Part shown: positions 1 to 64,000 of the stretch, piece by piece | Numbering within the stretch: position 1 is the stretch's first letter | Layout: each line of letters starts with the position of its first letter | Source of the DNA: Paraburkholderia sp. PGU19 | Lineage (GTDB): Bacteria > Pseudomonadota > Gammaproteobacteria > Burkholderiales > Burkholderiaceae | Direction of reading: 5' to 3' | DNA: 64,000 nt | NCBI RefSeq assembly: GCF_013426915.1 | Contig: NZ_AP023179.1 | Span: 558,001 to 622,000, forward strand | Translations under genes and position numbers: made by a program | The notes under the pieces: generated by a model | The model's database searches: none | Seen by the model: only the letters and a program-made list of their open reading frames with translations | What the model was told of the DNA's origin: nothing

Positions 1-792
1 GGACGTGCGGCAATCGCGATAGGTGGAGGCCGAAGTTCATGTATTTCCTCGAGCGTTTGGCTTAGCACGGTTCGCGCAAAAGGCAGGCAGACACGGTTGC
101 CGGTCGCGGCGTACGCGTACCGACGAGGGTCCGCTTACTTTCCCTTTTTTTAGAAAATTGAGGTGGGCGGCATATGGTCCGGTACGCATCCGTTCACCCG
201 CGCATCCGCATGCACGAATGATTTGGAGAGACCCGGGCGGACACAGCCGCGGGTTGATACTCGCGAGCCGGTGCCATGCCGACGCGCGGTACATGAAGAA
301 AGGGTGACTAAGGCGAACACAATCTGGCTGTCGGAAAGACGGCGGCGGAGACTAGAGCTCGGTCGTCCTGTGAGTCAGGCGGTGAGGCTACTCGAGAACC
401 GAGGACACCGATTGTCCGAAACATCATTCGTCTATTTGAGAATGTTGAAATAGTAGGCGCGCCTCACACACATCGGCAAGTAAAAAGGGCGTAAAGAATG
501 TTTTGCGTTCGGCGGACACAGAAAGCGCGACTGGCTGTCGCGCAGCGACGCGCGTGACAAAGCCCGCGGCGACAAGGTGCTCCACGTGAGCGAGCTCATT
601 CAGCGCCTCATGTGCGGTAACTACATCTCAAGAATCGTGCGCATGCAACCTTCAAGCGCTAGATGCAGCACCTTGAGCCGTGTCAGATATCGTAAACGCG
701 TATGTCCTGCACTGGTTTCCCTGTGCTAAAAGTACCTCTCATGCTCGCCAAACCGTCAGCAACATTCGTCAATAGAACTGGTTTTCGAAACT
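1..792. other. Stretch without a supported gene
   Basis: No open frame here has a good ribosome site, family resemblance or convincing composition. Short overlapping frames on both strands around 20-450 are antisense shadows of each other. A few protein-like codons near 540-650 could be the remains of a lost gene, but nothing recognisable is left. The region runs into the decayed cold-shock gene at 793. Confidence 0.5.
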
Positions 793-994
793 ATAGCCTC
801 GGGTACTGTCAAGTGGCTTGACGATGTGAAAGGTTTTGGATTCATCACGCCGGATGATGGCGATGAGGACCTGTTCGCGCACTTCTCGGAAATTCAGGGA
901 AAAGGCTGCAAGTCGCTGAAGGAAAACCAACGTGACCTTCGACGCCAAGCAGGGACCAAAAGGTAAGCAGGCGGCCAATATCCAGCCACAGTAA
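793..994 (+). pseudogene. Decayed cold-shock protein gene (frameshift, lost start)
   Basis: The translation matches a CspA-type protein: [17 protein letters not shown], then [10 protein letters not shown], then KSLKEN. After that the frame breaks near 928-932 and the expected [12 protein letters not shown] and AANIQPQ tail follows in another frame. The codon at the expected start is ATA instead of ATG. RNP1 (KGFGFI) and RNP2 (LFAHFS) are intact, so decay is recent. The intact relative is at 4923. A single missing base explains the frame break. The gene is very probably silent. Confidence 0.85.
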
Positions 995-1294
995 TCCGTC
1001 GCCACGCTTGCCGTAGTGATAAGGCTTAGGGTCCGGATGATATATGTGTGTATGCACAGTTATGCGACACATGCGTACAGTCACTTCGCATCAGGTTGCA
1101 TCTCAAGCGACGCCTAAACTAACTTCTGTGCATCCGGGTCCAGATGTGCAGAAACACAGGATGGAATTTCATCGAAGTAAAGTGGTATTGCGAATCCAGG
1201 AATAAAAGTAGTAATGCTATGCAGTTATGCGGAGGTCCGGCGTCACATGAGGCCCAACTCTGGGGGCTAACCGTAATCGCGGAGGAGTCAAGAC
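995..1294. other. Intergenic stretch upstream of phaB
   Basis: About 300 bases between the decayed cold-shock gene and phaB. Apparent frames here (for example 1144-1419) run antisense to or into phaB and have no support. The only clear signal is the GGAGG ribosome site at about 1280-1285, ahead of the phaB start. A promoter for phaB should lie here but no consensus is obvious. Confidence 0.45.
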
Positions 1295-2035
1295 ATGGCA
1301 AAGCGAATTGCTTATGTAACTGGCGGTATGGGCGGAATCGGAACGGCAATATGTCAGCGTCTGCACAACGATGGGTTGACGGTCGTGGCAGGATGCGGGC
1401 CGAACTCGCCCAGACGTGAACGATGGCTGGCCGAGCAGGCCGGGCTGGGATTCTCCTTTGTCGCCTCGGAGGGCAATGTCGCCGACTGGGAATCGACTGA
1501 AGCCGCTTTTGCGAAGATAAGGAAGGAGGTCGGTGAGATTGACGTGCTGGTGAACAATGCGGGCATTACGCGAGACGGCGTGTTTCGCAAGATGTCACGG
1601 GAAAACTGGAACGATGTCATCGACACGAACCTGACGAGCCTCTTCAATGTGACCAAGCAGGTCATCGAAGCGATGGTCAGCAAGGAGTGGGGCCGGATAA
1701 TCAACATCTCGTCGGTGAACGGGCAGAAGGGGCAGTTCGGCCAGACCAACTACTCGACGGCGAAGGCAGGCATTCACGGGTTCACGATGTCGCTGGCACA
1801 GGAAGTCGCGACAAAGGGCATCACCGTAAATACGGTTTCACCGGGATACATCGGGACCGATATGGTGCGGGCTGTGCGCCCTGAGGTTCTCGACGCAATC
1901 GTTCAGAGCATACCGGTGCGCCGTCTTGGGGAGGCGACCGAAATTGCCTCGATTGTTTCGTGGCTGGCAAGCGACGAAGCGGGTTTTTCCACAGGGGCTG
2001 ACTTTTCGTTGAACGGCGGCCTGCACATGAGCTAG
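1295..2035 (+). CDS. phaB: Acetoacetyl-CoA reductase (NADPH, PHB synthesis)
   Basis: Short-chain dehydrogenase of 246 residues, the usual PhaB length. The N-terminal nucleotide loop TGGMGGIG is at residues 9-16, NNAG at 87-90, and the catalytic Ser140, Tyr153 and Lys157 sit in a PhaB-like NGQKGQFGQTNYSTAKAG context. PhaB reduces acetoacetyl-CoA to (R)-3-hydroxybutyryl-CoA for polyhydroxybutyrate. The ATG follows a GGAGG site by a normal gap. No phaA or phaC lies beside it, so this is probably an extra copy. A phasin gene at 5359 supports a PHB theme. FabG-like activity on other acyl chains cannot be excluded. Confidence 0.9.
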   Translation: MAKRIAYVTGGMGGIGTAICQRLHNDGLTVVAGCGPNSPRRERWLAEQAGLGFSFVASEGNVADWESTEAAFAKIRKEVGEIDVLVNNAGITRDGVFRKMSRENWNDVIDTNLTSLFNVTKQVIEAMVSKEWGRIINISSVNGQKGQFGQTNYSTAKAGIHGFTMSLAQEVATKGITVNTVSPGYIGTDMVRAVRPEVLDAIVQSIPVRRLGEATEIASIVSWLASDEAGFSTGADFSLNGGLHMS

Positions 2036-2070
2036 AAACCGCCGACGCCTGAACCGGCACGAAAGCGGCT

Positions 2071-2102
2071 GTCCCCGGCGCTCTCGAGAGAGAGCCGGGG
2101 AC
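2071..2102 (+). terminator. GC-rich hairpin after phaB
   Basis: An inverted repeat GTCCCCGGC...GAGAGAGCCGGGGAC with a short CTCTCGAGAG centre begins 36 bases after the phaB stop. There is no T tract, so it may be a weak or Rho-assisted terminator or a 3' stabilising hairpin. Confidence 0.5.
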
Positions 2103-2273
2103 GCGGAAGCGCCTGGTGCGCGACGCGCTCTCTGCGCTGCATATATTTCTCGACGACATGCAGGGATTCCGGCACGTCGTGCACGGGGCGCGCACCTTGG
2201 GTCGACCTGTTGCACCGGACCTGCCGTCGGGATAGTACGCCCCGAACCTCATCCATCACTCACGGAGACCCAC

Positions 2274-2609
2274 ATGCGCGATGCGCCATGCATCGAACCA
2301 TCTTCATACCCAGTTGGGCCAAAGACACTGCGTTTTCTTGCGCGCGATGCCCAGGACCCCAGTGCAGCCCTCGTGTATTGGCTGGAAATAGCGGAGCCGT
2401 CACGCGAGCCGAACTTCTTCGATGCGACGCGAAAATTTGGTTCGCTGATGCAGCTCGTCCTCCCCGACGAGCGTCCTGGTGTGTTTGTGAACCGGAGCGC
2501 TGTTCATACCGTTCAGGATTGTGGCGTCGTTAAACGGCTTGTGTTCAAGGACAAGTCCTCGCTCGAGGTTCGATACAGCGGGTCTTGCAGCGACCTCTGC
2601 GACGCGTGA
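2274..2609 (+). CDS. Small hypothetical protein
   Basis: A 111-residue frame with mixed, protein-like composition (for example LVYWLEIAEPS and RPGVFVNRSAVHTVQDCG) and a GGAG-like site shortly before its ATG. It ends just before a truncated cold-shock gene remnant, so its 3' end may be the product of the same rearrangement. I do not recognise a family. It could be a small accessory protein or a chance frame. Confidence 0.35.
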   Translation: MRDAPCIEPSSYPVGPKTLRFLARDAQDPSAALVYWLEIAEPSREPNFFDATRKFGSLMQLVLPDERPGVFVNRSAVHTVQDCGVVKRLVFKDKSSLEVRYSGSCSDLCDA

Positions 2610-2621
2610 GCAGCAACAGGG

Positions 2622-2768
2622 CCGGACGACGGGGGCGAAGACCTGTTTGCGCACTTCTCCGAAATTCAGGCCAAAGGAATCAAGTCGCTCCCGGAAGGCC
2701 AGAAAGCCAGCTTTAACGTGAAGCTGTGCCCGAAAGGCAAGCAGGCAGCAAACATCCAGCCGAAGTAG
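2622..2768 (+). pseudogene. 5'-truncated cold-shock protein gene
   Basis: Translation from 2622 reads [19 protein letters not shown] and continues to a normal end AANIQPK at a TAG stop: the last 48 residues of a CspA-type protein. The first 20 or so residues, including RNP1 KGFGFI and the start, are missing and replaced by unrelated sequence. RNP2 (LFAHFS) is kept. It is the second cold-shock remnant within 2 kb. Without RNP1 it is unlikely to bind nucleic acid normally. Confidence 0.85.
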
Positions 2769-2875
2769 GTAGGAAGGGCTAGCAGAAAAAGGCTGGCGTC
2801 CTGATATTGCGCCGACAATTGGATTCCGACGTACGAGGCTACCAGCCGGTCGGAATCCATAAAGAGTAATCTCAG

Positions 2876-3148
2876 CTAGGACGCACCGTCCTGTAGCAGG
2901 TCATCTACCGCGCGCTGCCCGGCGCTAAACCCTCCCATGAGCGCATCCGCCGGGCTCCTGAACCACAGTCCATCCGCATCGGTGAGTCGCATCGGGGTAA
3001 AACTGGGCATGGCGGCACCCGCGCGGAATATTTCCACGACGCTCGCGAATCCCGCCTCGCGCATCAGAACGCCCCGTAAGTCGGGCTCGGTGTGAGGTTC
3101 GACCGTGACCCGGATAGAGTAGCCTTTGTATGCGTATGTCCGGTCCAT
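2876..3148 (-). CDS. Small hypothetical protein with N-terminal YKGYSI motif
   Basis: A 90-residue protein starting MDRTYAYKGYSIRVTVEP. Similar short proteins with a 'YKGY' opening are common as uncharacterised genes in Burkholderiaceae, and another member is at 41800-42018 in this window. Composition is coding-like. No signal peptide or membrane segment is seen, so a soluble cytoplasmic protein is likely. The ribosome site is weak (AGAGAA). Function unknown. Confidence 0.6.
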   Translation of the reverse strand: MDRTYAYKGYSIRVTVEPHTEPDLRGVLMREAGFASVVEIFRAGAAMPSFTPMRLTDADGLWFRSPADALMGGFSAGQRAVDDLLQDGAS

Positions 3149-3538
3149 TGTTCTCTGCCTGAGAGCGCGCTGTATTCCAGCATAGCACCGGCTGCGTGAC
3201 GCATGTGTGGCCTAATCGCGCTGCCAAAGTAACCTAAAGTGTGAATAGGAACAGTTGAAGGCGTGGGTCGCAAGAGCGCATCCATGAACGCACGCGCGAC
3301 TGCGTGCCGGAGGCACCTCGCAAATGCGCGGAACCCGGTCCGCGTCCACCTTTTCGCCCGGGCAAGAAACAAGGCAGCGTGCCCTTTAGCGCGGCGAAAG
3401 GACAACGCGTTATGATGGTTGTACTACACAAAAGAGGCGGGCCGAGCGAACCGGTGACACGAGGGAGCGTGGATATCGATGCATTAATGCATCGCACTGG
3501 AAGAGAAAAGTCGGACGATTTTGACGGACGAATATCTT
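3149..3538. other. Intergenic region upstream of short H-NS gene
   Basis: Divergent spacer of about 390 bases between the YKGY protein and the short H-NS-type gene. Frames here overlap on opposite strands without support. It must hold promoters for both neighbours, but no clear -35/-10 pair stands out. Confidence 0.4.
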
Positions 3539-3862
3539 ATGGATGAACGGAAGCGGGACAGCATGGTTGCTTATCTCCGCCACCGGATGAAGGAGTTTGA
3601 CATCAAGCCAGAAGACCTGGCTTCAGTGTTGGCGAGCGACCAATCGGAACAGAAAGAAGCACGCTACCGCAATGCGACGGGCGAAGTGTGGAGTGGCGAA
3701 GGGGAAATGCCGCGATGGCTGAAGCAGGCAATTAGCGCCGGGCAATCATTAGAACATTTTGAATTACCGTCGCAAGCGGCGCTGCCACAGACGGGTAAAG
3801 CCGTGGACTGGCGCGATGACCCCTTTGCGGGAAGCCCGCTGGCGCGACGGGATGGTCGTTAG
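3539..3862 (+). CDS. Short H-NS family nucleoid protein
   Basis: A 107-residue protein with a helical N-terminal part (MDERKRDSMVAYLRHRMKE...) and an H-NS-type DNA-binding motif YRNATGEVWSGEGEMPRWL followed by a C-terminal WRDDPFAGSPLARR. The paralogue at 48684-49055 aligns along its whole length and also begins MDERKRDS, so the ATG at 3539 is preferred over an in-frame TTG at 3521. The acidic GEGEMPRWL replaces the usual basic G(R/H)GR.P.W loop, so DNA preference or affinity may differ from typical H-NS. Such proteins silence AT-rich, often horizontally gained DNA. Confidence 0.85.
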   Translation: MDERKRDSMVAYLRHRMKEFDIKPEDLASVLASDQSEQKEARYRNATGEVWSGEGEMPRWLKQAISAGQSLEHFELPSQAALPQTGKAVDWRDDPFAGSPLARRDGR

Positions 3863-4020
3863 CAACGTCGCCCACGAGTCCGATTTTTCATGATGGCACA
3901 TAGGTGCGCCGTCCGAAAATTGATTGTCAGGCCTTTCTCGTTGACAGTGCTTTTGCTGGTGCGAAGCTCGGGCGCCGGGGAATCTCGAAACCGAGTTAGT
4001 GGGCCGTGAGTAGATGCATG

Positions 4021-4544
4021 TCAGGGCGTCGGCCCCGGTTGTGGCCAGGGCCACCCCTTTTTCTCGTCGGGCCCATCCCACTCGACAGACCGCGCGGCTG
4101 CGACTAATGCCTCAATCGGACTCGCCTCGTTTGCTTCAACGCGTACCGGGTCGTCCGAGGCGGCGCTCCTCTTCATCTCAGGAAGCCCGGCCCAAAACCA
4201 TCCCACCTACTTCTGCATTTGGGCGACATACGTCTTCCAGCAATCAGGGTTGCCATCAAAGAGGTCGTGCTGAACGGTTGACGCCAGCGCGTTGCGGTTG
4301 AGCTCGGACTCGAGCAGTTCCTTTGGCCACAGGAAGAACGCGCTCGCGACGCGTGCGCGAACTCAGCCACCGTCATCCTCAGGGCAAGCGCCTGGAGGTA
4401 CTCGACGTCCTGCAACGAATCCTGCTCCTTCGCCAGTTGAGCCACCGGCGCATCCGGCTGACCTGCCTTGGTCAAACAGCTCGAAGCTTCGAGCATGTCC
4501 TCGAGGTGAAGCAGCAGTTCTCGCCTGTCAAATCGGTCATCCAT
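4021..4544 (-). pseudogene. Broken conserved gene of the PHB region (frameshift plus nonsense)
   Basis: A good start (ATG at 4544 behind GGAGAT) opens MDDRFDRRELLLHLEDMLEA and reads well to about TVAEFAHAS. The frame then shifts near 4355: the sensible continuation FFLWPKELLESELNRNALA, then FDGNPDCWKTYVAQMQK, is in another frame. It meets a TAG at 4204-4206 and resumes VGWFWAGLPEMKRSAAS to 4021. Two lesions in an otherwise coherent protein of about 170 residues make this a pseudogene. I do not recognise a named family. Its position between PHB-related genes suggests, but does not prove, a link to granules. Confidence 0.7.
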
Positions 4545-4922
4545 TGCAGTATCTCCTTTCATTGCGTCCATGTTCGATGATACTTGTCTCTTGGGGACAT
4601 TCGCCGAGCGCGTTGCGCTTGGTCTGCCGACCGGAATGGTCGACAGACGACGAAAACGCATGTCATCCGCATGAGCCCGTCGTCTGGCTTAATTCATCCC
4701 AGAGGTCGTATATGGCGCGCAACGGACAGGACAACTGACATTTTGCAACGTGCCCGGGACAATTCCTGCAATCTAGGCGTCAAAACCCAAGCGTCAAAAG
4801 CACGTCACACCACCTGTCGGAAACGCCAATTGTTCAGAGCATTCTCCTCTGTTAAAAACGTGTGTATGCGGCAGCTTACCGTCGCGTTTTACAACACATC
4901 AGTCTTTGAAGAGGGTCAGGAA
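4545..4922. other. Leader region of the intact cold-shock gene
   Basis: About 380 bases between the broken gene and the cspA-type start. Cold-shock genes often carry a long structured 5' leader. The last 130 bases here (AT-richer, ending in GGTCAGGAA before the ATG) are a plausible leader. A long in-frame extension upstream of the ATG is not protein-like and is not accepted as coding. Confidence 0.45.
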
Positions 4923-5126
4923 ATGGCAACGGGTACCGTGAAGTGGTTTAACGACGCAAAGGGTTTTGGTTTTATCACGCCGGATGGTGGTGGCGAAGAC
5001 CTGTTCGCACATTTCTCGGAAATCCAGTCGAGCGGCTTCAAGTCGCTGAAGGAAAACCAGAAGGTGAGCTTTGAGGTGAAGCAAGGTCCGAAGGGCAAGC
5101 AGGCTGCAAGCATCCAGCCAATCTGA
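4923..5126 (+). CDS. cspA: Cold-shock protein, CspA family
   Basis: A 67-residue single cold-shock domain: [18 protein letters not shown] with RNP1 KGFGFI at 14-19, and DLFAHFS (RNP2) followed by [18 protein letters not shown]. It ends ASIQPI, as in beta-proteobacterial CspA proteins. It binds single-stranded RNA/DNA and melts RNA structure, at low temperature or constitutively. Start choice is set by the family's invariant MATGTVKWF and a GGTCAGGAA site. A clear terminator follows. Two decayed relatives lie upstream at 793 and 2622, so this is the surviving copy of a small expansion. The gene symbol denotes the family only. Confidence 0.95.
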
Positions 5127-5152
5127 CACCTCAGCTTACTCGCTGTCGCGTA

Positions 5153-5186
5153 GGGAATGGTCGGCCGAGGCGGACCATTCCTTTTC
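5153..5186 (+). terminator. Rho-independent terminator after cspA
   Basis: A perfect stem GGAATGGTC...GACCATTCC with a short loop, followed by TTTT, 27 bases after the cspA stop. The converging phasin gene ends at 5359, so it may serve only the + strand. Confidence 0.85.
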
Positions 5187-5358
5187 AGCTATGTGCCGTG
5201 ACAGTTTTCCCGGGTGCTTACTCGCCTAGTTGCACTGCGTTGTAGCCGCTACCGGGAAAGCCCAAGTCTCGTGTGCTCTGGTCGTTCATTCCAGCGCACG
5301 TGATGTCCGCTCATGTCGGTTACCCGGTACACGTCCGAAACCAGCACACCCCTTCAAA

Positions 5359-5931
5359 TTATTGCTTCGCCGTCTTAGCCGTTTTCTCGACTGCCTGGTC
5401 GGCCGCTTCGGTCATCTCCGTTGCTGCTTTCGTTGTGGCTTCCAGGTTACTTTGCGCGACTTCGACTACCTGCTTCGTTGCCTTTTGCAGGCTTTCCTGA
5501 GCGGTGTTCGCCAGCGTGATAGCTTGTTTCAGAAATGCAATTGCGGCCTCGGAACCGAGCGGGGCGTTTTGCGCGACATTCTCGACCAACCATTGAACCT
5601 GGCGATTGACCTCCTGGTACCGGGCATTGACGACCTCTGCCAACTGCGTTTGGGTGGACGACGCAATCTCGGCAACCTGACGTTCGTACGTCAGGACCTT
5701 CTCCGCCGAGGGCAGCGCAAGCGCGTCTTGCAGACCAGTAACTTCCTGGCTGTTCTGTTTCGCCAGCCCGTCTTGCACGCGTTGATACCAATCGGCAAGC
5801 GCCGTTTTCGCCGTATCCAGATTCAGTCTCACGAGCTTTTCGTCGCCCTCCAGCATGCTGCCGGCCAGGCCGAAGAAGAAGTCAAGATTTGCTTGCTGAG
5901 CTGTAGCAACCTGTGCCTGAAAATCGACCAT
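5359..5931 (-). CDS. phaP: Phasin, PHB granule surface protein
   Basis: A 190-residue protein rich in Ala, Gln, Glu and Thr that is almost wholly helical. It opens MVDFQAQVATAQQANLDFFF, typical of beta-proteobacterial phasins (TIGR01841-type), and ends with an Ala/Thr/Lys-rich coil. Phasins coat PHB granules and control their number and size. The start at 5931 has a near-perfect AGGAGG site; the longer upstream frame lacks support. With phaB at 1295 and the Hfq-like gene nearby it suggests a PHB/regulatory cassette. It is transcribed towards cspA and diverges from the gene at 6217. Confidence 0.92.
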   Translation of the reverse strand: MVDFQAQVATAQQANLDFFFGLAGSMLEGDEKLVRLNLDTAKTALADWYQRVQDGLAKQNSQEVTGLQDALALPSAEKVLTYERQVAEIASSTQTQLAEVVNARYQEVNRQVQWLVENVAQNAPLGSEAAIAFLKQAITLANTAQESLQKATKQVVEVAQSNLEATTKAATEMTEAADQAVEKTAKTAKQ

Positions 5932-6216
5932 GTTCGCCTCCTGAAGAGATGTGTGCCCAACGTCCAGCATGTTCGGCAACAGTGACCAACTGATGACGCG
6001 CGTCGTATGGAAGCTCGCGTATCGGCTACATTTTCGATACTGGCTGCTCTGGCTTATTGGTCTCAGCCGCGATTGCCCGTACAACACCAGTGGAACTTCC
6101 CGGACCGCCTGGAGACCAAAGCGGGATGCTGCCAACAGCACCGAAGTCGTGACACACCCTCATAGCTTGAGGTACTTACGTTTGGTCAGGATGAGTTACC
6201 CGGAGCATCGCACGCC

Positions 6217-6483
6217 ATGAATCGCCGTGTGAATCTTGATGTACATCTGCAAGGCACTCTCAAACACAACGGCTCCAGGCGGGCCTTCGCAGCACGGCTG
6301 GACATGACCATCAAGCGCGCAAAGGTGACCTCCGGTCGGGTGGCGAAATCACTTGGCGTCCCGGAACACGAGGTGACCCTTTGGCGCGCCGGAGTTACCG
6401 TTCCGAATAGTGCGGATTGTGCGCGTCTTTCTGAATTTCTCGACGTGGAAGTCGCCTGGCTGCTATGCGGAGGTCACGCATAG
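6217..6483 (+). CDS. Small helix-turn-helix-like protein
   Basis: An 88-residue basic protein. After a variable N-terminus it has RRAFAARLDMTIKRAKV followed by VAKSLGVPEHEVTLWRAGVTVP and a C-terminal FLDVEVAWLLCGG. This arrangement resembles a Cro/XRE helix-turn-helix (helix 2 VAKSLGV, recognition helix EHEVTLWRAG). A clear paralogue sits at 34861-35142. GGAG lies before the ATG. It may be a DNA-binding regulator, but no partner is evident. It is divergent from the phasin gene. Confidence 0.7.
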   Translation: MNRRVNLDVHLQGTLKHNGSRRAFAARLDMTIKRAKVTSGRVAKSLGVPEHEVTLWRAGVTVPNSADCARLSEFLDVEVAWLLCGGHA

Positions 6484-6506
6484 ACCACGGCATCTCTTTG
6501 CAGTTC

Positions 6507-6800
6507 TTATCGGACGCGAGCTTGCACGTGGTTCGGCTTGTCGCCACTCACCGGCACCTCGGTCGACTCACGTGCCGGGCCCCTACCATTGACCGGCAGC
6601 ACCGTCGAAATGGCATGCTTGAAAACAAGTTGCACGCCTGAGCCAGACTCCAGCAGAACTGCAAACTGGTCAAAGCCGGCCAGTTGACCACTCAGTCTGA
6701 TGCCGTTCACGAGGAACACGTTTACGGTGGTCTTCTCGCTTACGAGCGTCTGCAGAAATTCGTCCTGTACGCTGGGGGTGCGGTCACGTTCTGAGGTCAA
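6507..6800 (-). CDS. hfq: Hfq-like RNA chaperone (paralogue)
   Basis: A 97-residue Sm-fold protein: QDEFLQTLVSEKTTVNVFLVNGIRLSGQL, then FDQFAVLLES (Sm1), and VFKHAISTVLP (Sm2, usual form YKHAIST). The FDQF and KHA residues that contact RNA are present. The start appears to be TTG at 6800 with AAGGA nine bases upstream. The C-terminal tail is short and unlike the chromosomal Burkholderia Hfq, and the usual neighbour hflX is absent, so this is an accessory copy. It should form a hexamer and could act on sRNAs of the island or the host. Confidence 0.88.
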   Translation of the reverse strand: MTSERDRTPSVQDEFLQTLVSEKTTVNVFLVNGIRLSGQLAGFDQFAVLLESGSGVQLVFKHAISTVLPVNGRGPARESTEVPVSGDKPNHVQARVR

Positions 6801-6866
6801 TGCGATAGGTCCTTCGGTTTTCCGGTGTTGGCTGACGCCGGCAGCCAGCCCAGAAGAAATGGGTTA

Positions 6867-7073
6867 CTACGACTCAAGGGCGTCGAGGCGAGCTTGCGCA
6901 ATCTCGTCCGGGTGTATGCAGTGATATGCGTCGAAAAGTTCTGAACACAGTTGGGCGAGCGCCGCGAGATTTACAGCCTGGTCCGGGTGCTCGACCTCTC
7001 CTGCGTTCAGTATGTCGTCGAGGACCGGCGTGAGCCGTCGTAGTTGCCGGAACGTCGTGACGTCCAGTTTCAT
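6867..7073 (-). CDS. Small hypothetical protein
   Basis: A 68-residue acidic protein, MKLDVTTFRQLRRLTPVLDD..., with a very good ribosome site (CAGGAGGTGCAAC) before the ATG. It is predicted helical and soluble, with no signal peptide. It lies just upstream of the Hfq-like gene in the same direction (67 bases between) and may be co-transcribed. I do not recognise the family. Confidence 0.6.
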   Translation of the reverse strand: MKLDVTTFRQLRRLTPVLDDILNAGEVEHPDQAVNLAALAQLCSELFDAYHCIHPDEIAQARLDALES

Positions 7074-7757
7074 GTTGCACCTCCTGTTGCCAAACGATTG
7101 AGCGCCCTTGAACTGGCTGACCCCAAGGCCCGGCTTCCGCCCGATATGCCGCCCATGACGATTGGGACGTTCGAGCTGTAATGAATATATGATGTGCCGC
7201 TTCAGCAGACTCGCATGATGTCTGACCAGCGCGCGAAAATCGCAAGGCCCAGGCCTCTTTTCGTCGACCGGGCGCGGACCGTCACTCGCTGTTGCGATGC
7301 TGCGTTCGGTTGCATTGACCTCACGGTAATGCCCGAGTCCGACAAGATGTATCCGCTAAAGGGGACGGCTATTCCCAGAGGCCCCCCGCTGACACGACAC
7401 GCTAACACTTCTGCGAAGCCGACGCAGAAGCGAACTCATCAGCAGCGATGCGCACGGAACCGGTGTGCCGTGCTCGTCATCGCGTTAAACATGTGATTAA
7501 GACGCTTTGACATGCTTTCTGTTCCCGATGATTGGCGCGTTGCACAATAATTCTGAGAAGTCACATCAACATTCGTCAGATAAGGGGTGCTGTGCAAGGA
7601 TAGCGAAGAGCGCGCGGGCGTGCAGTGACGCCCGAAGTAGGGCCGCTTCGACCCGGCCAGCGCACTCTGATTGTGCGGCGCACACATACGACAAATTGTT
7701 AAATCACCTGGAAAGGGTATACGCTTACGCGACTTCCACTACCGGAGGCTCATCGTC
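7074..7757. other. Gene-poor spacer
   Basis: Nearly 700 bases with only short, overlapping frames on both strands (for example 7194-7496 + and 7202-7408 -) that lack ribosome sites and family resemblance. The GGAGG at 7744-7748 belongs to the next gene. Nothing else supportable is seen. Confidence 0.45.
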
Positions 7758-8309
7758 GTGTCTACTCTCCTCGAGCGGGACGGACTCGTTGCAAAGTGGC
7801 GGCGGATTAACTTCAACATGGAATCCGGCTTGCGGGAAATCTGCGAGCTGAACGGACGCGGAGAGGCCGTGCCGCATCCGCACCCTTCAGCGAGGCGCCA
7901 GATAGTGTTGACCGACGCCTACTGCCAAATCACCGAGCAGATTGGTCACGTTGCCGCGATGGCCGTTGCCGTGACGACACCATCATTTGGCATCCGTATA
8001 CCCGACGTCGTCTGGATGCCGCCCGACAGCTGGGAGGGGATTGACCGGGACACCCCGGTTCCGTTTGTTCCAGCTTTGTGTGTTGAGGTGCTGTTGGACC
8101 GCGACACCCCGCACGATATCGACCTGAGGGTCGGCGCATACCTGGAGGGCGGTGCCCGTGAGGTCGTTGTCGTTGGTCAGTACGGACAGGTGCAATTCTG
8201 GGGAGCGAGTGGGCTGCTGCGGGCTTCGACGCTCGGGATAACGTTATCGCTCGACCGAATGTACTTTGATGAACTTGCGCCGTCCTCTGTTCAAGACGTT
8301 TGTCGTTAG
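7758..8309 (+). CDS. Uma2-like (DUF820) putative endonuclease
   Basis: A 183-residue protein whose C-terminal half carries the Uma2/DUF820 pattern: IPDVVWMP, then VPALCVEVLLDRDTPHDIDLRVGAYLEG, then AREVVVVGQYGQVQFW. In Uma2 the PDVVW Asp and the VEV Glu belong to a PD-(D/E)XK nuclease core. The catalytic Lys expected two residues after Glu is not obvious here, so activity is uncertain. The start is taken as GTG 7758, nine bases after GGAGG; an upstream ATG has no site. Uma2 genes are very common in accessory DNA and have no firm physiological role. Confidence 0.65.
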   Translation: MSTLLERDGLVAKWRRINFNMESGLREICELNGRGEAVPHPHPSARRQIVLTDAYCQITEQIGHVAAMAVAVTTPSFGIRIPDVVWMPPDSWEGIDRDTPVPFVPALCVEVLLDRDTPHDIDLRVGAYLEGGAREVVVVGQYGQVQFWGASGLLRASTLGITLSLDRMYFDELAPSSVQDVCR

Positions 8310-8835
8310 GAACATCATCCGTTCGAGCCGTACGGCGTCAACGCCCGCTGGCATAGCCGTCGTCAACCAAGGTCGCCCGGTGTAACGTCATCACACGGCG
8401 ATGCACCGTGTGGTCGGTTCCTGCCTGTCGACGGCAGGCGGAAACACGCGCCGGAGCCTCAGGCCTCTCTGTCGACGTCAGCAACGTGCAGCGCTCATGC
8501 TCACGTGAGCATGGGAAGGGCGCAGTGGTGAAGCCACTGTCGCCCGCCGGGAAAAAGAGTCCCATCCAATGATGGCTTGATGTCTAGAAAAGTCCTCGAA
8601 TGATGAAGAGGTTAAAGACATCTTTAGATATCGCATTTATACATTTTCAAGACGAGTGACCATGTTCCGCGCCGAGTTCGAGATACTTTCCTGGTTCAGT
8701 CGGATGGGAGCGCAACAATCGATGTTCCACACTCCCAAAAAAGGCCGGTCTTGTGACCAGATATCTCTTGTCCGACGTGGTTCGACGATTAATGATTGAA
8801 CTCCCGCCGGGAGCGTTGCTCCCCTGAGCACTTGG
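8310..8835. other. Spacer containing a hairpin-rich stretch
   Basis: Over 500 bases between the Uma2-like gene and the helicase stop. The first part holds four successive inverted repeats (listed separately). The remainder, 8570-8835, has no gene with support. Confidence 0.5.
8392..8539. ncRNA. Candidate structured RNA: four consecutive inverted repeats
   Basis: Within 148 bases there are CACACGG...CCGTGTG (8392-8412), CCTGCC...GGCAGG (8420-8438), the 18-base perfect palindrome CATGCTCACGTGAGCATG (8496-8513), and CAGTGG...CCACTG (8523-8539). This density is not expected by chance in a non-coding spacer. It could be a small RNA, a cis structure or a set of protein sites. Strand is undetermined. 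Confidence 0.35.
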
Positions 8836-11625
8836 CTAGAGCGGACGGATATGCTGTGGAGTTGCTCCTCCGGTCCTTCGCCTTGGCGGCTTGTATCGAC
8901 AGCGGGGAAACGCAGAACACCCCAGAAATGTCCCATATTCGCTCGTCCTCGGGACAATGACTCCCGTATTGCAGGCAGGGCACCGGACCTCTTCGATTGC
9001 CATACCATCGACTGTCGTCACCTTTACTGCGCTCTCAGAGACCAGTTCATCGAGAAACGGTGACGACTCGCCCTTGACGGTGAACATCGCCACCGACCGC
9101 CGCGCGCGTGTGAGCGCTACGTAAAACAGACGTCGCTCTTCGCTTAACGGATACGTGTCGCCCTTCGGCATAGCCATTGCAAGAACGGGGTCGTCCGTGC
9201 GACGGTCTGGGAACCCTCTCTTTAGCATCGCCGGAAGGATGACGTAGTCCGCCTCCGCACCCTTCGAACTGTGCATCGTGCTGAACGTAACCTGAATCGC
9301 GGTGCCGCCTCGGACACTCCAGCCTTCGGGCACGTAGCGCTTGTCGTTCCGATAACGGCCGAGAACAAAAACAGTGAGCTTGCCGTCGCGCCCGGGCGAA
9401 ATCGTCCCGTCGCGCAATCCGCGATACAGTTCTTTGAGGTATCGATGGATGGCGTCTGGCAACTCGTAGCGCTTATTCACCTGAACGGCCGTCACCACTG
9501 GGCCCACCGGCGCCGTGTCGGAGCGCACCTGTTTCTTCAGCTGTGCTGGGTTTTTGCTCACGAATCGACTTGAAACGTCGCAGAGTTCCTGAGGGCAGCG
9601 GAAAGTCTTTTCGAGCTTCAGCGTCTGCCCGTGGCCGAACCACTCCTTGAAGCGGGTCATGACGGTGACGTCGGCACCGGCGAAGCGGTTGATGGCTTGC
9701 CAGTCATCACCAACGGCAAAGAAGAAATGACCCGGCCGAGAGACGAGAGCGCGGCACAGTCTCGCGCGCGAGCGCGACGCGTCCTGGAACTCATCTGCCA
9801 TGACAACGCAGAAAGGAGAATCGTATCGGCCTGCCTCGACATGCGCTGCGGCCATGTTGAGCATGTCGTCGAAATCCACGCCGCCTTCCTTCGCGAGCGC
9901 GCTGTCCCATGCAGTGAGGATGGGACCCGCCAGTTCAAGGAACCGCACGTGGCGGTTTCGAAAGAAGTCACCTTGCGCAGACTGCGCCTCGAGGAGCAAG
10001 GCATCGGTGGAGAGGCAATTGTTCTTGACGTGGCTGATAAACGTACGCAGCAGGACGACCAGCTCGACATCCGGCATGGGCTGGCGGCCTCCTTGAGGGA
10101 TGAGTCGCTCAGGGTTCGGGTCGAGGATAATTCCCCGCGTGGTCAGCTCGCGCTCGAGATACTGCTCCCATTTGCCGTGTCTCAATTGGTGCGAGGTCGT
10201 CTCGATGAGCTGGGTTCCGCGGCGCTCGTGCTCAGAACGCTTCCATCGCACACCCTCGAGATAGCCCTCGAAGTGCGCAGGAGGATTGCCTTGAGCATTT
10301 AGCGCGAAATGCTCGTGGTAAAGGCCGATAGCAGGATAGAAGAAGTCGGGGGCGTATTGACGATGGTCAGCTGTCGTGGTGTCGTACTCATAATCCCGCT
10401 CATAGAGGTAATCGACGCCGTTATAGAAGAGCCAGTTACAAATAGTGCATTCCTCCTGGCTTTTCACCGCTTCGCCGCGAAGCGTGAGCACTTTCCCTTC
10501 GCCCTCGTTGCTCCAGGCATCCGCCTCCGACGCTTCACCGAACTGCGGCAGGTCTCGACCGAACACAAGCCGGAAAAGGTCCCATCGGCTGCGAAAGACC
10601 GCAGACCGGTCTTTCAGGTCATCAACCAATTCGATGAGCTTCAGAACGCCCGCCTGCATGTCCACGGCCCAATCTGGTACCTTTGGCTTGCGGCCGGTGG
10701 CTTTCCCGATGATGGAGAGACCGATTGAGTGAAAGGTTCGTCCCTCGACTTTGACATCGGGGTGTCCTATGCGAGCAAAAGCTGCCGTCGTGCGCGCCTC
10801 AAGCTCTTTTGCTGCGTCGGCGTTGAAGGCGAGCATCAGAATCTGGTCCGGACGGAAAAATTGTTGATGGACCGCATAGACGGCTTTCGCCGCCATGGTG
10901 GAAGTCTTTCCAGAACCGGCCGCGGCGACGACCTGAACCCGGTTGTCGAAGCAAACGACCGCACGGGCCTGGTCTTCGGTTAGAGCGCTTTTCTCTAAAC
11001 GGTCGAAGAGTTCTTTCTGCGCGACCAACTCGCTCTCGACATGCTTGCGGTTCAAGCGCGCAATCATCTCGCTGCAGTCCTTTCGCCAGAACTCGATGTC
11101 GAACTGGGCGGCCGTATAAGGAACCGAAGCATGAACATGGGGCTCGCGGAAAAGACGCTCCAGTTCCTCGATGCTCAGGTTGACCTTAGGTCGAGCCTGT
11201 AGCAGCGATTGTTCTTCTTCCGCGGTAAGCCATCGCCGTCTTTTCCCCACCTCGGAAAAGAGCGCGTCCGCCTTCTGACACCAGGCACTTATGGGCTCCC
11301 ATGCCGCCTTGAAGACTTTTACGTCTGCAATGCGGCCGTGCGCAATCCTGTAATCATTGACAGCTACTTCCAGCGCAGTGAACTGCCGATTCGGCAGGCC
11401 GTTGAGCCTGATGGGACGCTCGCCGGCGAATTCAAGCGTCAGGCTGCTCCAAAACAGGCCGCGACGCATCAGAATACGAGCCTCGGTCCCTTCACCGTAG
11501 AGGGCGCGCGGGCGGCCGTCGAGACCGAGGGCAAGATGTGGGCTATCGCCGAATAGGCTTAGGGACCAGTTTTTCCCGCCCGTGAAAAATCGCCCCACTG
11601 CAGAGGGCGCCCATTCTTGAGCCAT
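8836..11625 (-). CDS. UvrD/Rep-type helicase with nuclease-like insertion and zinc ribbon
   Basis: A 929-residue SF1 helicase related to DNA helicase IV (HelD-type). The N-terminal about 100 residues are a non-helicase domain. Walker A AAAGSGKTST lies near residue 235, ADEFQDASRSRA near 620, and motif VI ALTRARRSV near 855. Between the helicase lobes sits GVDYLYERDYEYD followed by YAPDFFYPAIGLYHEHF, resembling a PD-(D/E)XK-like insert. The C-terminus is a topoisomerase-type zinc ribbon (CPACNTG...GCSAFPRCRYK). The usual helicase IV is shorter and lacks this ribbon. It stands alone on the minus strand. A role in DNA repair or in defence is possible. Confidence 0.85.
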   Translation of the reverse strand: MAQEWAPSAVGRFFTGGKNWSLSLFGDSPHLALGLDGRPRALYGEGTEARILMRRGLFWSSLTLEFAGERPIRLNGLPNRQFTALEVAVNDYRIAHGRIADVKVFKAAWEPISAWCQKADALFSEVGKRRRWLTAEEEQSLLQARPKVNLSIEELERLFREPHVHASVPYTAAQFDIEFWRKDCSEMIARLNRKHVESELVAQKELFDRLEKSALTEDQARAVVCFDNRVQVVAAAGSGKTSTMAAKAVYAVHQQFFRPDQILMLAFNADAAKELEARTTAAFARIGHPDVKVEGRTFHSIGLSIIGKATGRKPKVPDWAVDMQAGVLKLIELVDDLKDRSAVFRSRWDLFRLVFGRDLPQFGEASEADAWSNEGEGKVLTLRGEAVKSQEECTICNWLFYNGVDYLYERDYEYDTTTADHRQYAPDFFYPAIGLYHEHFALNAQGNPPAHFEGYLEGVRWKRSEHERRGTQLIETTSHQLRHGKWEQYLERELTTRGIILDPNPERLIPQGGRQPMPDVELVVLLRTFISHVKNNCLSTDALLLEAQSAQGDFFRNRHVRFLELAGPILTAWDSALAKEGGVDFDDMLNMAAAHVEAGRYDSPFCVVMADEFQDASRSRARLCRALVSRPGHFFFAVGDDWQAINRFAGADVTVMTRFKEWFGHGQTLKLEKTFRCPQELCDVSSRFVSKNPAQLKKQVRSDTAPVGPVVTAVQVNKRYELPDAIHRYLKELYRGLRDGTISPGRDGKLTVFVLGRYRNDKRYVPEGWSVRGGTAIQVTFSTMHSSKGAEADYVILPAMLKRGFPDRRTDDPVLAMAMPKGDTYPLSEERRLFYVALTRARRSVAMFTVKGESSPFLDELVSESAVKVTTVDGMAIEEVRCPACNTGVIVPRTSEYGTFLGCSAFPRCRYKPPRRRTGGATPQHIRPL

Positions 11626-11677
11626 TCTCGCTTTGTCCGTCGGTCACAGTGTCCCCAATACGGTCGAGGATACAACA

Positions 11678-11863
11678 TCAATGACCTAGGCCACCAAGGC
11701 GTTTTGCGTCAGCCTCCAGTTGCTGCTTAACGCCAGCTGCGACATCTAGCCTGTCGCGAAGATACGTGTTCACGACTTCCGGTGAAGTCGAGCCTCGGAC
11801 AATTTCGGCGTGCTTCAGTTCGCGAGTCAGAAACAAGTCATACGGGTCGTAGTGCGGCCGCAA
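11678..11863 (-). CDS. Small hypothetical protein
   Basis: A 61-residue frame, MRPHYDPYDLFLTRELKHAE..., with balanced composition and a predicted helical C-terminus. It lies just upstream of the helicase gene on the same strand (52 bases). No clear ribosome site and no family recognised; it could be a leader gene, a remnant or a chance frame. Confidence 0.35.
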   Translation of the reverse strand: MRPHYDPYDLFLTRELKHAEIVRGSTSPEVVNTYLRDRLDVAAGVKQQLEADAKRLGGLGH

Positions 11864-12266
11864 AGAGCTGCGAGCGTTAGAGCTGCGAAGGATGATTTCA
11901 AAAGATGCACAGCGTCCCCGGAATGTTATCTTGGAGAGGGACTAACGGCGCGCTTCAGAAAGACTTGAAGCGCACGTCTCCCACAGCGGCCGTCTCTTTC
12001 CTCCACATCGGTACACATCTCCGCTCGACTCCACAAGGTCATTCAGCGGGCCCAGGATTTTCACCTACGCACCTCAAGGTCTTCATGGCAAACGAGAGGC
12101 CATCGGGCAGCTAAACCGGCTCTCGACCTCGTGCACTTTCGGTGCAAGGAATCCGACGATTCGCCCGTATGGCGCGACAGCGCGAGTTTTCCGGCTGTGA
12201 ATCTGGTCATCGGGCTGCATGTGATGCCGCCCTCGGTCGAAATTCGATACACCCATATAGAAAGAT
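11864..12266. other. Spacer upstream of the ABC transporter operon
   Basis: Frames on both strands here (for example 11905-12114 +, 12061-12252 -) lack support. No family resemblance is visible. The regulatory elements for the ABC operon begin at about 12267. Confidence 0.4.
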
Positions 12267-12289
12267 TTTCTTTCCTATTTGGAAAGAAA
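12267..12289. promoter_or_regulatory. Perfect 9-base inverted repeat, candidate operator
   Basis: TTTCTTTCC and GGAAAGAAA are separated by TATTT. The repeat ends two bases before the shared GTCGTC/T-tract promoter element (12291), 130 bases before the ABC binding-protein start, a typical activator position. Confidence 0.5.
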
Positions 12290-12290
12290 T

Positions 12291-12333
12291 GGTCGTCTTT
12301 TTTTATTGTTTTTGGGTACCTACAGTTTTCTCA
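12291..12333 (+). promoter_or_regulatory. Shared promoter element, copy 3 (ABC operon)
   Basis: GTCGTC plus a T tract, then TACAGT beginning exactly 29 bases after the G of GTCGTC. The same arrangement with the same 29-base offset is found at 17822 and 25398. TACAGT is a plausible -10. The region 17 bases upstream of it is only a T tract, so an activator is probably needed. The CGTCAAAA part of the other two copies is absent here. Confidence 0.6.
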
Positions 12334-12418
12334 CGTGCCGCGGTGGCACGCGAGACTTCACACCCGAAAACGCCGGGGACCTACGCCAAGTTGGCTGGCG
12401 AATCACAGGAGTTTGGAT

Positions 12419-13309
12419 ATGTCGTACAGACGTTTTGCAACAGCTGTCATCCTCGCAACTGCTGGAATCATCGGGGCAGCCCAAGCCCATGCCGCGGACA
12501 CGCTGGCCAAAATCAAGAGCACCGGGGAGATTCGATTGGGCGTCCGCGATGCTTCGGTGCCGTTCTCGTTTCTGGACCAGAACCAGAACTACGTTGGCTT
12601 CTCGGTTGACCTGTGCCACAAGGTGGTCGATAAGCTGAAGCAAGGTATTCCGAACCTGAAGGTCACCAATGTGCCGGTGACTTCCGCGAATCGCATTGCC
12701 CTCGTGAATAACGGCAACGTTGATATCGAGTGTGCCAGTACGGCCAACAGCCTTGAACGACAAAAGCAGGTCGGATTCTCGGTCGCAACGTTCGTCAGCC
12801 ACACGCGATGGCTGGTCAAGGCGAACTCGGGCATCAAGACCGCAGCAGACCTTAAAGGCAAAACGGTCGTCTACACGCAGGGTTCGAATGCACTCGCTTT
12901 CGCGAAGGAAATCAGCGAGAAAGACAATCTGGATTTGAAGTTCATTCCCGCACATGACCACGGCGAGTCGATGCTCGTTCTCGAAAACGGCCGTGCGGCC
13001 GCTTTCATCGAAGACGACATCCTTCTGGCTGCCAAGAAGGCCGATGCGAAAGACCCGGGTGCATTCACCTTCCTCCCCGAATCGTATAACACGCTCTACT
13101 ACGGGCTGATGATTCCGAAGAATGACCCGGCATTCAAAAAGGTCGTCGACGATGCGCTGACCTCTCTTATGACATCGGGCGAGTTCAACAAGATTTACCA
13201 GAAGTGGTTTGTGGACACGATTCCGCCGCGCTCCATCAAGCTCAACTTCCCGATGAGCGCTGACCTTAAGGAGCGCGTCAAGTCCCCAAGCGACAAGGTT
13301 CCGGCGTAA
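12419..13309 (+). CDS. Polar amino-acid ABC transporter, periplasmic binding protein
   Basis: A 296-residue solute-binding protein (family 3, GltI-like). It has a signal peptide MSYRRFATAVILATAGIIGA with cleavage near AHAADT, then the typical opening IKSTGEIRLGVRDASVPFSF and GFSVDLCHKVVDKL. IECASTANSLERQKQVGFSV is close to the glutamate/aspartate binders. Start at ATG 12419 is chosen because it begins the signal peptide; the longer frame upstream is not coding-like. First gene of an operon with two permeases, an ATPase and a PLP enzyme. The ligand is probably an acidic or polar amino acid or derivative. Confidence 0.9.
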   Translation: MSYRRFATAVILATAGIIGAAQAHAADTLAKIKSTGEIRLGVRDASVPFSFLDQNQNYVGFSVDLCHKVVDKLKQGIPNLKVTNVPVTSANRIALVNNGNVDIECASTANSLERQKQVGFSVATFVSHTRWLVKANSGIKTAADLKGKTVVYTQGSNALAFAKEISEKDNLDLKFIPAHDHGESMLVLENGRAAAFIEDDILLAAKKADAKDPGAFTFLPESYNTLYYGLMIPKNDPAFKKVVDDALTSLMTSGEFNKIYQKWFVDTIPPRSIKLNFPMSADLKERVKSPSDKVPA

Positions 13310-13322
13310 CTGCGTAACCATG

Positions 13323-13340
13323 GGCAGCCGTCGCGCTGCC
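13323..13340 (+). terminator. Hairpin between binding-protein and permease genes
   Basis: GGCAGC and GCTGCC are separated by six bases, 14 bases after the binding-protein stop. There is no T tract. Such hairpins usually protect or partially terminate the message so that the binding protein is made in excess. Confidence 0.55.
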
Positions 13341-13358
13341 CTCAGCGAGCATCGAATC

Positions 13359-14096
13359 ATGCAACTGCTTTTCGAAACGACGGTCGACGGCAACCTTTAT
13401 ATCAACTGGTTGCTGTCAGGGCTTCTCTGGACGGTGCTGTTGTGGCTCGGTGCCGCATGCATTGCTACTGTTCTTGGAATCGTGATTGGGAGTGGACGGA
13501 CTGCCCAAAACACATTCTTCCGAACAGTAAGCCGGTCCTACGTTCAGGTCTTCCGGAATATTCCGCTCCTGCTGCAGGCATTCCTTTGGTATTTCGTCTT
13601 CCCGGAGCTATTGCCGTCGGGGCTTGGCAGCGCAATCAAAAATATGCCGCCGCCATGGGCCAGTTTCATTCCCGCACTGATAGCAGTCGGTCTGTACACA
13701 GGAGCACGCGTTGCAGAGCAGGTTCGCTCGGGCATTCAGGCGCTGCCAAGAGGACAGCGAGAGGCCGCCCATGCGCTGGGACTCTCGACCTACAGCACAT
13801 ACGCATGTGTGCTTGTTCCGCAGGCTTTACGCACCATGGCTCCTTCGCTGACAAGTGAAGCGCTCGCGCTGTTGAAGAATACGTCCGTCGCAATGACGAT
13901 TGGGCTACTCGACCTGACGGCGCAAGCTCAGCAGATGAACGAGTTCACGTTCCGTACGTTTGAGTCCTTTGGCATAGTGACATTGGTCTATTTCGCGCTA
14001 TCGCTGGGCATCTACTGGATTGCGACTCTGGCATCTGTCTGGTGTTCGCCTGCTACCAAACTCGCGACGCGTTCAGTCAAAGGGAGTGTGCGATGA
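13359..14096 (+). CDS. Amino-acid ABC transporter permease (GltJ-like)
   Basis: A 245-residue inner-membrane permease of the His/Glu/Gln/Arg type. WLLSGLLWTVLLWLGAACIA begins the first membrane helix, and the ATPase-contact EAA loop appears as QREAAHALGLSTYSTYACVLVP. I prefer ATG 13359 (MQLLFETTVDG) to the upstream 13320 codon, because the latter would lie in the hairpin and the family starts close to the first helix. It overlaps the next permease start by the ATGA arrangement, implying coupled translation and a heterodimeric channel. Confidence 0.9.
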   Translation: MQLLFETTVDGNLYINWLLSGLLWTVLLWLGAACIATVLGIVIGSGRTAQNTFFRTVSRSYVQVFRNIPLLLQAFLWYFVFPELLPSGLGSAIKNMPPPWASFIPALIAVGLYTGARVAEQVRSGIQALPRGQREAAHALGLSTYSTYACVLVPQALRTMAPSLTSEALALLKNTSVAMTIGLLDLTAQAQQMNEFTFRTFESFGIVTLVYFALSLGIYWIATLASVWCSPATKLATRSVKGSVR

Positions 14097-14818
14097 CATA
14101 CGATTTTGGCGCCATCGAGCGCGCTCTTCCGTATCTTGGTGAGGGCATGGTCTTCACCCTGAAGCTGACGATATTTGCCTTTCTGGGTGGACTGCTGATG
14201 GGTACGGTACTCGCCGTTATCCGCCACGTTCGCGTTCCCGTACTTGACAGGATTGTGTGGGCGTATGTGACGGTGATGCGCTCCATTCCACTCATCATGG
14301 TGCTGTTCTGGTTTTTCTTCCTCGTCCCCCTGGTGCTACGGCAATTTAGTCCTGGCGGCATGGCGGTTTCCATAAGCCCTCAGTTGACTGCATTCGTGAC
14401 CTACACGTTATTCGAGGCGGCATACTTCTGCGAAATCATCCGCTCGGGTTTGTTGTCTGTGCCTCGCGGCCAGTTTGAGGGCGCGAAAGCGCAGGGATTT
14501 TCGACATTCCAGTCCTACACGCTGGTAATCGTTCCGCAGGCGCTAAAGGCGGTTGTGCCGATTATGGTTACCCAAGCCATCATCCTCTTTCAGGACACGT
14601 CGCTCGTCTACGTGCTATCGCTCACGGACTTCGTTGGCGCAGCTTCGAAGATTGCGCAACGTGACGGGAAACTCGTCGAGTTCTATACGTTTGCAGCTTT
14701 CATCTATTTCATTATCTGCTCGGGTTTCGCGGAGCTTGCGGACCATTTGCGGCATCGCCGGTCGCTCAAAAGCTCTGTTCGAACGCCATCGCCGTCTGCT
14801 GCGACTGCTACAAGCTAA
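14093..14818 (+). CDS. Amino-acid ABC transporter permease (GltK-like)
   Basis: A 241-residue permease, MTYDFGAIERALPYLGEGMV..., with five or so membrane helices and the EAA loop GQFEGAKAQGFSTFQSYTLV. It starts inside the stop of the preceding permease (ATGA) behind AAGGGAG. Together the two permeases form the transmembrane pore of the importer. The C-terminal tail after ADHLRHRRS is a low-complexity Ser/Ala/Thr segment. Confidence 0.9.
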   Translation: MTYDFGAIERALPYLGEGMVFTLKLTIFAFLGGLLMGTVLAVIRHVRVPVLDRIVWAYVTVMRSIPLIMVLFWFFFLVPLVLRQFSPGGMAVSISPQLTAFVTYTLFEAAYFCEIIRSGLLSVPRGQFEGAKAQGFSTFQSYTLVIVPQALKAVVPIMVTQAIILFQDTSLVYVLSLTDFVGAASKIAQRDGKLVEFYTFAAFIYFIICSGFAELADHLRHRRSLKSSVRTPSPSAATATS

Positions 14819-14841
14819 GTGCAATCTACGAGGAGAGAATT

Positions 14842-15594
14842 TTGGAAACCAAACGTGCACCTGTAGTGGAGCTTGTATCGCTCACCAAGCGATTTGGCTC
14901 GCACACGGTACTTCAGGACATTAACCTGAAAGTTTATGCTGGCCAGAAGGTAGTCATCTGCGGGCCATCAGGCTCGGGAAAATCGACCTTGATTCGATGC
15001 ATCAACGGGCTTGAAGACATTGATGCTGGAGAGGTTATCGTCCGCGATGGGAATTCGGGCAACCGGTACGAGAAGCCGGCAGATGTGAGACGGCACGTCG
15101 GGATGGTCTTTCAAAGCTTCAACCTGTTTCCTCACTATTCGGTGTTGAAGAACTGCATGCTGGCGCCAATGAAAGTGAGCCGCGTCGACAAGGAGCGTGC
15201 GCGCGAAATCGCAATGAAGCTGCTGACCAAGGTACGGGTCGCGAATCAGGCAGAGAAATTCCCTCCTCAACTATCGGGCGGGCAACAACAGCGGGTAGCA
15301 ATCGCGAGAGCCCTGTGCATGAGTCCAACGGTCATGCTCTTTGACGAGCCAACGTCAGCGCTCGACCCTGAAATGGTCAAGGAGGTGCTTGACACAATGG
15401 TGACGCTCGCGACAGAAGGGATGACGATGCTGTGCGTCACTCACGAGATGGCGTTCGCGCGTCGGGTCGCCGACCGCATTATTTTCGTGGACGGAGGAAG
15501 GATACTGGTCGATGCGACGCCAGACGGATTCTTTGGAGATGCCCCTCATCCGCGCGTCAGGGACTTTCTCGGTCAGGTTTTGTCCGAAGCCTAG
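14842..15594 (+). CDS. Amino-acid ABC transporter ATPase (GltL-like)
   Basis: A 250-residue ATPase with Walker A GPSGSGKST at 41-49, Q-loop at about 91, signature LSGGQQQR at 144-151, and Walker B VMLFDE at 164-169 followed by PTSALDPE and the switch His in VTHEM. Highly typical of polar amino-acid importers. It starts at TTG 14842 behind GAGGAGAG; no ATG is available close by. It closes the transporter operon and is followed, 74 bases on, by a PLP enzyme in the same direction. Confidence 0.93.
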   Translation: METKRAPVVELVSLTKRFGSHTVLQDINLKVYAGQKVVICGPSGSGKSTLIRCINGLEDIDAGEVIVRDGNSGNRYEKPADVRRHVGMVFQSFNLFPHYSVLKNCMLAPMKVSRVDKERAREIAMKLLTKVRVANQAEKFPPQLSGGQQQRVAIARALCMSPTVMLFDEPTSALDPEMVKEVLDTMVTLATEGMTMLCVTHEMAFARRVADRIIFVDGGRILVDATPDGFFGDAPHPRVRDFLGQVLSEA

Positions 15595-15668
15595 CGCATG
15601 GCGTCGATTGCACTGCAAGAAACTAGCTCTCTAATTGTCAGCATCCATCTCCACGATACCTGTTGCCC

Positions 15669-16808
15669 ATGAACGACCACCTCGACCACGACACACTACG
15701 ACGGTATTTTCCCGCGGCGAGCCGAATGACGTATCTTGATTCGGCGCACCAGACCCCCTTGGGTGCACCGATTCGTGCGGAGATTCTTCGCTTTCTTGAT
15801 GAAGGCCATGAGACCGCGGGTCCGAAAGCCACATGGTTGCAGAAGGTTGAAGCTGTGCGCTCCAGGCTCGCAGCATTCGTTGGGGCAGCGTCAACGGAAA
15901 TCGCGTTCACGAAGAACACGTCCGAAGGACTCAACGCCATCGCGAACGCAATTGATTTTCGGCCCGGCGACAATGTCGTACTGGTACAGGGTGACCATCC
16001 AAACAACGCGTATGCTTGGCTAAACCTGCGCCGTAAAGGGGTCGAAGTTCGCTTCATCGATTTGCAGACGAATGTTGCCAGTGCGAATTCGTTCGACGCG
16101 CAGGTAGATGGCCGGACCAGAGTTATCTCTCTGTCGCACGTGACATTTCACGCAGGTCAACGTCATGATATCGAGTCCATCGGCGACTTCTGCCGTCAGC
16201 GCGGAATCCTGCTTGTGGTCGACGCAATGCAATCGGTGGGTGTGATTCCCGTCGACGTTAAACGCATGGGGATATCGGCGCTTGCCGCAGGCTGTCACAA
16301 AGGTCTGCTGACGCCACAGGGATTGGGATTTCTCTACGTTGATGACGATGTCGATGCGTTGCATCCTGCCTATCTGGCAACGGCCGGATTGGAGAATCCA
16401 CCAGCTGACTTTATCGCACGACCGGACGATGTAGCGCTTCGGGCCGGTGCGGGACGCTTCGAACTGGGCAACTTCAATCTACCGGGCATCTATGGGCTAG
16501 ATGCATCGCTGAATCTGATAACCGACGTAGGCGTCACGCAAATCGAGAAGCACGTCATTTCTCTCGGCGACCATCTGATTGAGCGCCTCGACGAACTGGG
16601 TATCGGTCTTGTAGGCCCTCGCGAGAGACGCGAACGCGCCCACATCTATGTGATGCGCATGGAGGCCGACTGGCTCGCTTACTTTGCTGGAAACAATGTC
16701 CGCGTTTCGCCCGAACGGGACGGCATTCGCATTTCGTTTGGTCTCTTTAACAACCGGGACGATGTTGATGCGGTCTACGAGCTCATCAGGGCGCGTAAGG
16801 TTCGCTGA
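15669..16808 (+). CDS. Class V aminotransferase-fold PLP enzyme
   Basis: A 379-residue fold-type I PLP enzyme of the class V group (isopenicillin-N epimerase/cysteine-desulfurase-like). TYLDSAHQTPLG opens the fold; the cofactor-binding Asp185 lies in VVDAMQS and the Schiff-base Lys211 in AAGCHKGLLTPQGLG. No cysteine-desulfurase active-site loop is evident, so epimerase, lyase or hydrolase chemistry on an amino acid is more likely. ATG 15669 is taken rather than TTG 15663. It follows the transporter genes and converges on the LysR gene at 16853. Its substrate is probably the imported compound. Confidence 0.85.
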   Translation: MNDHLDHDTLRRYFPAASRMTYLDSAHQTPLGAPIRAEILRFLDEGHETAGPKATWLQKVEAVRSRLAAFVGAASTEIAFTKNTSEGLNAIANAIDFRPGDNVVLVQGDHPNNAYAWLNLRRKGVEVRFIDLQTNVASANSFDAQVDGRTRVISLSHVTFHAGQRHDIESIGDFCRQRGILLVVDAMQSVGVIPVDVKRMGISALAAGCHKGLLTPQGLGFLYVDDDVDALHPAYLATAGLENPPADFIARPDDVALRAGAGRFELGNFNLPGIYGLDASLNLITDVGVTQIEKHVISLGDHLIERLDELGIGLVGPRERRERAHIYVMRMEADWLAYFAGNNVRVSPERDGIRISFGLFNNRDDVDAVYELIRARKVR

Positions 16809-16852
16809 CCTGCGAGCAGCTGCAAAGCCGTTTGCAGGGGCGGATTGCGCAC

Positions 16853-17758
16853 TCAATCCTGTTCTTTTGCAGCCAGCGTAAGCGCGTCAAGAACCGCGGC
16901 CACTGCTGGCCGCTTGGCTGTGCCTTTAGGCAATGCAACGAAGACTCGTCGGTTGAGGACGGGGTCAATGGGAAGAATCGAAAAATCCGGGTCCTTCTCA
17001 ACATGGCGAAGCCCAAGGCGCGGCATGACCGCGACGTTTCCACCGGTTCGGACCATCTCGAGCGTGACGGCCATGTTTCGGCTACTTGTCGTAACCTTAG
17101 GCGTGAAGCCACCTGCAAAGCACGCGTTGAGCAGGAACGTGTGATACGTAGCGGCAGACTGGTTTAACGCCCACCGTTCGTGGGCCAGGTCTGAAAGATG
17201 AATGGACTTTCGACCGGCGAGCTTATGGCTTGCCGACACCACTGCATCAAAATGGTCGACGCACAAAGGGATGAACTCGAGTACGTTTGCCAGTGCTTCT
17301 GCGCTCACAAGGTCGTCGACGATTGCGATATCTGTCTGCTTCGCCGCCGCTGCTCGCAGCCCTTCAGAAGGTTCCAGCTCCGTGAAAAGTACGCTCAGCT
17401 GAGGATGTTCATCCTGCAAGGCCTTGATTGCGAGCGGCACCACACTGCTGGCCAATGACCCAAACGCCGACATCCGCACTTCACCGCTAACCTCGACGTT
17501 AGCTGCTGCCACTTCGGCCTCAATTTCTTCGACCATTTGGAACAGGTCTGTCGCTCGCGCCACGAGCCGCCGTCCTGCGGGAGTCAACTGAACTCCTCGG
17601 CCAGACCGCTCAATCAGAACCGTGTCCAGCTCTTCCTCCAGTTGCGCGAGCTGTTGCGAGACCGCCGGCCTGGTCAGGTGGACTGCGTCCGCTACCGCGG
17701 AGATGGTGCCAAGCACCGACAGTTCATGAAGCAAATGAAGACGGCTGAGGTTCAGCAT
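16853..17758 (-). CDS. LysR-family transcription regulator
   Basis: A 301-residue LysR protein. The winged helix-turn-helix is at the N-terminus (LHELSVLGTISAVADAVHLT, then RPAVSQQLAQLEEELDTVLI), and a LysR substrate domain follows (FGSLASSVVPLAIKAL...). GGGGAG lies before the ATG. It is transcribed away from the dehydrogenase operon at 17974, the classic arrangement for a LysR regulator of its divergent neighbour. A GTAA-N7-TTAC site in the intergenic region fits the T-N11-A LysR box. The same box recurs upstream of the small peptide gene at 25518. Confidence 0.92.
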   Translation of the reverse strand: MLNLSRLHLLHELSVLGTISAVADAVHLTRPAVSQQLAQLEEELDTVLIERSGRGVQLTPAGRRLVARATDLFQMVEEIEAEVAAANVEVSGEVRMSAFGSLASSVVPLAIKALQDEHPQLSVLFTELEPSEGLRAAAAKQTDIAIVDDLVSAEALANVLEFIPLCVDHFDAVVSASHKLAGRKSIHLSDLAHERWALNQSAATYHTFLLNACFAGGFTPKVTTSSRNMAVTLEMVRTGGNVAVMPRLGLRHVEKDPDFSILPIDPVLNRRVFVALPKGTAKRPAVAAVLDALTLAAKEQD

Positions 17759-17789
17759 GGGCGGCTCTCCCCGTTGAGATGAGGAAATG

Positions 17790-17858
17790 GTAATTTAAAT
17801 TTACGCATACCGTCAAAAAGTGTCGTCTTTTTTTTCTTAATTTGACTTCCTATAGTCA
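17790..17858 (+). promoter_or_regulatory. Shared promoter/LysR-box element, copy 1
   Basis: GTAATTTAAATTTAC (a GTAA-N7-TTAC LysR-type box) is followed by ACCGTCAAAAAGTGTCGTC, a T8 tract and TATAGT. From the G of GTAA to TATAGT is 61 bases, and from GTCGTC to TATAGT 29 bases. Copy 2 at 25366 has the identical spacings; copy 3 at 12291 keeps the 29-base part. It lies between the LysR gene and the dehydrogenase operon. Confidence 0.7.
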
Positions 17859-17973
17859 CACCACTGGACACGAAAAACGCAGTGCGGCAAGGGAATACCC
17901 TTGTCGAACATGGGCTTAGCTGTTTTAGGTGTTGCAGGTTCGACTAACTTGAATCCGTTGGAGGGAAGTTCAA

Positions 17974-18864
17974 ATGAAGGTTGCATTTATCGGCGTGGGA
18001 CGCATGGGTAGCCGGATGGCTGCGCGCCTTGTCGCAGCAGGTCATCAGGTTCGGGTGTACGACCCGAGCCAGGCCGCAGTGGATGCACTCGTAGCAAAAG
18101 GCGCTACGGCTGCGAAAAGCCCGGCCGACGCGGCAATCGATGCAGAGCGGATTCTCCTTAGCCTGCCCAGTCCGAAGACGCTGCGTGATGCAGTGACCGG
18201 CAGCGAAGGCGTTCTCAAAACGGCAGCCGAAGGCGCAATCATCGTCGACTTCAGCACGGTCGACCCGGCAACGACCAAGGACATCGCTGCGTCGGCCGCT
18301 GAAAAGAAGGTGACGTTTGTCGATTCGCCTGTCAGCGGCGGCGTCGCTGGCGCGGAGAACGGCAAGCTTGTTCTGATGGTCGGTGGCGCAGCGGATGTGA
18401 TTGAGAAGCTCAAACCCCTGTTCGACGTCCTCGCGGGCCGCGTGGTCCATTGCGGCGACACGGGCGCTGGGCAGTTGACCAAGCTGAGCCACAACCTGCT
18501 TACCGCTATCAACACGGTCGCTCTTGGCGAAGTGCTGACGGCAAGCGTTAAGGCAGGCGCGAAGCTCGACATTCTGTGCGACGTCCTGACCGCAGGTCTC
18601 GCCGGCAGCAAGATGCTCGACTACCTGCCGAAGACGCTCTTCACGGCCGAGCGCCCGGCGAATTTCGCCATCGACCTCATGCACAAGGACATCAAGCTGT
18701 GCCTGGACGAGTTCTCGAACCTGCCGATGCCTCTCGGTCAACTCGTGCTCCAGACATACAACGCGGCTCGCGTGAAGGGTCTGGGCGGCAAGGATTCCAC
18801 GAGCGTCAACGAAATCTATGAAGAGCTGCTCGGCGTACGCCTCAGCCTGCCCGCCGCGCAATAA
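17974..18864 (+). CDS. 3-Hydroxyisobutyrate-dehydrogenase-family enzyme (beta-hydroxyacid dehydrogenase)
   Basis: A 296-residue NAD(P)-dependent beta-hydroxyacid dehydrogenase. GVGRMG (residues 7-12) is the dinucleotide loop, DSPVSGG is at 117-123, and catalytic Lys170 lies in TKLSHN, as in MmsB, GarR and LtnD. These enzymes oxidise a hydroxymethyl or secondary hydroxy group on a short acid, or reduce the semialdehyde. Arg10 after GVG hints at NADP, but this is weak. GGAGG precedes the ATG. First gene of an operon with an aldehyde dehydrogenase, so a semialdehyde is the likely shared intermediate. Confidence 0.88.
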   Translation: MKVAFIGVGRMGSRMAARLVAAGHQVRVYDPSQAAVDALVAKGATAAKSPADAAIDAERILLSLPSPKTLRDAVTGSEGVLKTAAEGAIIVDFSTVDPATTKDIAASAAEKKVTFVDSPVSGGVAGAENGKLVLMVGGAADVIEKLKPLFDVLAGRVVHCGDTGAGQLTKLSHNLLTAINTVALGEVLTASVKAGAKLDILCDVLTAGLAGSKMLDYLPKTLFTAERPANFAIDLMHKDIKLCLDEFSNLPMPLGQLVLQTYNAARVKGLGGKDSTSVNEIYEELLGVRLSLPAAQ

Positions 18865-18881
18865 CCATCAAGCCTCGAGGA

Positions 18882-20387
18882 ATGACTGTGAACTCCCGTA
18901 CTGAAAATCTGCATGCTGAAGTCGTCCTGCCGAAGGCAGGCATTACTGGTCTGCTCGTCAACAATGAATGGCGCGCACCGGCTAAGGGCAATACCCTCGA
19001 CGTTGAGAATCCGTCGCGCCGTGAAAAGCTCGCGACCATTGGCGCGAGCGATGCTGAGGACGTGAACGCAGCCGTTGCTGCTGCGAAGGCGGCCTTCCCG
19101 GCATGGCGTCGCATGGCGTCGCGTTCCCGTGGCGCGCTGCTGACGGAACTGGGCAATCGCGTGACGGCAAACGCTGAAGAAATCGCACGTGTTCTCGCAG
19201 CCGAGAGTGGCAATGCTCTGCGCACCCAGAGTCGTCCGGAAGTGCTGGGCGCCGCTGAAGTGCTTCGCTACTACGGCGGCGTCATGGCTGAACAAAAGGG
19301 CGAAACACTGCCTTTGGGCCCGGGCCTGTTCAGCTACACCACGCGCGAGCCGCTCGGCGTCGTCGGCGCAATCATTCCTTGGAATTCGCCAGTCGTCCTG
19401 GCCGCTGTGAAAATCGGTATGGCGCTCGGCACGGGTAACACGCTCGTTCTGAAACCCGCAGAGGACGCGCCGCTGGCTGTTATCAAGATTGCAGAACTCG
19501 CGACTGAATTGTTCCCGGCAGGCGTGTTCAACCTGGTGACCGGCACAGGTATCCAAGCCGGCGCGTCGCTCTCGCAACACGCAGACGTCGCCAAAGTGTC
19601 CTTCACCGGCTCGCTGGAAGTCGGCAAGCTTGTGGCGCACGCTGTTGCAGACCGGATTGGCCGTTCCACCCTCGAACTCGGCGGGAAGAGCCCCTGCATC
19701 GTGTATCCGGACGCTGCAACGCCGGAATATATCGATGCGACGGTCACCGGCATCATCAATGCCATGCGTTTCGCCCGTCAGGGCCAGTCGTGTACCGCAG
19801 GTTCGCGTCTGTTCGTGCACAAAGACGTGTGGGATGTCGTGATGCCGAAGGTGGTCGAGAAAGTTAAGGCGATGAAGACCGGCGACGCGCTTGACGAAAC
19901 CAACGACATCGGCGCCATCATCAACGAAGAGCGTTACACCGCTGTTCGAGATTTCATCAAGGAGGCGGTCGACGCCGGCGCTGAGGTGTTGACGGGTGAA
20001 GTTCCGCCGACGCTTGAAGATTCAAAGGGCTTTTTCCCCGGTCCGGTGATTTTTGCGGGTGTGGACAACACGTGGCGCGTTTGCAAGGAAGAAGTCTTCG
20101 GACCGGTTCTCGTTGCAATTCCCTGGACAGACGAGCAGGAAGTCATCCAATGGGCGAACGACACAGTCTACGGTCTGGCTGCCTACGTGTTCACGAACGA
20201 CATCACCAAGGCGTTGAAGGCGACCGAGCAAATTGATGCTGGCTGGCTGCAGGTGAATCGCGCTGGTGGTCAGATTCCGGGCATGTCGTATGGCGGTGCG
20301 AAGCAGAGCGGCATCGGCGCCGAATATTCAATCGAAGGTGCGCTTGAGGCTTACACGTCGCGCAAGAGCGTGACGATTAACGTCTAA
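18882..20387 (+). CDS. NAD(P)-dependent aldehyde dehydrogenase
   Basis: A 501-residue aldehyde dehydrogenase with Asn168 (IIPWNSP), Glu265 (LELGGKSP) and catalytic Cys304 (GQSCTAGS), plus the C-terminal SGIGAEYSIEGALEAYTSRK. It resembles betaine/semialdehyde dehydrogenases rather than the CoA-acylating MmsA type. It begins 17 bases after the preceding dehydrogenase, so the pair probably converts a hydroxy acid through a semialdehyde to an acid. GTG 18888 is an alternative start with better spacing to the GAGG site. Confidence 0.9.
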   Translation: MTVNSRTENLHAEVVLPKAGITGLLVNNEWRAPAKGNTLDVENPSRREKLATIGASDAEDVNAAVAAAKAAFPAWRRMASRSRGALLTELGNRVTANAEEIARVLAAESGNALRTQSRPEVLGAAEVLRYYGGVMAEQKGETLPLGPGLFSYTTREPLGVVGAIIPWNSPVVLAAVKIGMALGTGNTLVLKPAEDAPLAVIKIAELATELFPAGVFNLVTGTGIQAGASLSQHADVAKVSFTGSLEVGKLVAHAVADRIGRSTLELGGKSPCIVYPDAATPEYIDATVTGIINAMRFARQGQSCTAGSRLFVHKDVWDVVMPKVVEKVKAMKTGDALDETNDIGAIINEERYTAVRDFIKEAVDAGAEVLTGEVPPTLEDSKGFFPGPVIFAGVDNTWRVCKEEVFGPVLVAIPWTDEQEVIQWANDTVYGLAAYVFTNDITKALKATEQIDAGWLQVNRAGGQIPGMSYGGAKQSGIGAEYSIEGALEAYTSRKSVTINV

Positions 20388-20406
20388 CCATAGCAGCATA
20401 TGAGGT

Positions 20407-20426
20407 GGCCCCGGATTATGGGGGCC
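20407..20426 (+). terminator. Short GC hairpin between dehydrogenase and MFS genes
   Basis: GGCCCC and GGGGCC are separated by eight bases, 19 bases after the aldehyde dehydrogenase stop. There is no T tract, so it more likely tunes than ends transcription. Confidence 0.45.
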
Positions 20427-20459
20427 GCCCCCAAACCGCATACGGGCTTGGAGTGAGAT

Positions 20460-21776
20460 ATGAGCACAAATCTGGCAGCAACCACGCACGACGATGCGCA
20501 TGAGTCGCACCAGTCTTCGACGCGAGCAGCGTTAAGCTCGTTCATCGGGACGACCGTCGAATGGTACGACTACTTTCTCTACGGAACGGCCGCAGCATTA
20601 GTCTTCCCGAAAGTGTTTTTCAACGAACTGTCTCCTGAGCTGGCAACTTTGGCTTCCATGGCGTCATTCGCGGTCGCATTCATCCTGCGTCCCCTGGGCG
20701 GTATGGTGATTGGTCACTTTGGTGACCGCATGGGCAGAAAGAAGATGCTCGTCTTCACGCTGCTCGTGATGGGGCTTTGCACGGCTGCGATTGGTTTTCT
20801 GCCATCGTTTAACTCTGTCGGTTACTGGAGCCCAGGGCTGCTCATCCTGTTGCGGGTCATCCAGGGCTTTGCACTGGGTGGTGAGTGGGGCGGCGCCGCA
20901 CTGATGTCGGTCGAGCATGCTCCCGACGGTAGGCGCGGGCTGTTCGGTGCCACCATGCAAATGGGCGTACCCGCGGGGTTGCTCGTTTCAACCGGCGCCT
21001 TTGCTCTCGTGTCCGCACTCCCGGACGACCAGTTCTTTGCGTGGGGATGGCGTCTGCCCTTCATCTTCAGCCTCGCACTCCTGTTCGTCGGCATGTACAT
21101 CCGCCTGCAGGTTAGCGAGCCGCCGAGTTTCGAGAAGGTCAAGGCATCGGGCAACGTGTCGCGTGCGCCGCTCCTTGAGGTCTGGCAAAACGAAAAGAAA
21201 AAGACCGTCATCATGGTCTTCTTTCAGACGGTAGCGAATGTCGGTTACTTCCTGATTACGGTCTACGCACTCACGTACATCACAAGCACGTTGCATCTGC
21301 CGCGCAGCGTTGCATCAACCGGATTGCTTGTGGCGGCCGCTGTCGACCTTTTCATGCAGCCGGTTTTCGGCTGGCTCTCCGACAAGGTTGGACGCAGGGT
21401 TGTCTACGGCTTTGGAGCCATCTTCTTTGCGGTGTACGCCTTCCCGTTGTTCTGGCTGTTGGATACGGCTAATCCCGTGCTTATCACGATTGCTCTCTCG
21501 CTCGGTCTCGGTATCGGACACGCGTCGACAGGCTCGTTGCATGGCGTGATTTACGCGGAGCAGTATCCGACTCGATATCGCTTCAGCGGCTCGTCGACTG
21601 CGTATCAACTCTCGGGAATTATTTCGAGCGCGCCCACGCCGATGATTGCAGCGTGGCTCGTCGCTCGCAGCGGTAATTCGATGGCGGTTTCGTGGTACGT
21701 GCTTGTCGCAGCGCTCATCTCGCTCATATGCGTCCTGCTCGTCAAGGAAACGTTCCGTGAACCTATTGACCGATAA
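20460..21776 (+). CDS. MFS transporter, metabolite:H+ symporter family
   Basis: A 438-residue carrier of the MHS group (ShiA/ProP/PcaT-like). It has FIGTTVEWYDYFLYGTAAAL in helix 1, the helix 2-3 signature GHFGDRMGRKKML, and a repeat GWLSDKVGRR in the second half; twelve membrane helices are predictable. A GGAG site precedes the ATG. Lying between catabolic genes it probably imports the pathway substrate or a related carboxylate, a second route next to the ABC transporter. A related MFS gene ends the window at 63739. Confidence 0.9.
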   Translation: MSTNLAATTHDDAHESHQSSTRAALSSFIGTTVEWYDYFLYGTAAALVFPKVFFNELSPELATLASMASFAVAFILRPLGGMVIGHFGDRMGRKKMLVFTLLVMGLCTAAIGFLPSFNSVGYWSPGLLILLRVIQGFALGGEWGGAALMSVEHAPDGRRGLFGATMQMGVPAGLLVSTGAFALVSALPDDQFFAWGWRLPFIFSLALLFVGMYIRLQVSEPPSFEKVKASGNVSRAPLLEVWQNEKKKTVIMVFFQTVANVGYFLITVYALTYITSTLHLPRSVASTGLLVAAAVDLFMQPVFGWLSDKVGRRVVYGFGAIFFAVYAFPLFWLLDTANPVLITIALSLGLGIGHASTGSLHGVIYAEQYPTRYRFSGSSTAYQLSGIISSAPTPMIAAWLVARSGNSMAVSWYVLVAALISLICVLLVKETFREPIDR

Positions 21777-21785
21777 GACTGGGAC

Positions 21786-22796
21786 ATGGCAATGACACCA
21801 ACGAACGACCAGATTACCGGTGAACGTATCGACCGGTTGATGACAGTTGAAATACGCCCCCTGAACGGAGGACTGCCAGCAGGATTTGTCGTCCCGATGT
21901 ATCAGGTGTGCCGTGCGCATCACGGTGAACCACTGAGTTCTCTCGCGGCTCGCAAGCTCTCTGACACTTTGTCGAGCGGCGACATTGTTTTCATCGCGAC
22001 GGGAGCAGGGACGGCGCCCACGCTTCCGCAAGGCGAAACTGATGGACCAGTCGGTGCGGCAGTGCTGGCACGTGCGCTCACTCTGGCTTTCGGCGTCCGG
22101 GTTGTGCTCGTTACCGAAGAGGCGCATGGGGCTCCCGTCATGGCTGTTGCCGCAGTCATCAACGGGGAACTCGCGGAAATGGGCCGCACGGGTGCAGTGT
22201 CGACTGTCTGTTTCCCGCTCGGAATTGAGCGAGGCCAGGACATCGCGCACACCTTGATGGAGGAATACAGGCCTCGCGCTGTCATCTTCGTTGAGCGAGA
22301 CGGTCCAAACAAGGAAGGCTACTTCCATGGCGTGCGTGGCGACTGTCGGAACCCGGAAGACGTTGGGCATGTTTATCTCCTCGCTGAGTTGGCTCGCAAG
22401 CGTGGTGTGCTGACTATCGGCATTGGTGATGGCGGCAACGAGGTGGGATTCGGCGCCGTTCGCGACGCCATTACTGCCGTGCATCCGCTCGGCGGCAAAT
22501 CGCTCGCGGGTCACGCGTCTGGCGTCGTCACCGTGACAGCCACAGACATTGTCGTTAGCGCATCCGTGTCGAACTGGGGCGCCTATGCAATTGCTGCTGC
22601 GCTTGCGGCTCGTAAAAAGGACCCCAATGTGCTGCATACCCCGAAGCTCGAACACATCCTGATTGACGCGACAGTGCGAGCCGGTGCCAGGGACGGGGCT
22701 ACCTCAAAGGCAGAAGTGGCCGTTGACGGTATCAACTGGGAAGGCCACACATCGTTCGTCGAACTACTCAGAAGCATCGTTACTGTGTCCATCTGA
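21786..22796 (+). CDS. D-glutamate-cyclase-like (DUF4392) protein, copy 1
   Basis: A 336-residue protein of the family of the C-terminal domain of D-glutamate cyclase (DUF4392). Visible motifs are IATGAGTAPTLPQGETDGP near the N-terminus, VIFVERDGPNKEGYFHGVRG, and the strongly conserved TIGIGDGGNEVGFG. The only known activity in this family is conversion of D-glutamate to 5-oxo-D-proline in mitochondria. The bacterial protein lacks the rest of the human enzyme. A second copy follows the SelA-like gene at 24183. The role here is inferred to be a cyclisation, hydration or lyase step on the imported compound. Confidence 0.7.
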   Translation: MAMTPTNDQITGERIDRLMTVEIRPLNGGLPAGFVVPMYQVCRAHHGEPLSSLAARKLSDTLSSGDIVFIATGAGTAPTLPQGETDGPVGAAVLARALTLAFGVRVVLVTEEAHGAPVMAVAAVINGELAEMGRTGAVSTVCFPLGIERGQDIAHTLMEEYRPRAVIFVERDGPNKEGYFHGVRGDCRNPEDVGHVYLLAELARKRGVLTIGIGDGGNEVGFGAVRDAITAVHPLGGKSLAGHASGVVTVTATDIVVSASVSNWGAYAIAAALAARKKDPNVLHTPKLEHILIDATVRAGARDGATSKAEVAVDGINWEGHTSFVELLRSIVTVSI

Positions 22797-22860
22797 AGAT
22801 ACGGAACAACCAGACATCTCTCTCGCAGCAGCCCCCTTTTTGAATTGACAGGTGTATGAC

Positions 22861-24180
22861 ATGAGTGACGTAAAGGAAATTGTCAAGGCGGCGTCGCCTT
22901 CCAAAACGGCTCCGGCAAAGACAGACAGCTTCGGCAATCCGATTGACCCAACTGTGGGCTTCGCGCGCGGCACGATTATTCGCTCGAGCATCGATGAAGC
23001 ACTGCGCCTGCGTCACGGTCAGGCCGTTGCAGCACGTCGCGTGCAGATGCTGGGTGCAGAATCGATTGGCGTGTTCACCGGGAACCAGCGAGACTTTCCC
23101 ATCCACGCAGAAGATATCTCGACACTCTGTGAAGAATGGGTCGGTCCCGGCCTGGCCGCCGAAGAACTCCGTCAGGTTGCAATCGGGCACATGGGCGGGC
23201 GCGGTGACGACGCAGTCGCTATCTTCAACCGTACCAGTGCGGGCATCATCGCAACTATCGCAGCGCTCGCGGACGGCAAGCCAGTAGTCTCTGTTGTCCC
23301 TCCGGGCGGACGCTCACATGCATCGGTGGTCCGTGGCTCGAAAATAGCTGGCGTTCCCGTGCACGAAGTGCAAGGTGGCAAGGACTGGCTGAAGACTATT
23401 GAGTCGAACCGCCCAGCCCTCGTGGTTGTGACGACGGTCACGAGCAGTCTCGAGCGACTCGAAGACCACATTACGAAGGAAGTCATTCAGTATGCGCACG
23501 CACTTGGCGCCAAAGTCTTCCTTGATGAAGCCTATGGCGCCCGCTTGCGCACGGTGCTCCACGGTGGGCAACTGAGTTTGCAACTCGGCGCAGACATTTC
23601 CGTGACGAATTGCGACAAGGCTGGCCTCTCAGGCCCTCGCGCCGGCGTTCTGGTTGGTCGAAAGGAACTGGTGACTGCAGCGGCGGCCAAGGGCGCGGAG
23701 TTCGGGATGGAAGCACGCGCGCCGATAGCTGCCGCAGTGCTTCGCTCGCTGCAAAAGTATGAGCCTGAAGACCTTCGGCAGGAATCTGCCGCCGGTCAGA
23801 AGCTCGCCGACGCGCTTGAGCAGAAAATGGGCAAAGACCTTGTCCAGCGTAGCGACCTGGGTCCGATGGTCGATGAAGACGCTGTGCTTGGTGTACTGCT
23901 CAAGATGTCGGGCAAGGTCGACGCGAAGCCGGTTGTTGTGCCGTGTGAAGCGACATCGGCTCTCGGTATGGTCCTGCTCGAAGACCACGGCATTCTGACC
24001 GTCAACACGCACGGTCAACCAGGGGCTCGGGTATCGCTTCGACTAAAGCCCACGCTTGATGCGCTGGGACGCACTGGCGGATTTGACGCAGTCGTTTCTG
24101 CCGTAATGAAGTCCCTCGAAAAAGTGGCGGCTCTCATCCACGACCGCGATGCGATTGCGCAACTCGTAGTGGGGAAATGA
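22861..24180 (+). CDS. SelA-like PLP-dependent enzyme
   Basis: A 439-residue fold-type I PLP enzyme of the SelA / D-glucosaminate-6-phosphate ammonia-lyase group. FNRTSAGIIATIAAL resembles the phosphate-binding loop, Asp222 lies in VFLDEAYGAR, and the presumed cofactor Lys253 in TNCDKAGLSGPRAGVLVG. SelA itself would act with a selenocysteine tRNA, but no selB or tRNA-Sec is nearby, so an ammonia-lyase or aldolase on an amino acid is more likely. ATG 22861 behind AGGTG is favoured over GTG 22852. It sits between two cyclase-like genes and overlaps the second. Confidence 0.75.
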   Translation: MSDVKEIVKAASPSKTAPAKTDSFGNPIDPTVGFARGTIIRSSIDEALRLRHGQAVAARRVQMLGAESIGVFTGNQRDFPIHAEDISTLCEEWVGPGLAAEELRQVAIGHMGGRGDDAVAIFNRTSAGIIATIAALADGKPVVSVVPPGGRSHASVVRGSKIAGVPVHEVQGGKDWLKTIESNRPALVVVTTVTSSLERLEDHITKEVIQYAHALGAKVFLDEAYGARLRTVLHGGQLSLQLGADISVTNCDKAGLSGPRAGVLVGRKELVTAAAAKGAEFGMEARAPIAAAVLRSLQKYEPEDLRQESAAGQKLADALEQKMGKDLVQRSDLGPMVDEDAVLGVLLKMSGKVDAKPVVVPCEATSALGMVLLEDHGILTVNTHGQPGARVSLRLKPTLDALGRTGGFDAVVSAVMKSLEKVAALIHDRDAIAQLVVGK

Positions 24181-24182
24181 CA

Positions 24183-25193
24183 ATGACAACATCCAGTCTT
24201 TCAGCAATCGATGAGCGGCTTGACGCGCTTGTTTCGCTCGACCTTGGCGGTCGCGGTGTCGAGCAGCTCTATGCCGCCGCGCGAGAACGTCAGGGTAGCC
24301 CGCTCGTCGGAGCCGCAGCTGACGCTCTCGCGGCGATTCCAGAAAAAGCGAATGTGTTCGTAACAACGGGGTCCGTGTCGCGCGCATGGATTTCGCCAAC
24401 CATCGGCGAGAACGACGGTCCCGCTGGACTTGCCGCAGTGGTACGCGCATTGTCCCTGGCGAAGAAAGCCCTCTGTATTACCTTCGTCGAAGAAACGCTG
24501 ATTCCGACGACCTCCGCCATCCTGACGAGTGCCGGGCTTACGGTGCTCCCATACGGGCAGGCAAAAATCGCACGTGACGACGGAAGCCTGGCCGTCGTTT
24601 GTGTCGAACCGTTCCCGGTCGACGAAGCGAGCGCCAGGGACGTCTCGAACTCCCTCATCGAGAAGTACCAACCGGCGCTATTCTTCTCGACGGAACGTGT
24701 GGGACGTAATGTCGATGGTATCTATTGCAGCATGCGAGGCATCGACTACGGCATGGGACGTGCTCGAATCGACTTTCTGTTCGACGAGGCGATAAAGAGG
24801 AAGATTCGGACTGTTGCAGTTGGCGACGGCGGAAACGAGATTGGAATGGGCGTCGTTTCAGAAGCCGTCCAGAAGTACGTCAAATTTGGCGACAAGCGCC
24901 CCGACGGCAGCGCAGGTATCGGCGCTGTCACCGGTACGGACGTACTGGTCACAGCCGCTTGCTCTAACTGGGGTTGCTATGCGATTGCCGGAGCATTCGC
25001 GGCGCGTATGGGCAAAGCTACGCTCGCGCATAACCCCGTCCTTGAGGCAGCGCTGCTTCGACGAGGTGTAGACGTCGGCCTTATCAACTCCGTTGCTAAC
25101 GTCATCGACGGCAATGTCGACGGCATTCCCGAGGCGACGCACCTGGCCGTGGTCCAGCTTATCTCGACCATCATCGCCCCCGCCTTCAAGTAG
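24183..25193 (+). CDS. D-glutamate-cyclase-like (DUF4392) protein, copy 2
   Basis: A 336-residue paralogue of the protein at 21786: FVTTGSVSRAWISPTIGENDGP, then ALFFSTERVGRNVDGIYCSMRG and AVGDGGNEIGMG. The two probably form a heteromer or act on successive intermediates. An ATG at 24177 overlaps the previous stop, but 24183 has a normal distance to GGGGAA. Last gene of the operon; a strong inverted repeat follows. Function is inferred only from the family name. Confidence 0.7.
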   Translation: MTTSSLSAIDERLDALVSLDLGGRGVEQLYAAARERQGSPLVGAAADALAAIPEKANVFVTTGSVSRAWISPTIGENDGPAGLAAVVRALSLAKKALCITFVEETLIPTTSAILTSAGLTVLPYGQAKIARDDGSLAVVCVEPFPVDEASARDVSNSLIEKYQPALFFSTERVGRNVDGIYCSMRGIDYGMGRARIDFLFDEAIKRKIRTVAVGDGGNEIGMGVVSEAVQKYVKFGDKRPDGSAGIGAVTGTDVLVTAACSNWGCYAIAGAFAARMGKATLAHNPVLEAALLRRGVDVGLINSVANVIDGNVDGIPEATHLAVVQLISTIIAPAFK

Positions 25194-25209
25194 CCTACCG
25201 TGGCTTCTT

Positions 25210-25235
25210 GCCCACGCATCGCCAGATGCGTGGGC
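25210..25235 (+). terminator. Strong hairpin ending the dehydrogenase/cyclase operon
   Basis: GCCCACGCATC and GATGCGTGGGC form a perfect 11-base stem with a GCCA loop, 16 bases after the last stop. The following T run is weak. Confidence 0.75.
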
Positions 25236-25365
25236 GTGGGCTTGCGCTTTCATGGCGCATTCAGCTTCTTCGCAGTTTGTGGCTGTCCGGCCAAACTCCT
25301 CGACCATTTCCCTCTAACTGGGCTAAAGGCCAGTGTGTCACGCCGTCCATATTCGGCACAGATGC

Positions 25366-25436
25366 GTAATCAAAACTTACGAGTACCGTCAAAACGTGTC
25401 GTCTTTTTTTTCTTTTTTGAGCTTCCTATAGTTCAC
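25366..25436 (+). promoter_or_regulatory. Shared promoter/LysR-box element, copy 2
   Basis: GTAATCAAAACTTAC (GTAA-N7-TTAC) is followed by TACCGTCAAAACGTGTCGTC, a T8 tract and TATAGT. Spacings are identical to copy 1 (61 and 29 bases). It lies 91 bases before the start of the small peptide gene at 25518, strongly suggesting that the LysR protein at 16853 also controls the peptide-Ndh pair. Confidence 0.7.
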
Positions 25437-25517
25437 CCATGCCCGCGTTGCAGCTCAATTGCAGAGCATCAACGTACCCGCATGTCTCATGTACCCAATC
25501 TGGCAAAGGTGAACGAA

Positions 25518-25715
25518 ATGAATCCGCAGAACGTGACTGCAATGTCTTTCGAAATCAAGGAAGCGTCTTCGACCAACATCCCACGCGTTCAGGCTGCGAA
25601 ATCCAGACGCACCTCAGCGTACGCGGCTTTGCTGCAGGGCCCGGCGTCCATGTTGGCAAGTAACGTGAGCGACAGAGCCGACGTCTCATTCGCCGCGATT
25701 CTCGGATACAACTGA
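25518..25715 (+). CDS. Small conserved peptide upstream of Ndh, copy 1
   Basis: A 65-residue protein, MNPQNVTAMSFEIKE..., with a C-terminal segment YAALLQGPASMLASNV followed by RADVSFAAILGYN. The peptide at 39673 shares Y..LL.GP....A.NV..RAD....AILGYN, so the reading frame is under selection. AAAGGTG precedes the ATG. It ends 12 bases before the Ndh start. There is no signal peptide, membrane helix or cysteine. It could be a small regulator or subunit of Ndh, or a precursor peptide. I know of no described family. Confidence 0.75.
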   Translation: MNPQNVTAMSFEIKEASSTNIPRVQAAKSRRTSAYAALLQGPASMLASNVSDRADVSFAAILGYN

Positions 25716-25727
25716 GCGAGGTCTGTG

Positions 25728-27029
25728 ATGCATCGCATCGTGATTGTTGGAGGCGGGGCTGGTGGTCTTGAATTGGCGACACGACTGGGCGACCGACTCG
25801 GGAAATTGGAACGCGCCCAGGTAACTCTCGTAGACCGTTGGCCTGCTCACGTCTGGAAACCTTTGCTGCACGAAGTCGCAACTGGCAGCCTGGACACGAG
25901 CACCCACCAGATTACGTACGCCGCGCACGCTCACTGGCATCACTTTGGATTCGTGCAGGGTGAGATGACTGGCCTCAATCGCAGCAACCGTGAAGTATCG
26001 GTCGCAGCGGTGCTCGACAATGACGGCACCGAAATTACACCTGCCAGAAACATCCCGTACGACACGCTAGTGCTCGCATTGGGAAGCAGGACGCACTTCT
26101 TCGGAGTGCCGGGAGCCCAGGAGCACGCGATTACGCTCGACACCCTTGAGCAAGCGGAATTGCTACGCAAGCGCCTGTTACAAGCCTGCCTCAAGAAGCG
26201 GTCCTTCACTGGTGATGTTAAAGATGAAGCGGTCAATGTCGCAATTATCGGGGCTGGCGCGACTGGTGTTGAACTCGCGGCCGGGTTACGTCGAATGGAA
26301 GACACATTCCGGCAGTTCGGCCTGCTTTCCAGTGAGAACGGGCATGAGATGCGAATCAGCCTCCTGGAAGCGGGGGCCAGGGTCCTTCCAGCGTTACCCG
26401 AGAAAGTCTCCGCGGCCACCCATGGTTCTCTCACAGACTTGGGGATTTCGATTTCCGTGTCGGACCCGGTCAACTGCGTCACGGCCAATGCGGTCGAAAC
26501 GAAAAGTGGCCATCTGGTTCCTGCTGACGTCACCATCTGGGCTGCTGGGATAAAGGCACCCGACGTGCTCGCATCCCTGGATGGCTTGGCCACAAATCGA
26601 ATCAACCAGTTGAAAGTCCTGAAAACTCTCCAGAGTGAGACGGACGAAAACATTTTCGCACTTGGTGATTGCGCAAGTTGTGCGTGGACAGACAGCCGCA
26701 TGGTTCCGCCGCGGGCGCAAGCCGCCCATCAACAGGCGATGTTTCTTTTCAAGGCGCTCATCGCCCGCATCGGCGGTCGCGCGCCAGGTTCCTTTTCATA
26801 CAAAGACTATGGTTCACTCATCTCGTTGGGGTCCGCCACGGCGGTAGGGAGCCTTTCAGGTCGCGCGAGGAGCGGAAACATCTTCGTCCAGGGCCTGGTA
26901 GCCAGGTTGATGTATGCCGCACTCTATCGCAAGCACCTCATTGCAGTCTCGGGTCTGCGTCAGATGGCTATTGCAGCCATTGCGCATGGCTTGCGGCGAT
27001 TCGCGACGCCGCGAGTAAAGCTACATTGA
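25728..27029 (+). CDS. ndh: Type II NADH dehydrogenase (Ndh), copy 1
   Basis: A 433-residue FAD flavoprotein very like E. coli Ndh. The N-terminal FAD loop is IVIVGGGAGGLELATRLG, then HVWKPLLHEVATGSLD; the NADH-binding loop is AIIGAGATGVELAAGLR; then WAAGIKAPDVLASLDGLATN, FALGDCASC and the C-terminal TPRVKLH. It oxidises NADH and passes electrons to quinone at the inner face of the membrane without pumping protons. ATG 25728 is preferred to GTG 25725. It is coupled to the small peptide gene and followed by a truncated transporter gene. A close paralogue is at 39883. Confidence 0.92.
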   Translation: MHRIVIVGGGAGGLELATRLGDRLGKLERAQVTLVDRWPAHVWKPLLHEVATGSLDTSTHQITYAAHAHWHHFGFVQGEMTGLNRSNREVSVAAVLDNDGTEITPARNIPYDTLVLALGSRTHFFGVPGAQEHAITLDTLEQAELLRKRLLQACLKKRSFTGDVKDEAVNVAIIGAGATGVELAAGLRRMEDTFRQFGLLSSENGHEMRISLLEAGARVLPALPEKVSAATHGSLTDLGISISVSDPVNCVTANAVETKSGHLVPADVTIWAAGIKAPDVLASLDGLATNRINQLKVLKTLQSETDENIFALGDCASCAWTDSRMVPPRAQAAHQQAMFLFKALIARIGGRAPGSFSYKDYGSLISLGSATAVGSLSGRARSGNIFVQGLVARLMYAALYRKHLIAVSGLRQMAIAAIAHGLRRFATPRVKLH

Positions 27030-27080
27030 GAGAGCCAGCCCCCGTCAGAACAACAACTTACCAACGAATCACGAGCATCT

Positions 27081-27611
27081 GTGATTCTCTGTATCGTGGC
27101 AGACCGTCTGAGTGGCTGGTACCCCAAGAAGGATGGTGTGGCCACAGGACGTTGTCGTAATGCTGTCGCGCTCGCGATGCTGACGGGAGCCACAATTCTG
27201 GCCGTGCCGTTCACGTCGAATCTCCTGGTTTTGCTGGTCGTGTTTTCCGTTACGCTGACCGGAATTGCGTCCACCACATCGCTCAACTTCGCGCTTCTGA
27301 ATGACCTGTTGCCAAGCTCACGTGATGTCGCGAAAGCTATGGCATTCGTCGTGGTTGGCGGGCAAATCTTCGGCATGATTGCGCCCATAGCGACGGGGTA
27401 CGTCATCGCAGAGACGGGCAGCTTTGACTGGGCATTCGGCATCGCCGGCCTGCTCCTGTTGGTCGGTGCGACGGTGGTATTGACGATGACACGTTCGCCG
27501 ATGATTCAGATAGCGACCGAGCGAACGCGCAGGTCGCGACTTGAATTCGCGCAATTTGTCGCCAACACCAAACGGCCCACATGCACGGCGCGAAGGCCGG
27601 CTGAAGTTTAA
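27081..27611 (+). pseudogene. 5'-truncated MFS transporter
   Basis: The translation is only the C-terminal half of an MFS protein: AVALAMLTGATILAVPFTSN, LVVFSVTLTGIASTTSLNFA, and IAPIATGYVIAETGSFDWAF, five or six membrane helices. The first half is missing and the sequence joins the 3' end of ndh within about 50 bases, so a deletion or recombination removed it. The tail after MTRSPM is not transporter-like in its last 30 residues. It resembles the ACS group of MFS. Unlikely to be functional. Confidence 0.7.
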
Positions 27612-28108
27612 TTGAGCGAGCTACAGCAAAGCCATCAAAGGCAAGCTTATGCGCCAAGTTGCCACCGCCTTACAATAGATAGAAAGCAAGGAAAGACAGA
27701 ACCCGACACGCCTGAATTGGCACGTTACCCCTCGCTCGATGCCTTGATGGTTCCTTGGCCCAATTATTTCTCGTGACCGAAACCTGCGCGATGCAAGGCG
27801 CGGACTGCCATGGCATGTCCGAAAAGGGTGTGATTCTTCTACGAAACTGTCCGAAAACTGTGTCTTTCTGGGCGAGTTACATCTGCCGATACCAGCGCAG
27901 GGTAGACAAGCACGAGCTAACGGGACGTCGGGATGCGCCACAGACGTTGAAAATCGGGTGCAGTGTTGACGATGCGGGCGGTGTTAGACCGTCGGACCTG
28001 GAGTCGCGGAATGGATTGGTCTCATGGTCGTTTGGACTACCTTTAGACGCTTGCCGCCAGCTCGTACAATCCTTTGCAATCCGCGATGTCCCGGAGACCA
28101 AGGCTAAC
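27612..28108. other. Spacer between truncated transporter and porin
   Basis: About 500 bases with overlapping but unsupported frames on both strands (for example 27755-28231 +, which runs antisense into the porin). No family, ribosome site or repeat is convincing. It may contain the rearrangement joint that truncated the transporter. Confidence 0.4.
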
Positions 28109-29194
28109 CTAGAACGAATGTACGATTCCGACAACCACCGCAAGTTGGTTAGCACCGGTCGCGACCGGGGTGGTCGACCCTGTTGCACTCAACGCAGATT
28201 TGGCGCTGTTGATGACGTACGTTATATCTGAGTACAGCATGGTGCGCTTCGATAACAGGTAATCTGCGTTGACCCCTGAACTCACCGCGTGCGCAGAGGT
28301 TGTCCGGAACGCGTGATAGTAAGAGGCGGCCGATACTTGAAACGCGGGGGTTATCTTATAGCGGAGGCCCCCAAATACCATGGTCTGGGGCGGGGAAGCG
28401 GCAAGCGTAGCGACGATGTCGTTCAAAAGAAGTTCGTAACCGGCGTACAAGGTCGCGTCGCCGATGGTCCAAGAACCGCCCGCGAGATAGCGCCGTTCGC
28501 TGTCTCCAGACGAGGCGGCAGTTGTGCCTTGGCGCTGCTCATAAACCAAACTCAAATTAAACGGCCCTTGCCGATACCGACCACCGACATCAAATTGCTT
28601 GCCAACGCGAAATTCCCCCGGGACTTGGGCACCGTTCACAATCGTCGAATCGTAGCCAAAGCTGTAAAGCGCGTTCAGCTCGAACGGGCCAGCATGTCCC
28701 AGATACTCGAGCGCATTATCTGCACGTCCAACAAACTGCGAATCCTGCGCCGACAGTCCGTAGCTGGAATAGTTGAGCGGGTCGAGCGTCAAGAAGTAAC
28801 GATACATCGGCGTCATTTGCCGGCCAGCCATGACGGCGCCAAACTTGTCGCTCTCCAGCCCGACAAATGCTTGGCGGCCGAACAACCGGCCCCCTTGTTG
28901 CAATGTCCCGTTATTCGTCGCAAAACCAGATTCGAGCGTGAAAATCGAGCGCAGACCTGCTCCCAGGTCCTCCTTTCCGGTGAAACCCCAACGTGAATTG
29001 ATACGATTGCCTGTGTTCACGCGAAATACGTTGCCGGAACCTTGCTTGGCAGCGTGAGTTACGTACTCGACGCCCGAGTCAACAATACCGTATAGCGTCA
29101 CCGAAGACTGAGCATGCACCGTGATAATCGCCGAAGAACATGTCGTAGCAACGAGCACAGTCCTTGCCAGTCGCGTAGTGTGGTTCGATTTCAA
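28109..29194 (-). CDS. Outer-membrane porin (Burkholderia OmpC-like)
   Basis: A 361-residue general porin with signal peptide (…VLVATTCSSAIITVHAQS), then SSVTLYGIVDSGVEYV, the usual first strand in this family, SRWGFTGKEDLGAGLRSIF, and a C-terminal ...LAVVVGIVHSF with terminal Phe required for outer-membrane assembly. Length is normal for the trimeric 16-strand porins. It appears to start at TTG 29194 behind AAGGAGA. It is the last gene of the Rieske cluster and probably admits the aromatic or related substrate. Confidence 0.92.
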   Translation of the reverse strand: MKSNHTTRLARTVLVATTCSSAIITVHAQSSVTLYGIVDSGVEYVTHAAKQGSGNVFRVNTGNRINSRWGFTGKEDLGAGLRSIFTLESGFATNNGTLQQGGRLFGRQAFVGLESDKFGAVMAGRQMTPMYRYFLTLDPLNYSSYGLSAQDSQFVGRADNALEYLGHAGPFELNALYSFGYDSTIVNGAQVPGEFRVGKQFDVGGRYRQGPFNLSLVYEQRQGTTAASSGDSERRYLAGGSWTIGDATLYAGYELLLNDIVATLAASPPQTMVFGGLRYKITPAFQVSAASYYHAFRTTSAHAVSSGVNADYLLSKRTMLYSDITYVINSAKSALSATGSTTPVATGANQLAVVVGIVHSF

Positions 29195-29286
29195 GCGTAT
29201 CTCCTTGCGTGTATTTGTAGGTATACTAATTTGTAGATTTGCACGTGACCGAATTGCTCGACTTGCGTCACACCTTGTGTAGCGGA

Positions 29287-30537
29287 TTAGACTTGGGCGA
29301 TGCGCTTGCCCACGAACAACATCGCTATCATTCCGACGACCGGCCCGATAGCGAGCGTGAGAACCGCGAGCACGATGGAGTGTGTCCCGCCATATACATG
29401 TCCGACGGCCAAGGGAGACACAGCACTACCCAGCTGCCAAATGGCGTTTGTCCAACCGGCACTCGCTCCCGCCAGACGTTTTCCGGATGCATCGCTCACC
29501 TGTGCCATCAGCACCGGCAGGTAGCCATACGAGAATGCGCCCAGAACAGGTGCGACGACATAAAACTGACTGACGGTCGAGCACATCCCGAAAATCACCA
29601 GCGTGATGGCGAACGCGATGAGGACCAGGATGGACATCAGCCGACGCGAAATTCCGGGCAGGTCAGAAATCCATCCGAGCGTCGGCTTCGCAATGACCGC
29701 GCCGATACCGAAGGACGCGATGATTGAGCCAGCCACTACAGGAGATATGCCGTATTGGCGCGTCATCAGAGCATTTCCCCACGCGCCAAATCCGACGGTC
29801 GCCCAGAGCCCGCCGCATCCGGCAATCGATAGAAAAATCAGGTTGCGATTGCGCAGGAGGCTGAGCATCTCCTTTGCACTGTTCCGTGTCGGGGCCCGCT
29901 CGCTTCCCGGACGATTCTTGAGAAACAGGAGGGAGACTATGCCCCAGGAAAATGTGGCAATGCCCAGCATGCGGAAGGCGCTGGACCAGCCGTACTGGGC
30001 CGAGATTGATGGCACAATTGCGTTCGCGAGCACCACAGCCAGCGATGTCGCCGTCGTGTAGATGCCCATCGCTCGGCCACGGTCTCGCGTAAACCACGCT
30101 GGAATCACTTTCATGCCGGCGGAATAATCTGCGCCGGCGGCAAAACCCATTGCCAGTTGAATCAGGATACCTACCGTCAACGACGTCGTCTCACCAAAGC
30201 AGAATGTGAAGACACCCAACGGCAGCAACGCAAGTGTCATCATGACCCTCCCGCCGAGGACGTCTGTCAGCATGCCACCGATGATGTTTGCGACGACATA
30301 CCCTGCGTAGAACGCGGTCACGAAGGCGCCGAGTAGTGAAACCTGGATACCAAGCGATGAACCAACAGGCGCTGCGACCGTGCTCCACGCGACGCGGTCG
30401 ACGTAGCTGAGAAGGAATGCTGCCCACACGATGAATAACGCAACCCAACGGTAGGGGCTTGCCTCCGTTTCACCTGCGTTTGACGCGGCCCAAGCCGCAC
30501 CCGGGGCGTCACTCGACGACGTCAGATTCTTTTCCAC
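29287..30537 (-). CDS. MFS transporter
   Basis: A 416-residue carrier with twelve likely membrane helices: WVALFIVWAAFLLSYVDRVA (helix 1, typical of the anion:cation symporter group), IGGMLTDVLGGRVMM (helix 2-3 loop), WISDLPGISRRLMS (second half). GTG 30537 behind GGAGGAG is preferred to the upstream ATG because the extra residues are not protein-like. It lies downstream of the reductase gene in the same direction (about 100 bases) and probably imports the substrate of the oxygenase. Confidence 0.85.
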   Translation of the reverse strand: MEKNLTSSSDAPGAAWAASNAGETEASPYRWVALFIVWAAFLLSYVDRVAWSTVAAPVGSSLGIQVSLLGAFVTAFYAGYVVANIIGGMLTDVLGGRVMMTLALLPLGVFTFCFGETTSLTVGILIQLAMGFAAGADYSAGMKVIPAWFTRDRGRAMGIYTTATSLAVVLANAIVPSISAQYGWSSAFRMLGIATFSWGIVSLLFLKNRPGSERAPTRNSAKEMLSLLRNRNLIFLSIAGCGGLWATVGFGAWGNALMTRQYGISPVVAGSIIASFGIGAVIAKPTLGWISDLPGISRRLMSILVLIAFAITLVIFGMCSTVSQFYVVAPVLGAFSYGYLPVLMAQVSDASGKRLAGASAGWTNAIWQLGSAVSPLAVGHVYGGTHSIVLAVLTLAIGPVVGMIAMLFVGKRIAQV

Positions 30538-30636
30538 GACTCCTCCAGGGAAGGCGTGCGTTTGCCGCCCTCTTTTTCTTTCGTTTCGACATCCAGCATT
30601 CAAAGAACGCCAGGCATGTATTGCGGATTTGCAGCG

Positions 30637-31602
30637 TTACAGGTCCAGCACGAGCCGCCTGGATTTCGAGCGTGAGCAACACGGCAGAAACTGGTCGTTG
30701 CGTGCCTGCTCCTCCGGGGACAGGAACAGGTCTCGATGGTCCGGCTCCCCGTCGAGCACGTGAGTGAGACAGGTTCCACAGATGCCTTGCTCACACGAAA
30801 CCGGAATGTCAACTCCAGCGTCCGCGAGGGCTTGCGTGACTGTGCGGTCTGCGGGAATCGCTACCGTCTTCCCGGTACGTGCAAGGGAAACTTCAAACGT
30901 CCCATCAGACGAGGTGTCGACGGCGGGTGCCGAAAAGAACTCATAATGCAGCCGATTCTCCGGCCACCCCTTTGCGCGCGCCGCATCCAGCACGGCGTTC
31001 ATGAAGCCTTGTGGGCCGCAGACGTAAAGATGCGTATTGGAGGTCGCGTCTTTAAGCAGGCAATCCAGGTTGAGTCGTTGTTGCTCGTTTTCGTCGTCAA
31101 AGTGATACTGCACCCGCTGGGACCAGGATTCGTTGGCTAGCCGCTCTACGAAGGCTGCGCGCGAACGTGAACGCGCACAGTAATGCAGTTCGAAGTCTCC
31201 GCCTTCCTGGTCGAGGTGCTGCGCCATGCAAAGTAGCGGTGTGAGTCCGATGCCCCCGGCTAGCAGCAGATGCGTAACTTGACCCGACGCGAGCGCGAAG
31301 TGATTCCGAGGCCCGCTAACTCGCAGTTCCGCTCCTTCCTGGACTGCTTCATGCATGCCTGCGGAACCACCCCGAGACTGAGGCTCGCGCAACACGGCAA
31401 TCTGGTAACTAGTCCGCTCATGGGGCGCGCTGCAAAGCGAGTATTGCCGCACATGTCCCGTAGGTAAGTGGATGTCAATGTGTGAGCCGGCATCGAACGC
31501 GGGCAAATCGCGACCGTCGAGGCTCACGAGTTCGAAACTGACGATGCCATCAGCCTCGACATTTCTTCGTGCAACGCGAAGGGTCATTGTGGAATCGTTC
31601 AT
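30637..31602 (-). CDS. Ferredoxin-dependent oxygenase reductase (VanB/phthalate dioxygenase reductase type)
   Basis: A 321-residue flavin/iron-sulfur protein. The N-terminal FMN part has RQYSLCSAPHERTSYQIAV; the NADH domain has LLLAGGIGLTPLLCMAQHL and YVCGPQGFMNAVLDAA; the C-terminal plant-type [2Fe-2S] ferredoxin has Cys ligands in CEQGICGTCL and the final LPCCSRS. It passes electrons from NADH to the Rieske oxygenase at 32454. ATG 31602 gives the normal start; it lies 11 bases after the stop of the SDR gene. Order FMN-NAD-ferredoxin is that of class IA oxygenase reductases. Confidence 0.92.
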   Translation of the reverse strand: MNDSTMTLRVARRNVEADGIVSFELVSLDGRDLPAFDAGSHIDIHLPTGHVRQYSLCSAPHERTSYQIAVLREPQSRGGSAGMHEAVQEGAELRVSGPRNHFALASGQVTHLLLAGGIGLTPLLCMAQHLDQEGGDFELHYCARSRSRAAFVERLANESWSQRVQYHFDDENEQQRLNLDCLLKDATSNTHLYVCGPQGFMNAVLDAARAKGWPENRLHYEFFSAPAVDTSSDGTFEVSLARTGKTVAIPADRTVTQALADAGVDIPVSCEQGICGTCLTHVLDGEPDHRDLFLSPEEQARNDQFLPCCSRSKSRRLVLDL

Positions 31603-31613
31603 GGCCTTTACCG

Positions 31614-32393
31614 TCACATAATCGACAGACCGCCGTCGACCATCAGCGTGGTGCCGGTGATAAACGACGCCTCGTCGCTCGCAAGCCAGAGAATTGGCCA
31701 TGCGACTTCTTCAGGAGACGCCCATCGACCTATCAAGGACGTATCTTGCCTTTGTGTCTTGAGCACCTCGACGCTCTTTCCAGCTGCATTTGCACGATTG
31801 ACGTGGAAGTCGGTGAGCGTTGAACCCGGACAAATGGCGTTCACGCGCACGCCCTGGTCCGCTTCCTCAAATGCGAGAGTACGCGTCATTGCTAGCATGC
31901 CAGCCTTGGTCGCGTCATAAAGGCCCATGCCTTTGCGACCCGTCACCGCGTAACAGGACGACACGTTGACGATGCTGCCTGCGCCCGCGACCCGCAGACG
32001 CGGCAGCGCGGCCTTGCAGTAATTCGACGTGCCCACCAGATTCACTGACACCATGCTTTGCCATTCTTCTGGCGTCACATCGGCGAGCGCGCTGTAGTTA
32101 CGCATCGCGGCATTGTTGACGAGCACGTCAAGCCGCCCGAACGTACGCGTAGCGAGTTCGACTGCTGCAGTCGCCTGGTCGGCGCTCGCCACGTCAGCAA
32201 CATACGTTTGAACTCGTGCTTCGGAGCCGCGGCTGAGCAGGTCGTCGCAAACCTTGGCGAGCGCTTGTGCATTTGCATCCACGAGGACAACTGCTGCGCC
32301 TTCGTCGCAGAATATGCGTGCAGTCGCTGCCCCGATGCCACCTCCGCCGCCTGTAATCAGCGCGACCTTGTCTCTAAGTCGTAGACGTTGCAT
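31614..32393 (-). CDS. Short-chain dehydrogenase/reductase
   Basis: A 259-residue classical SDR: ITGGGGGIGAATARIF (nucleotide loop), VLVNNAAMRN, Ser in NVSSCYAV, and the catalytic Tyr-Lys in YDATKAG, ending GTTLMVDGGLSIM. The Asp in VVLVDAN after strand 2 suggests NAD. In aromatic catabolic clusters such an enzyme often oxidises a cis-diol or a hydroxy intermediate. It lies between oxygenase and reductase genes. Its Shine-Dalgarno sequence is separated from the ATG by a perfect hairpin (see 32399). Confidence 0.9.
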   Translation of the reverse strand: MQRLRLRDKVALITGGGGGIGAATARIFCDEGAAVVLVDANAQALAKVCDDLLSRGSEARVQTYVADVASADQATAAVELATRTFGRLDVLVNNAAMRNYSALADVTPEEWQSMVSVNLVGTSNYCKAALPRLRVAGAGSIVNVSSCYAVTGRKGMGLYDATKAGMLAMTRTLAFEEADQGVRVNAICPGSTLTDFHVNRANAAGKSVEVLKTQRQDTSLIGRWASPEEVAWPILWLASDEASFITGTTLMVDGGLSIM

Positions 32394-32398
32394 CTCAT

Positions 32399-32415
32399 GC
32401 CGGCGTGACGCCGGC
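32399..32415 (-). promoter_or_regulatory. Perfect hairpin between SD and start of the SDR gene
   Basis: Read on the minus strand: AAAGGAGG, immediately followed by GCCGGCGTCACGCCGGC (a perfect 7-base stem with a 3-base loop), then the SDR start ATG. The hairpin fills the gap that would otherwise be too long for translation initiation. It may tune translation of the SDR. Confidence 0.5.
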
Positions 32416-32453
32416 CTCCTTTGATAGAGATGAATAACGAGCCTTGGGCTCGC

Positions 32454-33725
32454 TTAGATGGAGTAAATCGGCTGACCTTTCCCGTCCGCGAGGTGAATAA
32501 CAGCCCACTCTTGCGGCTTCTGGTCGCGCGGAAGCAGTGCGCCCGCGGCACGCACCCGCTGCTGGTCGGAATCGATTGCAGGCGGTTGGGACTCTTCCGT
32601 CAGCGCGGTAGCGGCCTCGTAGAGCATGCGTCGAGCCATTACGATGGCGCGGTCCGTCGGCAGCAATTTCTCTTTGCTGTGGTCCTGGATGGGCCCCATG
32701 CTTTCTTGCAACGATGCGTCTTGCATCGCGAAGCCAAAGACGCCGGAGTACGCGCGCTTGTCCTTCTGTGCCTGACGGTCAATGAGGTAGTCGTTGCCTT
32801 TGTTTGCCTTCGGGCGGAACGTACCCGGCTCGTATTCGCAGTGAATGCCTTTGCCCGCGTTCAGGTCGTTCATTTCTTCCTCCGACAGCGGACGGTCCGG
32901 TCGGAAATTGATGCTCCATGACCAGCAGTTGTGGTCGTCAATCGGCACCCAGACATGGCCTGCCAACGAGTGGTCGCCAAACGGAGGAATCAGCGTGTAC
33001 CAAGGGAAGAGCCACTGGGTGATGCGCCAGTAGAACGAGTTCGGTTCGCCATTGCGTCGTCCAAAGAGCGTGAGCCCGAACGGCTGCTTCTCGATTTCAA
33101 AAATAACGTTGCCGTCGGCTTTGATGTACTCGAGCGCCTTGGTGCCTTGGTGCATCGGGTCTTCGTCGACTTCATAACGATGCACGTACGACACGTGGCT
33201 CGTGTCGATGCCGCCTTCCATCGCCTGAAGATAGTTCGACTCCTGCAGACGCTTGGACACAAAAACGTGGTCCGCCGGCAGATTGCACCATTCGAGGTCG
33301 GGTGGTGCCGGCTGCTTGTCTTTCGGCCCCATGTAGGCCCAGACAATGCCCGCGCGCTCGATACACGGGTAAGCCGTGATGCTCATGTGTTTGCACGCCT
33401 GCGGCGCAGATGGCACTTCCACGCAGTTCCCGTTTCGGTCGAACTTGAGACCGTGATACGAGCACCGAATGCCGTTTTCCTCGTTGCGGCCGAAATACAG
33501 CGACACCCCGCGATGCGAACAGAACTCGTCAATCAGTGCCGCATTGCCGTCTGAGTCGCGAAACGCGAGCAGCTTTTCGCCGAGGATTTGTACCCGCACG
33601 GGCGGGCAGTCAGGCTCGGCGACTTCGCTCGCCAGAAGAATCGGCACCCAATAACGCCGCATCAGGTTGCCCATTGCGGTGCCCGGACCGGTGCGCACCA
33701 GCGTTTCCGACATGTTCTTGTCCAT
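32454..33725 (-). CDS. Rieske non-heme iron oxygenase, large subunit
   Basis: A 423-residue ring-hydroxylating oxygenase. Rieske ligands are Cys69, His71, Cys88, His91 (FCSHRGVSL and IRCSYHGLKF). The mononuclear iron site shows His177 and His182 in GGIDTSHVSYVH with Asp174 alongside. It resembles phthalate 4,5-dioxygenase and vanillate-type oxygenases, which need only a VanB-type reductase, present at 30637. GGAG lies before ATG 33725. The gene is divergent from an IclR regulator. The substrate is probably an aromatic acid or ether. Confidence 0.92.
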   Translation of the reverse strand: MDKNMSETLVRTGPGTAMGNLMRRYWVPILLASEVAEPDCPPVRVQILGEKLLAFRDSDGNAALIDEFCSHRGVSLYFGRNEENGIRCSYHGLKFDRNGNCVEVPSAPQACKHMSITAYPCIERAGIVWAYMGPKDKQPAPPDLEWCNLPADHVFVSKRLQESNYLQAMEGGIDTSHVSYVHRYEVDEDPMHQGTKALEYIKADGNVIFEIEKQPFGLTLFGRRNGEPNSFYWRITQWLFPWYTLIPPFGDHSLAGHVWVPIDDHNCWSWSINFRPDRPLSEEEMNDLNAGKGIHCEYEPGTFRPKANKGNDYLIDRQAQKDKRAYSGVFGFAMQDASLQESMGPIQDHSKEKLLPTDRAIVMARRMLYEAATALTEESQPPAIDSDQQRVRAAGALLPRDQKPQEWAVIHLADGKGQPIYSI

Positions 33726-33871
33726 GCTCAACTCCAAATGATTTATGAGGTTGTCCGTCTGATGAGATTGTGATTTCATTCTACGGACAGGCGACGTAAA
33801 CTTCAAGCAGGGGGAGATAGGGGATTTCTCTACAATGGCGCAGACGGCATCGCCCAATGGGATAAGGAAAA

Positions 33872-34630
33872 ATGGAAGAAAAGAAGGCGCACGAGAGCGT
33901 TCGCGCGGTCGAGCGGGCGTTGGAGATACTTTTGGCGTTCAAGGCTGGGGACAAATCGCTGACCGTTGCTGAGTTACTCACTCGAGTGAATCTCAGCCGT
34001 CCAACTCTGTACCGGTTGCTTAATACGCTGGAGCAAGCGGGCTTTCTTTCCTCGTCGGGTGAACCGCAGCGGTTCCAGCTGGGCAGGTCGGTTGCACAGC
34101 TCGCTCACGTTTGGCTTAGTGACAACCGAATCGCGGAACTCGCTCGACCGGTGCTTCGAACTCTTTGGGAGGCCACGTCGGAGACCGTTGCGCTGTTCGT
34201 GCCCGACGACACGTATCGACTTTGCGTCGCCGAACTGGAGAGTAATCAGCCACTCAGCTTCCGACGTGGCGTCGGCTATCGCGAGAAGCTTGTGCGCGGG
34301 GCGAGTGGGCGCACCATTCTTTCGCAGATGCGCCTCACGCCAGACGAACTGCGGCGCTACCTTGTTGACCCGGACCAGGACGTGTCGGTGCTAATGAGTG
34401 ACTTCGAGGACATTCGCGCGAAGGGATTCGGCACGAGTCAACACGAACTGATTGAGGGTGCAGTCGCCGTAGCGGCGCCATTCTTCAATGGCGCGAATCA
34501 GGTAGCGGGTTCGCTTTGTATTTTTGGTCCCAGCGTCCGCGTCAACGAGCAGCGGGTTGCTTATTTCGCTGAGCTGCTTAAGCAGGCGACTGGCAACCTA
34601 TCGCGACTGCTTGGACAGCATGCGCCTTGA
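33872..34630 (+). CDS. IclR-family transcription regulator
   Basis: A 252-residue IclR protein. N-terminal winged helix ALEILLAFKAGDKSLTVAEL and VNLSRPTLYRLLNTLEQAGF; the C-terminal effector domain includes LVRGASGRTILSQM and AVAVAAPFFNGANQVAGSLC. AAGGA precedes the ATG. It is divergent from the Rieske oxygenase gene, with a 146-base intergenic region that should hold its operator, and probably responds to the oxygenase substrate. Confidence 0.92.
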   Translation: MEEKKAHESVRAVERALEILLAFKAGDKSLTVAELLTRVNLSRPTLYRLLNTLEQAGFLSSSGEPQRFQLGRSVAQLAHVWLSDNRIAELARPVLRTLWEATSETVALFVPDDTYRLCVAELESNQPLSFRRGVGYREKLVRGASGRTILSQMRLTPDELRRYLVDPDQDVSVLMSDFEDIRAKGFGTSQHELIEGAVAVAAPFFNGANQVAGSLCIFGPSVRVNEQRVAYFAELLKQATGNLSRLLGQHAP

Positions 34631-34673
34631 ACATCAGACATTCGAACGAGGTGTCGACTACTGAGGGCACGTC

Positions 34674-34693
34674 CAGTCAGATTATTCTGACTG
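34674..34693 (+). terminator. Perfect hairpin after the IclR gene
   Basis: CAGTCAGA and TCTGACTG with a TTAT loop, 44 bases after the IclR stop. No T tract follows, so termination may be weak. Confidence 0.55.
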
Positions 34694-34860
34694 TGTCGAG
34701 CGAAGCCAGCTGTGTACCGCGTGCGCTGCGTGGAGCGACGAAGGCGTAACAAACTGTTGCGGCTATGGTGATTCGGCAAATACAGGACGAAAATCATAGG
34801 CCTTGTCGGGCTCCCAGCTGGCAACGACCATCAAAATACCTGAGAGAGAATTCAAGCGAG

Positions 34861-35142
34861 ATGAACCGACGCGCTCAAGCCATCCAGCATCTGGAGCGTA
34901 GCGGTGAGGACAGCAGACGCAGACGCGCCCTTGCCGCACGCCTCGACACCGCCCTGAAACGGGCCGGTATCAGTACCGCTTGCGTCGCCAGGCTGCTCAA
35001 TGTGGCCATGCATGACGTGCAGTTCTGGCGCCGTGGTATCACGGTTCCGCCGTTAAACGTATTCACGCGGATTGCCGCCTTTCTTGAGGTCGACGCCTAC
35101 TGGCTGTGTACCGGGCAGGCACCGGGAGCACCGGCCATCTAG
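34861..35142 (+). CDS. Small helix-turn-helix-like protein, paralogue of 6217
   Basis: A 93-residue basic protein. RRRALAARLDTALKRAGIST, then VARLLNVAMHDVQFWRRGITVP and FLEVDAYWLCTG, aligns with the protein at 6217-6483 through its whole core. ATG 34861 matches the paralogue's MNRR start; the upstream extension does not. It is probably a Cro/XRE-like DNA-binding protein, no longer than the helix-turn-helix domain. No toxin or partner gene is adjacent. Confidence 0.65.
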   Translation: MNRRAQAIQHLERSGEDSRRRRALAARLDTALKRAGISTACVARLLNVAMHDVQFWRRGITVPPLNVFTRIAAFLEVDAYWLCTGQAPGAPAI

Positions 35143-35617
35143 CCTCCCCTGCAAGAGGACGGCAAGAGGTGGCACTCCATCGCCCGGCAGACGCGCCCGG
35201 CGTAGCGGACCAGGAAAAAGCCCAGCAACTTGTTCGACCCCGCAGTTCACTTCCGAGCGTCGGGCTTATGGCAACCAGGACGAGGAATTCGCGGGCGAGG
35301 ACCTTTTCTGCTGTCAGACTGGGCGCTTGAGCTACAAACGCGGCTACATAGCTGGAAGTCGCCACACCTCAGCGCACTCCCTGGCTGCCCTCTGCACAGT
35401 TCCGTCAAAGAGATTCGTGCAAGTCCGCCTGTTCTGCTGCCCGCGCTTTTCTCCCGCCATTGGTTCACATCTTCTTTACGGTCGTTATCGCAGGTACCTG
35501 CATTGATGGGCCGCTTAGGTTGCACGTTCCGGCAAACCGAGCCAGTCTGCTGGCCGGTCGATGCTGGCCAAGAAGTCGTCCAGGGGCGCCCGTGATAGCG
35601 ACACGCTCGTATTGTTC
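35143..35617. other. Spacer without a supported gene
   Basis: About 475 bases with several overlapping frames on both strands, none with a ribosome site or family resemblance. Nothing identifiable. Confidence 0.4.
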
Positions 35618-35806
35618 TCAAAGGGATGCAACAGAAATGCTTGTTCTTCGACAAGGTCCAGGTCTATGACGAGCCGAACCCGCTATCCATTCAGGCAGTA
35701 CCGACAACTTGAGTTGCATCGCCGTTTCAAGCCACATCCCGCGCACGTCGCCTTTTCGCAGGCAATCAGCAAACATGTCCGGGAAACGCTCAGGTACAGT
35801 CATCAT
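35618..35806 (-). CDS. Small ORF translationally coupled to NUDIX gene
   Basis: A 62-residue frame, MMTVPERFPDMFADCLRKGD, continuing VRGMWLETAMQLKLSVLPEW. Its ATG overlaps the NUDIX stop as ATGA. The first 40 residues are protein-like; the basic C-terminal third is less convincing. It may be a genuine downstream partner, or the reading frame may be accidental. Confidence 0.35.
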   Translation of the reverse strand: MMTVPERFPDMFADCLRKGDVRGMWLETAMQLKLSVLPEWIAGSARHRPGPCRRTSISVASL

Positions 35807-36732
35807 TCGCCGCGCTCTGGTTGACTTCCTCGTGGATGTGCAAGCAGCTCCAGCAATGCACACACGATGCGCGGTGCGCCCCTGAAGCCTTCGTAGCCTT
35901 CGCGTTCACGAACAGAGACCATGGCATCCATTGCCTTATACGCCGGGCCGTCTCCGTTGAAGATGAGATTTTCAAACCTATCGAGGTCGATGGTGAGTTC
36001 GCGCGCGCCGCTTTCCCGAAGCTTTACATAGCGGTCGAGCGCTTCCGTCCAATAGGCATCATTGGCCCAGTGGTACTCGCGGCTCATGGGCGTCTCTCGC
36101 TGTACGGCCGCCTTGATAGCTTCAATCAGGTTCGTGTCGTTTGGATGATTCAGCACCTCATCGAGCCTCTCGACTGGCACCAGATGCACAGCCTGGGATT
36201 CCCACCCCATATCGGCAGGCGTTCCATCTACGCGCCTCGCCACGTAGTAGCGGGTGTAGGTCAGGGAACGGGACGAGTCCGCAAGAAATCCCGTGACTTC
36301 TACTTTCAAGCCAGCTTCTTCGTATGCTTCCCGGATGGCATTTGCCTGCCTCGGGAGCCCCTTCTCGACTCGTCCCTTGGGAAATGTCGCCGTGTAACCT
36401 GCATAGCCATTGGACGGTGCTACCACCCAGACGCGACCATCTGGTTCAATAATGACGACACCGGCCGCTTCTTTCTTGCCAGCTGGGCATGAGAACGCAG
36501 GCTCATCGAACTCCAGTTGTCCCGCAACTGACGCCCATCCCTCAGACGTCTTGGGCGCCGACCAGGAACTGAGAGCTGCGCCGTTCAGCACACAAGGCAT
36601 CGGGCCGCCGGGCGTGACGGTCGCGATGGCTTTGGCATCCGACCATGTTTCCAGCGTCGTCGGTTTGCTCGGGCTCTTGAGCACTACAGGCTTGCCATGT
36701 TCGTCAGGGTGCGGGTGGTAAGTCGTGGTCAT
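35803..36732 (-). CDS. NUDIX hydrolase family protein
   Basis: A 309-residue protein with a NUDIX domain in the middle: AAGVVIIEPDGRVWVV, then TFPKGRVEKG, LPRQANAIREAYEEAGL. The Nudix box keeps the metal-binding REAYEEAG, but the first box Glu (E of GX5E) is Leu. The N-terminal 90 and C-terminal 100 residues are extra and not recognised; the latter includes a Tyr/Trp-rich helical part. NUDIX enzymes cleave nucleoside diphosphates linked to X. No strong ribosome site. It is divergent from the HIT-HNH pair. Confidence 0.8.
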   Translation of the reverse strand: MTTTYHPHPDEHGKPVVLKSPSKPTTLETWSDAKAIATVTPGGPMPCVLNGAALSSWSAPKTSEGWASVAGQLEFDEPAFSCPAGKKEAAGVVIIEPDGRVWVVAPSNGYAGYTATFPKGRVEKGLPRQANAIREAYEEAGLKVEVTGFLADSSRSLTYTRYYVARRVDGTPADMGWESQAVHLVPVERLDEVLNHPNDTNLIEAIKAAVQRETPMSREYHWANDAYWTEALDRYVKLRESGARELTIDLDRFENLIFNGDGPAYKAMDAMVSVREREGYEGFRGAPRIVCALLELLAHPRGSQPERGE

Positions 36733-36923
36733 AGATATTGTTGTTCAGTGAGTAAGCCTGTTCCTGCTGATGACAAACCCAACCGGCCATAAGAAATCCG
36801 TCGGAGGTCGGGATTATCGCTCTTGACGTGTCGCTTGGCAGGTGGTCAACGCGGAACGCCATCCGCGGCGACAGTGAAGTAGGTAAAATAAGCCGCTCCC
36901 TCAAGTCTTTGAAGAAGCCCTCA

Positions 36924-37316
36924 ATGTCGTCACAGACCTGTCCGTTTTGCGAGATTCCGACTGGCCGCATCGTGGGTCAAAATCAACATGCCGTGTGGAT
37001 TCTGGATGGGTTTCCCATCTCACCTGGACACAGTCTTGTCATCCCCAAGCGCCATGTTCGTTCGTTCTTCGACGTGAGCGCCGAAGAGCGTGATGACCTC
37101 CTTACCCTTCTGGAACACGCCAAGGCGCATGCACTCGCGTCCCTCCAGCCGGACGGATTCAACATTGGCATCAACGACGGTCCGGCTGCCGGACAAACCG
37201 TGCCTCATCTGCACATTCATCTAATACCTCGTTTCACAGGCGATGTAGCAGACCCACGCGGCGGAATTCGGTGGGTAATACCTGCAAAGGCCGACTACTG
37301 GAGCCAACGAGATTGA
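36924..37316 (+). CDS. HIT-family hydrolase
   Basis: A 130-residue HIT protein: CPFCEIPTGRIVGQN at the N-terminus (zinc-like CxxC), LVIPKRHVRSFFDVSAEER, and the catalytic triad HLHIH at 95-99. HIT proteins hydrolyse or transfer nucleotides (AMP-lysine, Ap4A and similar). ATG 36924 fits the family start; upstream residues do not. Its stop overlaps the start of the HNH protein (TTGA), implying coupling. With a NUDIX gene opposite, the set looks like nucleotide-handling accessory genes. Confidence 0.88.
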   Translation: MSSQTCPFCEIPTGRIVGQNQHAVWILDGFPISPGHSLVIPKRHVRSFFDVSAEERDDLLTLLEHAKAHALASLQPDGFNIGINDGPAAGQTVPHLHIHLIPRFTGDVADPRGGIRWVIPAKADYWSQRD

Positions 37317-38380
37317 GTTTCAGCTCGCCTCCACCAACGCCGGAAGCGCAGCTAGCTTTTCTCGCGAAGCTTCAACGATTGTTCGCCGAGGGCGACTTCA
37401 CTGCGACGTATAAATTCGCGCTTCTGATTTCATTCGCAGAATTGGCAGTCGAGCACGGTGCCGACGACGGGGCGGAACTCCCGCTGACTACGCGCCAAAT
37501 TGCAGAGCGGTTCGTCTTTCTCTACTGGCAACATGCGACTCCGTATGGAACTGGTCGTGTGGGCAGCCAGCCCGGCGTTTTGGTTCAGAATCTGGGGGAC
37601 CAAGCCGCGATTCTGAATGCAATCTCAGAATTCAGAGCCACTACCTCAGCATCATCAGCGCTACAAGCATCCGGCTTGCCGAGCTATGCGCCACTGTTGT
37701 CGAAGGTGGCATCCGTAGTGTCCGCGCAACCGTTGAAGTACCTCCAAAACTTTGCTGGAGTCACAGACCCATTCCTGTATGAGCGGCGCTCAAGTGGCTC
37801 CGTGACGCTGAAGCCGGGCGTCAGCTATTGCCTGCGCCGCTTCTACACCCTCGTGGAGCAGATGGCACGGACCCGATGGGTCGCGCACATAAAGGCAAAT
37901 CGCCGTAATCACCCGATTCTCGGGAACGCTGACGACCTCGCGGATTTTCTTTTCTCGTCTTCGCGACAGTCGCTCGAAACTATCAGCACTCAGTTGCGCA
38001 AGCTGGACGGTTCGCGTTGCTTCTACTGCGGAGAGCGGCTCAGCGACGCAGACGTCGACCATTTCGTCCCATTCTCGCTTTACTCAAGGGACTTGGCCCA
38101 CAATTTCGTCCTGGCTCATCCGGCTTGTAATCGCAGCAAGTCTGACACGCTCGCGGCCAGACCACACTTGGAGCGGTGGCTCGAACGTCTTGTACTCAAA
38201 GAGCAGCAGCTCGCCGAAATCGGACTGCTTGCCGGCGTCTCAGGTGACAAAGAGATTGTTCAGCGAGTAGCGATGTGGAGTTACAAGGTCGCGAACGACA
38301 CTGGCGGTCGTGCATGGTTGTCCCCGACAACCTATGAGAATGTCGATTCGCTCTACGTCAGCCTGTTATCAGGTAATTAA
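37313..38380 (+). CDS. HNH endonuclease
   Basis: A 355-residue protein with a C-terminal HNH nuclease: CFYCGERLSDADVDHFVPFS, then LAHNFVLAHPACNRSKSDTL, giving the paired CxxC zinc ligands, the DH, and the N..H..CN core. The first 230 residues are helical and not recognised, and may recognise a target or a partner. It appears to start at TTG 37313 inside the stop of the HIT gene; a GTG at 37271 is an alternative that would overlap more. Similar HNH proteins occur in defence regions. Confidence 0.75.
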   Translation: MSFSSPPPTPEAQLAFLAKLQRLFAEGDFTATYKFALLISFAELAVEHGADDGAELPLTTRQIAERFVFLYWQHATPYGTGRVGSQPGVLVQNLGDQAAILNAISEFRATTSASSALQASGLPSYAPLLSKVASVVSAQPLKYLQNFAGVTDPFLYERRSSGSVTLKPGVSYCLRRFYTLVEQMARTRWVAHIKANRRNHPILGNADDLADFLFSSSRQSLETISTQLRKLDGSRCFYCGERLSDADVDHFVPFSLYSRDLAHNFVLAHPACNRSKSDTLAARPHLERWLERLVLKEQQLAEIGLLAGVSGDKEIVQRVAMWSYKVANDTGGRAWLSPTTYENVDSLYVSLLSGN

Positions 38381-38617
38381 CGCGCAAAAAGTTGACTCGT
38401 TACGTTCGCGTAAAATCTCTCACAACTCAACGCATGCAAAGGCGCGGGCTGAATCGTCAACGCGCGACACGCGTGCTGCTCGAAGTTGCTATCACTGGCC
38501 TATACGATATGAAGCCCAGACGCGTGTATGGTGAGGTCGAATTTCGCCGACGGCTTCAGCGATGAAAGTGGGCCTGCCTACAAGCACGTTATGCGACTTG
38601 GATTTGAGACGGTACCT

Positions 38618-39529
38618 TCACTGAACAGAACTGTCTCTGATGTATCGTTGCGCTGTCTCCATCAGCCAGCCTTCAAAGGCCTGCAGCATTGGCGAGTTTT
38701 GTTTGCGTTCGGGATAGACGAAGTAGTAGCCCTTGCTGCTCGGCAATGCCAGGTCGAAGGGCATCACAAGCTCCTCGGCCTCAAGCTCTTGCCCTACGAG
38801 GAACTTTGGCACCAGCGCGATTCCGAGCCCTGCCTTTGCCGCCACGACGAGCATCGAGAACAACTCGTATCGCTGGCCTCTCATGCTGTCCACGTCATGA
38901 ACGGCCGCTTGCGCAAGCCACTGTCGCCAGGCATCGGGACGTGCTGACTGGTGAAGCAACGTATAGTTGGCCACGTCGCGAGGAGCGAGCTTCTCCTTGC
39001 CCGCAAGCAGTCGTGGACTACATACGACCACGGTTTCTTCTCCGAAAAGATATTTCGCTACCGAGCCTGGCCAGACCGGGTCACCGAAGTGTATGGCCGC
39101 ATCGAAAGGCGTGTCCTTAAAGAGAAACGGCTCCGCCCGCGTTGTCAGATTAACGACGATGTCGTCGTGCGTCGCGTAGAAATCCGGTAGACGCGGAATA
39201 AGCCAACGCGTCGCAAAGGTCGGCGTTACCGCCAGTTCGATAATTCCGCCTGCGCTCCGATGCGCCATTGCAGCTAGGGTGTCGCGCTCCATCCGCTCCA
39301 GATTCTCGCGGACTCGTTTCGCGTAGATTTCGCCAGCTTCGGTCAGGCTGATTCGTCGCTTGAAGCGATTGAACAGTGGCGTGCCGAGGTACTCCTCGAG
39401 CCCCGCAACCTGGCGGCCCACGGCGCTTTGCGTGAGTGATAGCTCCTCGGCCGTGCGAGTGAAGCTCAGGTGCCGGGCGGCAGTCTCAAACGCGATGAGC
39501 GCGTCGATGCTAGGTATTTTGCGTCTCAC
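38618..39529 (-). CDS. LysR-family regulator (GcvA-like)
   Basis: A 303-residue LysR protein. Helix-turn-helix ALIAFETAARHLSFTRTAEE, then LTQSAVGRQVAGLEEYLG; the substrate domain has FATRWLIPRLPDFYATH, typical of the GcvA/AmpR group. GTG 39529 behind AAGGA appears to be the start. It is divergent from the second peptide-Ndh pair (39673), suggesting that it controls that pair. The regulator at 16853 belongs to a different LysR subgroup. Confidence 0.9.
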   Translation of the reverse strand: MRRKIPSIDALIAFETAARHLSFTRTAEELSLTQSAVGRQVAGLEEYLGTPLFNRFKRRISLTEAGEIYAKRVRENLERMERDTLAAMAHRSAGGIIELAVTPTFATRWLIPRLPDFYATHDDIVVNLTTRAEPFLFKDTPFDAAIHFGDPVWPGSVAKYLFGEETVVVCSPRLLAGKEKLAPRDVANYTLLHQSARPDAWRQWLAQAAVHDVDSMRGQRYELFSMLVVAAKAGLGIALVPKFLVGQELEAEELVMPFDLALPSSKGYYFVYPERKQNSPMLQAFEGWLMETAQRYIRDSSVQ

Positions 39530-39672
39530 ACATCCTTCCCGTTACGCACAACGTTGAGTAATTATTTCGTTTGCGAGCGTTCATTGGCGACTTGAGAATT
39601 GTTCGTGCATCGCGTTGTTGTTTGCGATGGCGACGCAAATATATTTTCAACCGAACGTTCTCAAAGCGAAAC

Positions 39673-39867
39673 ATGAGCCACTTCATCGACGACGACGCTT
39701 TCTCCTTCCAGGACTTCCTGAACAACCGTTTCGCCCCGAAGAGCGTGGCGGACGAGGCAGTCAACACATCGTACTCGAAGCTGCTGGAAGGTCCGGTCGC
39801 CGTCATTGCCGGCAATGTCCCGGAGCGTGCGGACGCTAACTCGGTTGCCATCTTAGGTTACAACTGA
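39673..39867 (+). CDS. Small conserved peptide upstream of Ndh, copy 2
   Basis: A 64-residue acidic protein, MSHFIDDDAFSFQDFLNN, with YSKLLEGPVAVIAGNV then RADANSVAILGYN at the end. It is homologous to the peptide at 25518 in its C-terminal half (LL.GP, NV..RAD, AILGYN identical or nearly so); the N-terminal halves differ. It ends 15 bases before the Ndh start. No signal peptide, Cys or membrane helix. The shared C-terminus suggests a binding or recognition tail. Confidence 0.75.
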   Translation: MSHFIDDDAFSFQDFLNNRFAPKSVADEAVNTSYSKLLEGPVAVIAGNVPERADANSVAILGYN

Positions 39868-39882
39868 AATGGGGAGTTGCAG

Positions 39883-41190
39883 ATGCATCGCATCGTAATC
39901 GTAGGGGGAGGCGCTGGAGGCCTGGAACTGGCCACGCGTCTTGGCAACCGCTTGGGGAGGTCTGGCCGAGCGCAAGTGACCCTGGTCGACCGCTGTGCCG
40001 TACACGTATGGAAGCCGCTCCTGCACGAAGTGGCGACTGGCAGCCTCGATACGCACGCGCACGAAATTGCATATGCGGCTCACTCACACTGGAACCACTT
40101 CAACTTCGTGCACGGCGAGATGACGGGCGTTGACCGCGACAACCGGTGCTTGAAGGTGGGGCCCCTGTTCGATTCAGAAAGCAACGATTCCGAGGTGCTT
40201 CCTCCCCGGAATCTTGAGTACGACACGCTGGTGCTCGCGCTCGGCAGCCGTACGCATTTCTTTGGCGTGCCGGGTGCGGAAGAACACGCCATCGCACTCG
40301 ATACGCTTCAGCAGGCGGAGCGGCTTCGCAAGCGTCTGCTACAGGTGTGCCTGAAGAAACGCGCACACAGCACCAACGAAGCAAATGAAGCGGTCGACAT
40401 TGCCATCATCGGCGGCGGCGCAACGGGGGTCGAGCTTGCAGCCGAGCTCCGGCGCATGGAGCACACGTTGAAGGAGTTCCGGGTTCTCTCGGATACTCCG
40501 CGGGGCTCTATGCGCATCTCCCTTCTGGAACGAGGCGGCCGAGTGCTGCCGACCCTTCAGGAACGTGTTTCCGAAACGACGCGCGAAACACTCGAAGAGA
40601 TGGGTGTTGCCGTGCGAGTGTCGACGACAGTGACGCGCGTCCAGCCCGAATGGGTCGAGGTTGAAGGCGGAGCGTCGATTCCGGCGGACATTACGATTTG
40701 GGCAGCAGGCATAAGGGCGCCGAGCGTCCTGGCATCGCTCGACGGTCTCGCGGTCAATCACATCAACCAGGTCAAGGTCACGAGTTCGCTGCAGAGCGAA
40801 TCGGACTCGAACGTCTACGCGCTCGGAGACTGCGCGAGTTGCGCGATGACCGGTGAGGCGCCCGTTCCGCCGAGAGCTCAGGCAGCGCACCAACAGGCCA
40901 TGTTCCTGTTCAAGGCGCTCTGCGCTCGAATTGACGGTCGTCCCATCGGCGCATTCACTTACAAAGACCATGGGTCGCTCGTTTCTTTAGGTTCACCGAC
41001 AGCGGTGGGCAGTATCGCAGGCATCACCAGCACCGGGAAGTTCTTCGTCGAGGGATTCGTCGCAAAATTGATGTATGCGGCCCTTTATCGGAAGCATCTG
41101 GTCGCCGTCTCCGGCCTGCGACGAGCCGTTTTTACAATTGCTGCGCATGGCCTCGGCCGCTTGCTGACGCCCCGGGTCAAGCTGCACTGA
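39883..41190 (+). CDS. ndh: Type II NADH dehydrogenase (Ndh), copy 2
   Basis: A 435-residue flavoprotein close to the one at 25728 and to E. coli Ndh: IVIVGGGAGGLELATRLGNR, HVWKPLLHEVATGSLD, AIIGGGATGVELAAELRRME, WAAGIRAPSVLASLDGLAVN, YALGDCASC, and C-terminal TPRVKLH. GGGGAG precedes ATG 39883. It oxidises NADH to reduce quinone without proton pumping. No classical core Ndh context is present, so both copies are accessory. It sits behind the small peptide and a divergent LysR gene. Confidence 0.92.
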   Translation: MHRIVIVGGGAGGLELATRLGNRLGRSGRAQVTLVDRCAVHVWKPLLHEVATGSLDTHAHEIAYAAHSHWNHFNFVHGEMTGVDRDNRCLKVGPLFDSESNDSEVLPPRNLEYDTLVLALGSRTHFFGVPGAEEHAIALDTLQQAERLRKRLLQVCLKKRAHSTNEANEAVDIAIIGGGATGVELAAELRRMEHTLKEFRVLSDTPRGSMRISLLERGGRVLPTLQERVSETTRETLEEMGVAVRVSTTVTRVQPEWVEVEGGASIPADITIWAAGIRAPSVLASLDGLAVNHINQVKVTSSLQSESDSNVYALGDCASCAMTGEAPVPPRAQAAHQQAMFLFKALCARIDGRPIGAFTYKDHGSLVSLGSPTAVGSIAGITSTGKFFVEGFVAKLMYAALYRKHLVAVSGLRRAVFTIAAHGLGRLLTPRVKLH

Positions 41191-41799
41191 CCAGAACCTG
41201 CTTCGGTTCGGCGTCGAACTCTCGACGCTGGACCCACCCCGGACGGCTGTTCGGTCGTTCTCTCGAATCTGCTTCTGCCCAGCGCCGCTCCTAACGCAAC
41301 GCGTTATCCGTGGCTGTCGAACTTCTCGCGATGCAATTTTATGTTGAAGTTCATCGACATGACTTGTCCTTCACCCACGCGTAACTTGTCCTCCACCCAC
41401 GTTTTGCTTGACCTCCACACACGGAAATTGGGTATCCGCACGTGAAAACTCCGCTCGTGCTGTGTTGTTTTTGCGGTCAACCGTTCCGGTAATCATATAA
41501 TCTTTAATCTGTGTAATGCCCTATGCGCAAGCGTCACGTTCTCTGAGATTCGCTTTCGCTCGCGTCGATAGTCAATCATTAAGCTCGCAGGTATCTAGTA
41601 CGTTTCCAGGCGTGGGTGATAGTGGCAACCAGGGCATAGCGATGGCGTGCGCGGAGTCGCTCGCATCTTCAAATGGAGTCGGCCGAGTTTTCGGCAGGTT
41701 GAAACAGGTGGTTCGTAAACTTGTTGCATGACCCTGCAAATAAGTCGACTCTGAGTCGCATCACTCTCCGGTAGCAGGCTCGATGTGTTTCGATGAAGG
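41191..41799. other. Spacer with 22-base repeat array
   Basis: About 610 bases with one listed element (the tandem repeat at 41362-41422). The frame 41516-41731 is AT-typical non-coding in composition and has no ribosome site. Nothing else supported. Confidence 0.45.
41362..41422. repeat. Three-copy iterated repeat, 22-base period
   Basis: ACTTGTCCTTCACCCAC (41362-41378), ACTTGTCCTCCACCCAC (41384-41400) and the degenerate GCTTGACCTCCACACAC (41406-41422) start exactly 22 bases apart, about two helical turns. Such arrays are typical of multi-copy protein sites (transposase or replication-protein iterons); the end of a lost insertion sequence is possible. Confidence 0.7.
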
Positions 41800-42018
41800 C
41801 TAGCCGTGGCTGTCCACCCATGCACGAGCCCACGATAGACCTGCATCTTGAGCTTCCTGTTCGCTATCAAACACATCGAGTACACCAGACGCCTCGACAA
41901 GTTTGTTGTCACGCGTAATCGTGCCGCTTGCCGCGTAGCGTTCGTGCTCAAGAAGCTTTTCCTGGTGCGCAATTGCGTGACCCCACACGGCGTAGCCCTT
42001 GTACAACTCGGTTTGCAT
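41800..42018 (-). CDS. Small hypothetical protein with YKGY motif
   Basis: A 72-residue protein, MQTELYKGYAVWGHAIAHQE. It shares the YKGY opening with the protein at 2876-3148. GGAGG lies ten bases upstream. Its start overlaps the stop of the secreted protein upstream (TAATG), so the two are co-translated. Soluble, acidic, function unknown. Confidence 0.65.
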   Translation of the reverse strand: MQTELYKGYAVWGHAIAHQEKLLEHERYAASGTITRDNKLVEASGVLDVFDSEQEAQDAGLSWARAWVDSHG

Positions 42019-42383
42019 TAGCGTTCAACCTCCGCGCCGACGTGCCCACCGTTGACACGCAGGACATTGCCTTCCGGCGTTATTTGCCTTGGGATGTCTT
42101 CAAACGTCAGGCGGCTCGACTGATTCATGGTCGCGGCAACAGATGAAGCTCTTGGCACGGTCGCGGTCGCAACGATTTGCCGGTGAATATGGTGGCGGTG
42201 ATAGTTGTGCGCAGCTATGCGGTGCCGCGTGGCCGAGGCGTATGCTGTTCGAACGTGAGTGTTACCAGCGCGTGCCTCCGGCGGATTCCAAAGCTCCCGG
42301 TACTGAGCGCCAGCAAAAACTGGCGCGCTGGCTAGCAACGTCAAGGCGAATACACCGACGAAAACTGGCTTCATAACGTTCAT
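42018..42383 (-). CDS. Secreted hypothetical protein
   Basis: A 121-residue protein with signal peptide MNVMKPVFVGVFALTLLASA followed by PVFAGAQYRELWN. The mature part is rich in His, Ala and Arg (AHNYHRHHIHRQIV). It is co-translated with the YKGY protein. A periplasmic His-rich protein might bind metal, but this is speculative. An in-frame ATG four codons later (MKPVFV) is an equally good start. Confidence 0.6.
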   Translation of the reverse strand: MNVMKPVFVGVFALTLLASAPVFAGAQYRELWNPPEARAGNTHVRTAYASATRHRIAAHNYHRHHIHRQIVATATVPRASSVAATMNQSSRLTFEDIPRQITPEGNVLRVNGGHVGAEVER

Positions 42384-42395
42384 CTCAATCTGTGG

Positions 42396-42641
42396 CTAAC
42401 GGGTGCAGCGGGTATCAGTACCCACGCAACTGCCATCGCAACCGCGGCAGAAGTGACGGTCGCGAATCGCATCGTCTACCCGCCAGACATTTGCTGATGG
42501 CGAGGCAGTGCCCGCCGACCTGCCATTTTCGCACGCGTAGAAGGCAGGCTCCCCAGCTTTACCGCGCTGAACGGCTTCGTCGATAATTGTGTCGCCGAAC
42601 GCGTCGCGAAGCAGTTGTACGAACGCGGCCATCTCGGGCAT
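42396..42641 (-). CDS. Small Cys-rich hypothetical protein
   Basis: An 81-residue protein, MPEMAAFVQLLRDAFGDTII, ending HFCRGCDGSCVGTDTRC: four closely spaced Cys at the C-terminus suggest a metal site. AGGAAGGA precedes ATG 42641; the longer upstream extension is not coding-like. It lies opposite imuA with the SOS box between, so it might also be SOS-controlled. Family not recognised. Confidence 0.6.
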   Translation of the reverse strand: MPEMAAFVQLLRDAFGDTIIDEAVQRGKAGEPAFYACENGRSAGTASPSANVWRVDDAIRDRHFCRGCDGSCVGTDTRCTR

Positions 42642-42725
42642 CGGATGGTCCTTCCTGCGTACCTTTGCATCCAAAATCCGCTCCCGTCGAATTTCTGGTC
42701 TCAATCTCAGCCTTCGCATATGATA

Positions 42726-42741
42726 CTGTATAAATATACAG
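42726..42741. promoter_or_regulatory. LexA (SOS) box
   Basis: CTGTATAAATATACAG, a CTGT-N8-ACAG box, within the near-palindrome GATACTGTATAAATATACAG that extends to TATC. The TATAAAT inside is a plausible -10. It is 18 bases before the imuA start, and 85 bases from the divergent gene at 42641. Confidence 0.9.
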
Positions 42742-42759
42742 TATCGGGGTGACGTGACT

Positions 42760-43458
42760 ATGGGGACGCATGCCAAGGTCGATGAGATTCATCCGTCGTT
42801 ATGGCGCGCGACGCAACTCGCACGCGCCCACGGCCGCGTTGTGGAAACCGGGTACCCCGTGTTGTCGTGTGAACTACCCGGCGGAGGATGGCCCACGGGC
42901 GCGCTCATCGACCTGCTCGTCAGCCAGTCGGGCGTCGGGGAGCTGCGCCTGTTGCTGCCAGCGTTGGTCGCGCTGACACCACGGCCAGTGGCGCTTCTGC
43001 AGCCACCTCAGGTGCCGAACGCGCTCGGACTGTCGTATATCGGGCTGGAACTCGAGCGCGTCATGCGGTTAAGCGGTGCCACGTCAGCCGATGCTTTGTG
43101 GTCGGCGGAGCAAATTCTCCGAGCCGGAACGTGCGGTGCCCTGATTTTCTGGGCACAACACGTGCGGGCGTCGTCGCTGCGCCGTCTGCACCTCGCAGCA
43201 CAGTCATCGGAGACGCTGTTCGTAATGATGCGGCCGCTTGCTGCAGTGCAGGACGCGTCTCCCGCAGTACTGCGTCTGGCGCTGCGACCGTCGGCCGATG
43301 GTCTCGTTGTTGACGTGATAAAGAGGCGTGGACCGGCAGCAAGCGAGCCGATTGCTGTGTCCCTGCAGCCAACGCCTGTGTTGATGTCAACAAGGCGGCG
43401 GACGCTCCGACCTCTCGAAGTCTCAATGTCAGATACGGTTGAGCCCATACACGCATAA
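42760..43458 (+). CDS. imuA: SOS-induced translesion synthesis protein ImuA
   Basis: A 232-residue RecA-like protein: HPSLWRATQLARAHGRVVET, VLSCELPGGGWPTGALIDLL, WAEQILRAGTCGALIFW-like ALWSAEQILRAGTCGALIFW. ImuA works with ImuB and DnaE2 in mutagenic bypass. Here neither partner follows; the next gene is a SRAP protein. Walker A is missing, as is common for ImuA. The start is taken as ATG 42760, 18 bases after the LexA box (GTG 42754 is an alternative). Partners may lie elsewhere in the genome. Confidence 0.85.
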   Translation: MGTHAKVDEIHPSLWRATQLARAHGRVVETGYPVLSCELPGGGWPTGALIDLLVSQSGVGELRLLLPALVALTPRPVALLQPPQVPNALGLSYIGLELERVMRLSGATSADALWSAEQILRAGTCGALIFWAQHVRASSLRRLHLAAQSSETLFVMMRPLAAVQDASPAVLRLALRPSADGLVVDVIKRRGPAASEPIAVSLQPTPVLMSTRRRTLRPLEVSMSDTVEPIHA

Positions 43459-43511
43459 CGCGTAGACTGGTTTCTGGCTAGCGGAGTCACGGAACTTGAC
43501 CGGAGCGACCT

Positions 43512-44474
43512 ATGTGTTACTCAGCGCAGATTGAAGCCGACTACAAAAGGTATGTGAAAACTTTTGGCGCGCACATGGACATCCGCGAGTTCGCACGCCT
43601 GTACTGGGAGCGCGCGGAGGGCAACCTGAAGGCCAAAATCCCCAAGGCGATGGACGATTCGTTTACCTCGCCGCAGTCGGATGAGGAGCGTGAAATCAAA
43701 AGGCTCATCGACGAGTACAACGGGGCTCAGACTACCTCGCTAGAGGAAGAACTGTTCAAGCAACGGGCGCGGCTGGTAGCAGCAGAGCGAACTCTGCAAA
43801 CAAAGCCAACGAAAACCGCAACCGAGAGTAAGCGCATCGCTGGCGAAAAAATCGAAGCGATGCTTCGCCGACTCGACGATATCAAGCGCGTTGAGAGCGA
43901 ACCGAGGGACTCACGCATCTTCCCGGGGCATTACGCGCCGGTCCTGATTCAAGAGGCGGGGCAGCTTGTCGTGCGTCCGATGAGATACCAGTGTCGAATT
44001 GCGGGCAAGCCCGCAAATTACGATGTCCGCTTCCCAGGAACGTACAACGCGCGATTGGATAGTCTCGCGAAATTTTGGGCACCGCTTTTCGGGCGTTCGC
44101 ACGGACTCGTGGTTGTCGATTCGTTCTACGAGAATGTCGCGAAGTCGAAAATGGAAGGGCGCGTGCTGGCAGAAGGAGAGGAGGACGAGAACATCGTCCT
44201 TCAGTTCACACCGCGTGATGGAAGCAGAATGCTTATAGCTTGCTTGTGGTCAAAATGGACGGCGCCTGGCGAGCCAGACCTCTATTCTTTCGCAGCTATT
44301 ACTGACGAACCTCCGGCAGAAGTCGCCGAGGCGGGGCATGACCGGTGCATTGTTTCCATAAAGCCAGAAAATGTTGCGGCGTGGCTCAACCCGAATCCTG
44401 AAGACTTGGCGACCCAGTATGCAATCCTTGAGGACAAGGTGCGCCCGTACTACGAGCACCGGCTTGCTGCGTGA
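43512..44474 (+). CDS. SOS-response-associated peptidase (SRAP/YedK/HMCES family)
   Basis: A 320-residue SRAP-domain protein with the catalytic Cys2 (MCYSAQIEADYKRY) exposed after Met removal, GTYNARLDSLAKFW corresponding to the NARxE region, and EAGHDRCIVSIKPENV carrying the catalytic His. It is longer than YedK (about 220) because of a coiled-coil insertion at residues 60-120 (EEELFKQRARLVAAERTL). SRAP proteins crosslink to abasic sites in single-stranded DNA. It follows imuA by 53 bases and probably shares its SOS control. Confidence 0.9.
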   Translation: MCYSAQIEADYKRYVKTFGAHMDIREFARLYWERAEGNLKAKIPKAMDDSFTSPQSDEEREIKRLIDEYNGAQTTSLEEELFKQRARLVAAERTLQTKPTKTATESKRIAGEKIEAMLRRLDDIKRVESEPRDSRIFPGHYAPVLIQEAGQLVVRPMRYQCRIAGKPANYDVRFPGTYNARLDSLAKFWAPLFGRSHGLVVVDSFYENVAKSKMEGRVLAEGEEDENIVLQFTPRDGSRMLIACLWSKWTAPGEPDLYSFAAITDEPPAEVAEAGHDRCIVSIKPENVAAWLNPNPEDLATQYAILEDKVRPYYEHRLAA

Positions 44475-44542
44475 CATCGGGCGACTGTGCTTACACGAAC
44501 GAGTCTGCTGATTGCCAACCGAATGCCAAGACCGCCGGAATT

Positions 44543-46588
44543 CTAGGCTCGCGGTTTTGACGCCTTGCGGGATTCTTTCACGGCTTCGGGTGTGACTTTC
44601 ATTCCCTGGTCGTTGGTTCTTGGCAGCAACGGCGGCAGCGGTTCACCGTCGGAAACCCAGAACAACCGCTCGGTGAAGTTCTCCCAATCCTGCTGGAAGT
44701 ACCGCGTCTGCCACTTGTCAGTGTCGCGAAAAATCCCAGTCCACGTCGGTTTGAATTTGGTGAGGTTAGGAAACTTCGGGGGTGGTTCCCCTTTGGCTTT
44801 GGCTTTCTTGGCCGCTTGCTCGCGCTGCTGCGCGAGCTTGTAGCGCCATCTATAGTGGTCGTAGACGTCCAACACGTGAACAGCGTAAGCGATGGCCAGT
44901 TCCTTGTTGCCACTGACGATGACCATGTTTTCATCGTTGTTGTAGGAGGCCTTGTAGCCAAGGTTGTGGCTACCCGTGATGACGTGACAATTTTCGTCGT
45001 CAAAGGGGTCGATGACGATGATTTTGTCGTGAATGATGGCGTGCCCTGTTTTCACCAGCTCGGTTTCGAAGTAGCCGAAGTCGGTCGAAAAGCCGGCGGG
45101 TGAAACGGCCGCGGCATTTTGCCAGCCCGCTTCATCGTAGATGGCGCGATTAAACTTTTGGGCAAGGCCTCGGTCGCTCACGGCACCTCGAACCAGAAGG
45201 CTCGGCTTGTCGATAGCAACCTTGGCCAGCTGGTCAAGGAAGGTGATACTGGTCGCCGATTCCGCACTGCCGGGCTGGAACGCGAGAAAGAAGATGGCTT
45301 GATTTGCCGCCGCCATGAGCTGTGCGATGGCGGTCATGTCTGCAGGCTCGGAAGGCATCTTCGGTGCCTTGGACGTGCCCGTGTCTATTCGAGCCTTGGT
45401 ATTGGGTGAGAACCAAACAGTTGCACGACTCGCCGCGATTTTAAGCGTCGCACCTGAACTTGCACCGGCGGACCGCAGCGCCTTAGCCTGCAGCCCATGC
45501 TGGGGTGCGGGTGACTTCGGAACCGTATTCGCAACGCTGTCACTTTTGAGTGCAACCCAGTACTCCAGGTACTTTGTCGCAACAGCGGTGTCCTCGACCA
45601 CGAGAGCGTTATTGTTCTGTGTGCAGAGGCCGGTGGGGGTCCAGTTTGTGCTACCTGTGAGTACCGCCTGCGGGATGTTCTTATCGTCGACGTACACGAG
45701 GAATTTGTTGTGCGCGATGCCAGTAGACGGCATATAGCGGGTAACAATGTTGTCGCCATGCTTCGCTACTAAATCTCCTCGCGCCTTCAGATTCAGGCCA
45801 TCGTAGACAGTTTTCCGCTTCGGCTTACCTGACGCGGTCTTACCATCGGGAACCGAATCGTTGTCGTTTGACAGAACGAGTTCCAGGCGATTCTTCGGCA
45901 AATCGACAAGCACCTTGATGAGTTCGTCATCCGTCAACTCGTAGAGCGCGCCTACAATTCGACCGCTCCTTTTCGCGCGGGCGGTGAAGGCAAGCAGCGT
46001 GTCCAGCAATTGACCGGTAAGTCGCTGTCTTTCTGCCGCGCCGAGTGCCGCGATATTCTCCTTAACGAATTCCTGAACTTCGGAGGAACTCAAAGCTTTG
46101 CCGCCTGGTTTGTGAATCTTGCGTGCCAGGGCTTGCGTAGCAAGGATTCCGCGATTGAACGTTGCTCGCACCGTTCCCGCCTGTGTGTCGGAGCGCGCAA
46201 CCTCGGGTGTAGTAAGCCAATACCTTGCATCCATCGGTTGTGGCTTGTCGGACGGACCGTGAAGCGGCACGATGCGATAGACGTACTTCACGCCAGGTTC
46301 TGCGACCAGGTCCTTCCAGTTGAATCGCTGCAGCGGCCATTCATCAGTGGTCTTTGGCTTTCGCTCGTCGTTTTTGCCGCCAGACCAACCGACATAGGAC
46401 GGGAGCGCGGCAAACTTGGAGTCGGGCTGCGATGACTCTTTGCGTTGAACCGTAAAGCCGATGCAATCAGGGATGGGGCCTGGGTAGCTCCAAGCAACCA
46501 GAATGACGTCGTTGTTCGACCAGGCGACCGCTGTGGGGGCAATTATCGAAGTGTTGCCTACATGCGCCGGTTTTTTGTTGGTCGCCAT
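44543..46588 (-). CDS. Phospholipase-D-like protein with two HKD motifs
   Basis: A 681-residue protein. Residues 15-50 (PTAVAWSNNDVILVAWSYPG) resemble a fibronectin-III strand pair. HKD motif 1 is at 293 (AHNKFLVYVDD, with one extra residue before Asp, then LTGSTNWTPTG); motif 2 at 520 (IHDKIIVIDP, then ITGSHNLGYKA). Two HKD motifs in one chain form one active site for phosphodiester cleavage of lipid or nucleic acid. There is no signal peptide, and no immunity gene is obvious beside it. It could be a secreted effector (type VI) or a defence nuclease. Confidence 0.85.
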   Translation of the reverse strand: MATNKKPAHVGNTSIIAPTAVAWSNNDVILVAWSYPGPIPDCIGFTVQRKESSQPDSKFAALPSYVGWSGGKNDERKPKTTDEWPLQRFNWKDLVAEPGVKYVYRIVPLHGPSDKPQPMDARYWLTTPEVARSDTQAGTVRATFNRGILATQALARKIHKPGGKALSSSEVQEFVKENIAALGAAERQRLTGQLLDTLLAFTARAKRSGRIVGALYELTDDELIKVLVDLPKNRLELVLSNDNDSVPDGKTASGKPKRKTVYDGLNLKARGDLVAKHGDNIVTRYMPSTGIAHNKFLVYVDDKNIPQAVLTGSTNWTPTGLCTQNNNALVVEDTAVATKYLEYWVALKSDSVANTVPKSPAPQHGLQAKALRSAGASSGATLKIAASRATVWFSPNTKARIDTGTSKAPKMPSEPADMTAIAQLMAAANQAIFFLAFQPGSAESATSITFLDQLAKVAIDKPSLLVRGAVSDRGLAQKFNRAIYDEAGWQNAAAVSPAGFSTDFGYFETELVKTGHAIIHDKIIVIDPFDDENCHVITGSHNLGYKASYNNDENMVIVSGNKELAIAYAVHVLDVYDHYRWRYKLAQQREQAAKKAKAKGEPPPKFPNLTKFKPTWTGIFRDTDKWQTRYFQQDWENFTERLFWVSDGEPLPPLLPRTNDQGMKVTPEAVKESRKASKPRA

Positions 46589-47283
46589 GGCATTCTCCCA
46601 GGATTTGCGGGAAGTTAAGCAAACTTTCTTTTAGTTTTCAAGATGAGAGAATGTTGCCTGAGTCAACTAAATGTGCACGACGGTGGGCAACTTCGCTCAT
46701 TGGGGGGACCATCGACGACGCAATTGAGAATGCTTGTGCTAGAAATTCGGCACCGGCGCGAGCAGAAGCCGCGCTTTCAAGAACAGTCGTGAACACACGG
46801 AGCCCATTCAACGTGAAGTCGACGCGCACGCGAAGATGTATGAAGGGAAAACGGCTTCACGTCCGTTCGGTTTCATGTTGCGCAGAGTGAACTTGTACCA
46901 GTTTCTTGCCGGGCGAGCCCATGCTCAACGATGTGCGACGTCCGTAGGTCGTCGCTCTTGAGTTCACCGCAACCGCGCGCGTAACAGAGACGCTTCTCCA
47001 CAGGCTGGTGTGCCATTCCCGAAATTTGGTAGTTAGAGTACTTCCAAAGGAAGGGCGGCTCAAGACACTAAAGCTGTCTCACCCGATTGTCGTTATCGCG
47101 GCCTAATAACAAGACTGCCGAGTGAACAAGACTGGAACTGCCAATCGAGGCCGCTGGTGTTTCCGTGTCGGCCTGATTGCAGTCGCCTACTTAAAACTCG
47201 CGTTGGTATATCGAGCGAGATGTGAGTTCTCGCTCGAATTGTCGGACGTCGTCATTGCTCAGAGACCAAGCAAAGCGGGTTAC
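46589..47283. other. Spacer without a supported gene
   Basis: Nearly 700 bases, relatively AT-rich, with only short overlapping frames (46638-46829 -, 46651-46890 +, 47122-47430 +) that are shadows of each other or run antisense to the lipoprotein gene. If the phospholipase-D protein has an immunity protein, it is not visible here. Confidence 0.45.
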
Positions 47284-47847
47284 TTACAGGACAGCATTGA
47301 GAAGCCAGGCGCCATCCGCTCTGATAAATTCATAAGTAAGTCCTTGGCTCTCACCGCTCTCCGGGCTGAAGTAGACAGCGCGGAAAGTGAACGCATTCAG
47401 CGACTTCTGAGTCCAGGAGTCCGTCCTTAGGACGCTCAAGCAGCGGTTCTTCGGTGCGTATCTCATTGACGTATAAGGGGCCGGGATATAACCGTTGCCA
47501 AGCTGGGCCGACGTATACATGCTTAGGACGCGCGATGCGTTCCACTCGTGATAGCAAGCAGACTTCGACATCACTGCCACGAGAACCGGCTGTGCAGAAC
47601 TGACCATGTTACGCAGTCCAGCGTCTCTTGATGCCAAGGATGCGCCAATCGCATCCCGCATCTGTCCTTGCTGCTCTACTGAAAGTGAGGGGCCAAAAAC
47701 TGATGGAGTACCGCCTCCTGAAGGAGCCATGGCTTGATTCACTTGTGCCAAGCCATTGTTCAAACTTTGCAGAGCGGCGCCGGTTTCGGCACACGCCGTC
47801 AACGTCAACGCTGCTGTCACTACCGACAATCGGAAACTGATGTTCAC
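47284..47847 (-). CDS. Putative lipoprotein
   Basis: A 187-residue protein with a lipoprotein signal: MNISFRLSVVTAALTLTAC, lipobox LTAC with acylated Cys19. The mature part is GGGTPS-rich near residue 45 and then globular (SACYHEWNASRVLSMYTS). GTG 47847 follows GAGGG. Outer-membrane location is likely (no Asp at +2). Function unknown. Confidence 0.75.
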   Translation of the reverse strand: MNISFRLSVVTAALTLTACAETGAALQSLNNGLAQVNQAMAPSGGGTPSVFGPSLSVEQQGQMRDAIGASLASRDAGLRNMVSSAQPVLVAVMSKSACYHEWNASRVLSMYTSAQLGNGYIPAPYTSMRYAPKNRCLSVLRTDSWTQKSLNAFTFRAVYFSPESGESQGLTYEFIRADGAWLLNAVL

Positions 47848-48067
47848 GTGGCCCTCGTTATCGTTATAAAAAAATGACTAGGGGCTTAACGGCACAGAAC
47901 GCAAAAACTTTAGCTCTCGCGCCGGTCTGTGGTACAGAAATTTGCGGTAGCCGGGCCGCAACCGGATTCGTGGTTGAGGACCGGCGAGAACGGCGACATA
48001 ATTGCAACTCACCGCTAGGGGTCGCGGTGAATCTTTACTCAAACAGAACGTATAACACTCAAGAAAA

Positions 48068-48703
48068 ATGAAAAAGGCCAAAGTCATCGCCATATCTGCT
48101 GTCACGCTGTTCGGTCTGTCTGGTTGTGGTAGCAAGCAGGATGCAAACAAGAGCAACTTCCAGTCTGCTATCCAGGATTATTTCAATACGAAAAGCGGCG
48201 TTTGTGTGATGGTGCCGGCGAAGGAAATTCCCTTCACGCTTCAAAAGAGCGGCGGGATGAATTTCATCAATGAACCGGAGAAAGCCGCCGCTTTGGTGAG
48301 TGCTGGTTTGCTCTCGGCGAAGGATACGGAGGTGAAGGCGCCCTTCGGGAACAAGATGGTCGCTGGCGTCCAATACTCGCTCACAGACGAAGGCAAAAAG
48401 TATCTTGTTAAGGGGGCCGCCGGCAACATGGGTAATTGGGACGCATTTTGCGGTGGCAAATACAAAGTGAAGGAAGTCGAAAACTTTACACAACCCGCCG
48501 ACATGTTTGGTACCAAGATTTCGCAGGTCAATTTCATCTATGAGGTTGATGATGTCCCCGCTTGGGCAAAGCAGCCTGCGCTTCAAGCCGCATATCCTTC
48601 CGTGCAGCATGACCTGAGCGATGCGCCAGGCGACAAGGCCGTTCTTGTTGCAACCAGTGACGGTTGGATGCATGAACGTCTTTTCAAAAGCAAGGGCGGG
48701 TAA
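48068..48703 (+). CDS. Putative lipoprotein
   Basis: A 211-residue protein with signal MKKAKVIAISAVTLFGLSGC (lipobox LSGC). The mature part contains FNTKSGVCVMVPAKEIPF and a repeated Lys/Val pattern. Its last 20 bases overlap the 3' end of the converging H-NS gene. Ribosome site is weak. Family not recognised; soluble periplasmic face likely. Confidence 0.75.
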   Translation: MKKAKVIAISAVTLFGLSGCGSKQDANKSNFQSAIQDYFNTKSGVCVMVPAKEIPFTLQKSGGMNFINEPEKAAALVSAGLLSAKDTEVKAPFGNKMVAGVQYSLTDEGKKYLVKGAAGNMGNWDAFCGGKYKVKEVENFTQPADMFGTKISQVNFIYEVDDVPAWAKQPALQAAYPSVQHDLSDAPGDKAVLVATSDGWMHERLFKSKGG

Positions 48704-49055
48704 GGCTTTGCCTTCTGCGCGCGCCGCTATGCGATGGGTGCGTCATTGCCAGCCGGCTGCCTGCAAACGGGTCCTCGCTCCAATCGACATTCGAATGGCC
48801 CGCAGCTGTTATGCGCGAAGGGGCGTCGACCGCGAAGTGTTCGACTGACTGCCCAGCACTTACTGCATGCACAAGCCACTGCGGCATTTCCCCTTCGCCG
48901 CTCCAAATTTCTCCCGTTGCGCTGCGGTAGCGGGCAGATTCTCGTCGAATCTCGTCTTCAGCGATTGCGGTCGCCAAGTCGTCGAGTTCGATGCCCACCT
49001 CATTCATTCTGCGGCGCAAGTAGGCAACTATGCTGTCGCGCTTTCGCTCGTCCAT
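48684..49055 (-). CDS. Short H-NS family nucleoid protein, paralogue of 3539
   Basis: A 123-residue protein, MDERKRDSIVAYLRRRMNEV, with the DNA-binding motif YRSATGEIWSGEGEMPQWL and C-terminal WSEDPFAGSRLAM; it aligns with the protein at 3539 over its length. GAGGAAC precedes the ATG. The last 15 residues differ from the paralogue and overlap the lipoprotein gene 3' end, so they may be a run-on after loss of the original stop. Divergent from the triple-domain H-NS gene at 49231. Confidence 0.85.
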   Translation of the reverse strand: MDERKRDSIVAYLRRRMNEVGIELDDLATAIAEDEIRRESARYRSATGEIWSGEGEMPQWLVHAVSAGQSVEHFAVDAPSRITAAGHSNVDWSEDPFAGSRLAMTHPSHSGARRRQSLTRPCF

Positions 49056-49230
49056 TACGTTCCTCTATTAACTAAAGTGCGCAATCTGGCGCGTCCCCAC
49101 GCTTCCGCAAGCGCTGTGCCCTCAGGTTACCACTGGGCTGTCGGCAACATATACGACTCGCCGCTCATTCGCATATCGTTGTTGTTTTATGGCATAGTGC
49201 GGCGATTGCAATCAAACGGGGAGAAAGAAA

Positions 49231-50232
49231 ATGGCTACCTTAGAAAGCCTGCAGGCGAAAATCGCAAAGCTCCAGGTGCAAGCCGAAGCAATCGCGAAGA
49301 AAGACTCGTCCGCCGTTATCGCAAAAATCCGCGCCATTATGGAAAAGCACGGCTTCACGACCGCGGACATCGATGCGTATGCGGATGGTGGCAAGAAGCG
49401 TGGTCGCAAGCCGGGCGTTAAGGCCGCGGCCAAAGCAGCAAGTTCGGTAGCGAAATACCGGGACCCGAAGACAGGGGCGACGTGGACGGGACATGGTCGT
49501 GCGCCGGTGTGGATTGCCAACGCCAAGGACCGGACCAAGTTCCTCGTTGATGCGACCGGCGCAACTGCGAGCAAACCGAATGTTTCAGCCAAAACGCCTG
49601 GCAAGGCGGCTGCGAAGGGCAAACTGCCACCCAAATACATCAATCGCAAGACTGGCGAAACGTGGAGCGGTCACGCACGGCCGCCGGCATGGCTTAAGGA
49701 CGTCAAAGACCGCAGTAAATTTTTGATTGCAGGTGGTGCGGAAGCGACTGTTGCGGCAACCGCAAGTGCGGTGAGCAAGGCGAAGGCTGCGGCAAAGAAG
49801 GGGGCGTCGAAGTCGAGCGGTGCGACTGGTGGCAAAGGCCAGCGAAAAGGTCCGCAGCCGGCCCTTTACCGTGACCCCAAGAGTGGTGCGACCTGGAGTG
49901 GGCGCGGGCGTGCTCCGGAGTGGTTGGCATCGGTGAAGGACCGTTCGAAGTTTTTGATTGATGGCGCCGGCGTGGCGGCCGACGTGAGTGCTTCGAACGA
50001 GACGAAGCCTTCGACCAAAAAAACAGTTGCCAAGAAAGCCGTCGTCAAGAAGGTCGCAGCGACAAAGGCCGCACCGACGAAGAAGGTTGCGGTGAAGAAG
50101 GTGGTTGCGCAGAAGGCCGTGAGCGCGAGGGTCCCGGCTAAGAAGGCGCTGGCGAAAAAAGCGCTGCGCCAGAGCGTGGCCGCGCCCGCGCCGGTGGCCG
50201 CAGTCGAGTCTGGCGCCGAGATAACGACCTAA
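49231..50232 (+). CDS. H-NS-type protein with three DNA-binding domains and histone-H1-like tail
   Basis: A 333-residue protein. Residues 1-50 are a normal H-NS oligomerisation helix (MATLESLQAKIAKLQVQAEA); KRGRKPG follows at 56-62 (AT-hook-like). Three H-NS C-terminal motifs come next: YRDPKTGATWTGHGRAPVWI near 76, YINRKTGETWSGHARPPAWL near 136, YRDPKSGATWSGRGRAPEWL near 213, each followed by D-R-(S/T)-K-F-L. A Lys/Ala tail (259-312, repeated VAKKAVVKK-like units) resembles histone H1. Typical H-NS has one such domain in about 100 residues. GGGGAG precedes the ATG. It likely bridges or compacts DNA. Confidence 0.9.
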   Translation: MATLESLQAKIAKLQVQAEAIAKKDSSAVIAKIRAIMEKHGFTTADIDAYADGGKKRGRKPGVKAAAKAASSVAKYRDPKTGATWTGHGRAPVWIANAKDRTKFLVDATGATASKPNVSAKTPGKAAAKGKLPPKYINRKTGETWSGHARPPAWLKDVKDRSKFLIAGGAEATVAATASAVSKAKAAAKKGASKSSGATGGKGQRKGPQPALYRDPKSGATWSGRGRAPEWLASVKDRSKFLIDGAGVAADVSASNETKPSTKKTVAKKAVVKKVAATKAAPTKKVAVKKVVAQKAVSARVPAKKALAKKALRQSVAAPAPVAAVESGAEITT

Positions 50233-50301
50233 ACGTAGTTGTCGGATGCCCGGTGGACAGCAATTCTCTGGTTCCACCGGGTACACCAAGCAGAGGACGT
50301 C

Positions 50302-50553
50302 CTATTGCGCCTGTGCTGCCGCGTGGCGCTGCACGGCCTGCTGCTGAGCTTGCTGTTGCGCGTGCTCCTTCGCGAGGTGCCTGCCGACCACGCAGCCACC
50401 GACCGCACCAACGACAGCGTGGTGCCCCGCGTAGTGCCCAGCGACCCCGCCTACCACCGCGCCTTTGAGGCAGCCTGCGGCGTTCGCCGTTCCGATTGTT
50501 GCCAAGGCCAGCGTGACAGCCGCTAACGCAATTCTCAGTTGACTAGCTTTCAT
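50302..50553 (-). CDS. Small secreted Gly-rich protein
   Basis: An 83-residue protein with a signal peptide (MKASQLRIALAAVTLALATI, cleavage near ANAAGC), then GAVVGGVAGHYAGHHAVVGA, a glycine-zipper-like segment, and a Gln/Ala-rich tail (AQQQAQQQAVQRHAA). Similar small periplasmic glycine-zipper proteins are common in Burkholderia. Function unknown. Confidence 0.65.
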   Translation of the reverse strand: MKASQLRIALAAVTLALATIGTANAAGCLKGAVVGGVAGHYAGHHAVVGAVGGCVVGRHLAKEHAQQQAQQQAVQRHAAAQAQ

Positions 50554-50606
50554 TCCTGGTTACTCGTGCGTAGTACGCTCTGGACGATGTGTCGTTCGGT
50601 GTCGTT

Positions 50607-50918
50607 TCAATAACCACCCCAGCGACCGCGCTCGCGCCACTCATGTTCACGCCATTCCTGGCGGCGCCATTCACGTTCACCCCACTCGCGACGTTCGCGC
50701 CATTCGCGAGCTCGCCAGTCGTCGTCACGGCCGTACGCGACGGCGACGGGTGCGGGAGCATACATGGCGGGAGATGGCGGTGCGTACACGGGCTCTGCCG
50801 GCGCATACACGGCTCCGGGGATGCCCAATCCGATGGCGACGTCGACGTGTGCCGATGCTGCAGTTGATGCTGCCAGTACTGCCAGACCGAGCGCTGCGCC
50901 AAGAATCTTCTTGTTCAT
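50607..50918 (-). CDS. Small secreted protein with W-R-E repeats
   Basis: A 103-residue protein. Signal peptide MNKKILGAALGLAVLAASTA ends near ASAHVDV; then a Pro/Ala/Tyr segment (YAPAEPVYAPPSPAMYAPAP) and a C-terminal repeat of EWRER-like units (EWGEREWRRQEWREHEWRER). GAGGAG lies before ATG 50918; the upstream extension is not coding. Gene order with the glycine-zipper protein suggests an envelope role. Function unknown. Confidence 0.7.
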   Translation of the reverse strand: MNKKILGAALGLAVLAASTAASAHVDVAIGLGIPGAVYAPAEPVYAPPSPAMYAPAPVAVAYGRDDDWRAREWRERREWGEREWRRQEWREHEWRERGRWGGY

Positions 50919-51198
50919 CTTCGCTACTCCTCGCACGTTGGGTGCAATGTCAGTGACTACGGCTCGGAGTGTAAGGAGCGATGTCGGACACATGTGAAAC
51001 GGCGGTGCGAGATTGGTAACGCGGCATTACTAGGGGCGGCGCACCGCGCGCAGTACCTCGTCAGGACCTGCAGCTGCGCCGCGTGGTAGTTGAACTCCAA
51101 GAACCCCACGCCCAGGGACAGGCCTCCAGTTCGCTCAAGTTCGCGACGTAGCTGCCGATATTCAGAGCGCCGTCTTTGCATTCAAACAGGAAAATAAA

Positions 51199-51663
51199 AT
51201 GCGCACTCTGGTCTCCGCTGTCGCCGCTGTGTTGGCGCTCGCCATTCTTTCTGGATGTTCAACTACTCAGAATGTCACCGCGGGTCCGCAGGCGAAAGGC
51301 TCGCCGATGACGACAGCGTGCTTTACCGCGCACGGCGGCAAGTCGGCGGACATGGACGCAGCAATCCAACGCAACCTGGAAAACCACGGCGTGTCGGTGT
51401 CGGTTGCCCCCGCGTGCGACAAAGCCGACATGAACGTCACTTACACCGACAGCTGGTTCTGGGACATCGTCATGTACCTGCGTTCGATGGATATCCGCTT
51501 TTACAAGGCGCCAAGCGGCGGCCTTATCGCGTCGGGGCACTGGAAAAACTCCGTGTTGCATCAGTTTCCAAATGCCGACGGCGTCGTCCAGGACTTGATG
51601 GACGACATGTTCAAGCAGACTGGAGAACCGAGCGCCGTTAGGACCAAAGCGGCTTCTAACTAA
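51199..51663 (+). CDS. Putative lipoprotein
   Basis: A 154-residue protein with lipoprotein signal MRTLVSAVAAVLALAILSGC (lipobox LSGC), then a globular part with DMNVTYTDSWFWDIVMYLRS, often seen in small outer-membrane proteins of unknown role. AGGA precedes the ATG. Not recognised further. Confidence 0.75.
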   Translation: MRTLVSAVAAVLALAILSGCSTTQNVTAGPQAKGSPMTTACFTAHGGKSADMDAAIQRNLENHGVSVSVAPACDKADMNVTYTDSWFWDIVMYLRSMDIRFYKAPSGGLIASGHWKNSVLHQFPNADGVVQDLMDDMFKQTGEPSAVRTKAASN

Positions 51664-52004
51664 AGGGTTTGCCGACGGTATCGATGCACTTGCGTTTTAT
51701 GCAAATGACATAACCGCCAGTCCTACTTGCAGGGACTGGCTGAGCAGCTTCAAGAGCACAACTGTTGCGTCGGGTGGGGCGGCCCGGCACGAGGGCTGTA
51801 GGAGTCGTTCAAAGACGCGCAGCTGAACAAATACATTGATTACGATGCCATAGTCCCACCCGACTAGCGCACTGTCCCTTGACCGCAGAGTCCGCCTAAC
51901 TGTCCGAAAAGGATGTCATGCGCTAGTATGACAAAAACGAGCGTTCTTGCGTTGTCGGAAAGGCTCGTGAATCGCTACGTCAATTCTGGATGTGAAAAAT
52001 AACT
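51664..52004. other. Spacer upstream of the ABC-ATPase system
   Basis: About 340 bases. A few protein-like codons near 51725-51800 run into a stop and may be the residue of a lost gene. TAGTAT at about 51924 could be a -10 for the next operon; no ribosome site is strong before 52005. Confidence 0.4.
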
Positions 52005-52922
52005 ATGCCAGGGGAACAGTGGAAACGCGGAGCGACCGAATGGCAGCACTACGTCGGGAATCTGATACGACGGAGAGTGCCGTTTGGCGATTACGTTGAA
52101 ATTCCGGACCGTGTCGCCGGAGATTGCGGGCTAGAAGGCTTTTGCCGTGACGGAAACGCGTTCCAATGCTATGCGGCCACTGAGCCGCTTAGTGTGACCG
52201 AGCTGACTGAAAAGCAAAAACGGAAGGTGACCCAAGACCTCGGCAAGCTGGAAAAGAACAGAGCTGTCTTAGAAAAACTCCTGCAACCCACAAAAATTCG
52301 CAATTGGGCTCTAGTTGTGCCCCGCTGGGAGGATAAGGCTCTGTTAACCCACGCTTCGACAAAAATTCAGGGGATTTGTTCGAAAAACTTGCCTTTCGTT
52401 GAACCCGGGTGCACGGCCAATATTATGACGCTCGACGATTTCGCCGTCGAAGTTCAAATCCTGGCGAGAGCGGGTGTTGGAAGCCTTTCGGTTCCAGTCA
52501 CCGACCCTCACGCGGCATCCGTTGCCGAGTTCTCGGTTAAGCATGACGACTGGCTACGTCATTTGGACCGGAAGGTCACTACATTAACGGCCGGCAAACA
52601 GGAGCAAGCGACCCAACTGTTTGAAGGTTTTCTTCAAATGTACCTTCGAGGCCAGAACGTCCTTGATACCCTACGCACAAAGTATCCGGACATTCACGCT
52701 GGAGCGGACGCAGCCAAAAGAAGCCAAGAGAGGAAGCTAGCTCTACATTCAGCGTTGCATGAAGGCTCTGCAAAGGCTAGTCTCCGCGAAGTAATGCTAA
52801 ATTTTGGCGGCGCGTTGAGAAACCAGTTGCCCGGCCTGGACGACGAAACCGTTTCCGCCCTCACAGACGAAGCCATCGCCGACTGGCTTCTGCGATGCCC
52901 GATGGACTTTCAAAATGAATGA
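52005..52922 (+). CDS. ABC-type defence system component 1 (nuclease-like N-terminus)
   Basis: A 305-residue protein. Residues 39-57 read GDCGLEGFCRDGNAFQCYA, reminiscent of the Mrr-like PD-(D/E)XK core (D-G-x-x-G ... Q-C-K), but the last Lys is Tyr, so activity is doubtful. The rest is helical with no recognised fold. It overlaps the next gene by eight bases and that gene overlaps the ABC ATPase, so the three form one operon. The organisation fits the ABC-three-component conflict systems described from comparative genomics. Start has no clear SD. Confidence 0.55.
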   Translation: MPGEQWKRGATEWQHYVGNLIRRRVPFGDYVEIPDRVAGDCGLEGFCRDGNAFQCYAATEPLSVTELTEKQKRKVTQDLGKLEKNRAVLEKLLQPTKIRNWALVVPRWEDKALLTHASTKIQGICSKNLPFVEPGCTANIMTLDDFAVEVQILARAGVGSLSVPVTDPHAASVAEFSVKHDDWLRHLDRKVTTLTAGKQEQATQLFEGFLQMYLRGQNVLDTLRTKYPDIHAGADAAKRSQERKLALHSALHEGSAKASLREVMLNFGGALRNQLPGLDDETVSALTDEAIADWLLRCPMDFQNE

Positions 52923-53412
52923 CGCACATTCACTGGACCGGTTGGAGCAGCTCGGTCGGCGCTGGAGCTTCACTGACAGGCCTGCTCCGTTGCCGGCCGA
53001 CCTACGTCCAGTCTGGCGCATTGCAACAATTCTCCTCGTGCTTCACACGTCACGGGGGAAAAGCGCATCGCTGCGAAAGCTACATTTCGCGACTTGGGCC
53101 CTCAAAGACCGCGACGTTAGCAAACAGCTAATTGCTTCCCTCAACTCCGACGAACTTTCAACGGCACCGCTGCCCCGCATTGACCCCACCCTGAACCGAG
53201 CCGTTGATTTCGCCGTTGCGGAAGGATTAGTCGAAATATCCGGCAAGAAGTCCGTAAAGCTTTCGGAAAAAGGCTTGCGCATAGCGAAAGAGCTCACGGA
53301 ATCTACTGAGTGTTTGGTCCAAGAAAGGGAGTTACTTTCTGAATTGATTCCGCATCTCACCGAACCTGCCATAGACCACTTGTTCAAGAGCCTTGCGTCC
53401 CATGACAATTAA
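52915..53412 (+). CDS. ABC-type defence system component 2 (middle component)
   Basis: A 165-residue soluble, helical protein with a winged-helix-like middle (SLRKLHFATWALKDRDVSKQ, FAVAEGLVEISGKKSVKLSE, KGLRIAKELTESTECL). It overlaps the first component by eight bases and the ATPase by eleven. Its size and position match the 'middle component' of three-gene ABC systems. No catalytic motif is visible; it is probably the adaptor between ATPase and effector. Confidence 0.6.
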   Translation: MNDAHSLDRLEQLGRRWSFTDRPAPLPADLRPVWRIATILLVLHTSRGKSASLRKLHFATWALKDRDVSKQLIASLNSDELSTAPLPRIDPTLNRAVDFAVAEGLVEISGKKSVKLSEKGLRIAKELTESTECLVQERELLSELIPHLTEPAIDHLFKSLASHDN

Positions 53413-55426
53413 ATTCGAAAGGCTTCATCTCGACGTGCTGACGCCTGAAGGCCGTTATGGAGCAAAGCTTCGCTTTCATAGTGGCCTTAACATACTGCAT
53501 GCTGAGAACAGTATGGGCAAATCTACCTGCATCCAGTCAATCATTTACGCGTTAGGCCTTGAGCGTATGCTCGGGCCCAAGGCAGTGATTCCGCTTCCAC
53601 CTGCGATGACCACGTTTTTGGAAGATGCGGACGGAGAGCACCTCGTGTTGACCTCGGATGTTTGGCTGGAAGTCAGCAACACTCGCGGTGAGGCGCTAAC
53701 GATACGGCGAAGTGTAAAGGGAAACCGGGACTTTCGCCTGGTGACCGTGTGGGAGGGCTCATTATCGGAGGACGGCGCCGCGGCATTGCAAAGTCGCGAC
53801 TATTTCTTGCGAGACCCAGGTGCAGTCACTCATGAGGCAGGCTTTCATTCGAAACTGGCGAGCTTCCTTGGCTGGACACTTCCATCAGTGCCTAGAAGCT
53901 CCGGAGGAGAGTGCCCTTTGTATATGGAGGGCATCTTCCCGCTTTTCCTGGTTGAACAGAAACACGGTTGGTCGGGCATCCAAGCGAATTTGCCCACCTA
54001 CCTAGGAATCCGGGAGTTGTCCAAGCGAGCCATCGAATTCGTACTAAAACTTGATGCGGCTTCCATTCAGGCGGAACGCCAAGCGGTGGCAGAGAGAGAT
54101 GCGTCGCTTCGCAGTCAATGGAAGAACGCAATCTCGGGTCTTAAAGCCGTAATTGCGAGCACCCATGGAAGAATAAAGGATGTTCCACGAGACCCGGTCC
54201 CCGACTGGCCTCCCACCCCAGAGCCATCCTTCGAGGTTGCTCGAGACGGAGTATGGAAACCGTGGAATTCCGCTAAATCGGACACTGAATTCGCTCTCGA
54301 TTCGTTGCGACAGACCGAGACGCCTACTAACGATGAAATTGCAACGCTTGCTCGGACAGAACTGAACGTATCTGAATCGGAACTGGCGGAAGTCGACTTT
54401 GCGGCCACTACAGCTCTTGAAGCGCTAGACCTCGAATCTGCCCAGCAACGCGCACTCATCTCCCGCATTAGTTCGCTCGAGGAGGACTTGCGCCGCAATC
54501 AAGACGCAGAAAAGTTGCGTAAGTTCGGCTCGATTGCAGAGTGGGAATTGAACCGAGACACTTGTCCGACGTGCCATCAGCATCTGGCAGATACCCTGCT
54601 CTCTCAGAATGACGAGCCACAAATAATGCCGTTGTCTGAAAATATCGAATTTATTCGCGCCCAGCTCGCCACTTTTAAGCGATTGCAGGAGGCGGGGAGC
54701 ATTCAAATCGGTTTGAAAAGCCAAAATCTCGACTCATTGCGTGCCCGGCTTGGTGAACTGCAAGGCAAAATAAGGTTACTTAAACAGACCTTGGTGGGGG
54801 CCAGCGGCGCACCAGCGGCAAGCCGTATCAGAAGGGAGCTCGAGTTGGAGACTGCAATCGCAACGCTAAAGAGAGCCGGGCAGGACTTTATCGATGAGTT
54901 GGCCGAGTTTGAAAGTCTCGCCGCGGAGTGGCGAGACCTTGAAGTTCGACGAAAAGCGCTTCCTTCCAAGGAGCTTAGTACGTTGGACGAGCAGAAACTG
55001 AGTGCCCTTCAGACTTTCGTCAGAGAACAACTGGTCACGTATGGTTTCAAGAGTATCCCTGCAGAGTCGATTTCCATATCGCACGACAATTATCGTCCGA
55101 CTCGGGACGGCTTCAACCTGGGATTTGACCTTTCCGCAAGCGACAATATTAGGATTATCTGGGCATATCTCGAAGGCATTTTGGAACTCTCGCGGGGCTA
55201 CGCTACGAACCATCTAGGTTTTCTGATTTTTGACGAGCCGCGTCAGCAGGAAGCGAAGGAGATGAGCTTTGCGCAACTGCTGTCGCGGACAAGTGAAAGC
55301 GGAGTCGCGAAACAGCAGGTTATATTCGCAACCAGCGAAAAATGGGAGAAGTTAAAAGAGATGGTATCTGGGCTCGCAGTGAACACTATCCGGTTTGAGG
55401 CGCGAGTCCTTTCGCGCATCGACTAG
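53402..55426 (+). CDS. SMC/RecN-like ABC ATPase, defence system component 3
   Basis: A 674-residue SMC-like ATPase. Walker A is AENSMGKST at 34-42; a long coiled-coil middle contains a zinc-hook-like CPTCHQHL near residue 388; Walker B is LIFDEPRQQ near 605. Such ATPases usually sense DNA ends or foreign nucleic acid. The ATG at 53402 overlaps the end of component 2 by 11 bases. It lies next to a Hachiman-like pair on the opposite strand, supporting a defence role. Confidence 0.75.
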   Translation: MTIKFERLHLDVLTPEGRYGAKLRFHSGLNILHAENSMGKSTCIQSIIYALGLERMLGPKAVIPLPPAMTTFLEDADGEHLVLTSDVWLEVSNTRGEALTIRRSVKGNRDFRLVTVWEGSLSEDGAAALQSRDYFLRDPGAVTHEAGFHSKLASFLGWTLPSVPRSSGGECPLYMEGIFPLFLVEQKHGWSGIQANLPTYLGIRELSKRAIEFVLKLDAASIQAERQAVAERDASLRSQWKNAISGLKAVIASTHGRIKDVPRDPVPDWPPTPEPSFEVARDGVWKPWNSAKSDTEFALDSLRQTETPTNDEIATLARTELNVSESELAEVDFAATTALEALDLESAQQRALISRISSLEEDLRRNQDAEKLRKFGSIAEWELNRDTCPTCHQHLADTLLSQNDEPQIMPLSENIEFIRAQLATFKRLQEAGSIQIGLKSQNLDSLRARLGELQGKIRLLKQTLVGASGAPAASRIRRELELETAIATLKRAGQDFIDELAEFESLAAEWRDLEVRRKALPSKELSTLDEQKLSALQTFVREQLVTYGFKSIPAESISISHDNYRPTRDGFNLGFDLSASDNIRIIWAYLEGILELSRGYATNHLGFLIFDEPRQQEAKEMSFAQLLSRTSESGVAKQQVIFATSEKWEKLKEMVSGLAVNTIRFEARVLSRID

Positions 55427-55782
55427 CGGGATTTCGAGCCGCAGCCCTTGGTTTGCGTGCGTTGGGGGTGCTGCAAAGCCAACCCCGTTAATCGTTGTCG
55501 CAGCAACCAGCGCCGTGCGTCTGCTAGAGGAGGAGGTCATCTACTTGAAGTGTCCGAGGGAGCCGAGGCCAGGATTCGTCCTTGCTGTGGTTGATAATCA
55601 GAACGCTGTACGCAAGTGCCAGTTCGAACCGGCAAACTACTACACGGGTAAGACGGTCACGTTCAACGAACCTAACTTCGGCCAATTACTGTCGTCTACG
55701 CTCCACTCTTAACCATGATGCTGGAGGCGCATATTCACGATGCGTCGCTTAGTCGGCTCCGCCGAGTCGGGCCCTTAATGCC
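55427..55782. other. Convergent spacer between two defence systems
   Basis: About 355 bases between the converging ATPase and HamB-like genes. A frame at 55512-55712 (RLLEEEVIYLKCPREPRPGF...) looks protein-like over its last 60 residues but lacks a start with a ribosome site. It could be a remnant or a small gene. No terminator hairpin stands out. Confidence 0.35.
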
Positions 55783-58700
55783 TCATCGCTGAGTGAGACC
55801 TGCAAAGACCATCTGAAAATACGATGGGTATCTATCAAGCACAGCGCTAACAGCAGCTGGATTATTTCGAGCATAAGTTACGACTGCGTCTCTAGAAGGG
55901 TGGACCCCTGCGAAGACCGGTCGCAAATCCAGCGTAAGCATCCTGTCTGCGAAACCCGACTCTTGAATGGCCACAGCCAACGGGTCTGGAAGGCCGTACT
56001 TTAGTCCGCTTTGAAGGCGCTTAATCAGCTCCACAGTATCGACGTTGTTTAGGTCGCCGTCTTGCTCAAAATACGTCACCAATGCGGTCAGATACAGCGA
56101 GAACTCAAAGCCAAAGCAATTGTCGCAAATGTCAACGACATCTTCAGGTGTGAACCGGCGCGTGCTCTCCCCAAATCGCTTCACGATGCCACCAGCCGAG
56201 ATGACTTCTTCGATTTGAGAATACGCTGCTCCCGATAGCCACGATTGCGCGACATCTATGAGCAATTCCTTGCCGACGACTTTCTCAAGCAGGTCGTCTT
56301 CACCCACTTCAAGCAAGACTGGCCAAATCGCATTCAATAGCTCCACCTCAGTCTGCGCTGCGAACACGAGGTCACGGCTCCGCTCACACCATCTATAAAT
56401 CTTCGCAAGTGCATTCAGACCCAAAAGCGTCCGCGAATTCCGCGTCTGGTTAGCGGCTTCCGGCTCACGGTCTTGGACGGCGCGCGCAATTGCGATGAAA
56501 CAGTCGACCAGTAACGTTTTCTGGTCATCCGAAGCCAACGAGTACGCTAGCGTACTCTTCGCAAGCCCACTGACCACCTCAATAAATTCCTCGAATGCGG
56601 TCTCCCCGCGACTGGCCTGCAAGAAGCTGGCGACAGCGTTGACGAGCCGCTCCTTGGTTTTCACCTGCTGCGCGACATGCTCAGGCGTAGCGCCAATACC
56701 GGCCAGGTAATGTGCGTCGTCATTGATTTGCGCCAGTGCGTTATCTTCGTCCCCTAACAGTGCAATGATGACGTCGAAAGCGGCCTGCACTTCCTGCGAG
56801 CCATCGTCGTTCATTATTGGAGCGACAAGACCTAGAAGCGAGCTGCCGGTCGGTTCCACATTTGCGGTATTTAAAAGCTCACGAACTGTATTCCATCGCC
56901 ACCGCTCACGTCGAGCACTCCTACCGTCAAAGATGCGCGTATCTGCGAAGATTACGGAACCCTCGATATGCATTCCGGCACGGCCTGCTCGCCCCATCAA
57001 ATTGTGAAAGTCTCGCACCTTCACGCGCTCCCCACCTTGATAGATTGTTGACACAATCAGGTATCGGAGCGGCAGATTCACTCCTTGTGCCAAGGTGGAC
57101 GTGCACACGACCAAAGGCACAAGGCCCTCTTTCACCGCATGTTCGATACAGAGTCGAAGACCTTGGGGGGTATTGCCATGATGTGCCAACACACCGAACC
57201 TTGCACCTCGGGTCACGACCGCATCGTCGCCGAAATGCATTGCGTGGAGGTGCACCAACCTCTGCAGTTCATCCTGATTTGCGATTTCCGCTGGCGATTG
57301 ATAAGGTAAGCCTCGCTCGAAATATTCAACGGCATCTCTGACAATGCCGGCGGCACTATCCTTTCTCCCGCAAAAAATAGCGGCGCTTCCCTGCGGCGCC
57401 AACTTCAATCCGAGATACAAGGCGACCTCCGAAGCACTACGCTCAGGAAACACTCGGACTACTCGTTCTCTACCACGAAGCGGAAATGAATATGGCTCAA
57501 TGACCCTCGGAACGAAGTAAGGAAAGTCATCAGGCTGACCCAGAGCATCGAACTGAAGAGTGCCCAAGGCATGCTGCCAACTCGTGAAGACAACAGAACG
57601 CTGGGTCGGCGTCAGTTCCTTGCCATCAACCACGGGAGCGCGTTCGCCGATTAGCCACTGGCCGACCGCTTGTGCATTCGAAATGACCGCCGAGACTAGG
57701 ACCACCTGCGCTCGGCGTGACAGAAACTGCTTCAGAGTGGTAAGTAGCAACTCGTACGTCACGCCGCGGGGACCAGAATCAAACTGGTGCCCCTCATCGT
57801 AAACAATCAACCCGATTTTGCCGGCAATCTGAGGCGCCTGCCGCAAAACATATAAAAGCTTCTCTGGCGTCAGCACCAAGACTTGTGGGGACGGTTGAGC
57901 AATTTCACCTATCAGGTCCGCCAGCGACTCCAGAAAGTCCTGCTGCAGGACATCCGAGAGCTCGTCGATAGACACCCGCTCGCCCGCAAACGTCTGGCGT
58001 AGAGAGTTCGATATCTCATGGCATAGCGCGCGAAAGGGTGCGACCACCACCGCCGTCTGGGCACTGCCGGATAACATCGCGCTCCGAATTACAAGTTCAA
58101 TCGCTCGAGTCTTTCCCGCACTCGTCGGCATTTGAACGACAGCCGACGCTCCCGCAAACAAGCCAGCTCTTCCGAGTAGACGTTGTGCCGGCCATAGCTC
58201 TGAAACGAAATTGGGTTTTCGAAGAACGTCTGACCACTGCTCTTCGTCTAGTCGCGAGTATCGAGGCAAGTTCAGGCGACTCGAATTACCGACCTTGCGT
58301 AGGACGACTGCTACGCATAGGTCCACAAACGCGACATCTCTCGAACTACCGTTTCGATAGACAGCTTGCCGGAGCCCTGAGCAGTGCCGTAGAAGGATTC
58401 GCTCGTCGCCTCCGTCGCGCGACAGCAAGTCACCCGCCGCACGCAACATAGTTACAAGCAAAGGGGAAAATCGAATTTCGGGAGGAACCTCTGTATCGGC
58501 CCATCGATTCGCGAGTACCAGGCGCAAAACCGTCGAGAATGGGTACAACTGCTGGCGGGTACGTGTCGATAGCAGGTTGCTGACCACGAAACTACTGCCC
58601 GGAGTCTCGGCCAAATAAAACGTCGCTGCAGCAAGCGTCAGCAATTCTTCGTCGAGGTCCACGTCAAACCTCGATTCGACATATGCATAAAAGAACGAGG

Positions 58701-58947
58701 CCGCAAATCGCAGACCCTGCTGGTCCGTCGCCACGGGAGCCCCGAGCACCGTCCGCTGTTCGAGAACCTTATCGCATATGGCCGCTGCCTCGTCGCCCAG
58801 AATACCTATAGCAAGCGCAAACAGGTCTTCAGGATGTGTACCGGCAGGAATATCGATATGTTCCTCTTCTCGCACCGCGTACTCATACATCCGGGCCTTC
58901 GCTTGTGTTATCCCGAACAAGCGCCGAGAATTTGCCTCAGGCCTCAT
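55783..58947 (-). CDS. hamB: HamB-like superfamily 2 helicase (Hachiman)
   Basis: A 1054-residue Ski2-like helicase: Walker A PTSAGKT at 274-280, DEGH at 384-387, LVSAVISNAQ, STLAQGVNLPLRYLIV and the motif VI MGRAGRAG. N-terminal 250 residues are helical; the C-terminal 350 residues are an unrecognised helical region, as in HamB. The ATG overlaps the preceding HamA-like gene by 11 bases. In Hachiman, HamB monitors DNA and releases HamA to degrade it. Gene order hamA-hamB and length match the described system. Confidence 0.8.
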   Translation of the reverse strand: MRPEANSRRLFGITQAKARMYEYAVREEEHIDIPAGTHPEDLFALAIGILGDEAAAICDKVLEQRTVLGAPVATDQQGLRFAASFFYAYVESRFDVDLDEELLTLAAATFYLAETPGSSFVVSNLLSTRTRQQLYPFSTVLRLVLANRWADTEVPPEIRFSPLLVTMLRAAGDLLSRDGGDERILLRHCSGLRQAVYRNGSSRDVAFVDLCVAVVLRKVGNSSRLNLPRYSRLDEEQWSDVLRKPNFVSELWPAQRLLGRAGLFAGASAVVQMPTSAGKTRAIELVIRSAMLSGSAQTAVVVAPFRALCHEISNSLRQTFAGERVSIDELSDVLQQDFLESLADLIGEIAQPSPQVLVLTPEKLLYVLRQAPQIAGKIGLIVYDEGHQFDSGPRGVTYELLLTTLKQFLSRRAQVVLVSAVISNAQAVGQWLIGERAPVVDGKELTPTQRSVVFTSWQHALGTLQFDALGQPDDFPYFVPRVIEPYSFPLRGRERVVRVFPERSASEVALYLGLKLAPQGSAAIFCGRKDSAAGIVRDAVEYFERGLPYQSPAEIANQDELQRLVHLHAMHFGDDAVVTRGARFGVLAHHGNTPQGLRLCIEHAVKEGLVPLVVCTSTLAQGVNLPLRYLIVSTIYQGGERVKVRDFHNLMGRAGRAGMHIEGSVIFADTRIFDGRSARRERWRWNTVRELLNTANVEPTGSSLLGLVAPIMNDDGSQEVQAAFDVIIALLGDEDNALAQINDDAHYLAGIGATPEHVAQQVKTKERLVNAVASFLQASRGETAFEEFIEVVSGLAKSTLAYSLASDDQKTLLVDCFIAIARAVQDREPEAANQTRNSRTLLGLNALAKIYRWCERSRDLVFAAQTEVELLNAIWPVLLEVGEDDLLEKVVGKELLIDVAQSWLSGAAYSQIEEVISAGGIVKRFGESTRRFTPEDVVDICDNCFGFEFSLYLTALVTYFEQDGDLNNVDTVELIKRLQSGLKYGLPDPLAVAIQESGFADRMLTLDLRPVFAGVHPSRDAVVTYARNNPAAVSAVLDRYPSYFQMVFAGLTQR

Positions 58948-59743
58948 CTGCGGCCCTCTCGTAGAGACTATGGGCGAGCGTCATCAAATCCTCACCTCGA
59001 ATTACCAACAGAAGGACAGAAGAGCCCGGGGGATGTGATGCTGTTGTCGTCGCCGCAATCAGCTCGGCGTCGAATGCGCCGTTGCTCAGCACGGCGGCCG
59101 CACCTGTCAGTTCTATAAAGGGCCTATCTGGCTTCGCTTGAAAGCGCTCGACTAGCGCTACCCGCGCATTGTCGCCCTGCATGTGAGCTTTCCGCTTCAT
59201 TGCGAGCAGCGTGTAAGCTTGCCGTACTTTGTCTTTTGCGGCGTCGTCCACAGCGACCTGGAGCCTAGGCTGAGGCTTGCCTGCACGCAACTGCGCTTTG
59301 ACCTCAAAGGTTGTCAGCGTGTCTTCGATAGAGTTACCAGTCGGAGACAAATAAAGACCGATGATGTCGGTGCCCTTCACCGATTCATTGGGTGTTGCTT
59401 TCTCCGCAAATCGCCCCCTAGGAACCCAGTGATTCATACTGTGCTCGAGGAAGTCACAAACCAATATTTCAGCAAAATCGCCGGACCGAATTGACGGTCC
59501 GGGTTTTGTGGTATTTGGGAACACTAGGTTTTTCAGAAATTCGGAACGTGAATGTTCAGTTCCAGCTCGTAGAACGTCAATATCGTCATCGGAACAGTAA
59601 TGCTGGCGAAAATGTCTGGCCCATGCCGACAGGACAGCGTTGTCCGGTTGATGTTGAAATTCTAAAATTGTGACCGTCTTACCTTCGTCGGTCCTCAACG
59701 GTTCCCGTTGTACCAACCAGTTGAGGTGCTCAGGTGGAGGCAT
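58937..59743 (-). CDS. hamA: HamA-like nuclease (DUF1837, Hachiman)
   Basis: A 268-residue protein of the HamA/DUF1837 type: WARHFRQHYC near 41, SGDFAEILVCDFL with Glu92, the ESVKGTDIIGLY segment with Asp126, and TFEVKAQL with Glu147 and Lys149, giving a PD-(D/E)XK nuclease core. It lies upstream of and overlaps a large Ski2-like helicase, the gene order of Hachiman. HamA is the effector that degrades DNA after HamB senses phage infection. Confidence 0.75.
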   Translation of the reverse strand: MPPPEHLNWLVQREPLRTDEGKTVTILEFQHQPDNAVLSAWARHFRQHYCSDDDIDVLRAGTEHSRSEFLKNLVFPNTTKPGPSIRSGDFAEILVCDFLEHSMNHWVPRGRFAEKATPNESVKGTDIIGLYLSPTGNSIEDTLTTFEVKAQLRAGKPQPRLQVAVDDAAKDKVRQAYTLLAMKRKAHMQGDNARVALVERFQAKPDRPFIELTGAAAVLSNGAFDAELIAATTTASHPPGSSVLLLVIRGEDLMTLAHSLYERAADEA

Positions 59744-60204
59744 GGATACCCTCGGGGACTACTCTCTCAAATGACATTTTAGCTTTGCCTGTGCCAGCGA
59801 CGTGTTTTCGGTCGCAATATAACCGAGTCGCTTCGTCTAATTTCGACGGGCAAGCAAGTCTACACAAGCTTTCAGCGTCTAGGTGAAGGCCGGATGTGCG
59901 ATGAATGCCTTCCGCCCGGCGAAGCTATAACGTCGGGCAACTAAATGCCTATTTGGTTCTTGTACCCGCACGCTACGCGACCATCTCAGCGAATGACGGG
60001 TCGAACCCAGTGTCGTCAAGTAGATGCATTCCCATCAGGCGTTGGCGTTCATCGTCACAGACTTCGCCCGGTTCCAGTCTGTCTCAGCATGGGTGACAGC
60101 CGGTAAAGCGGCGCCGGTCACTCAACCGGGTACTGCCTGGAAACCGGCGGACGACTGCAGGTCGGGCGGCCGCCCGGCCCCTGAACGGGCGACATGGCTG
60201 CGTG
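59744..60204. other. Spacer with a small gene remnant
   Basis: Reading the minus strand over 59973-60083 gives LEPGEVCDDERQRLMGMHLL, then DDTGFDPSFAEMVA and a stop, clearly protein-like but with a stop just upstream and no start. It is probably the 3' remnant of a lost gene. The rest shows nothing. Confidence 0.45.
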
Positions 60205-60645
60205 TTAAACCTCAATCCAGCTGTCTTCTGCGACCCCCAGGCAACGGACCTCAAGTGCGTGCAGGTCGCGGTGTAAGGCAAGATGGTCACGGAGAAGGTT
60301 CAGCGGGTCCCAGAAACAGACAGGAACCGCTGGTTGCCAGCCGACAGGTTGACCACTGCCTCGGGTCACGGGCCGGCTGACCGCGACCGGCAACGATGGC
60401 CCCGCAAAAGCGTCGGAAGGGAACTGTGCGAGTGCTTCCTTTTCAATGTCTTCGACGACCGTATCGATATACAGGTGGTGCATGAAGTCGAGCGGGCGCG
60501 GCCAGCGCTCTTCGCGGAACAGCCGCTCCGATTCGGCAATCTCCCGCATCAGTGCCCCGTTTGGCTGGTCCGAGAAATTTAGCCAGTGCCGGTAGATGAC
60601 ATCGTCGATGGCCTTGAAGTATTGGCGGCGGGACGGTTTGCGCAT
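60205..60645 (-). CDS. Hypothetical protein near the integrase
   Basis: A 146-residue protein, MRKPSRRQYFKAIDDVIYRH, with a GGAG site before ATG 60645 and a coherent helical N-terminal half (MREIAESERLFREERWPRPL). The Pro-rich second half (PVTRGSGQPVGWQPAVPVCF) is less regular. Family not recognised; it may be an island cargo gene. Confidence 0.5.
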   Translation of the reverse strand: MRKPSRRQYFKAIDDVIYRHWLNFSDQPNGALMREIAESERLFREERWPRPLDFMHHLYIDTVVEDIEKEALAQFPSDAFAGPSLPVAVSRPVTRGSGQPVGWQPAVPVCFWDPLNLLRDHLALHRDLHALEVRCLGVAEDSWIEV

Positions 60646-61147
60646 GGAAGCTCCTGTGATGATGGATTGGTGGATGCGCCCCGAAACCGCTCAAGGTCAC
60701 GGGGATGCAAAGTAAAGCCACCCAAGCGCGCAGGCGCTTCCAGCTCAAATTTCAGAAAGAGGGGCCAAAGGCGGAAGTGCCGTAGGAGGGGTACTCGAGG
60801 GTGCGGCCTTTCAGGTCCCGCTGGCCCCGGGCGCCAGAGGTCGTGCCCCGGGCGTCAGCCCGTGATGTATATGGCCGTGCCAATGACCAGAACTCCATCG
60901 GCGAGCACAGGTAGTCAGTCCGGACACGCATGGGATGTTCGCCTGTATGGCGTGGCTTGAGCGGATTCCGGCGGATACGCCGGAATCGGTCATCCTGTCG
61001 CGGGCCCTGGCGCCGCTACGATTGGACCGGTACCCTGAAGCAGGCCGGGTGTCGCAGACGCCCGCGTTGCTCCTTCCCAAGAGGCTTTATCTTTTCTTTT
61101 AGCAAAGGAAGCCTCTTTAGTAGTAAGGAAGCTCTCTTTTCAAAACT
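60646..61147. other. GC-rich spacer
   Basis: Frames on both strands (for example 60586-60960 +, 60811-61080 -) have skewed Arg/Pro/Gly composition and no support. No gene is accepted. Confidence 0.45.
61079..61117. terminator. Inverted repeat with T-rich loop
   Basis: AAGAGGCTT and AAGCCTCTT pair across a T-rich 21-base loop. The stem is good but the loop is long; it may separate transcription units downstream of the integrase. Confidence 0.35.
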
Positions 61148-61700
61148 CTAGCGAGCCGCATTTATATGGCCAAGCCGGCGGTTACCTCCGGTGCGGTGAA
61201 GTAAAGGGCGCCGCGTGCCGGTTGAGCCTGAGCTTCTGCTTCGCCCGGACATTCCCTTCTCCTGCAGCAGGCCCGGAACGGCGGCCGCTTCGTTGAGGGC
61301 CGCACAACTGGGGACGCCAACCAGGACATCCTGGCTGGCAGGCTGCTGGCCGCGCATGCAGCGTGGACCAGGGGGCGCGTGGCCTGGCGGGCAGGGCGTG
61401 GGGTTGCGTGGCCGACAGGCGGCATTGGGGGCGGATAGGGGGGTGGGGGGCGGCGCACGCGCCTGAGCCCGGAAGTCGTCGGGGGCGGGCCGGCCGATGT
61501 CCGGACTGGGTGCCGGCCTGTGGCTCGCCCGCCGGTCAGGGGGCGCTGTTTGACGCTTCCAGGTGGGCCTCCTGCGCCCGGGCGCCCGGTGCGTGAAAGA
61601 CGCCGACGCCGGCTGGCAGCGGGATTGTCCATGGCCAGATGCCTGGCCCCGCAGGCATCTGGCGTCTTGTGCACGGGACGCTGGAGGCGGCACGTCGATG
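61148..61700. other. GC-rich spacer downstream of the integrase
   Basis: Over 550 bases, very G+C rich (including GGGGTGGGGGGCGG near 61440). All frames have biased Arg/Pro/Gly content. The region lies just beyond the integrase 3' end. A G-rich run could form a quadruplex but has no other support. Confidence 0.4.
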
Positions 61701-63410
61701 TTACGGCTTCGCTGCCCGCCAGCGGGGCAGGTGCCCGAGCTCCAGTCCCGGAAAGGACAGCCTGTCCATCGCCGCGACGAGCAGTTCGAACGGCAGCCGC
61801 TTTTCGCCTCCCTCGTTGCGTCCGTACAGGCTGTCCGGGGCGTGCCCCTTCAGCTCTTCAATCACACAGTCGTTCACGCCTGACAGTTGAGCAAACGTCT
61901 TGAAGGTATGCCTGAAACTATGGAAGTCCAGCCGGGGGGCATCCAGTCCGGCGTCCGCATCAAGGTAGTCGCTAAACCACGAACTCCAGGTCGCGCTAAG
62001 CTGGCCGTATTTGTTCGGCTTGAGTCGCGGAAACAGCCGGTCGCTTTCGCGGCCCTGCGCCTCGACGAACTCGAGAAAGCCCAACTCCAGCAGCGACTGG
62101 TGGATGGGGACGTGACGCATGTTGGCGGCGAAAGCCGCGCGGTGCTCGCGCTTGGTGTCGTGAAGGTGAAGGCACCATACGCCGTCCCGCTGGACGACGT
62201 CGCGGGTGCGCAGGCGACACAGGTCTTCGAGCCGGGCGCCGGTGTGTGGACCCAGCAGCGGCAGCCAGTAGGCGGTGTCTCCGCCACCTTTTCCGGGGCG
62301 ATGACCGTGCACGAAGACACGCGACGCGTACAGCTGGTTGAGTTCGGCAACCGTAAAGGCGTCGCGGATGGCCTCGGGGTCGGTGTCCTTGCGCACAGCC
62401 TTCTTGCTGAACTTCGCCCCGGAAAACGGGTTGGTGCCGAGTGGGGTCAGCTTGTTTTTCATCGCCACGTTGATGACCGGGGAGAGCAGTGCGATGATGG
62501 TGTTGACGCGACTCTTGCTGACCTCTTCCTTTTCAAGACAGGCCGTCTTGAAGAGCGTGACGTGCGCGGCGGTCAGGGCGGATAGCGGCATCGGGCCCAC
62601 GAGCCGCTCGAAGCGTACGACCTGTGCCCTGACCTCGTCTGCGGTCTTCGCCCGCGGTGCAGCGTCCTCTTCCCATTTTTTTATCGCACAGGCCCACGTG
62701 TCGCTTGCGTCGACGAGTGGAATCAGGTCCGGCGTCCTGCCTACTTCACCATCGATGCGCCGCAGTTCCTCGTCCAGCACCTCGACCTCGGCGTCCGCCA
62801 TCTGCCGGAGCAGCTCGTCAAATTCTGCGGAGTCAGCCGGCAGCCATGCACGCTCCCATTCGAGGTGTTGCTCGACACACTCGCGGATGTGCGAGAAGTC
62901 CCCGGCGGCCCGCGCCCGCCGCAACTGCCTGCGCGCGTCCAGCAGCAGGTCCTTATGGGCCTCGTCGTCGTAACCGTCGTCGTCACGGGCGTCCGGGTGG
63001 GGCGCCGCAAAGTAGGTCGGTCGCATCTCGTCGTCGTTTGCCAGCGCATTCGCCCGGTAGCGGGCCACGACGCGCGGAAACAGGACGGCTTCAAGTCGTG
63101 TCCACCCCGGTGGCTGGACGGACGGATGGTACGGGTGCGGCTCATCGTCGGCCGCGGGACGCCGGCCGCGTGGCAGCCAGCTCCTGTCGGCCGCTGCGGC
63201 GGCGTCGGCCGCGGCCCGTACCGGGGCGACGAGGCGTTCGAATTCCAGGGCGGCCAGCGGCAGGCGGGTGATGGCCTCGTTGCGACACGGCGTTTCCAGG
63301 CTCAGCCAGATTTCGGTCTTGTCGAGCAGGGCGCGCAGCCTGAGCGGCACCTTGCGGCGAAAGTAGTAATGGGTTGAATCGGCGCGGGTGGTCAGGTAGG
63401 GGTGTTTCAC
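61701..63410 (-). CDS. Tyrosine recombinase (phage-type integrase)
   Basis: A 569-residue site-specific recombinase, larger than the usual 400 because of an acidic, Arg-rich insert (about 85-210). The opening TTRADSTHYYFRRKVP is typical of the N-terminal domain of island integrases. Catalytic Arg393 (HTGARLEDL), H497-x-x-R500 (HSFRHTFKTF) and Tyr529 (PDSLYGRN) are all present. The start is taken as GTG 63410 behind GGAGAG; an ATG at 63500 would add 30 residues that look non-coding. It lies 160 bases from the 3' end of tRNA-Met, the arrangement of island integrases that use a tRNA end as attB. G+C is higher than most of the window. Confidence 0.92.
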   Translation of the reverse strand: MKHPYLTTRADSTHYYFRRKVPLRLRALLDKTEIWLSLETPCRNEAITRLPLAALEFERLVAPVRAAADAAAAADRSWLPRGRRPAADDEPHPYHPSVQPPGWTRLEAVLFPRVVARYRANALANDDEMRPTYFAAPHPDARDDDGYDDEAHKDLLLDARRQLRRARAAGDFSHIRECVEQHLEWERAWLPADSAEFDELLRQMADAEVEVLDEELRRIDGEVGRTPDLIPLVDASDTWACAIKKWEEDAAPRAKTADEVRAQVVRFERLVGPMPLSALTAAHVTLFKTACLEKEEVSKSRVNTIIALLSPVINVAMKNKLTPLGTNPFSGAKFSKKAVRKDTDPEAIRDAFTVAELNQLYASRVFVHGHRPGKGGGDTAYWLPLLGPHTGARLEDLCRLRTRDVVQRDGVWCLHLHDTKREHRAAFAANMRHVPIHQSLLELGFLEFVEAQGRESDRLFPRLKPNKYGQLSATWSSWFSDYLDADAGLDAPRLDFHSFRHTFKTFAQLSGVNDCVIEELKGHAPDSLYGRNEGGEKRLPFELLVAAMDRLSFPGLELGHLPRWRAAKP

Positions 63411-63530
63411 GGATGCTCTCCACGGAAAGGTAACAGTGGCGTGTAGCACCCGGACTTCGAAAACCGGCGGCATCTGAAATTTAGCTGCGTAATGCACCAT
63501 TTCCGGCGCAGTACCGGTGTTCCAGAACGA

Positions 63531-63567
63531 AAAAGCCGCTGTTTCGTGAGAAACAGCGGCTTTTTTT
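63531..63567. terminator. Bidirectional terminator between integrase and tRNA
   Basis: AGCCGCTGTTTC and GAAACAGCGGCT form a perfect 12-base stem with a GTGA loop, flanked by A runs on the left and T7 on the right. It ends tRNA-Met transcription (minus strand) and can also stop + strand transcription. Confidence 0.85.
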
Positions 63568-63572
63568 GAAGC

Positions 63573-63649
<77 letters not shown>

Positions 63650-63738
63650 GAAAGAAGCGAGATTATGAAGATGCCGGCGGGGGCTGTCAACCCCCGCGCG
63701 ACAACTTTTTGCGAGAACTCCGGTTGCCTACGCCGCGC

Positions 63739-64000
63739 TCAATCCTGAGCGTAGATATTGGAGTCTTTGGTCTCCCGCACGAAAAGCAGACCGATCACGA
63801 AGGTGGCCAGCGCGATGATGATCGGATACCACAGGCCCGAGTAAATATTGCCCTTCGCGGCGACGATCGCGAACGCCGTCGCTGGCAGGAAGCCGCCGAA
63901 CCAGCCATTGCCTATGTGATACGGCAGCGACATCGACGTGTAGCGGATCCTCGTTGGGAACATCTCGACCAGCATCGCCGCAATTGGCCCGTACACCATC
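63739..64000 (-). CDS. MFS transporter, MHS family (partial, cut by window end)
   Basis: The last 86 or more residues of an MFS protein: MVYGPIAAMLVEMFPTRIRY, then MSLPYHIGNGWFGGFLPATA and LATFVIGLLFVRETKDSNIY. The PTRIRYTSMSLPYHIGNGWFG segment is typical of helix 9-11 of ProP/ShiA-like symporters. It lies on the chromosomal side of the tRNA, so it is presumably core. Its 5' end is beyond position 64000. Confidence 0.9.
   Translation of the reverse strand, partial: MVYGPIAAMLVEMFPTRIRYTSMSLPYHIGNGWFGGFLPATAFAIVAAKGNIYSGLWYPIIIALATFVIGLLFVRETKDSNIYAQD

Follow-up and report, generated by a model that had tools for sequence, protein, structure and literature searches.

GYN-tail peptides: short Burkholderiaceae proteins with a common C-terminus, two of which precede predicted type II NADH dehydrogenase genes in Paraburkholderia

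In the window (the whole stretch of 64,000 nucleotides analysed here) two short ORFs, each ending in AILGYN, stand directly in front of two genes for predicted type II NADH dehydrogenases (NDH-2), and the question is whether such an ORF is an accident of annotation, an adjunct of the enzyme whose gene follows it, or something of wider relevance. The arrangement given in a preliminary description was confirmed: for peptide 1 (full sequence MNPQNVTAMSFEIKEASSTNIPRVQAAKSRRTSAYAALLQGPASMLASNVSDRADVSFAAILGYN) the ATG is at 25518 and the TGA at 25713-25715, 12 bases before the ndh ATG at 25728, and for peptide 2 (full sequence MSHFIDDDAFSFQDFLNNRFAPKSVADEAVNTSYSKLLEGPVAVIAGNVPERADANSVAILGYN) the ATG is at 39673 and the TGA at 39865-39867, 15 bases before the ndh ATG at 39883 (Table 1). 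Both are members of a Burkholderiaceae family of mini-proteins of about 45-90 residues, probably largely unstructured, for which the name ‘GYN-tail’ peptides is coined here.

The likeness of the two peptides is not due to chance. Their local alignment scores 98, the maximum in 5000 shuffles of one partner being 48, and a coding pattern for ILGYN followed by a stop occurs twice in the window and not at all in 60 simulated windows. The C-termini had been called nearly identical, which holds for the last six residues but is too strong for the last 33, where identity is 52% (31% over the whole length). Against the family profile, of whose 25 rows it is itself one, peptide 1 gives E 7e-23. The assigned N-termini are likely rather than proven, as both frames are open further 5′ (counted from the first possible start, they span 171 and 98 codons). 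No good Shine-Dalgarno sequence is present in front of the ATG of peptide 2; one of AGGAG type precedes the ATG in most of the members linked to DUF3422, a context dealt with below.

Table 1. Positions in the window of the two peptide-ndh pairs and of the features around them
Feature	Position	Strand	Basis
Peptide 1, 65 aa, C-terminus ...DRADVSFAAILGYN-TGA	25518..25715	+	ORF reading; family profile match
C-terminal 33 codons of peptide 1, conserved	25614..25712	+	Alignment, selection analysis
NDH-2 isozyme 1 (predicted), 433 aa, in peptide-linked NDH-2 clade	25728..27029	+	Pyr_redox_2, structure relatives, tree, motifs
Peptide 2, 64 aa, C-terminus ...ERADANSVAILGYN-TGA	39673..39867	+	ORF reading; protein search
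C-terminal 33 codons of peptide 2, conserved	39766..39864	+	Alignment, selection analysis
NDH-2 isozyme 2 (predicted), 435 aa, in same clade as isozyme 1	39883..41190	+	Pyr_redox_2, structure relatives, tree, motifs
D-glutamate-cyclase-like gene, 5′ of pair 1	21786..22796	+	Pfam PF14336
442-aa gene between the two cyclase-like genes, putatively SelA-like (inspection only)	22852..24180	+	No Pfam match
Second D-glutamate-cyclase-like gene, 5′ of peptide 1	24177..25193	+	Pfam scan, locus neighbours
Divergent regulator of pair 2, putatively LysR-type (inspection only)	38618..39529	-	Locus comparison
Conserved intergenic stretch, divergent gene to peptide-ndh (CGTTACGCACAACGTTGAG...TTATTTCGTTTGC)	39530..39574		Alignment

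Elsewhere in the 11.2-Mb genome the peptides have relatives. The DNA pattern for ILGYN-stop is found at four places, each the end of a small ORF, with none for the reversed control pattern, and the family profile picks out the same four, i.e. two copies beyond the window pairs (three further weak matches, E 0.006-0.45, each with an internal stop, were set aside). The third copy is directly 3′ of a DUF3422 homologue, and the fourth lies between a carboxymuconolactone-decarboxylase (CMD) gene, on its 5′ side, and a GntR-type gene. Protein searching with peptide 2 yielded 24 matches, the query itself included, one of them labelled as from a Sphingomonas metagenome bin, presumably through a binning error. 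A profile gave 381 clusters at E<=1, and among the 120 of these that were listed none has a Pfam domain, such source names as they have being hypothetical, uncharacterized or unknown function. In 299 genomes of the family the ILGYN-stop pattern was present 87 times, spread over 68 genomes and 8 of 25 genera, with five matches for the control; two of the 87 have TGG in place of the stop. Of 399 genomes in the order, four match; these belong to the 13 from the window's own family, the other 386 giving no match. The 78 places given by a stricter pattern in named genomes are all in Burkholderia, Paraburkholderia, Caballeronia, Cupriavidus, Pandoraea or Trinickia. At genus level, 67 of 144 genomes have a profile match at E<=0.1, though chance probably accounts for the weakest; matches number none to six per genome and are in different operons.

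The supposition that the peptides belong to no known family was borne out in Pfam, NCBIfam and PHROGs, where, with 41 members scanned, each of the families listed was hit by a single member (best E 0.0087, 0.051 and 0.086). The family profile against solved structures yielded 50S L10 at E 0.3 and nothing else. No paper on the family was among the matches listed in a literature search, which does not prove its absence from print, and by the libraries and papers searched the family is provisionally judged new. Chance or annotation artefact is ruled out by the whole-genome pattern count, the shuffle test and dN/dS. Short ORFs ending ILGYN, with the rest of the conserved segment lacking, at loci L122 (near 6113) and L146 (near 6095) may match by chance or be degenerate members.

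Conservation lies in the C-terminal ~33 residues and runs right up to the stop codon; the N-terminal half is variable. The consensus is S-x-Y-x-x-L-L-x-x-P-x-x-x-L-A-x-N-x-x-D/E-R-A/P-D-V-x-x-x-A-I-L-G-Y-N, with strong conservation, in 54 C-termini of less than 80% identity, of A -6, D -11, R -13, P -24, Y -31 and L at -20, -27 and -28; 5′ of position -33 the same set shows none. Analyses of conservation, pN/pS, dN/dS, codons and RNA structure used only ORFs encoding ILGYN-stop, AAC and AAT both being allowed, with near-identical 33-mers collapsed at 80% (to 54) or 90% (to 67), and for the census of loci given below at 95% (to 96); L122 and L146, which have the ILGYN end without fitting the family, were retained in the sets of 54 and 96. 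That all 54 end in ILGYN proves nothing on constancy of the tail, since the set was selected for it. More pertinent are two sets not gathered by motif, in which AILGYN ends all 25 rows (the first protein search with its query, plus peptide 1) and all 30 loci fetched by profile; a few AVLGYN ends were also found by profile.

That the peptides are coding sequences under purifying selection, as had been proposed, is shown by a dN/dS of 0.14 in the last 33 codons, with 0.32 in the 25 codons that precede them (the 306 pairs used having been preselected as alignable). The frame, whose absence from relatives the preliminary description had named as telling against it, is conserved in them. The pN/pS of the C-part is 0.34 (1625 pairs). 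Its pS is 0.256 as against 0.433, and with amino acids matched 0.217 as against 0.290; with this shrinkage a general deficit of synonymous change was discarded and only the position-specific codon bias kept. A DNA site in place of a peptide was rejected because codons at other positions vary, and RNAalifold (43 sequences) gave no sign of a conserved RNA fold where the C-terminal part is encoded. An AlphaFold model (107 sequences) predicts, at low confidence (mean pLDDT 61, pTM 0.24), helices at 7-18 and 33-47 and an extended tail.

The codon bias at the peptide end is pronounced. All 54 members left by the 80% filter use AAC for the final Asn (nearby genes predict 38), and so do all 67 left by the 90% filter (64-70% expected), irrespective of context (9/9 before ndh, 58/58 elsewhere); the codon is also AAC in 30/30 profile-fetched loci and in 6/6 VLGYN or RGYN forms. 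For Asn elsewhere in the same segments the ratio of AAC to AAT is 35 to 18, and at other gene ends 9 to 5. At Ile -5 the codon is ATT or ATA in 35 of 54 (13 expected), the common ATC being avoided, and at Leu -28 it is TTG or TTA in 20 of 34 (3.6 expected). The p-values for such bias are overstated because members are related by descent, though the same sequences have diverged at other codons. The invariant AAC may reflect a need for accurate decoding of an essential Asn, or else a role played while translation terminates. Accuracy at Asn codons is discussed for flies in PMC4260829.

As to the enzymes, both are of NDH-2 type as judged by sequence: they share with type II NADH dehydrogenases the Pyr_redox_2 domain, the FAD and NAD motifs and AQAAHQQA, and their nearest solved structures are YjlD (E 2e-37) and other NDH-2, with the best NCBIfam model, TIGR03169, far below its cut-off. 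The two isozymes are 67% identical. The genome has four full-length NDH-2 genes, and the other two, at 55% and 45% identity, have no GYN-tail ORF upstream. Searches started from NDH-2 found a GYN-stop ORF upstream of six out of six matches at E<=1e-150 in 141 genomes of the genus (only five of which have such a match) and upstream of all the ten best matches (56-100% identity) in 299 genomes of the family. With three common to both searches, that gives a peptide upstream in 13 of 13 clade genes (12 distinct proteins), one checked through L111 and one with a peptide of the second subfamily described below. For housekeeping NDH-2 the figure is 0 of 21 distinct proteins, from 22 fetched loci among many lower-ranking matches (55% identity and below). 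At L140 and L142 a housekeeping-clade NDH-2 has the peptide downstream instead of upstream.

The tree places all 14 linked NDH-2, of which four were found by way of the peptide, in a single group (support 100/100, one change, stem length 0.68). All 14 keep the FAD, NAD and quinone motifs, which we take to be two nucleotide-binding GxGxxG and a quinone-site AQxAxQ. Apart from being a separate clade on that long stem, they differ from housekeeping NDH-2 at seven positions, fixed in the 14 and different in at least 16 of 17 housekeeping proteins. The spacing from peptide to ndh is 12-19 bases in 12 of the 14, and 26 and 97 in the others.

The surroundings of the pair vary. At some loci there is a divergent regulator with a conserved intergenic stretch: homologues of the regulator in the window (73-87% identity) are divergent to the peptide at six other loci, and the intergenic alignment covers seven loci, some closely related. 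A D-glutamate-cyclase-like cassette is found around window pair 1 and at L145 and L157, enolase-TpiA is beside the pair at L111, and a putative EtfA, named from its ORF by inspection, is beside that at L244. As the operons differ, peptide and NDH-2 behave as a unit placed in several operons. In the window, the 442-aa protein matches no Pfam family at E<=1e-5, and the neighbourhood of its gene recurs 5′ of the peptide at other loci (clusters c8, c13). A terminator-like hairpin with a T-rich tail, at 39612-39641, is ~30 bases 5′ of peptide 2; it is absent from the aligned relatives (7 loci) and not conserved. An Rfam scan of the window yielded one tRNA and nothing else.

The claim that the peptide is coupled to Ndh stands in that the pairing is kept in relatives, but it proved too narrow: NDH-2 is downstream at only 13 of 96 nonredundant peptide loci, gathered with the pattern [IVL][LMR]GYN, and so absent there from 83. 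In that census, with upstream meaning a gene end within 1000 nt and downstream a gene start within 150 nt, DUF3422 is upstream in 18, the D-glutamate-cyclase-like gene (24177..25193 or a homologue) in seven, window pair 1 counted, CMD in six and TpiA in three; a divergent regulator is present in seven and a downstream GntR in three, others having one or two each. None of the tested neighbour classes is present at 43 of the 96, some loci being clipped by the 8-kb pieces fetched. Often the peptide is 3′ of the last enzyme gene of an operon (DUF3422, D-glutamate-cyclase-like, CMD), and of 23 DUF3422 loci (uncollapsed) 19 have no same-strand predicted gene start within 150 nt downstream and four do. 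Depending on context, intrinsic terminators 3′ of the peptide number 1/18, 0/13 and 0/6, not exceeding what shuffled sequences give. The linked eno, tpiA and lpd (lipoamide dehydrogenase) genes are each a second copy, sharing 96%, 54% and 91% identity with another one in their genome. NDH-2 is the dependent partner of the peptide and not the whole story.

A second subfamily, with GYN-stop in common, was found via L244, whose NDH-2 has such a peptide upstream. Its pattern is QI[SAG]AxPxYVxxV...[IV][LR]GYN, linker indels are tolerated, and a search yielded 109 proteins at E<=10; at two loci the peptide is between an aminotransferase and a PNPOx-like gene. L244, as a single case, suggests that the tail is what matters. 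In another variant, P0240, the middle part is lacking and the ORF end is still VLGYN.

What, then, do the peptides do? The narrowest answer, a private small subunit or anchor of the peptide-linked isozyme, draws on the 13 of 13 clade genes preceded by a peptide, but it is very improbable and, as a general role, had to be given up, since the loci are dispersed and 83 of 96 are without NDH-2 downstream, where such a subunit would be expected only with NDH-2; in the genus, moreover, the enzyme match is in 5 of 141 genomes when the peptide match, in its weakest cases probably chance, is in 67 of 144. A cis-acting role is unlikely but a live alternative. The last ~33 residues, the length of the ribosome tunnel, would as nascent chain act in a TnaC-like manner, slowing or arresting the ribosome when it reaches the AAC and stop codons; in the ndh pairs the paused ribosome would mask the ribosome-binding site of ndh, 12-19 bases downstream, and control ndh in this way. 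Conservation from about 33 residues before the stop up to the stop fits, as do, for stalling only indirectly, the codon bias at Ile -5 and Leu -28 and the spacing in 12 of the 14 linked cases, and its strongest point is the invariant AAC in every set counted above (54/54, 67/67, 30/30, 6/6). A short ORF before an enzyme gene, a conserved C-terminus ending at the stop and end-codon bias are shared with TnaC and other arrest leader peptides. A leader, however, is upstream of the gene that it controls, which is the case before ndh and not for the family: many copies are behind enzyme genes with no close downstream gene, and at the 19 of 23 DUF3422 loci there is thus nothing to lead. Its AAC, moreover, is as invariant away from ndh (58/58) as before it (9/9), purifying selection extends to the N-terminal half, the aligned region has no conserved RNA structure and the second subfamily tolerates linker indels. 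GYN-tail peptides also differ from arrest leaders in being many dispersed paralogues with one tail, of 45-90 residues.

The peptide as processed precursor, with AILGYN or part of it the product (a modified peptide, cofactor-like molecule or signal) and its maturation enzyme encoded elsewhere in the genome, is likewise unlikely but a live alternative. A short C-terminus that hardly varies beneath several N-termini and two different kinds of upstream segment, the multiple copies per genome, and an invariant Tyr and C-terminal Asn, both chemically useful residues, would suit it. There are parallels to PqqA and MftA, precursors of RiPP cofactors, which are likewise small, have invariant C-terminal residues including Tyr and are partly beside oxidoreductase genes, and to the microcin C precursor MccA with its obligatory C-terminal Asn. 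But GYN-tail copies are many, in unrelated operons and with no recurrent maturation gene nearby, whereas for a RiPP precursor the maturation enzyme would be encoded close by. Among 882 neighbour ORFs, of which those >150 aa were tested, a CxxxCxxC motif is present in four, none nearer than 1.8 kb; no RiPP-type family is among the 25 listed of 91 matched families (70 of 89 neighbour clusters), and no ThiF or MccB family is among those 25, MccA differing also in length and contexts. Radical-SAM or other RiPP enzymes were thus sought near the peptides and not found in these ORFs and listed families, and a RiPP cluster is disfavoured because no modifying enzyme recurs nearby. An invariant product of many precursors would, besides, carry no operon-specific information.

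With leader, private subunit and RiPP cluster argued against and the tail common to all, a trans-acting mini-protein that docks through its C-terminal tail is favoured, tentatively and at somewhat less than an even chance. Action in trans, rather than as a leader, is preferred because the peptide is 3′ of DUF3422 at 18 of 96 loci and no close downstream gene follows in most of the uncollapsed DUF3422 set; as a general role, a leader is disfavoured by positions behind enzyme genes. Production of the peptide would accompany that of an accessory enzyme or catabolic operon, and by its short helix and extended tail with a free C-terminal Asn it would dock onto a putative common partner, one that all copies share because they have the same tail; once docked it may serve as regulator or adaptor of energy and carbon metabolism, and copies would differ in the operon that reports or comes under control. 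Its co-products in the window would be two NDH-2 isozymes, and there it would most likely act at NDH-2 itself or in the membrane or quinone environment of the enzyme. Purifying selection, own start sites, a constant tail, NDH-2 dependence, accessory isozymes and the AlphaFold helices and tail appear to count for docking, though the model itself is too weak to support it. Counted against it are the 43 of 96 loci without tested neighbour classes and the AAC of all 67 members, which a purely protein-level role leaves unexplained unless decoding accuracy at an essential Asn is selected.

It is possible, if held more loosely, that the GYN-stop tail with its fixed AAC, on dozens of unrelated operons and isozyme genes, constitutes a distributed control system, in which the same tail is everywhere recognised, whether by a single shared receptor or, at the stop codon, by the ribosome; one NDH-2 clade would have come to depend on it, keeping the tail even with the other subfamily. 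If one partner reads the tail, dispersed metabolic operons of Burkholderiaceae share a control layer, one that annotation would have passed over, the ORFs being short and unnamed. A pairing as strict as that with NDH-2 provides a direct experimental handle, and the invariant AAC makes it testable whether function is in the finished peptide or in its synthesis.

Enolase-TpiA pairs are, as second copies, next to the peptide at L111 (3117-5317) and L134, the two enolases of the L111 genome being 96% identical. No paper naming DUF3422 was found in the literature searched. The order of DUF3422 followed by a GYN-tail ORF is seen at L083 and 22 further loci, also at L190, L191, L212 and L235, and recurs in Burkholderia, Paraburkholderia and two more genera (L143, L149).
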